Below are positions 1-12,271 of a stretch of DNA of 12,271 nt, piece by piece (positions within the stretch are counted from its first letter, which is position 1; every line of letters begins with the position of its first letter). Made by a program: the position numbers and the translations under genes. The notes beneath the pieces are model-generated. The model did no database searches. It saw nothing but the letters and a program-made list of their open reading frames with translations, and was not told the DNA's origin. This DNA is from Deltaproteobacteria bacterium (GTDB taxonomy: Bacteria; Myxococcota_A; UBA796): positions 1 to 12,271 of the forward strand of contig PALY01000150.1 in NCBI GenBank assembly GCA_002707085.1. Direction: 5' to 3'.

Positions 1-929
1 ATTTGGTCACCGATCCCAGTGGACAACAAATCGCCGCCGGCGGTGAATACACTGTGATTGCAGAGTATAGCCCTGCCGATGAAGCCGAAGGGCATTCAGA
101 AGACTTGATCATCCGCAGCACCGATCCAGACGAAGGAGAGGTCACGGTCGTATTTCTTGGTGGCAACGGGGGCGGTGCATACGAGTACCCGATCGCCGAC
201 ATCGACTGTGAAGCGCTTCGAGGGATTACGCCACCAACAACCATCAATCTCGATGGAAGAGGATCAGAAGATCCTGAAGATGTGGAAGGCACTCACGAAC
301 TTTCATATGAGTGGGAACTTCTTGGGCGACCAGAACTATCCCGCACCTACATTGCCAACCCAACAGAACAGACTCCCGAATTGTTCATTGATGTAGCCGG
401 TACATACCAAGTTGAACTCGTTGTGACGGATTTCAATGGGGTCGAATCCGAACCCACCACCTGTGACATCAACGTGGTGCCAAAAGAAGACCTCTACATC
501 GCATTGAGCTGGGACACTGGCGACTCCGATCTCGACCTCCACTTGGTGCCTGCCGGCAACAGCATGTGGAGTTGCATGGATTGCTTCTTCTGCAACCCTG
601 TACCCACCTGGCCATTGGACTGGGGAATTCCGATTTACGCCCTAGACAACACCATGGGATACGGACCAGAAAACATCAATGTAGACATTCCCGGAGAGCA
701 AACATTCTACATCCGGACGCACTACTACACTGACCGTGGAGGCGGCCCTTCACGCGCGACAATCTCTGTCTACGTCAACGGAAACCTGATCGAAACGATC
801 ACGGAAGAATTGAGCCGAGGACAGCGCTGGAAAGTTGGGTACGTGACCTTCGATGATGAGGGTGAAGGCACCTTCACTGAAGAGGGAGAAGTAGAAACCT
901 ACGGAGCCCGTTCTTGCCCCGACTGCTGA
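1..929 (+). CDS. Partial surface/secreted protein with PKD and YfaP-like (DUF2135-type) domains
   Basis: The reading frame is open at the left edge and stops with TGA at 927-929, so the true start lies outside the window. About 308 residues are visible. Residues 1-55 look like the end of an Ig-like ASPM/SPD-2/Hydin-type repeat ('YTVIAEYSPADEAEGHSEDL'). Residues about 61-158 read as a PKD domain (the 'LDGRGSEDPED' and 'SYEWELLG' stretches, ending 'VVTDFNGVES'). Residues about 163-285 resemble YfaP/DUF2135-type domains, with 'DLDLHLVP' at 176-183 and 'GYGPENINVDIPG' at 219-231. There is a Cys cluster C191-x2-C194-x2-C197 and a C-terminal 'SCPDC'. These families are extracellular or cell-surface and probably adhesive or structural. 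No membrane anchor or sorting signal is visible at this end. The gene is convergent with the acyl-CoA dehydrogenase, six bases away. Domain calls are by eye, and the exact function is unknown. Confidence 0.8.
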   Translation, partial: LVTDPSGQQIAAGGEYTVIAEYSPADEAEGHSEDLIIRSTDPDEGEVTVVFLGGNGGGAYEYPIADIDCEALRGITPPTTINLDGRGSEDPEDVEGTHELSYEWELLGRPELSRTYIANPTEQTPELFIDVAGTYQVELVVTDFNGVESEPTTCDINVVPKEDLYIALSWDTGDSDLDLHLVPAGNSMWSCMDCFFCNPVPTWPLDWGIPIYALDNTMGYGPENINVDIPGEQTFYIRTHYYTDRGGGPSRATISVYVNGNLIETITEELSRGQRWKVGYVTFDDEGEGTFTEEGEVETYGARSCPDC

Positions 930-935
930 TGGGCT

Positions 936-2570
936 TCACCGCTGTAAGCGGTCAATCCGCGCCAAATACTCTGCATCAACAGGCACCTTGGACCGGTGAC
1001 GTTCCAACAGTCCAGCATGGTCCGACAAACTCTGTACAGGCTTGAGCGCAGCCTGCATGACCAACACAGCCATACGTGATGCAAGTCGGCGGAACCGAAG
1101 CGCTGCCAAGTCTGCATCCAAGGTGAGGATGGACTCCATCTCAAGGCGGTCGTCTCGCACCGCCTCTTCGCCGAGAACACCAGCAACGGTATCGAAGAAA
1201 CCATTGTGGACCCCCAGTCGGGCGCAGTCTCGAAGAACCTGGGCTCTCAACACGTTGTGCGTGCCTTCCCAATTCTCGTACACAACGTTGTCTCGCAACA
1301 GTCGCGGAAGAATGGAAAAACTCTCAATGGCACCATTCCCACCCAAAATTTCAATGCCGTGATTGACAGCATCATGAGCCAATACTGCAGTCTGGAGCTT
1401 ATTCAAGTTCACAGCCACCCGAAAGAAGCCAGCCTCGCCTGAACTCAGGTCCCCTGCCTCAAGCCGCTCAAGCATGCCAGAGAGCCACAAGGTAGACGCA
1501 ATACTGCCTGCTGCATCAGCCCGCATCCAGGCAAGGGTTTCCCGGACCGTAGAAAATTGGGCAATGGGTTGACCAAAAGCCTTTCGGTGCTGAGCGTACG
1601 TACTGGCCACCACCCAAGCTCGCCGTGCATGAGCCGCACAGCCCGACGCGTTGTACAAACGAGAGGTTGTAATCACCAACTGCATGACCGACTTGAACCC
1701 ATCATCCACAGGTCCCAACGCCTCTGCATATGCTTCCGAAAAGTCGATTTCGCCCGATGCCATCGAACGGGTGCCCAGCTTGTCTTTCAAGCGTCGAATG
1801 CGGAAGTTGTTCACTGTGCCATCGGGCTTGAGTCGGGGCACGAGAAATAAGCCAAGTCCTTTGGTGCCATCCGCGCCACCATCGGGCCTGGCAGTCATCA
1901 CGAATACGTCAGCGTCTGCGTTGGAACAAAACCATTTCTCTCCCGAGATACTCCAGATAGACCCTGGGTCACGTCCCCCACTCACCATGGATGCAGACAC
2001 AGTGTTGGCGCCAACGTCGGAGCCGCCCTGTACTTCGGTCAGAAACTGACTGGCCGTGAAATTGGTATCGAAATCCGGGTCCAATAGCGGCGTTAGATAC
2101 GCCTCTTTCTGCGTTTCTGTTCCAAGCGCAGATAGTGTTCGAATCGCACCAGCATCACAAGCCAAGGGACAGTTATGTCCCCCCTCTCCTGCCTGTGCCG
2201 TGAGGTAAAACAACGTAAGAATCGAACGGTGCGACACCGGAGCTTCCGCATACAAAGCCATGATGCCCGTGCCATAAATCAGCCGACCAGCCTCCCACCA
2301 TGTCGGATGATGGTGAACCTTCGCCGTGTATTCACCAATGCCATTCCAATTGTCCAAGACGGGCAGGTTTCGGTGCAGATTGTTTTCCCGAACTGCGGCA
2401 TCGAGTGGTCCAGCCACAGCTTTGCCAGCATTGGAGAACTGCTCTTCTCTAGCACCCAAACCATGGTGACCGATGAGGGCGCACAAATCCGTGTCATCCA
2501 CATACAAGTCTGTGGGCTGGGCCCATACCCAAGCGGCAAGATCAGCTCTTCCACGTTCGGTTGCACTCAT
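936..2570 (-). CDS. Acyl-CoA dehydrogenase, AidB-like
   Basis: A flavoprotein of the acyl-CoA dehydrogenase family, 544 residues, within the longer AidB-type subgroup (typical short-chain members have about 380-400 residues). Visible motifs are 'LTEVQGGSDVGAN' at 178-190 (flavin/substrate loop), 'GEKWFCSN' at 210-217, 'HRKAFGQPI' at 328-336, 'GGNGAIE' at 410-416 and 'YENWEGTHNV' at 431-440. E435 in the last motif lines up with the usual catalytic glutamate region. An N-terminal extension of about 170 residues precedes the core, as in AidB. The reaction is expected to be FAD-dependent alpha,beta-dehydrogenation of an acyl-CoA, although AidB itself is linked to alkylation response and has little classical activity. 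I chose ATG at 2570 over TTG at 2576, because GAGGAG at 2577-2582 lies 6 bases before the ATG but directly abuts the TTG. It follows the peptidase gene by 54 bases and may be co-transcribed with the lipid operon. The substrate is unknown. Confidence 0.9.
   Translation of the reverse strand: MSATERGRADLAAWVWAQPTDLYVDDTDLCALIGHHGLGAREEQFSNAGKAVAGPLDAAVRENNLHRNLPVLDNWNGIGEYTAKVHHHPTWWEAGRLIYGTGIMALYAEAPVSHRSILTLFYLTAQAGEGGHNCPLACDAGAIRTLSALGTETQKEAYLTPLLDPDFDTNFTASQFLTEVQGGSDVGANTVSASMVSGGRDPGSIWSISGEKWFCSNADADVFVMTARPDGGADGTKGLGLFLVPRLKPDGTVNNFRIRRLKDKLGTRSMASGEIDFSEAYAEALGPVDDGFKSVMQLVITTSRLYNASGCAAHARRAWVVASTYAQHRKAFGQPIAQFSTVRETLAWMRADAAGSIASTLWLSGMLERLEAGDLSSGEAGFFRVAVNLNKLQTAVLAHDAVNHGIEILGGNGAIESFSILPRLLRDNVVYENWEGTHNVLRAQVLRDCARLGVHNGFFDTVAGVLGEEAVRDDRLEMESILTLDADLAALRFRRLASRMAVLVMQAALKPVQSLSDHAGLLERHRSKVPVDAEYLARIDRLQR
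938..952. terminator. Short hairpin at the convergent gene junction, possible weak bidirectional terminator
   Basis: ACCGCT and AGCGGT form a perfect 6-bp inverted repeat around a 3-base loop. It sits at the 3' end of the minus-strand gene, whose stop codon is at 936-938, and 9 bases after the stop of the plus-strand gene. No U-tract follows on either strand, so an intrinsic terminator is only a possibility. The position between converging genes is the main argument for it. Confidence 0.2.
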
Positions 2571-2576
2571 ATTCAA

Positions 2577-2582
2577 CTCCTC
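2577..2582 (-). promoter_or_regulatory. Strong Shine-Dalgarno site that fixes the dehydrogenase start
   Basis: On the minus strand this reads GAGGAG, followed by six bases and then ATG at 2570. It is the clearest ribosome binding site in the window and supports ATG at 2570 over the upstream TTG at 2576. Most of the overlapping operon genes lack such a site, which suggests that this gene is translated independently of its upstream neighbour. Confidence 0.7.
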
Positions 2583-2624
2583 ACTTAGCAGAGACTGTAG
2601 CCTATAAGACCGGCTCTCATCATT

Positions 2625-3590
2625 TCAGAAACATATGTGGATGTGGTCATCGTGTCCCGGAGATGCAGTCACTCCGGGGACGGCTCCGATAACGGAGGGA
2701 TCATTAAAATAGACAAAGGTTGGGCTGTGATTGGCGATTGCATATTCTAAAAACGCCTGTGTTAACGGCCGACTGTAGCCCCCTTCATACCCATCGCGAT
2801 CATCGGGTCGGTTGTACCAAGCTTCGTATCGAGAGCCATCGTTTCGAAACAAACGAATATCCGCGCATCGAGCATGATCACTTTTGTGACCCAAGGGGTC
2901 GGGGCGTGTATCGTTGTACCAGCCCAAATCCCCGACCTGTACCGTACAGTTTGTCGGCGTCGCATCTGGAAAGGAAAGAGCGCGACAATGGGAACGCCAC
3001 CCATAGAACAATTCGATCAAAGCAATAATCGTATCCGGGTAGCCCCACCGATCGGAACGCGGAGAGTCCGAACCAAGAAAGTGGAGATAAATCGGCCCTT
3101 CTTTGTCCTCTGCCCCCACAGCGTCCGTGGCTTTTAGTTTCTGTTGTGGTGAATGCAAACCTTCACGAGCCTGCTCTAAAGCACGCTCCTCTTTGCTCAA
3201 CTCTCGAACCATAGGAAGGGCAACTCGCCCCCATTCAGTGGACTTCATGGCCTGGGCATCGATGGGTCCAAAACGGGACTCCCACGCCATACGGACACGC
3301 AATTCAGCCCGCGGATCTCCCGGAGGCGTACCCGCATCTTTCAACACTTTTGTGTCTACACAATATTTGGCACCTACAGTTGCGAGGGACACCTTGGGCA
3401 CACGATACCAAGGGTCTACGACGAGGATCTGAATTGGAGTTTGGTGGTCTTGACACGCCCCCGGAACCACTTGCACCGTACTGTCTCTGGGCAACCATGA
3501 GTACTCTACATCGATCCCCACCGACATACCGTCGGGCGCCACTCTTTGGATGGGTCCAGCAAGTACGCTTCCAATCAACCAAAACATCAT
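2625..3590 (-). CDS. MepA-like (peptidase M74, LAS-type) putative murein endopeptidase
   Basis: A 321-residue protein whose C-terminal half resembles penicillin-insensitive murein endopeptidase MepA. 'VQVGDLGW' (217-224) recalls the MepA 'GDLS/GDMS' segment. 'GHKSDHARCADIRLF' (234-248) sits where MepA has GHxSHxxGxDVDI. The protein ends in 'GHDDHIHICF' (312-321), very close to the MepA C-terminal GHDxHFHV zinc/active-site motif. MepA enzymes cleave peptidoglycan cross-links in the periplasm. The N-terminus (residues 1-12) is a short hydrophobic stretch without a clear positive region, so it is a weak signal peptide or lipid-free anchor. The spacing of the first metal motif differs from MepA (see findings), so activity is not certain. 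ATG at 3588-3590 overlaps the exporter stop as ATGA; a second ATG follows immediately. No Shine-Dalgarno site is seen, consistent with coupled translation. Residues about 100-165, rich in charged residues, match nothing I know. Confidence 0.7.
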   Translation of the reverse strand: MMFWLIGSVLAGPIQRVAPDGMSVGIDVEYSWLPRDSTVQVVPGACQDHQTPIQILVVDPWYRVPKVSLATVGAKYCVDTKVLKDAGTPPGDPRAELRVRMAWESRFGPIDAQAMKSTEWGRVALPMVRELSKEERALEQAREGLHSPQQKLKATDAVGAEDKEGPIYLHFLGSDSPRSDRWGYPDTIIALIELFYGWRSHCRALSFPDATPTNCTVQVGDLGWYNDTRPDPLGHKSDHARCADIRLFRNDGSRYEAWYNRPDDRDGYEGGYSRPLTQAFLEYAIANHSPTFVYFNDPSVIGAVPGVTASPGHDDHIHICF

Positions 3591-5824
3591 CGTCGAGCAG
3601 TCACCACAAGCAAAGCGGGTATCACAAGAAGATCGCAGAAAAAGGCCGCCACCAATGAGATCGCCAACAAGCAGCCAAAGTAGGCCACACTCTTGATATC
3701 AGCCAACCCCAAGACGGAGAAACCACCCGCCAACACCACAGTGGTCACAGCCATCGGACGCCCTACCGAGGTCACAGTCTCCTGCACGGCCTTCACGATG
3801 TCAGAGGTTTCAGCAAGAACCGCCCGATAACGGTACAAAAATTGGGTGGTATCATCCACCACCAGACCCAGAACAATGGCAGCGATTGTGACCGTCGCGA
3901 CGTCGAGTCGGATGCCCAGCAACCCCATACATCCGAGCGTGAACAACACGGGCATCAGATTCGCTGGAATCGCCAGCACAGCCATTCTAAATGAACGGAA
4001 CAACAGGCCAATCAAAGTGAAGATAACGATGAAGGCCCATGTAAAACTTGAGAGCTGGCTACTGATGATGTGGTCCATGATTCGAACATGCAACGGGATG
4101 TACCCAGCGGGTTGAATCGTCGCCCCATCGGGAAGTACCGCATGATCTGTCAGTCGCTCAATGGTCTGACCAAAGGTTTTGGCGCTGGCCATGGGCACAC
4201 CCACTGTCACACGCGCTTGGGTTTCTGTGGAATCCAGAAAACGTGCAAGATTCGCATCCGAATCCGCCTCAAACAAAAACAACAACTGTTCCAACGCTTC
4301 AGGGTTTTCCGGTATGGATCCTACGGGTCGCTGACCCATGACTCGATCCAAGCCCATGACCACATCTGCCAGCGAGCGTGTCCATCCCACGTCTTCTTCC
4401 ATTTCCATCTTGTCTTGCCAACTGGAAATGGATGCAAGAATCTCAGGGTCCTTGACTCCGTCAGGGTGAGAAACCACAAACTCAAGCGGAGTATAAGGAC
4501 CAAACTCCTCCTCAATCCGATCAGAATCGATGCGCACTTCATGGTCCGGATACAGAAAGTCTATGGAATAGGTATCGACCACGATGCGAGTAATGCCCAT
4601 CATCGAACCCAGACACACAAAGCCAGCGACAATCAAAACTGGCACTGGCCTGTGAACCGCCAATCTGGCCATCAAATCGATTCCACGCTGCAACAATCCC
4701 TCTTTCCGAAAGACGGGAAGAACTGTGGGGTGTAGAGCAAATATCGAACATAAAATCAAGGACGCCACAAAAGCTGCGACCAACCCCAAGGCACAGAACA
4801 CGCCCAGGTCCCGAATCACCGGCATGCTGGCTGTAGCGAGAGCCAAAAAGCCCATGGCTGTAGTCAAGGTGTTGAACAAACAAGGCCACAGCACCTTGCC
4901 GATCCCGCGCTTTACTCTTTCCATGGGTGGGAGTTCCGCAGGCTGATCTGCGACATGCACCAACATGTGAACACAGTCGCTCACCCCGATGACCAAGACC
5001 AGTGTCGGCATCACCATGGTGACCATATTGATGTCATGCCCGGTCGCACCGTACAAACCCAACAACCAAATGGCACCGAGCCCCACAACACTCAAGATCA
5101 AAAGCACAGCCCGCCATCGACGAAACAAGGCCCACAGCAAGGCCATAATCAAGACATACGAAGCTGAAATCACAACCGCCGCACCTTGGGTCGCAGCCTG
5201 ATTCAATGCTGCGTATACAACCCCAATTCCAGCAAAGGTGGCTTCTGTCTCCACCGCCTGAACCGCGGTCTGCACATCCGCCAAAATGCCATCTCTTGCG
5301 GTATCGATATTGTCCATGGACTCCATCTCGGCCAACACAATCGCGGTGCGACCATCTTCCGAGATCATGGACCCCACCAAAGCGTCACTCTGCAATGCTT
5401 TTTGCGCTTCTGCTACCTGTGAAGTCTCGATGGGGCCGTCATCAATCAGGGGAGCCACGACCAATGCACCATCGACATCACGAACCAGCGGTTCCGTGAC
5501 TATCGAACGAACCCGAGCAATACCGGAAACGCCCAGAGCCGCGTCGCCAACAGCATCAATGCGACGCAAACCGGACGGTTCTATGAGTGTGCCTTCTTTG
5601 GAATGCACTCCAATCACTACAACTTCGTCATTTCCAAAAGTCTCAAGAAAGTCGTTGTATGCAATCAATGACGGGTCATCGTCCAAAAACCAGATTTCCA
5701 CAGCATTGTCGACACCAACACCGGCCGCACCAAACACGGACAAGCCGGTGATCATGGCCACGAATAAAAGGAGCCAACGGCGAGCCCGAATGACCCATTC
5801 AACCCACGCCTCAGCCCGATTCAT
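3587..5824 (-). CDS. RND superfamily exporter, MMPL/HAE3 type
   Basis: A 745-residue inner-membrane transporter with the duplicated RND layout. TM1 is at about residues 16-38, followed by a large periplasmic loop (39-212), then TM2-6 at about 215-372. TM7 is at about 393-415, followed by a second loop (416-590), then TM8-12 at about 594-742. The proton-relay positions in TM4 and TM10 carry 'GVSDCVHML' (280-288) and 'GLVVDDTTQFLYRYR' (653-667), both with the expected acidic residues. The length and two similar loops fit the HAE3/MMPL 'predicted exporter' group, which includes hopanoid and lipid transporters such as HpnN, rather than the roughly 1000-residue AcrB type. No periplasmic adaptor or outer-membrane channel gene is in the window. 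ATG at 5822-5824 overlaps the BtaA-like stop (ATGA), and the gene's own stop overlaps the peptidase start in the same way. A lipid cargo is inferred from the neighbours. Confidence 0.88.
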   Translation of the reverse strand: MNRAEAWVEWVIRARRWLLLFVAMITGLSVFGAAGVGVDNAVEIWFLDDDPSLIAYNDFLETFGNDEVVVIGVHSKEGTLIEPSGLRRIDAVGDAALGVSGIARVRSIVTEPLVRDVDGALVVAPLIDDGPIETSQVAEAQKALQSDALVGSMISEDGRTAIVLAEMESMDNIDTARDGILADVQTAVQAVETEATFAGIGVVYAALNQAATQGAAVVISASYVLIMALLWALFRRWRAVLLILSVVGLGAIWLLGLYGATGHDINMVTMVMPTLVLVIGVSDCVHMLVHVADQPAELPPMERVKRGIGKVLWPCLFNTLTTAMGFLALATASMPVIRDLGVFCALGLVAAFVASLILCSIFALHPTVLPVFRKEGLLQRGIDLMARLAVHRPVPVLIVAGFVCLGSMMGITRIVVDTYSIDFLYPDHEVRIDSDRIEEEFGPYTPLEFVVSHPDGVKDPEILASISSWQDKMEMEEDVGWTRSLADVVMGLDRVMGQRPVGSIPENPEALEQLLFLFEADSDANLARFLDSTETQARVTVGVPMASAKTFGQTIERLTDHAVLPDGATIQPAGYIPLHVRIMDHIISSQLSSFTWAFIVIFTLIGLLFRSFRMAVLAIPANLMPVLFTLGCMGLLGIRLDVATVTIAAIVLGLVVDDTTQFLYRYRAVLAETSDIVKAVQETVTSVGRPMAVTTVVLAGGFSVLGLADIKSVAYFGCLLAISLVAAFFCDLLVIPALLVVTARR

Positions 5825-6927
5825 CGGACAGTTTCCAACTGAAAGTCACCATAGACAAAAGCCCTATCGTTCACGATCAGTTCAGCAGCTTTTGCCTCAT
5901 TTCGGTCCAATACATCTGCCATCTGTTCTGGACGATGACGGGGAACAAGCAAATTCCAATATGCGATTCGACCACCCTGTCGGGATGCACGCACACAACA
6001 CCGAAGCAACGACGCTGTTTCTTCCTCGCTTAAATATTCGGGAACATCGGACAAATTGAAGGCGGAGTACGTCCCTTCATCACATGCATTGAGATGCGAT
6101 ATCAAATCGTCATGCACGAAAGTGAACCTATCTGCCACCTTGGCAAGGGCCGCATGCCCCTCTGCAGATAGGTACGGATGACTATTGTCAACGTTTCGGT
6201 ACTCCCCACCCAAAATCCACTGCACAAACGGGTTGTCCGCAACAGGCATTGTGGTGAGTACGTGTTCCGTCCGGCTCATAAATGCCTGGCTAATCGGACC
6301 TTGAACATGAGCGAACTGAGCCGGGCTTCTTCCGCTTCTTTGCATCACCGCTTTTGAAAAGAACACTCGGAACATGCTCCGCCAACGAAAGGTATTCCAT
6401 CGCTGGTCATAGAATTGTCTTTGCTCGGAAACGTCCGACATGTCTAAGAATTGGTCAACGATTTTTCGGCGGTGAACCAAGGGCAGGACGCGCGTACGGA
6501 ATGTCGACAAATAACGTTCAAATTTTCCGCAATTCAGCAAGCCCGAACGAATCCACGCTTCGTGTGAATCCCACCACAAGCGAGTTGATTCATCCAGAAA
6601 TGGTCGCAACTCGTGGTACAGAAACACCCTTTGACCAATCGGACCCACCCCCAAAAAAGAACGAAACCGTTCCAGGTCGAACTTTTCAGCGGCCACCAAC
6701 TTCAACTTCGCCAATGCGATTTGTGGCGCAGACAAATCAATGCAAGTGACGGTTCGAGCGCCCGCGATGGCCAAGGCAAAGGCGTTGTCTCCCGCCGAAC
6801 AAATGCTCAACACATCGTCCTGTGGTCCGACATCAAGCGCTTCTTGCAACATTCGAGGGTCTTCCCAGCATTGCGCATAAGAAATGCGTTCACCCAAAGC
6901 AGCCCGCGTTGCATCTGTACCGCTCAT
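5821..6927 (-). CDS. btaA: BtaA-like (DUF3419) SAM:diacylglycerol 3-amino-3-carboxypropyltransferase
   Basis: A 368-residue protein of the DUF3419/BtaA family. Visible family signatures are 'ISYAQCWEDPRML' (15-27), the SAM-binding 'SICSAGDNAFALA' (41-53), 'CIDLSAPQIALAKLKL' (62-77), 'FNLSDVPEYLS' (290-300) and 'WNLLVPR' (324-330). BtaA transfers the 3-amino-3-carboxypropyl group of S-adenosylmethionine to the free hydroxyl of diacylglycerol, giving diacylglyceryl-homoserine, the precursor of betaine lipid DGTS. The usual partner BtaB, which N-methylates the product, is not in the window. The product could therefore be a homoserine lipid, or BtaB could lie elsewhere. ATG at 6925-6927 overlaps the dikinase stop (ATGA), and a GGAGCGAGG Shine-Dalgarno stretch precedes it at 6931-6939. 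The symbol reflects family membership; the acceptor lipid here is unproven and could differ, given the prenyltransferase in the operon. Confidence 0.82.
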   Translation of the reverse strand: MSGTDATRAALGERISYAQCWEDPRMLQEALDVGPQDDVLSICSAGDNAFALAIAGARTVTCIDLSAPQIALAKLKLVAAEKFDLERFRSFLGVGPIGQRVFLYHELRPFLDESTRLWWDSHEAWIRSGLLNCGKFERYLSTFRTRVLPLVHRRKIVDQFLDMSDVSEQRQFYDQRWNTFRWRSMFRVFFSKAVMQRSGRSPAQFAHVQGPISQAFMSRTEHVLTTMPVADNPFVQWILGGEYRNVDNSHPYLSAEGHAALAKVADRFTFVHDDLISHLNACDEGTYSAFNLSDVPEYLSEEETASLLRCCVRASRQGGRIAYWNLLVPRHRPEQMADVLDRNEAKAAELIVNDRAFVYGDFQLETVR

Positions 6928-9425
6928 GCGCCTCGCTCCAGCAACTCAACGGTTCCTACAATTGCATCCACTCGGACACGATCACCATTTTGCAGAGAGT
7001 CCATCGCTCCAGCGACAGAAACCACAGTGGGAATTCCCATCTCACGGGCAACTACAGCACTGTGTGAAAGCAAACTTCCACGTTCAACCACCATCGCCGA
7101 AATTCTGGGGAACAGTGGCACCCACCCCGGATCCGTACGGTATGCGACCATGACTGCGCCATCGATATCACCAGCATCATTCGGGTCGACCACTCGACGC
7201 ACAAACCCCTCGACCACACCCGGGCACGCTGCCAACCCTTGCAGTCCGTCTCCAGATGGCGCCTTGGGGCGCCCCAAAAATTGATTGTAGGACCACACAG
7301 GACCCCAAGTATGGAACCTGTCTGCTGGCTCTGGAGTCTTGCCCCAATGGGCGTACTCTTGGCGCCGCAAAGAGACGAGGCCACGAAGATTGGTCGTCAC
7401 TGCGGTTCCACGTACCCAACCAAAGGATTCATCGACTGTGAGCCAAAAGATATCTCGTGGCTCCTCAATGGCTCCACTCGCACTCATGTGACCACCCAAA
7501 GCAATGAAAAGATCACGGACGCGCCCGAAGATCCTTGTCCGCAAGAAACGAAGGTTTTCCCGGTCCCGAACCCGACGGCGTGCGCGAACCAACACCCAAC
7601 GGAATACCCATTTACGGAGTCCCGAAAGTTCAGAAAACGCGCGACTCTCCGCCTCCAAACGCATCTGCTTCTCGTGGTGTCCCATGTTCTCCGCACTTAG
7701 GCTGCCACCGCGAAGATATGCACGCAGCGTGGCCACCAGCAATCCTGGCTGGTGACGTAAAGTTGGAACCTCCAGCTTCAATTCATCTGCGCAACGATCT
7801 CCCCATGTTTCAAGGTAATCGTCCAGCGTATTGCGCAAAGCGGGAACTTCTTGGGTCGCTTCATATAGTTGATCGTCGGACATCGATGATTCAAACAAAA
7901 CACGCCATTCGGTTGTGTTTTGAATCCTTTGTGCAATCCGAAGCCCATCTACAGCGGGTGCCGCACTGTGCAGCCCCCCCTCTCCTGCCAACAAACCGTT
8001 GTGCAGATCTTCACCATCTGGAATCCACTTCCCACACAATTTCCGCAACAAGCCATGAAAGATCATGACAAAAAAGTCATTCACAATGGGCGTTGACCAT
8101 GCCCACAACAAACGCTTCTCTAAATCTCCGTACACATCCAACAAGCCCATCGGAGGCGTATCTGTGAGGTCACGAGGGTGAGCATGCATGGCGTCTTCAA
8201 AACGCTTCGTGAAGGTCACAACGTCCTTATCGAGCCGCCCTGCCCGCCAACACAAACCCGCCACACTTCGAAGCAATGACGGCAATGCTCTCCACTTGCT
8301 TGTGGTGTCTGTCACGGGCTGCGCCACTTCAGACACACCCATCATCTGTTCCATGAATTCCTGATTCCAACGATGGCCAGGCAATAAAGAAACAACGGTG
8401 TACCAAGCATCCAAGTTGTAAAAGATGCGACCCCGGATCAGTCCAATCATTCGAGGGAACACACTGGCATTTTCTTGAATCACGTCAGGGTGAACACCCA
8501 TGACTTGGCAGAACAAGCGATACACAATCGTGTATGCACGACTCGCAAAACTATAGGTCAATGGACCGGTCAAGCCGTGGTAGCTCTCAATGATGTTGCT
8601 GTTGTCCCACAAGAGTCTTCTGCCCTGAGGCATCGCCTGTGTCACAGGCCTGGTTTGAAGCAACACCAATCGGTCCCCTTGGCGAGTCCATTCGATGTCT
8701 TGAGGACCACCGAGTGCAGTTTCAAGGGCGCGAGCAACCGATGCCAACTCTCGTGCTTGGTGTTCAGAAAGCGAGGCTTCCTGTTGCATCGTTTCGGGAA
8801 CAGGAACCTCTGCTGGATGGCCATCAATCATGGAAATCGCAACATCCTTGGAAATCACGATGCTCTCAACATCACCGCCTCTGTTCACACGAAATGTGTC
8901 GCAAGGTACCGTTCCTTGAACAACGCCCTCGCCCAGACCCCAAGCTGCGGAGATCAAGGTGCTATCGGGGTCTGCTGGATCGGATGAAAACATGACACCG
9001 CTGGCGTCGCCTTCCACCATCACCTGCACAATTACGGCAACAGGGGTTGATTCAAGTCGATGCTCTGACAAATACGCCTGTACTCGGGGGTGGTTCGCAC
9101 TTGAGCGACATCGCGTAATGGAGGTCAGTAAAGTATCGGCATCGGTCACACCCAATATGCTTTCGTACATACCGGCAAAGCTGTGATCAATGCCATCTTC
9201 AGCAATGGCGCTGGACCGAACAACCACACGATTCCAGTCGGAACTCTTCATGGCCATGTCACGCCATGCACGAACAGCACCCATCGGGTCATGCCCTGGC
9301 GGCAAAACAAACCAAGCAGGAACTTCAGCCCCCGACCTCATCAGTCGGATCAAGCCTCTTGCCTTTCCCCCAACCGCTTCCGGGGCATTGGCTTGGGCTG
9401 CAGCATCCAATCCAAAAATCACCAT
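6924..9425 (-). CDS. PEP-synthase/rifampin-phosphotransferase-like dikinase with ATP-grasp and phosphohistidine domains
   Basis: About 833 residues from ATG at 9425. The N-terminal PPDK/PEP-synthase ATP-binding domain (1-262) shows 'VGGKARGL' (18-25), 'VVVRSSAIAEDG' (67-78), 'SFAGMYES' (82-89), 'QVMVEGDASGVMFSSDP' (134-150), 'WGLGEGVVQG' (162-171) and 'LVLLQTRPVT' (253-262). A long middle region (263-720) begins 'LLWDNSNIIESYHGLTGPLT'. The C-terminal swivelling phosphohistidine domain (about 728-830) contains 'RGSLLSHSAVVAREMGIPT' (782-800), with H788 as the likely phosphorylated His. There is no PEP/pyruvate-binding TIM barrel, so it cannot be a complete PEP synthase. The order ATP, substrate, His matches rifampin phosphotransferase. 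The likely chemistry is transfer of the ATP beta-phosphate through His to an unknown hydroxyl compound. GTG at 9437 and GTG at 9422 are alternative starts. From 9425 the overlap with the upstream UbiA-like gene is 7 bases. Drug resistance is not implied. Confidence 0.82.
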   Translation of the reverse strand: MVIFGLDAAAQANAPEAVGGKARGLIRLMRSGAEVPAWFVLPPGHDPMGAVRAWRDMAMKSSDWNRVVVRSSAIAEDGIDHSFAGMYESILGVTDADTLLTSITRCRSSANHPRVQAYLSEHRLESTPVAVIVQVMVEGDASGVMFSSDPADPDSTLISAAWGLGEGVVQGTVPCDTFRVNRGGDVESIVISKDVAISMIDGHPAEVPVPETMQQEASLSEHQARELASVARALETALGGPQDIEWTRQGDRLVLLQTRPVTQAMPQGRRLLWDNSNIIESYHGLTGPLTYSFASRAYTIVYRLFCQVMGVHPDVIQENASVFPRMIGLIRGRIFYNLDAWYTVVSLLPGHRWNQEFMEQMMGVSEVAQPVTDTTSKWRALPSLLRSVAGLCWRAGRLDKDVVTFTKRFEDAMHAHPRDLTDTPPMGLLDVYGDLEKRLLWAWSTPIVNDFFVMIFHGLLRKLCGKWIPDGEDLHNGLLAGEGGLHSAAPAVDGLRIAQRIQNTTEWRVLFESSMSDDQLYEATQEVPALRNTLDDYLETWGDRCADELKLEVPTLRHQPGLLVATLRAYLRGGSLSAENMGHHEKQMRLEAESRAFSELSGLRKWVFRWVLVRARRRVRDRENLRFLRTRIFGRVRDLFIALGGHMSASGAIEEPRDIFWLTVDESFGWVRGTAVTTNLRGLVSLRRQEYAHWGKTPEPADRFHTWGPVWSYNQFLGRPKAPSGDGLQGLAACPGVVEGFVRRVVDPNDAGDIDGAVMVAYRTDPGWVPLFPRISAMVVERGSLLSHSAVVAREMGIPTVVSVAGAMDSLQNGDRVRVDAIVGTVELLERGA
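6931..6939 (-). promoter_or_regulatory. Ribosome binding site of the BtaA-like gene
   Basis: On the minus strand this reads GGAGCGAGG, three bases before ATG at 6927, and lies inside the last codons of the dikinase gene. It supports the annotated start and translation re-initiation at the ATGA overlap. Confidence 0.5.
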
Positions 9426-10306
9426 GCGAGAACCCACACAAACACAAAGTCCAGCAGCAATGCAATGGTAGCTACAGCCTCTGTTTTCTTGGCGTTCAGA
9501 CGACCAAAAACAATGCTACTGCTGACCAACATCGCCGAACCTAAGATCACTGAAACAAGGACATAATCGCCCATCTCCCATGCCATGATTCCAAAACAAG
9601 TGGAAGCCAACACACGAATCCTACGCAGCATTCGATTTGCACGCGTAATGCCCAATACACTGGAGTAGCTTTCGACACCGGCAATTTCTTCTGCTGGTAG
9701 GCGAATCTTTCTCCCCACCTCAAAAGCCAATGAACCCAGAGACACACCCAACAAATACAAGCCAAGCAAGGGATGCCATGAAGTATCGGTGACCACCCAC
9801 AAAAATACGCCCAACAAAGCCACGATGGGGTTGTGCGTCACCGCATAAATCACCAAATGTCGATTCAGCCAACGACCCACACCAAATTCAACTTTCATCA
9901 GTACCGTGAAGACCAAACACGCCGCCCACGCCATCAATGCATTGAGCGAAATGCTTAAAGAAAGCAGCATTTCCAGGAGTACGGCCAAATAGCCAACCTT
10001 CGCCAGTAACGGCAAGGTGACCACCCCACGGCTCAACAGCCGCTGTGGATACGCAACCAAGTCTCCTGCTGCATCCTTGTGTTCATCCATGATTCTCAGG
10101 TGAAGAAAAACCAACAGCACCACCATTGCGGCACGTATTTCAGTTTCAAGCGGTATCTGGACACCACCCAAGTGGCCGGCGATGGCAAATGCGCTGCCCG
10201 CAAACAGGACAACCAGCACCGTGTAGGCGACCGGTGGAAACCGCTCTACCGCATAGCCCCACAGTCGTCTGTACATGGGGTCGCTGGGCTGAATCTGTGT
10301 AGACAT
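9419..10306 (-). CDS. UbiA-family membrane prenyltransferase, variant-motif subgroup
   Basis: A 295-residue polytopic membrane protein with about eight hydrophobic segments, typical of UbiA prenyltransferases, which move a polyprenyl group from its diphosphate to a membrane-bound or small acceptor. The first aspartate-rich motif is 'RIMDEHKDAAGD' (71-82), equivalent to NDxxDxxxD but reading D74-E75-x2-D78-x3-D82. The second motif region is 'FEVGRKIRLPAEEIAGVESY' (195-214), where Lys/Arg and Glu stand in place of the usual aspartates. Other likely conserved stretches are 'KVEFGVGRWL' (138-147) and 'THNP' (157-160). From memory, a UbiA subgroup with MDExKD and ExGRKIR motifs exists, so the changes look like subgroup features rather than decay. 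The acceptor is unknown. It is the first gene of the overlapping operon. No Shine-Dalgarno site precedes ATG at 10306; ATG at 10276 (residue 11) is an alternative. Confidence 0.8.
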   Translation of the reverse strand: MSTQIQPSDPMYRRLWGYAVERFPPVAYTVLVVLFAGSAFAIAGHLGGVQIPLETEIRAAMVVLLVFLHLRIMDEHKDAAGDLVAYPQRLLSRGVVTLPLLAKVGYLAVLLEMLLSLSISLNALMAWAACLVFTVLMKVEFGVGRWLNRHLVIYAVTHNPIVALLGVFLWVVTDTSWHPLLGLYLLGVSLGSLAFEVGRKIRLPAEEIAGVESYSSVLGITRANRMLRRIRVLASTCFGIMAWEMGDYVLVSVILGSAMLVSSSIVFGRLNAKKTEAVATIALLLDFVFVWVLAW

Positions 10307-10307
10307 C

Positions 10308-11183
10308 TTGAAGCCAAGGTATCCCGGGCCATACCCCCGAATGAAACAGCCATGTGAATTGAGAACTCTAGTGTTTCGGGAGGATAAATCCCCAGCTATC
10401 TTTCATGAGGACAGCGACACACGAATCGGAACCGGGTGTTTCATGGGCAAAAACGCGGCAATACCAGCGCACAGCAACCCTTTCTTGCAGCACGAGCTGG
10501 CAGGATGGGAGCCCGTACATCCACACATTCGATACCCGGTCACGTTTGGCTTGTACCAAGAGGGAAGCAATCTGGGACTGTTTTTGGCACCTGTGAATAT
10601 GGCGATGCTTCACAAAGTCATTGACATCCCAGACACTGACCAGGCCCTGATTTTGCAAGGGGCGCAAGTTCTTGGAGATGCTTTTCTACAAGCACCTGAC
10701 CGGGGCGAGTTGGGTCCCTGGTCTGCCGTGCCCTACGCAAACAATGAAGTCGACATCATCCACTTTCCGAAGGGGGTCGCAGTCGATCCGGAAACCTGCG
10801 ACATTCTTACTCCTATTCTCGCAGCCCCTGAACATGCTGTACCCACAGAACTCGGATCTCGGGTCGCCATCAGTCTCAACGATAGCTGCCATGCTGCAGT
10901 CATATCTCCAGACCACAGGCTGATAAGAAACTGTTTGACGGGCTTTATTCGGAACTACGCATCCAGCGTTCTTGAACGTGACGCGGCGATCCCCTCGCTC
11001 CCCAGCCAATTGGTGGAGTCTTTACTCCAGCCCATGCAACCCGGTGAATGGAACGAACTTCGATTCCAGCCAGCCCAACGCTACTGGATGCTGGAGTTTT
11101 CTGGAAAGTCCGACCAAGAGGCGCCAGAGCGTTGGGTATGTGAGGGCGAACATGGACGTTGGCGTGGTGGGTGGTCCTGGTAG
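10308..11183 (+). CDS. Unrecognised soluble protein; start uncertain
   Basis: An open frame of up to 291 residues ending with TAG at 11181-11183. I do not recognise the family. It has no signal peptide and no membrane segment. Visible features are a His/Pro-rich segment around residue 73 ('WEPVHPHIRYPVTFGLYQ'), a moderately hydrophobic stretch 'LGLFLAPVNMAMLHK', and a basic/Trp-rich C-terminus ending 'GRWRGGWSW'. The ATG at 10308 is one base from the divergent UbiA-like start, leaving no room for a promoter, and has no Shine-Dalgarno site. The first 20 residues are Pro-rich and look non-coding. ATG 10341, GTG 10371 and ATG 10443 (giving 246 residues) are in-frame alternatives; the last fits a candidate promoter at 10359-10388. 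It reads in the same direction as ribonuclease D, 36 bases upstream of it, so the two may be co-transcribed. I assign no function. Confidence 0.6.
   Translation: MKPRYPGPYPRMKQPCELRTLVFREDKSPAIFHEDSDTRIGTGCFMGKNAAIPAHSNPFLQHELAGWEPVHPHIRYPVTFGLYQEGSNLGLFLAPVNMAMLHKVIDIPDTDQALILQGAQVLGDAFLQAPDRGELGPWSAVPYANNEVDIIHFPKGVAVDPETCDILTPILAAPEHAVPTELGSRVAISLNDSCHAAVISPDHRLIRNCLTGFIRNYASSVLERDAAIPSLPSQLVESLLQPMQPGEWNELRFQPAQRYWMLEFSGKSDQEAPERWVCEGEHGRWRGGWSW
10318..10335. promoter_or_regulatory. Interrupted dyad at the divergent junction, possible operator
   Basis: GGTAT and ATACC are a perfect 5-bp inverted repeat separated by eight GC-rich bases. The dyad lies 12-29 bases upstream of the UbiA-like start, where a regulator could act on the minus-strand operon. 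Five-base arms can occur by chance, so this is only a candidate. Confidence 0.15.
10359..10388 (+). promoter_or_regulatory. Candidate sigma-70-like promoter for the plus-strand gene
   Basis: TTGAGA at 10359-10364 matches the -35 consensus at 5 of 6 positions. After an 18-base spacer, GATAAA at 10383-10388 matches the -10 consensus at 4 of 6. If used, transcription would start near 10395, downstream of the ATG codons at 10308 and 10341. That would put the start of the unknown protein at ATG 10443. The match is imperfect and untested. Confidence 0.25.
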
Positions 11184-11219
11184 GTCGGACCGAATACTCC
11201 GTCCTTTCTATTGGCCATC

Positions 11220-12271
11220 ATGACTACACAATCAACCGCACCCTTACACGCCATCCAAACTCATGGCGCGCTCGCGTCTGCAATCCCTCTCATCGTGGCG
11301 TGTCCAGAGATTGCACTCGACACTGAGTTCCATGCAGAACGGCGGTATCACCCGGAATTAATGCTGGTGCAGATATCAGCACCAGATGGCACAGCATGGT
11401 TGATCGACCCACTCTCTGTAGACATTACCCCCCTTGTGACTGCCATCGCAGATAGCCCAACACTGGTTCATGCAGGGAGCAACGATCTCGCCATCCTCTG
11501 GCGAGAAGCCCATACAGCACCTACAACCGTCTTCGATGTTCAGATGGGCGCCGGCATGCTGGGCCTCGGCTACCCTACGCGATTGGGAACCCTGACCCAA
11601 CATTTCTTGGGCGAAGAAATCGACAAGAAAGACACTCTTTCTGATTGGTCACATCGCCCTCTGACGCGTTCACAATTGCATTATGCCGCCCTGGATGCAC
11701 GAACATTGTTCCCCCTCGCTTCCATCATTCGAGAACAACTAAAGGAACGAGGCCGACTTCATTGGGCGGAGGAAGAAAGCTTGGCAATGGGCCAAGCTGC
11801 CCAACAAGAGTCGACGGCGGAACACACTTGGCGACAATGGGACATCGCATCTGTACTGGATGAACAAACCCAAAAAGTACTGTATTCGTTGACCGAATGG
11901 CGAAACCAGAAAGGCAGAGACAAGAACCAACCCGCCCCCTTTATTCTCAGCAATGGGATTGCGTTGGACATTGCACGACGGAAGCCAGTGACACTCGAAG
12001 AACTGAGCGCCAACCGACGGATTCCGCAAGGATTGATTCGTCGAATCGGACAAGAAATTATTTCGGTTGTTCAATATGCGGTATCGAACGAATTTCCCAT
12101 GCCCCCAGTCCCAACACCCGTCGAACGCAAGGTGGCTGCGACGCTACAAATTTGGGCCCAAGCCATCAGCACTAGCACCGACATTGCACCGCAACTTTTG
12201 ATTCCAACCGAACTGGGATTTAGAATTGCAGCAGAAGGTTCAACCGTTTTGGATGGGTGGCGTGCGGAAGC
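11220..12271 (+). CDS. rnd: Ribonuclease D, 3' end outside the window
   Basis: A DEDDy-type 3'-5' exoribonuclease that trims tRNA precursors and other small RNAs in the cytoplasm. From ATG at 11220, 350 residues are present before the right edge; E. coli RNase D has 375, so only the C-terminus is missing. Catalytic acidic residues are D34 and E36 in 'LDTEFHAERRYHPELMLVQ', D89 in 'VHAGSNDLAIL' (83-93), and Y155/D159 in 'LHYAALDARTL' (153-163). 'IDKKDTLSDWSHRPLTRSQL' (134-153) matches the family's K-x-R-T-DW-xRPL region. The first HRDC domain spans about 206-290, and a second C-terminal HRDC-like region begins near 300. No good Shine-Dalgarno site is seen. TTG at 11211 is an in-frame alternative start. 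The preceding gene ends 36 bases upstream in the same frame. Confidence 0.92.
   Translation, partial: MTTQSTAPLHAIQTHGALASAIPLIVACPEIALDTEFHAERRYHPELMLVQISAPDGTAWLIDPLSVDITPLVTAIADSPTLVHAGSNDLAILWREAHTAPTTVFDVQMGAGMLGLGYPTRLGTLTQHFLGEEIDKKDTLSDWSHRPLTRSQLHYAALDARTLFPLASIIREQLKERGRLHWAEEESLAMGQAAQQESTAEHTWRQWDIASVLDEQTQKVLYSLTEWRNQKGRDKNQPAPFILSNGIALDIARRKPVTLEELSANRRIPQGLIRRIGQEIISVVQYAVSNEFPMPPVPTPVERKVAATLQIWAQAISTSTDIAPQLLIPTELGFRIAAEGSTVLDGWRAE

Follow-up and report, generated by a model that had tools for sequence, protein, structure and literature searches.

Conserved UbiA-PPDK-BtaA genes point to a putative membrane lipid pathway in Myxococcota and other bacterial phyla

The window analysed here is one whole contig (G000:C150) of 12,271 bases from an assembly of 3.87 Mb in 165 contigs that is 72% complete. 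It carries an operon that we tentatively read, at somewhat less than an even chance, as the UbiA-PPDK-BtaA-RND half of a conserved membrane pathway, whose product would combine a chain of isoprenoid or alkyl type with an aminocarboxypropyl group and an N-linked acyl chain. The other half would be CTK-GNAT-AMPL, which lies at a separate locus in the window's relatives and adjoins UbiA-PPDK-BtaA in other phyla. Here, CTK denotes a CdsA/phytol-kinase-like protein, AMPL an OleC-like AMP-ligase and HMGR a class I HMG-CoA reductase. The conserved enzyme set probably builds one lipid-like molecule across many phyla. Our best guess for this molecule, again a tentative one, is a lipid whose headgroup would be N-acylated and of the homoserine type. 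Judged from the protein sequences, the families would be compatible with both 'lipid' and 'homoserine-type headgroup', though UbiA, the BtaA-like protein and PPDK belong to divergent subfamilies.

Five open reading frames lie head to tail on the minus strand of the window. The first encodes a UbiA-family membrane prenyltransferase of a divergent subfamily, in which the first Asp motif is kept and the second is replaced (9419..10306). It is followed by a PPDK-like swivelling-phosphohistidine enzyme with an ATP-grasp and a His domain (6924..9437), which starts at a GTG at 9437 or an ATG at 9425. Next come a BtaA-like (DUF3419) transferase of the GDN subfamily that likely transfers a 3-amino-3-carboxypropyl group from SAM (5821..6927) and an RND/MMPL (HAE3-like) exporter (3587..5824). 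The same overlapping operon includes a putative peptidase (2625..3590) that is MepA-like (LAS-fold) and has an SH3-like part at its N-terminus. The junctions PPDK/BtaA (6924..6927), BtaA/RND (5821..5824) and RND/MepA (3587..3590) are exact ATGA overlaps, and UbiA and PPDK share ATGGTGA (9419..9425), an overlap of 7 bases from the ATG or 19 bases from the GTG start. The first-pass annotation had described just such an overlapping operon of five genes, and this layout was confirmed.

The conservation of the operon was analysed in a set of 58 genomes, consisting of the window's own genome and its relatives. UbiA was matched in 14 of them, in G001 by a fragment of 31 residues only, and 13 longer stretches (L018-L030) were taken from the UbiA-bearing relatives. 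Seven of these stretches reach BtaA, and all seven show the order UbiA-PPDK-BtaA and a divergent RNase D gene adjoining UbiA. RND comes next after BtaA in six of the seven (L020, L021, L023, L027, L029 and L030) and is absent at L026. Four stretches (L018, L019, L025 and L028) end inside or just past PPDK, and L022 reaches the contig end right after UbiA. At L024, PPDK is absent although the sequence after UbiA is long enough. The one-pathway reading of the first-pass annotation would have been contradicted by families that are rarely found together in related genomes; when this was checked, the outcome favoured that reading.

A wide sample of at least 55 loci was obtained by scanning named genomes with the UbiA alignment, seeded by two short motifs. 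It includes again several relatives of the window, and many of its contigs are cut. In tblastn at 1e-6, PPDK was present in 45 of the 55 loci, AMPL in 34, BtaA in 30, CTK in 25, GNAT in 24, HMGR in 16 and RND in 10. At 51 loci the sequence available for judging this was 300 bases or more, and 44 of them have PPDK immediately after UbiA in the same orientation. Among the seven misses, L078 has a frame-broken PPDK just past UbiA, and at the six others (L045, L052, L054, L077, L083 and L085) PPDK was not found. At least one of BtaA, CTK, GNAT, AMPL and HMGR accompanies UbiA at 44 of the 55 loci. UbiA, PPDK, BtaA, CTK and AMPL occur together at 20 loci, 16 of which have GNAT too, and each of the 16 loci carrying HMGR also has BtaA. 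Outside Myxococcota, a typical order is HMGR-BtaA-CTK-GNAT-AMPL-UbiA-PPDK with many 4-base overlaps. Multi-gene loci were found, by record titles that are fallible, in Lentisphaerae, Kiritimatiellae, Planctomycetaceae, Verrucomicrobia, Desulfobacterales, Omnitrophota, Nitrospirota, Armatimonadetes, Spirochaetales and Sphingomonadales. The pairwise distances among the seven enzymes correlate with r 0.64-0.91 (11-43 loci, no species-tree correction; permutation p 0.001, the lowest reachable with 999 shuffles), which is compatible with joint inheritance. In the cultured Roseinatronobacter sp. S2, a plasmid carries UbiA-PPDK-DUF3419-CTK-GNAT-AMPL (NZ_CP121116.1, 128207-136191). The CTK and GNAT of this strain, both listed as hypothetical proteins and without a Pfam match, were named by place and length. 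Across the start of the plasmid record, whose gene table is possibly incomplete, the first 9 kb contain no annotated HMGR. The conserved set is larger than the operon of the window and adds CTK, GNAT, the AMP-ligase and, in many genomes, HMGR.

A full-length CTK was detected outside the operon in seven Myxococcota relatives of the window. GNAT and AMPL adjoin it in four of these (L105-L108); at L103, GNAT alone lies beside CTK before the contig ends, and GNAT is about 5 kb off at L104 and about 8 kb off at L102. Over the 58 genomes, UbiA and full-length CTK occur together in 11, CTK only in one (G035), UbiA only in three and neither in 43 (Fisher p 1.8e-8, kinship ignored). Full-length CTK was defined by an E-value under 1e-50, a threshold set after seeing the gap to the next match, which has 1.5e-24 and an internal stop. 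The three genomes with UbiA only are incomplete (G000, 72%; G024, 73%; G001, 80%), and in G001 one contig bears a fragment of CTK and, close by, a match to GNAT. With matches in 46 of the 58 genomes, the GNAT profile is a broad one and was left out of the co-occurrence counts.

That the genes are mere neighbours without a joint product is hardly credible on these data. Gene overlaps are common in compact operons, which fits this reading, as do the UbiA copies of the subfamily that stand without the other genes (L045, L054 and L077). However, the same families recur in varied orders and phyla and on a plasmid, and they co-occur when unlinked. One pathway for four of the five window genes, UbiA, PPDK, BtaA-like and RND, is strongly supported. 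The earlier proposal that all five genes serve one pathway is well supported for these four and unsupported for MepA, which was not seen near the cluster in the other loci.

The BtaA-like protein of the window matches the BtaA family (PF11899) with an E-value of 1.2e-68, and many of its homologues are automatically named as diacylglycerol transferase. Both points favour a variant of the homoserine or betaine glycerolipids, in which diacylglycerol would be the substrate of the BtaA-like enzyme and the remaining genes would adjust the supply only. As in the BtaA/BtaB betaine-lipid pathway, the cluster has a DUF3419 transferase with SAM as the likely donor. For a reference, we used two rhizobial BtaA proteins that have a BtaB-like neighbour and carry the motif SGGCN. 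In contrast, 30 of 31 cluster copies have GDN and one (L071) has SGGCN, and the median identity of the cluster proteins to the two BtaA is 21-24%. No BtaB-like gene was found above noise in the cluster loci by tblastn, where clear matches were obtained at L113 and L112 only and the next had an E-value of 0.058; the query was the methyltransferase adjoining the R. leguminosarum BtaA, annotated as a class I SAM methyltransferase and named BtaB from its position. Moreover, UbiA, PPDK, CTK, GNAT and AMPL are constant companions of the cluster gene. We therefore decided against the betaine-lipid pathway on the missing BtaB-like neighbour and the different motif, and regard the glycerolipid variant as distinctly unlikely. 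In the pathway that we favour, the GNAT and AMPL of the cluster suggest that N-acylation would replace the N-methylation by BtaB.

The bacterial ceramide synthase may serve as a model for the cluster GNAT. Acetyltransf_1 was matched by 17 of 20 GNAT members. The AMPL of L042 matches PF00501 and scores 398 bits to PRK09274 and 238-241 bits to the OleC models, a likeness to the OleC-type AMP-ligases of the PRK09274 group, yet it stays under all these model cut-offs (478, 850 and 900); its scores to acyl-ligase models are likewise under the cut-off. CTK has its motifs in place and a weak CdsA-like fold, and the two best VIA rows of the CTK model are CDP-DAG synthetase. Foldseek at E 0.001 returned no match for CTK, nor for MepA, among the families listed there. 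Small CTK-like proteins are common in Myxococcota genomes (three scanned, L114-L116) and had no CdsA Pfam match.

UbiA prenyltransferases have a second Asp-rich motif, DxxxD. In the cluster UbiA, the first Asp-rich motif is present in all 56 copies, whereas 54 of the 56 have ExxRK in the position of the second, the remaining two copies being cut or open-ended. When the pattern D-x3-D-x(2-4)-G was searched anywhere in UbiA, it was found in only 5 of the 56. PF01040 was matched by 26 of 29 members of the family, not including the window copy. Among solved structures, DGGGP synthase (PDB 6m31) is the best relative of the UbiA profile, with an E-value of 6.3e-6. DGGGP synthase prenylates an aliphatic hydroxyl.

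This likeness raises the idea of an archaeal ether-lipid pathway in a bacterial version, in which UbiA would be the DGGGP synthase and CTK the CDP-archaeol synthase. CTK is weakly CdsA-like by fold, and the nearest solved relative of the cluster HMGR, 6hr7, is class I, both of which would agree with it. The cluster UbiA combines its likeness to DGGGP synthase with a different second motif, the ExxRK. However, GGGP synthase (PF01884) was unmatched in 19 of 21 cluster genomes, several of them incomplete. The other two have short matches over 50-61 of 226 positions with 25-26 bits at a cut-off of 23.9. The ether-lipid route was rejected on the GGGP synthase, and we consider it very improbable.

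The second solved relative of UbiA is chlorophyll synthase, only at an E-value of 0.07, and two phosphate-type enzymes adjoin UbiA. Together with the motifs and the weak CdsA-like fold of CTK, this is consistent with an activation or salvage of prenyl alcohols such as phytol or polyprenol. CTK and PPDK would make the prenyl diphosphate, UbiA would pass it to an acceptor, and AMPL and GNAT would form storage esters or amides. Such a salvage leaves the BtaA-like gene and the directly adjoining HMGR unexplained, and the kinase activity of CTK is putative; we find it improbable.

The PPDK of the window has the ATP-grasp and the mobile His domain. The swivel His is conserved in all 37 full-length copies, with 7 partial copies and one with a stop left out. 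A PEP/pyruvate barrel was not matched by Pfam in the window protein (E 0.1) or in the Roseinatronobacter PPDK (E 0.01). In these features, the enzyme resembles the phosphohistidine enzymes of the Rph/PigC/RedH type. The solved matches 5fbs, 5hv1 and 5hv2 are titled PEP synthase, and we take them to be rifampin phosphotransferases. Over nearly its whole length, the window PPDK scores 262 bits to RedH and 249 bits to PigC. It could thus be a PigC/RedH-type ligase that condenses the halves of a secreted specialised metabolite, one half built by AMPL and GNAT, decorated by the BtaA-like enzyme and exported by RND. In line with this, the gene set has a plasmid-borne copy and an exporter in some loci. 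Its spread is also patchy, since a sample of 97 genomes from the L076 phylum (Omnitrophota by title) yielded CTK in the seed genome only. On the other hand, the PPDK is far under the RedH and PigC cut-offs (1350 and 1300) and scores higher to a PEP-synthase-named model (746 of 883), remaining under every NCBIfam cut-off. UbiA, CTK and RND belong to lipid-type families of membrane proteins, the operon has a stable chromosomal place beside RNase D within the window's order, and no carrier-protein, polyketide or peptide-synthetase genes were noticed in passing. A secreted metabolite is possible but rather unlikely.

The survey of isoprenoid routes covered the window's own genome and 20 others that have the cluster, either intact or split. 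Of these 21 genomes, HMGR was found in 18, the mevalonate-diphosphate decarboxylase over its cut-off in 8, and Dxr in 10 plus one partial. In all seven Myxococcota relatives both HMGR and the decarboxylase are present, whereas Dxr is absent from each of them; in the window's own incomplete genome none of the three was found. Among the 13 other genomes, whose completeness is not given, 11 have HMGR and one has the decarboxylase. Mevalonate kinase was over its cut-off in 2 of 16 genomes (3 Myxococcota and the 13 others), both Myxococcota, and in none of the 13, where G063 was just under; 4 of the 16 had no match at all. A mevalonate pathway outside Myxococcota was rejected on these counts, 11 of 13 for HMGR versus 1 of 13 for the decarboxylase and 0 of 13 for the kinase. 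The cluster shares with this pathway a class I HMG-CoA reductase, so assigned by its best solved relative, with the catalytic residues in place. All 15 copies that lack a stop carry GDKK and GQD, and 13 of them the Glu motif (of the other two, one is cut and one reads AATEG); the alignment shows no variation in its Glu, Asp and His columns. However, eight cluster genomes, all outside Myxococcota, have HMGR and Dxr and no decarboxylase over the cut-off. HMGR is missing from two core-bearing genomes, one of them the complete WC36 chromosome, so it is either not always needed or replaceable.

For the pathway, we infer the following substrates and order of steps. CTK and PPDK would phosphorylate or otherwise activate a lipid alcohol, its acceptor or both. 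UbiA would then move a prenyl or alkyl chain within the membrane onto an aliphatic hydroxyl, most like DGGGP synthase does. The BtaA-like enzyme would attach the 3-amino-3-carboxypropyl (homoserine-type) group from SAM, and an acyl chain activated by AMPL would be put on the free amine by GNAT, in place of BtaB N-methylation. Where present, RND may extract the amphiphile from the inner membrane. HMGR, or in Myxococcota the general mevalonate pathway, would provide mevalonate or a different alcohol made by HMGR. In a bolder form, which we consider unlikely, the product would be a new lipid class with a backbone of mevalonate or another HMGR-made diol instead of glycerol; this backbone would bear a homoserine-type headgroup, a chain of isoprenoid or alkyl type and an acyl chain in amide linkage. 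If true, this would account for the orphan class I HMGR that directly adjoins the BtaA-like gene in bacteria with the MEP route.

No description of the gene set was found in the limited body of papers searched. For archaeal lipids in FCB bacteria (PMC7852524), a word count gave zero mentions of Omnitrophota, Lentisphaerae and Kiritimatiellae in the part of the text available. Each enzyme of the set comes from a known superfamily. Six or seven enzymes are kept together from Myxococcota to Lentisphaerae, Planctomycetes, Desulfobacterota, Omnitrophota and Alphaproteobacteria (by titles), which points to a compound unaccounted for by any pathway tested. The proposed pathway would give a role to the orphan HMG-CoA reductases in MEP bacteria, to the GDN subfamily of DUF3419 proteins and to the UbiA subfamily without the second Asp motif. 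Since one of the copies is compact, lies on a plasmid and belongs to a strain in culture, the proposal is directly testable.

An export of the product had also been proposed in the first-pass annotation. RND is part of the conserved block in the Myxococcota loci. Like the HAE3/MMPL RND proteins (HpnN, BstA and MmpL3 models), the cluster RND shows the family match and a place beside lipid-type enzymes, but it is under the cut-off of each named model. Since RND occurs in only 10 of the 55 sampled loci, the proposed export step would not be universal. The RNase D gene and, farther out, Tad-pilus genes form a recurring chromosomal neighbourhood within the window's order. RNase D is unsupported as a pathway member, as it does not adjoin the cluster in L042-L085, and so is the AidB-like acyl-CoA dehydrogenase (936-2576), which was not found in L018-L030. 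The MepA-like protein has the MepA (M74)/LAS fold with the conserved His/Asp site. A tblastn search of the other fetched loci detected no MepA, the same-genus contigs L018 and L019 ending before its position, and its membership in the conserved pathway is unsupported. The homologues of MepA and BtaA lie on longest contigs of equal size (14858, 115382, 7691, 5080, 48552, 3975, 12060 and 11520), a circumstantial observation that suggests linkage of the two genes in near relatives.

UbiA prenyltransferases of the cluster subfamily were also found alone. In three loci from the wider UbiA scan (L045, L054 and L077), neither the dikinase-like PPDK gene nor any other gene of the conserved cluster accompanied UbiA, and in all three the downstream sequence was long enough to have shown PPDK. 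These lone copies either serve a different role or belong to a split cluster. The latter is considered because G016, the genome of L045, bears the CdsA/phytol-kinase-like gene (CTK) at another place. In the set of 58 genomes, consisting of the window's own genome and its relatives, G035 was the sole relative with a full-length CTK yet without a UbiA match.

Next to UbiA, ORF X1 (window 10308-11183, + strand) adjoins the gene divergently and gave no match in a Pfam search. The ORF is conserved, in an equivalent position, in L018 and L019, both same-genus contigs, and a weak match was observed in L033. On the 3' side of the operon, an AidB-like acyl-CoA dehydrogenase (936-2576, - strand) is encoded on the same strand as the operon; when it was sought in the relatives' loci L018-L030, no match was obtained. 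A PKD-domain-like protein (3-929, + strand) lies at the edge of the contig.

Ahead of the cluster in L066 (Pontiellaceae B1224), positions 1-3651 encode an additional AMP-ligase together with an alpha/beta hydrolase and a radical SAM protein of the B12-binding type. AMP-ligase-like matches also precede the HMG-CoA reductase gene in L074, L075, L076 and L078.

Tad/Flp pilus genes past RNase D are repeated surroundings of the operon within the window's order: RcpC, a secretin and a TadZ-like ATPase are found in L020 (2237-5808), and the same families occur in some of L021, L023, L026, L027 and L030. The record CAMAWH010000031.1 (L037; MAG MaH-04nov19-8), titled Klebsiella pneumoniae, equals L029 (G040:C31), from a genome of this order, in gene order and size (both 60,135), so its organism name looks wrong.
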